Below are positions 1 to 8,654 of a stretch of DNA of 8,654 nucleotides, one piece after another. Position numbers and translations under genes: made by a program. Origin of the DNA: a bacterium (GTDB lineage: Bacteria; JAJVIF01; JAGGVT01); contig JAGGVT010000068.1 of assembly GCA_021157815.1 (NCBI GenBank), positions 1 through 8,654 on the forward strand. The letters run 5' to 3'. The notes below the pieces were generated by a model. That model was not told the origin of the DNA, searched no databases, and saw only the letters and a program-made list of their open reading frames with translations. The stretch's first letter is position 1. Each line of letters opens with the position of its first letter.

Positions 1-67
1 AAAAAATATAGACAATTTTCACGAAGAGATTTCCCTTTCTGGTAACACCGTTATCTGCTTAATTGCA

Positions 68-1438
68 CTATTCCTCGGAGTCATCCTCCGGCTCTCCAGT
101 TTCAGGAGAAGGGCCGTCAATTAGCAGTACAACTTTGAAATTGTTCAGAAGGAATGTCAGGTTGATCAATTCGTTGATTCTAAAAGCTGCTTCATTTGAA
201 AGTACAACATGCTTATTCATGCCATCCTCTTCAATAGCCCTATCAGCTTTTACTGTCAAGGGACAACCGGCGACTCTTGGTTCTCTACGCGCTTCCGGCA
301 TTGAATAGCAGTACTTAACCGATCCTTCGGCTTCAAGGTAACTCCTTTGCTCAATACTTAGTTCACTTGCTCCCCACTCTCCATAAAACAGCTTTTTGTT
401 CGGTTTAAGAATCTTCGGCTTTGCGCATATAGAAATGTCCAAGCCACGCGTATCAACGATAATACCAGTATATTGTATCTTTGGTGGTTTGTAGTCCTTA
501 TCGCACGATTTGACAAATATCACTCTGAATTCCCTGAAAATAGCGCTGTCTTTGCTTATGTTCCTGATCTTTTCAGCATCCGCATTGGATATAACAACGT
601 CCCTTATCAAAGTTAATTTGTCATCTTTTTCTACACCTTTTACACCTATTGCTTCAATAAAAAGAGGCTTACCGCCAAGGAGTTTGTGGTTTTCTGCTTC
701 AACTGTTGAATGGCAGTATTTTATTAGCCCATCATTCAACCAGATATCCATCATTTCATCAGTGAATTCACCCTCTTCGAGATTATTGCCATAAACCACA
801 TTGCCCCTTTCATCAAGGATGCTCGGATTCATAGCGTCCTCAAATCCATCAAAACAACCGCAATTGTATATAACTATAGAGGTGTACCCGCCTATATCAG
901 ATGGTTCCAAAGTGATATCATCAGCATCTTCATCATAAAGTTCCTGGATTTCCTTACTTTCTTCCTGAATATCAGCAATACTGCTGTCCCTCTTGTCGGG
1001 AATCACATTAACAGAAGGTTTCGAAATGAGAGGTTTAATTGGCATATCAAAACCATTTTTATTATCAGGCTTAGGCTTAGGGATATCGACAACCGTAATC
1101 TGCTTTGTCCTTATGACATCATCATTGTGTGGAGATGAAACAATCACTTTGATTTCCACCGTTGTGTCCTGGTCAATATCCTTTGCCATGAATTCAGTTG
1201 ATTCGGAATCAGAACAGACAAAAGTTCCAACAGTTTGGTCATCGACAATCCACAAGTAATCGATATCAGTGTCTCCTCTGGCGGATATTTTGCAGATGTT
1301 TTTTGAACCTTCATCCATTTTATCTGCCGCAAGGATTTCTTCACCGACAGTTATTTGTGTACTAACTACCTTGCCGCAGCCAGCCGCCAAAATGATAATC
1401 AGGCAAATAAGAGAGGATATTTTTTTCAGGTTTTGCAT
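68..1438 (-). CDS. Putative lipoprotein with Ig-like region and two tandem copies of a ~120-residue domain
   Basis: A 456-residue protein of unknown function, probably anchored in the envelope as a lipoprotein. Residues 1-20 form a signal peptide (KK, then a hydrophobic run) ending in the lipobox LAAGC, with Cys21 as the lipidation site. Residues about 27-118 look like a beta-sandwich (Ig/PKD-like), followed by a Pro/Lys/Glu-rich linker to about 180. Two copies of one domain follow, at about 185-310 and 323-440. Both copies show YT(S/G)I(V/I), a YG motif ~30 residues later, VKYC/IKYC, EA, PL-V/I-A, DVVIS or HVVLS, and a closing F-VV/VI strand. A third copy is in the gene at 4248-4772. The tail is acidic (PEDDSEE). 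The frame stays open to an ATG at 1498, but I chose 1438: it has AAGGTG six bases upstream, starts the signal peptide directly, and lies downstream of a sigma-54 promoter that covers the 1498 ATG. I recall similar domains in secreted proteins of Deltaproteobacteria, not verified. Gene reality is near certain; function is unknown. Confidence 0.9.
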   Translation of the reverse strand: MQNLKKISSLICLIIILAAGCGKVVSTQITVGEEILAADKMDEGSKNICKISARGDTDIDYLWIVDDQTVGTFVCSDSESTEFMAKDIDQDTTVEIKVIVSSPHNDDVIRTKQITVVDIPKPKPDNKNGFDMPIKPLISKPSVNVIPDKRDSSIADIQEESKEIQELYDEDADDITLEPSDIGGYTSIVIYNCGCFDGFEDAMNPSILDERGNVVYGNNLEEGEFTDEMMDIWLNDGLIKYCHSTVEAENHKLLGGKPLFIEAIGVKGVEKDDKLTLIRDVVISNADAEKIRNISKDSAIFREFRVIFVKSCDKDYKPPKIQYTGIIVDTRGLDISICAKPKILKPNKKLFYGEWGASELSIEQRSYLEAEGSVKYCYSMPEARREPRVAGCPLTVKADRAIEEDGMNKHVVLSNEAAFRINELINLTFLLNNFKVVLLIDGPSPETGEPEDDSEE

Positions 1439-1481
1439 TTTATTCACCTTTTGACAGAAATGTTTAATTACTACATGTACC

Positions 1482-1497
1482 AGCAAATCCTGTGCCA
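1482..1497 (-). promoter_or_regulatory. Sigma-54 (RpoN) promoter for the lipoprotein gene
   Basis: On the minus strand the sequence reads TGGCAC-AGGAT-TTGCT, matching the -24/-12 consensus TGGCAC-N5-TTGC, with exactly ten bases between the invariant GG and GC. The predicted start of transcription is near 1471, giving a ~33-nt leader that contains the AAGGTG ribosome site (1445-1450) six bases before the ATG. Sigma-54 promoters need an enhancer-binding activator; none is encoded in the window. Confidence 0.8.
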
Positions 1498-1573
1498 TAA
1501 CGTATTATTCAACGCATAAGCACGGTTATTATATATATTGGCGTTTCAATAAATTGTGTGGGTTATTTGCCCC

Positions 1574-1690
1574 GTAAAAAAAGGGGACAGTCCCAACAGG
1601 CTTCAAATCTGATGTTATCAATATACTATGCTGTAACCCCTTATTTATACTGTGTTTATTCACTTTGTTGGGACAGTCCCCTTTTTTTAC
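1574..1690. repeat. 117-bp inverted-repeat element with GGGGACAGTCCC ends (REP/MITE-like)
   Basis: Arms 1574-1598 and 1666-1690 are 25-base inverted repeats that match at 24 positions, separated by 67 bases. Each arm holds a run of seven A/T next to GGGGACAGTCCC, which is itself nearly palindromic; the only mismatch is the centre base of that palindrome. A second, outer inverted repeat (CAATAAATTGTGT at 1547-1559 against ACACGATTTATTG at 1709-1721, 12 of 13) may mark a larger unit. No direct target duplication is visible. The interior has no open frame of note. I recall GGGGACAGTCCC next to T-tracts as a dispersed repeat around REP-associated Y1 transposases, unverified here. Because each hairpin is followed by a T-tract, the element could also terminate transcription in either direction, including for the kinase gene ending at 1737. 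Confidence 0.75.
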
Positions 1691-1736
1691 TCAATCTAAA
1701 CTCAACCTACACGATTTATTGAAGAGCCTATATATT

Positions 1737-4073
1737 TTACAAAGATGTCATCATGATAAAAATATCCTGTTTGCCTTCTGATGTTCTCTTGTTCTTTTTT
1801 GAAAGGAAAGCGGAATCATTCTGAAAATCACCGACAATGAAAACGCTGTCCAAAGAGCAGGCGATGTCTAACGCTTCATCATCGGATGTGCCGCCCCAGA
1901 TTCTTACGTTGTCGAAATTACTTATTGAGTTGAATTTACTGATAAAAACATCCTTCTTTCCAGCTGATTCGAACCAGCAAGTCGCTTTTGCAGGATTAAA
2001 ATCGATTTTATCATCAAAAAATCCAGTGAAATATCCTGAGACATGAACATTGGAGGAGCTGTCAACAGCTATCGCTTGCCCGCTGTCGTCATTAAGGCCG
2101 CCCCAAGTGCAGACCCCGATAAAAACACCGTTCTTCATGAATCTGCTGAAATAAATATCAGCTTCACCGTTTGATTTTCTTGTTTCAGCTTTTACTCTGT
2201 CAGGATTAAAATCCACCTCATCATTGAACGAACCGGTGATAAAAATATTCGCATGCTTGTCTGAGGTTATCGCGTTGCCAAAGTCATCTCCTTTTCCTCC
2301 CCACGATAACACGTCCTGAAAGTTACAATCAGAATCAAACCGGGCGTAATATGCATCAAGAGCGCCATTGGACGTTCTTCTATCCGCGCGCTTGCCGGGA
2401 TTGAAATAAACCCGGTTGCTGAAATCACCCACGATAAGTACATTGGATTCAGCATCAACGACTATATCTTTTCCGCTGTCGTTTTCCTTTCCGCCAAACG
2501 TGTGGACCGCCAAAAACTTGCCGTTGTTATCAACTTTGATGAGAAAAACATCATCCATGCCGTTGGATTTTCGAATGACTTTATCGGAGCTGGGGTCAAA
2601 ATCCACCTCATTCCTGAAAGTGCCTGTTAGATAAATACTGGATACTCCGTCGGTCGCGATGCCAAATCCCGCATCGTTGCCACTACCGCCGAATGATCGA
2701 ACCCAATTCAATTCACCTTCCGGATTAAACTGGCACAGGAAAACATCACACATGCCCATTGATTTTTGCGCCAGTCCCGCCGATGAGGGATCGAAATTGA
2801 CATCATTTTCATAAATGCCTGTAACATAGATAAACCCCGCATTATCCACCGCGACATCGATCCCGAAGTCGCTCGAACTCCCACCCCAGCTTTTCGCCCA
2901 TGACCGTTTTCCGCTTTTTGTGTATTTTATCAGGAAAGCGTCATCCATTCCGTATGATTTGTGTTCATCAGTTCCAATAGTGTATTTTAAATTAACAGTG
3001 CCCTCATAACTGCCGGTTACGTAAATGTCTCCGTTTTTATCTTTGGCAACCGCGCGACATCTGTCACTCGATTCGCCGCCCCATGTTTTAACCCATTTTT
3101 CAGGAGCTATTTTGGGAATTGTAAAATCGATGTGAAGGCCACTGATAATCGCCGGGTAGGAGAAATACAAAGCTGCGATTGCTGTCACGATAAGCAGGAT
3201 TAAAAAGAATTTTATGGGAACATTATATTTTTTCAGCCTGATTCGATGTTTTACTTTGGTCAGTTTTTTAACAGGCTGGATAATTTGCTGAGGCGTTTCG
3301 GTTTGCTCAATGATAATTTTATGCACTTCAGCGGCCGTTGGACGGTATTCCGGGACAGTCTCGCACATTATATCTCGCAGTGTGAAAACCCATTCAGGGA
3401 CATTCTCTGGTGGTTCAGCTCCGAGCATCTCATCCAGTATCTTGCCCAATGCGTAAATATCAGTCGCGCGAGAGGCTTTTCCACCGGTTTTTTGAAGCTC
3501 AGGAGCGGAGTATTTGACTGTTCCCCGGAAGACATCTGATGATGTTATTGTGCTTTCAAATTCAGTTCTCGCAAGCCCGAAATCAAAGATCTTTGTATTG
3601 GCTGGCTTGTTTGCGGAGCCGGCATCGAGAAGGAACACGTTGGATGGTTTCAAATCACGGTGAAGAATGCTGTCAGGCCTGTCATGAAAATTCATCACGG
3701 TTTCAATCAGAGAGTGTAATATTCGAATTATCTCTTTCCAGTTGAACTTCCTGGTTTGCATGTGATGTGAAAGAGTTTCAGCATTAACCAGTTCCATCGC
3801 GTGGTAGTAGATTTGCCTGGATGAACTGTCGCATACGTTTGACTCAAAGATTTTAATTACACCGGGATCATCAACCCTTGAAAGGATTTTACCCTCACGC
3901 AGAAAAAGGTGCGTGAATTCAGGATCAAGTTTGACATGATAATCATGAATCACCTTCACAGCCACAGTATCACCGGTGAACGTGTCAAGGGCTTTGTAAA
4001 CAACCGCCTCACCGCCCTTGCCAATCTCACCGATTATCTTGTACTTATTGACTTTTTCGCCTGATTTAAGCAA
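1737..4073 (-). CDS. Membrane Ser/Thr protein kinase with extracytoplasmic seven-repeat SBBP beta-propeller
   Basis: A 778-residue (from the 4073 start) Hanks-type kinase that should phosphorylate Ser/Thr in the cytoplasm. The kinase domain spans about 10-258: glycine loop GEIGKGGEAVVY, VAVK with Lys40, Glu60 of helix C, HRDLKPSN (catalytic Asp140, Lys142, Asn145; an RD kinase), DFG 164-166 and APE 190-192, so all key residues are present. A basic juxtamembrane stretch (KKLTKVKHRIRLKK) precedes one membrane segment at about 287-309. The outside part (327-778) is seven copies of a ~65-residue unit, W-GG-xxxD-x-G-x-I-VD-x-IYVTG-F-xx-VDF-P, of the SBBP type, expected to fold as a seven-bladed propeller. 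This single-pass layout suggests a sensor kinase; the ligand is unknown. Start: the TTG at 4071-4073 has GGGAG five bases upstream and gives the family-typical beginning MLKSGEKVNKYKIIGEIG. A TTG at 4085 would add four residues but has no ribosome site. No ATG/GTG alternative lies nearby. It follows a terminator, so it is probably transcribed alone. Confidence 0.95.
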   Translation of the reverse strand: MLKSGEKVNKYKIIGEIGKGGEAVVYKALDTFTGDTVAVKVIHDYHVKLDPEFTHLFLREGKILSRVDDPGVIKIFESNVCDSSSRQIYYHAMELVNAETLSHHMQTRKFNWKEIIRILHSLIETVMNFHDRPDSILHRDLKPSNVFLLDAGSANKPANTKIFDFGLARTEFESTITSSDVFRGTVKYSAPELQKTGGKASRATDIYALGKILDEMLGAEPPENVPEWVFTLRDIMCETVPEYRPTAAEVHKIIIEQTETPQQIIQPVKKLTKVKHRIRLKKYNVPIKFFLILLIVTAIAALYFSYPAIISGLHIDFTIPKIAPEKWVKTWGGESSDRCRAVAKDKNGDIYVTGSYEGTVNLKYTIGTDEHKSYGMDDAFLIKYTKSGKRSWAKSWGGSSSDFGIDVAVDNAGFIYVTGIYENDVNFDPSSAGLAQKSMGMCDVFLCQFNPEGELNWVRSFGGSGNDAGFGIATDGVSSIYLTGTFRNEVDFDPSSDKVIRKSNGMDDVFLIKVDNNGKFLAVHTFGGKENDSGKDIVVDAESNVLIVGDFSNRVYFNPGKRADRRTSNGALDAYYARFDSDCNFQDVLSWGGKGDDFGNAITSDKHANIFITGSFNDEVDFNPDRVKAETRKSNGEADIYFSRFMKNGVFIGVCTWGGLNDDSGQAIAVDSSSNVHVSGYFTGFFDDKIDFNPAKATCWFESAGKKDVFISKFNSISNFDNVRIWGGTSDDEALDIACSLDSVFIVGDFQNDSAFLSKKNKRTSEGKQDIFIMMTSL
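1740..3095 (-). repeat. Seven tandem ~195-bp coding repeats (SBBP propeller blades)
   Basis: Within the kinase gene, the aromatic-GG anchors fall at residues 331, 396, 461, 526, 591, 657 and 726, a spacing of 65, 65, 65, 65, 66 and 69. The sixth unit carries a short insertion (FTGFFDDKIDFNP against FNDEVDFNP in the fifth). The last unit ends after its DIFIMM strand, so the KWVKTW strand at the N-terminal edge probably closes the ring, as in other propellers. Units have diverged at the protein level, so this is an old amplification rather than a fresh duplication. Confidence 0.85.
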
Positions 4074-4118
4074 ATCCTCTCCCAAATGTGAATCAGGACA
4101 GAGAAAATTGGATGCCTT

Positions 4119-4124
4119 ATTATA
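4119..4124 (-). promoter_or_regulatory. Possible -10 box for the kinase gene
   Basis: The minus strand reads TATAAT here, about 46 bases before the chosen TTG start and downstream of the terminator at 4167-4196. I see no good -35 hexamer at 16-18 bases (TAACCA at best), and no sigma-54 motif, so the promoter is only a candidate. It differs in class from the two sigma-54 promoters on either side. Confidence 0.35.
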
Positions 4125-4166
4125 ACTCTATAAGTTTGATTTGGTTAGTCATTTAAGACATTTTAC

Positions 4167-4196
4167 AAAGAAAAAGCCCGTCCTTGAAAGGACGGG
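4167..4196 (-). terminator. Rho-independent terminator of the small secreted-protein gene
   Basis: On the minus strand CCCGTCCT pairs with AGGACGGG across a four-base loop (stem 4177-4184 with 4189-4196), followed by CTTTTTCTTT. It lies about 50 bases after the stop codon at 4248 and ends that transcription unit before the kinase gene. Confidence 0.85.
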
Positions 4197-4247
4197 TGGG
4201 GTCTTGTTGCCTTATTTCATGAACTGCTTTAACCTGATATTAAGCGT

Positions 4248-4772
4248 TTAATCGCTTTTCTTTGATTTGCAAACCATGTGGCTGTGTTTGAATTTGGAAC
4301 TGACTCCGCCTGTTACGATTACCACCTTGAAAGAACTGAAGAGATCATTTTCAAGCGCTGCCAGCCTGACCTTGTCAGCAATGGCTTCACTAAGAACGAT
4401 ATCCCAATTGCCTGGTCCGGATAAGCTTTCAGCCTCGACAACAAGAGGATTTTCGCCTGCGCGTTCATTCGTCAGAGCTTCCTCAATTGTGAAACTGTAT
4501 GCGACAATGCCATAACCCAACAGGAAATTCAAATCGTCTTCATTAAGGCTTGTCCATTTGCCATACAGCACTTTCTCATCAGGATACATAATTTTTGGGA
4601 ACGCCGCGCGACTGGCTTCCAGCTTGCTGGCATTGATGATTATCGATGTGTAATTAAAATCGAATTCTGTCGCGCTGACCAGGTTTCTGCTGTGGTTGCC
4701 TGATGCAAACAGGGGTGTTGCGAACAGAAGAATCGTCAGCATGGTTGTCAGGATAGTAAGTGTGCGTTTCAT
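4248..4772 (-). CDS. Small secreted protein with one copy of the domain shared with the 68-1438 lipoprotein
   Basis: A 174-residue protein of unknown function. Residues 1 to about 24 form a Sec signal peptide (MKRT, hydrophobic core, LFATPLFAS); there is no lipobox Cys, so the mature protein should be soluble outside the inner membrane. One domain copy spans about 41-155: YTSIII at 41, YG at 70-71, IVAYSFT, EA, PLVVEA, DIVLS and FKVVIV, in the same order and nearly the same spacing as both copies in the 68-1438 protein. A basic tail (KSKKSD) ends it. ATG 4772 has AAGGAG six bases upstream and begins the signal peptide directly. An in-frame ATG at 4856 also has a ribosome site and would give a 202-residue form with 28 extra hydrophilic residues; I prefer 4772 because the longer form would bury the signal peptide behind a charged extension. 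The gene is transcribed alone, from a sigma-54 promoter to its own terminator. Confidence 0.88.
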   Translation of the reverse strand: MKRTLTILTTMLTILLFATPLFASGNHSRNLVSATEFDFNYTSIIINASKLEASRAAFPKIMYPDEKVLYGKWTSLNEDDLNFLLGYGIVAYSFTIEEALTNERAGENPLVVEAESLSGPGNWDIVLSEAIADKVRLAALENDLFSSFKVVIVTGGVSSKFKHSHMVCKSKKSD

Positions 4773-4853
4773 TTTCTTCTCCTTCTTGGATGTTATATTG
4801 CTAAAAAGTGAGAGTTTGCATCTCTCTGGTTTTGTATTGGTTCCTGATGTTTT

Positions 4854-4868
4854 CATTTCTTTCACCTT
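4854..4868 (-). promoter_or_regulatory. Second ribosome site and in-frame ATG upstream of the small secreted-protein gene
   Basis: AAGGTG at 4863-4868 lies six bases before an ATG at 4854-4856, in the same frame as the main start at 4772. The ribosome sequence and spacing are identical to those of the 68-1438 lipoprotein gene. It could start a longer protein, or be a translated leader that feeds ribosomes to the 4772 start. Confidence 0.5.
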
Positions 4869-4906
4869 CGTGATTTGAATTCTAATTAAACACGATTTAT
4901 TATAGG

Positions 4907-4922
4907 GCAACCATCGTGCCAA
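4907..4922 (-). promoter_or_regulatory. Sigma-54 (RpoN) promoter for the small secreted-protein gene
   Basis: The minus strand reads TTGGCAC-GATGG-TTGC, the -24/-12 consensus with exactly ten bases between GG and GC. Predicted transcription start is near 4895, giving a ~39-nt leader to the ATG at 4856 or ~123 nt to the ATG at 4772. A TATAAT overlaps just downstream (4899-4904) but has no matching -35 box, so sigma-54 is the better reading. Confidence 0.78.
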
Positions 4923-4955
4923 AAATGGCAAATAAGCGGGGTGATTTCCCAAAAG

Positions 4956-4983
4956 CGCATAAACAGTGTGCTGTTGAGGCACA
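4956..4983. promoter_or_regulatory. Dyad and shared motif upstream of the sigma-54 promoter (possible activator site)
   Basis: TGTGC at 4967-4971 and GCACA at 4979-4983 form a perfect 5-base inverted repeat with a 7-base spacer, about 45-60 bases upstream of the -24 element. Next to it (4956-4965) the minus strand reads TGTTTATGCG; nine of these ten bases recur as TGCTTATGCG (1513-1522) upstream of the other sigma-54 promoter. The position suits an enhancer-binding protein or a bending protein, but both motifs are short. The rest of the gap 4773-5101 shows nothing else. Confidence 0.3.
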
Positions 4984-5101
4984 TTAATATTATGCAAATC
5001 CCGGATTTGTTTTTGGAGAAGTTGAAATGTAAAAAAGCTAATCTTTTCTTAACGAATACGAAAGAAATTCAATTTTTTGTGAGATGATGGAAATCTGAAC
5101 A

Positions 5102-6304
5102 TTAACCGCGAGGAGGATACGACTTTCCAAGGAGTATATTCCAGACCGGCGTTTCCTTATCAATGGCTATTCCAGCGAGGTAAAATGTCCTTGCCGATTC
5201 ATATAATATGGCTAAATCCGCCGGTTTCGATGAGGAATAAGGAGATGTATCGGAATTATTCGAAAAAACGGCGATTCCCCTTATATCCTTGCCATTTATA
5301 AACGCATGACTGAACGGCGCCATGTCCTTTTCACCGACACGTTTTACAAAAACCTGGTCATCCATATACTTATATGGCAGATTGAACATGCGATCATTCT
5401 TTAACAGGAAATATTCCAGATTCCTGTCCATATCTTCGGCTGGAGCAATACTCACGGGTTTATACATGTATTCCAGCTGATATTGCGACCGTTGCTGAAT
5501 GAACCGAATAAAGGTCGTCTCGTTATATTTCCGGTAGCCATCGATGAAATCAGGGAAATCCACAAGCAGGAACGCGGTTTTTGATTCCACAACCGCGTGA
5601 TTTTCCGTCAGGTCAACAATTCGCCAGTTACGTTCTCCCCAGCCGGCGGTTGAATACTCATGCGCCTTTTCCCATAAACTGTTACCGCGTTTCAGTGTCA
5701 GTATCCCGTTTTCTGTAAACACATTCAGGTATTCATCGCCGGTTTGAGAGTGGATGGCATCGATCCCATCCCGCAGTTTCACATTGAACTGGCTTAAATC
5801 AAGATCGAAATTCTCCTTTTCATCCAGCTGAACATACGGTCTCACCGCGACCCAGCTGGCATCACCGTAAATGAAATAATAAACATCATTCCCCATAACA
5901 AGATCAAGCGGTCCCGGTTGAATAACGCCAATGTCCTTTTTAGTGCGAATATGTCCGGTTGAATCAACAAAAAAGAGTGAATATTTCCGGTTGGACAGCG
6001 GTACGATAACTCCAGCCAGACCGTTTGCCTGGTCGATTGCAACCGGCGGCCGTGGAAACCGGAAACGGTCAATCCACGGTGGTCCGAAAATCATGCGAAG
6101 AATAACCACGATAATGAACGCAATAAGGATTCCGAATCCCCACCACTGAAGGCGCGCGAGAAAGACTGGCAGTTTACCCGGCGGATGTTCAACCACACCG
6201 GATGTTTCTTCATCATCCAGCTTGGTCAAATCGAGATTGTCAGCATCGAATTCATCTGGGTTGATTTCTGAATTCTCGATGATCTGTTCATCCGGTTCAT
6301 CCAT
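5102..6304 (-). CDS. Single-pass membrane protein of unknown function with acidic N-terminal tail
   Basis: I do not recognise this 400-residue protein. It begins with a strongly acidic cytoplasmic tail (16 Asp/Glu in the first 40 residues), then one membrane segment at about 54-72 (WWGFGILIAFIIVVILRMIF), then a ~325-residue domain that should face outward. That domain is rich in alternating hydrophobic and aromatic strand-like segments (YSLFFVDSTG, DVYYFIYG, AFLLVDF, FYLAGIAID), compatible with an all-beta or propeller-like fold, without clear repeats or catalytic motifs. The ATG at 6304 has no good ribosome site at normal spacing (AAGGA is ~14 bases away). A weak TTGCCG-N17-TATCAT pair sits directly upstream and would make the mRNA nearly leaderless. 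No intrinsic terminator is visible after the stop, but about 180 bases separate it from the sigma-54 promoter of the next gene. It shares the membrane-anchored, outward-domain layout with the kinase. Confidence 0.88.
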   Translation of the reverse strand: MDEPDEQIIENSEINPDEFDADNLDLTKLDDEETSGVVEHPPGKLPVFLARLQWWGFGILIAFIIVVILRMIFGPPWIDRFRFPRPPVAIDQANGLAGVIVPLSNRKYSLFFVDSTGHIRTKKDIGVIQPGPLDLVMGNDVYYFIYGDASWVAVRPYVQLDEKENFDLDLSQFNVKLRDGIDAIHSQTGDEYLNVFTENGILTLKRGNSLWEKAHEYSTAGWGERNWRIVDLTENHAVVESKTAFLLVDFPDFIDGYRKYNETTFIRFIQQRSQYQLEYMYKPVSIAPAEDMDRNLEYFLLKNDRMFNLPYKYMDDQVFVKRVGEKDMAPFSHAFINGKDIRGIAVFSNNSDTSPYSSSKPADLAILYESARTFYLAGIAIDKETPVWNILLGKSYPPRG

Positions 6305-6373
6305 ACTATAATGATATTTCCTTATCGCGATTCCGGCAAGGGTATATTTTGTTTTTTAACACTTCCCAAATAA

Positions 6374-6393
6374 CACCACGCTTTAGCGTGGTG
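6374..6393. repeat. Small perfect hairpin repeat
   Basis: CACCACGC and GCGTGGTG are perfect 8-base arms around TTTA. Directly after it come GCTTC-CA-GAAGC and an imperfect palindrome at about 6403-6416 around GGTACC. These look like remnants of dispersed extragenic palindromes rather than a terminator: no T-tract follows on either strand. Confidence 0.55.
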
Positions 6394-6446
6394 CTTCCAG
6401 AAGCGTGGTACCATGCGAAAGAATTGGTTGGCAATGTCAAGCACTC

Positions 6447-6692
6447 GTCATTCCCGCGAAAGGGGCTGTTGAAAAACCTCGTTTTGTCCCAGACCGTAGG
6501 GGCAACTCTCCGTGGTTGCCCTGTATTTATGCCAACATTTAGGGTAGGCACAGAGACCTACCCCCTACATTCAGCCCTTTTTCAACAGCCCCGAAAGCGG
6601 GAATCCATTTTTCTTTTACAGAAGAGTTGGCTTGCTCATTTTTAAATGGATTCCTGAGAACAGGCTAAAGAACCCGCTTTCGCGGGAATGAC
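6447..6692. repeat. Composite inverted pair of extragenic palindromes (CCCGCGAAAGCGGG type)
   Basis: The left unit starts GTCATTCCCGCGAAAG (6447-6462), is interrupted by a 129-bp insertion, and resumes CGAAAGCGGGAATCCATTT (from 6592). The right unit, in inverted orientation, is AAATGGATTCC (6644-6654), an 18-base interruption, then CCCGCTTTCGCGGGAATGAC (6673-6692). Flanks AGCAC and GTGCT extend the symmetry. CCCGCGAAAGCGGG palindromes of this kind are abundant extragenic repeats in many environmental bacteria. No gene is supported across the gap 6305-6895. Confidence 0.75.
6463..6591. mobile_element. 129-bp MITE-like element with 14-bp terminal inverted repeats and CGAAAG target duplication
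   Basis: Ends GGGCTGTTGAAAAA (6463-6476) and TTTTTCAACAGCCC (6578-6591) are perfect inverted repeats. CGAAAG flanks the element on both sides (6457-6462 and 6592-6597); removing the element and one CGAAAG restores a perfect CCCGCGAAAGCGGG palindrome. The interior has two more hairpins (GGGCAAC...GTTGCCC near 6499-6522, GGGTAGG...CCTACCC near 6542-6563) and no gene. It must depend on a transposase elsewhere; I cannot name the family. Confidence 0.75.
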
Positions 6693-6717
6693 GTGCTAAT
6701 TAACGAATAATGATTTC

Positions 6718-6762
6718 GGTACCCGGGCGCCGCTCGTAGAGCCCGAGTTTATCGAGGGATCC
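6718..6762. repeat. GC-rich palindromic stretch, possible repeat remnant
   Basis: A markedly GC-rich block in AT-rich surroundings, containing CGGGC (6724-6728) pairing with GCCCG (6741-6745) and CTCG/CGAG pairs. I recall similar GATAAACTCGGGC strings as dispersed repeats, but this cannot be confirmed from one copy. Between 6763 and 6824 I see nothing. Confidence 0.3.
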
Positions 6763-6824
6763 ACACATCACGTCTTTTTATGATTTGTGGGTAAAATGCG
6801 ATGCCTCAACTCCCCGATTCAAGG

Positions 6825-6852
6825 TTTAAATCTGATAAAAACCTGATATAAT
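6825..6852 (+). promoter_or_regulatory. Possible sigma-70 type promoter of the dehydrogenase gene
   Basis: TATAAT at 6847-6852 is a perfect -10 box; TTTAAA at 6825-6830 is a fair -35 with a 16-base spacer. Transcription would start near 6859, giving a leader of about 37 bases that contains GGAGG at 6883-6887. Confidence 0.5.
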
Positions 6853-6895
6853 GCCACTGGTCAATACCCCAAATACAATCCCGGAGGATTTAAAA

Positions 6896-7882
6896 ATGGC
6901 TAAACTACTTAGCAGAAATGATGTAATGAAAGTCCTCGACATGAAGGACACAATCGGAATTCTTGAAAGCGCATTCAAAGACCTGGCAACAGACAACGCG
7001 GTAATGCCGCAGAGAACGCCTATCGCATCACCCGACCATGGTGGAGTCGCGCTTTTCATGCCGGCGTACCTCAAGGGGATGGGAGCTCTCGGCGCGAAAA
7101 TCGTAACTGTCTATAAGGACAATCCATCGAAATACCAGATGGCTACCGTGCTTGGAACGATAATCCTTCTGGATGAAAAAACCGGCGCTCCTGTCGCGGT
7201 TATGGATGGCGGTTATCTCACCGCGATGCGCACAGGCGGCGTCGCCGGACTCGCGACAAAAGTCCTCGCGCGTGAAAATGCGAAAGTCCATACGATGTTC
7301 GGCACCGGAGGCATGGCGAAAACCCATGCGTGGGCGGTCGATAACGCTCGCGATATTCAAAAACTAATCCTTTTCTCGATCGACCCGATGGACGTTCGGG
7401 AGAAATTCCGCGATTCACTGAAAGAATATATCAACTGCGATATTGTCCTCGCGGATGACCCGGCTGAGGCTGTAGGGCAGGCGGATATTGTAACTCTCAT
7501 AACAACCGCGAAAGATCCAATCGTCGATGGCGACTGGTTCCAGCCGGGAACGCATATCAACGGAATCGGCTCCCACGCGCCCGCGATGCGTGAACTCGAC
7601 CCCAAAACAATCGATAAATCAAAAGTGGTCTGCGACCTCGTTGACGCCTGCAAAGCCGAAGCGGGCGATTTCATGATTCCCGTCGAAGCCGGTGAATGGA
7701 GCTGGGATAAAGTCCACGGCTCACTGGGCAACGTAATAGCGGGCGACATCCCCGGACGTGAATCCGACGATGAAATCACCCTGTTCAAAAGCGTCGGCCT
7801 AGCAATCCAGGACATCTCGACGGCCTACCATGTATTCACCAAAGCCACCGAGCTGGGAGTCGGCACCGATTTCGAGTTTTGA
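6896..7882 (+). CDS. Ornithine cyclodeaminase/mu-crystallin family NAD(P)-dependent dehydrogenase
   Basis: A 328-residue protein of usual family length, expected to act in the cytoplasm on an amino or imino acid with NAD(P)H, for example as alanine dehydrogenase or a ketimine reductase. Family marks in order: MPQR (37-40), GAKIVTVY with Lys68, the VMDGGYLTAMRTGGVAGLA signature (102-120) with Arg112, the Rossmann glycine loop FGTGGMA (135-141; GTGAQA is more usual), GIGSHAPAMRELDP (223-236), and the C-terminal LFKSVGLAIQDISTAY (296-311). In true ornithine cyclodeaminase an Asp lies in the loop that here reads GIGSHAPAM, so cyclodeaminase activity is doubtful and the alanine dehydrogenase or mu-crystallin branch is more likely. 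ATG 6896 has GGAGG eight bases upstream; an in-frame ATG at 6851 overlaps the -10 box and is rejected. Base use is clearly more GC-rich (many GCG, CGC, ATC codons) than in the neighbours on both sides, which suggests high expression or a different history. Confidence 0.93.
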   Translation: MAKLLSRNDVMKVLDMKDTIGILESAFKDLATDNAVMPQRTPIASPDHGGVALFMPAYLKGMGALGAKIVTVYKDNPSKYQMATVLGTIILLDEKTGAPVAVMDGGYLTAMRTGGVAGLATKVLARENAKVHTMFGTGGMAKTHAWAVDNARDIQKLILFSIDPMDVREKFRDSLKEYINCDIVLADDPAEAVGQADIVTLITTAKDPIVDGDWFQPGTHINGIGSHAPAMRELDPKTIDKSKVVCDLVDACKAEAGDFMIPVEAGEWSWDKVHGSLGNVIAGDIPGRESDDEITLFKSVGLAIQDISTAYHVFTKATELGVGTDFEF

Positions 7883-7991
7883 TTGGGGTGTGAGTTGATA
7901 TAAAATATTCTGCTTTGTTTGCCTATTTACTACAACGCAGAGGTAACAAGTATATTCAAATAGTTTCACAAAACAATTCGGAGGTTTGAAA

Positions 7992-8564
7992 ATGAATGCA
8001 AAAACTATGATTTTCTCAGTGTTTTTTCTAGTTGTTATTGTTATTTGGTGTGGATGCTCACAGAAAAGGGTACAAGAAAACAGCCTTGGAAATGACATCA
8101 AAGATACAACCATTGATAATGTTAAACAGAAGGTAAACAAAGAAAAATCGAGAGCTGAAACTCCTGATAAGTACGATTATCAGATAATCGGTAGTAAGAA
8201 CATAAGCATAAAAGCACTTGATAAGCCTCTTTCATCATATGCCCTTGGCGAAATTGAAAAGCTGCCTTTAAATATCAGGATGTAGTATTGGATACTTGTT
8301 CCTATTGAAATTACTGAAGATGAGCTAAAGACAACTTTAAAACAAGTGGTTCTTGATAAATCAGAAGAGAATCCTGACATAGACGAAATCGCGGTTATGG
8401 CAACACATCGTGAAGCAGATGTTGGTTCTGGTTATTCCGCAGGAATGGTTGAATGGTGCCCAAATGGAGATTGGGCTGGTGTGACATCAACGATTGCTTC
8501 AACCAATGATCGTTCATCATATGAATTTACGTATAAAGGGGACGGACACCTTTTGTATCGCTGA
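7992..8564 (+). pseudogene. Lipoprotein gene interrupted by one in-frame amber codon
   Basis: GGAGG (7980-7984) sits seven bases before ATG 7992. The product starts with a signal peptide ending in a lipobox WCGC (Cys22), then a charged linker. Translation meets TAG at 8283-8285 (codon 98), and the same frame continues for 92 more codons to TGA at 8562-8564. The part after the TAG reads YWILVPIEITEDELKTTL and later WCPNGDW and TNDRSSYEFTY, a conserved-looking domain that I recall from bacterial proteins of unknown function (possibly the DUF4875 group, unverified). The two halves fit with only the TAG position in question, so this is a fresh nonsense mutation, a sequencing error, or amber readthrough. 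No frameshift is needed. A re-start is possible at ATG 8346, but no good ribosome site is seen there. Nothing further is visible from 8565 to the end. Confidence 0.7.
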
Positions 8565-8654
8565 TTATATCTGCTTTCTCGGACACTGTATTAACACTTA
8601 GCAAATTTAATCGAACGCCGTTTTTTTATATCTCAACATCCCAACCACCTATTT

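Follow-up and report, generated by a model that had tools for sequence, protein, structure and literature searches.

The domain D2 is known from Tp0624 of Treponema pallidum (PDB 5JIR), and in the 2016 study of that structure it was never found without its partner D1, nor did the authors see an obvious pocket on it (PMC5104382). A second described system which bears on the locus presented here is the -24/-12 promoter of sigma-54 (RpoN), a factor that has been viewed as a controller of the bacterial exterior (PMC3162934). The stretch of DNA analysed (the window, 8,654 nucleotides) makes up an entire contig in the genome of an uncultured bacterium (3.2 Mb in 221 contigs) and carries two genes, termed A and B, that encode D2 and are each preceded by a predicted sigma-54 promoter. 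Its features, by position in the window, are:

68 to 1438, minus strand: gene A, a predicted lipoprotein whose N-terminal part is beta-rich and which has two Tp0624-D2 domains in tandem; start at AAGGTG-N6-ATG
116 to 475, minus strand: second D2 domain of gene A (profile, E 2.9e-32)
509 to 889, minus strand: first D2 domain of gene A (profile, E 1.0e-31)
1482 to 1497, minus strand: predicted sigma-54 promoter A, TGGCACAGGATTTGCT, exact consensus; 16.86 bits, rank 3 of 773 leaders; predicted start about 1471
1540 to 1728, no strand assigned: MITE-like inverted-repeat element of 189 bp, lying between promoter A and the kinase gene; its target duplication, AATATATA, is 8 bp long
4177 to 4196, minus strand: intrinsic terminator 3' of gene B, with an 8-pair stem and a T-run
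4248 to 4772, minus strand: gene B, a signal peptide and one stand-alone D2; AAGGAG-N6-ATG start
4311 to 4655, minus strand: D2 domain of gene B (profile, E 1.3e-32; structure match to 5jir)
4899 to 4904, minus strand: TATAAT just below promoter B, which could serve as the -10 of a rival sigma-70 promoter but lacks a good -35
4907 to 4922, minus strand: predicted sigma-54 promoter B, TTGGCACGATGGTTGC, exact consensus; 18.38 bits, rank 1 of 773 leaders; predicted start about 4895

The initial annotation had claimed two minus-strand motifs with ten bases between GG and GC, and its coordinates, strand and spacing are all exact: GG-N10-GC is present in both motifs, and a perfect TGGCAC-N5-TTGC, with zero mismatches, is found in the window at sites A and B only. 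Less remains of the AAGGTG which it had noted six bases before an ATG in both leaders. This does stand in both, but gene B has a better start downstream, the ATG at 4770-4772, which is marked by AAGGAG-N6-ATG and directly followed by a normal signal peptide; initiation at the in-frame ATG that AAGGTG marks, at 4854-4856, would yield a product 28 residues longer. On these features gene B most likely starts at 4772, and because its AAGGTG-marked ATG lies 28 codons above the better start, the shared detail is minor evidence of little weight. Gene A has a predicted 5' leader of 33 nt and a signal peptide with the lipobox LAAGC and Cys (MQNLKKISSLICLIIILAAGC, as read from the sequence); its product looks exported, as a predicted lipoprotein, and that of gene B looks exported by way of a Sec-type signal. 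A small lipoprotein-like gene is also present at 7986-8564, with one in-frame TAG at 8283-8285 and a frame that is open on either side. Elsewhere in the genome a large family of lipoproteins (L060, L047, L064 and others), most of them 700-1,100 residues long, gives 28 phmmer matches in a 1.01-Mb sample, and its members L060 and L047 have a sigma-54 site of at least 12 bits upstream.

Perfect matches to the motif could be functionless, as in any 3-Mb genome, and merely picked out by a reader who searches for them. The whole genome holds six, two in the window and four elsewhere, which equals the random expectation, and a reversed-motif control yields eight, so that there is no genome-wide excess of the real motif; moreover, two of the other four sites are intragenic and two lie, correctly oriented, above genes, in one case at a distance of 379 nt. 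Against chance, both window sites are in the leaders of the sole D2 genes. On a background of four perfect sites per 3.2 Mb outside the window, two perfect sites in two 250-nt leaders have P ~5e-8 before look-elsewhere correction, and two anywhere in the window P ~6e-5 before correction for other noticeable motifs. A sigma-54 weight matrix, built on approximate consensus frequencies rather than fitted to data, was run on 1.01 Mb of the genome taken as stretches, a minority of which had been picked for activators or perfect sites; control runs used this matrix with wrong spacings of 2, 3, 5 and 6. Among 773 genes with 250-nt leaders, where starts were shifted to the signal peptide if one exists, 13 leaders contain a canonical site of at least 13 bits, compared with 1, 0, 2 and 1 at spacings 2, 3, 5 and 6, respectively. 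Sites of this strength within 350 nt above called genes number 8 at the canonical spacing and 0 in the controls (1.01 Mb), a count which leaves out both window sites because greedy ORF calls ran over them. The window genes take ranks 1 and 3 of the 773 for the best sigma-54-type site, and the presence of both within the top 3 has P ~1e-5. The motif excess is confined to regions upstream of genes, and the possibility that the motif is as common inside genes as upstream of them, which had been named as grounds for rejection, did not hold. Intragenic sites of the same strength do occur in the 1.01-Mb scan, and a single site is therefore weaker evidence than the pair. Since sites at the canonical spacing are enriched above genes and those at the control spacings are not, the genome very probably uses canonical sigma-54-type promoters, of which the window pair is among the best, and chance is a very unlikely explanation of sites A and B.

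The machinery that such promoters require is encoded as well. The initial annotation had proposed a search for rpoN and enhancer-binding proteins and would have abandoned its claim in a genome without rpoN; both are present, RpoN in an open frame of 519 codons whose RpoN box, ARRTVAKYRE, is intact, and enhancer-binding proteins in the form of seven strong members. Among the five activators that were read, the GAFTGA loop is exact in two and a close variant in three. On contigs C66, C11 and C95, sites that adjoin genes for enhancer-binding proteins act as internal positive controls. Flagellar genes are among the usual clients of sigma-54, and flagellar rod genes are found in this genome. A site of at least 12 bits precedes 8 of 173 exported-protein genes compared with 6 of 600 others (p 0.005, and p 0.03 once the window genes are left out), and this enrichment agrees with the idea, already published, that sigma-54 controls the bacterial exterior (PMC3162934).

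Alternatively, sigma-70 promoters might drive both genes while the sigma-54 matches stay idle, in which case the TATAAT at 4899-4904 would be the -10 of gene B. This hexamer is perfect and lies just below site B; it was read from the sequence and is not among the sites that the promoter scan reported, in which no -35 at a spacing of 16-18 nt reaches the cut-off and no sigma-70 pair of at least 9/12 is found in the gene B leader above the likely start codon. The same scan finds no sigma-70-type pair of at least 9/12 above the start of gene A, and the pair near this gene at 1466-1437 runs into the coding start. An origin of the transcripts at sigma-70 promoters is consequently given a low probability, and sites A and B are judged likely to be two real sigma-54 promoters with predicted activity. 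Probably the same sigma factor drives both D2 genes. The promoters themselves are ordinary sigma-54 biology of a kind already known, because the theme of sigma-54 and exported proteins has been published (PMC3162934).

It is less clear that A and B answer to one activator. Beyond the core, no shared enhancer or leader homology of the two promoters rises above shuffled sequences. The MITE-like element starts 42 bp above promoter A and has the inverted ends GGCTCTTCAATAAATCGTGTGGGTT; the 1.01-Mb sample contains about 26 ends of such elements, which share the core AATAAATYGTGT. Activator sites usually lie above the promoter, where the element at 1540-1728 now sits, and an activator site there would therefore be displaced, so that promoter A may be impaired or may depend on a site farther away. 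Of the putative RpoN regulon that had been put forward, the sigma-54 promoters are supported and a single common activator is not, given the mobile element above A and the lack of a shared enhancer element above chance. A further reading is that both promoters are real and only B works now, either because the element has cut A off from its enhancer or because gene A was in the past part of an operon with the kinase gene. The element with its target duplication lies 42 bp above site A, and without it gene A would follow the stop codon of the kinase gene, on the same strand, after about 100 bp; on the other hand, an enhancer can act from far away, and site A has kept its perfect match. We regard this reading as unlikely, if less so than chance or sigma-70, and retain two working promoters as the preferred one.

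Two further resemblances in this region were discarded. The 12-mer AATAAATCGTGT below site B was considered as part of a mobile element, but its flanks differ from those of all element copies, and the start of the kinase gene (4069-4084) resembles site A over 16 bases, has no GGCA core and is taken as chance. A second repeat family with nested inverted repeats is located at 6446-6693, and GGGGCTGTTGAAAAA occurs 32 times, on both strands, in the 1.01-Mb sample. The kinase gene itself (1737-4085) combines a Ser/Thr protein kinase domain, a membrane segment and an SBBP beta-propeller.

In the proposed mechanism, RNA polymerase carrying the RpoN of this genome would bind the -24/-12 elements at 1482-1497 and 4907-4922 and remain in the closed state until the complex is opened by an AAA+ enhancer-binding protein that responds to some signal; transcription would then begin near 1471 and 4895. 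With sigma-54 promoters in front of them, genes A and B would therefore be made on demand. The gene B transcript would end at its own terminator, which is strong, and the kinase gene is therefore not obviously part of the transcript from promoter B. The D2 beta-sandwich would most likely serve the cell envelope as a scaffold or binding module, the copies of gene A being tethered to a membrane and that of gene B free. It is tentatively proposed, as a possibility of which we are doubtful, that the two genes form an RpoN-controlled D2 envelope module without D1, in which a tethered double-D2 lipoprotein and a free single-D2 protein are made upon the same signal; the two proteins would perhaps bind each other or one common envelope ligand. 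If true, D2 would be functional alone, against the published view of D1-D2 as a unit.

The initial annotation had described a shared domain in secreted proteins of unknown function. Both products do look exported, but the domain is not a nameless one: it is D2 of T. pallidum Tp0624, which has a known structure and a function that is still unknown. Residues 198-317 of Tp0624 resemble the window domain in both sequence and fold, which places the two in one family. Among solved structures, a model of the gene B product with a mean pLDDT of 79 has one match, Tp0624 D2 (Foldseek E 7.6e-6; VIA Z 14.0, 129 residues), and the remaining hits of the structure searches are noise (next VIA Z 2.2) with no bearing on other folds. 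At the sequence level the profile finds Tp0624 with E 6e-13, and a profile of the window copies alone with E 0.0027. As had been claimed, only two genes carry the domain, which a whole-genome search extends to the entire genome (three copies in genes A and B, nowhere else), and both have a perfect sigma-54 site. For D1 (LPP20-like), genes A and B give only noise (E ~0.4 vs 1e-42 for the control) with a profile of the homologs' N-terminal part, which is equated with Tp0624 D1 by position, the sequence comparison not having shown their identity.

D2 has no model in Pfam or NCBIfam. A first scan of the genome collection with the three window copies as query found no relative, and a ten-row D2 alignment was too diverse to serve as query; in a pattern search of 84,980 genomes (genome_contigs) 511 of 535 matches encode a relative, and those listed come from Nitrospirota, Desulfobacterota, Calditrichota, KSB1, LCP-89 and others. 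In these relatives D2 makes up the C-terminal half of periplasmic proteins of about 275 residues which have an LPP20-like N-terminal part. In an unrelated genome, a locus (L023, 1135-1857) has D2 after an SLH-type region and without D1. Sigma-54 control as a general trait of the D2 family is unsupported in 78 homologs, where 4 have a canonical site of at least 12 bits vs 2, 0, 1 and 1 at the wrong spacings; as homologs in other phyla rarely have the site, the link to sigma-54 is local to this lineage. Three genomes of the same class contain no D2 orthologs for footprinting.

The presence of D2 without its partner D1 is more unusual, and more interesting, than the promoters. An uncatalogued and widespread domain (511 matches) is now tied to a solved structure, and cases without the reportedly needed partner leave D2 alone open to study; in addition, the locus offers, for a bacterium whose group has been sparsely sampled, an assignment of promoters that can be tested. 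Compared with described sigma-54 promoters, sites A and B have the same core and GG-GC spacing, belong to a genome that encodes RpoN and activators, and lie above exported-protein genes; a search for a shared enhancer element above them found none beyond chance, and they are otherwise ordinary. The periplasmic proteins of about 275 residues have a C-terminal domain of the same family, but the window proteins are without the LPP20-like part, and the genes of the former seldom have a sigma-54 site, unlike genes A and B. Tp0624 is alike in the fold and sequence of D2 and differs in its D1 and OmpA-like D3, both missing from genes A and B, in which D2 stands single (B) or doubled (A).
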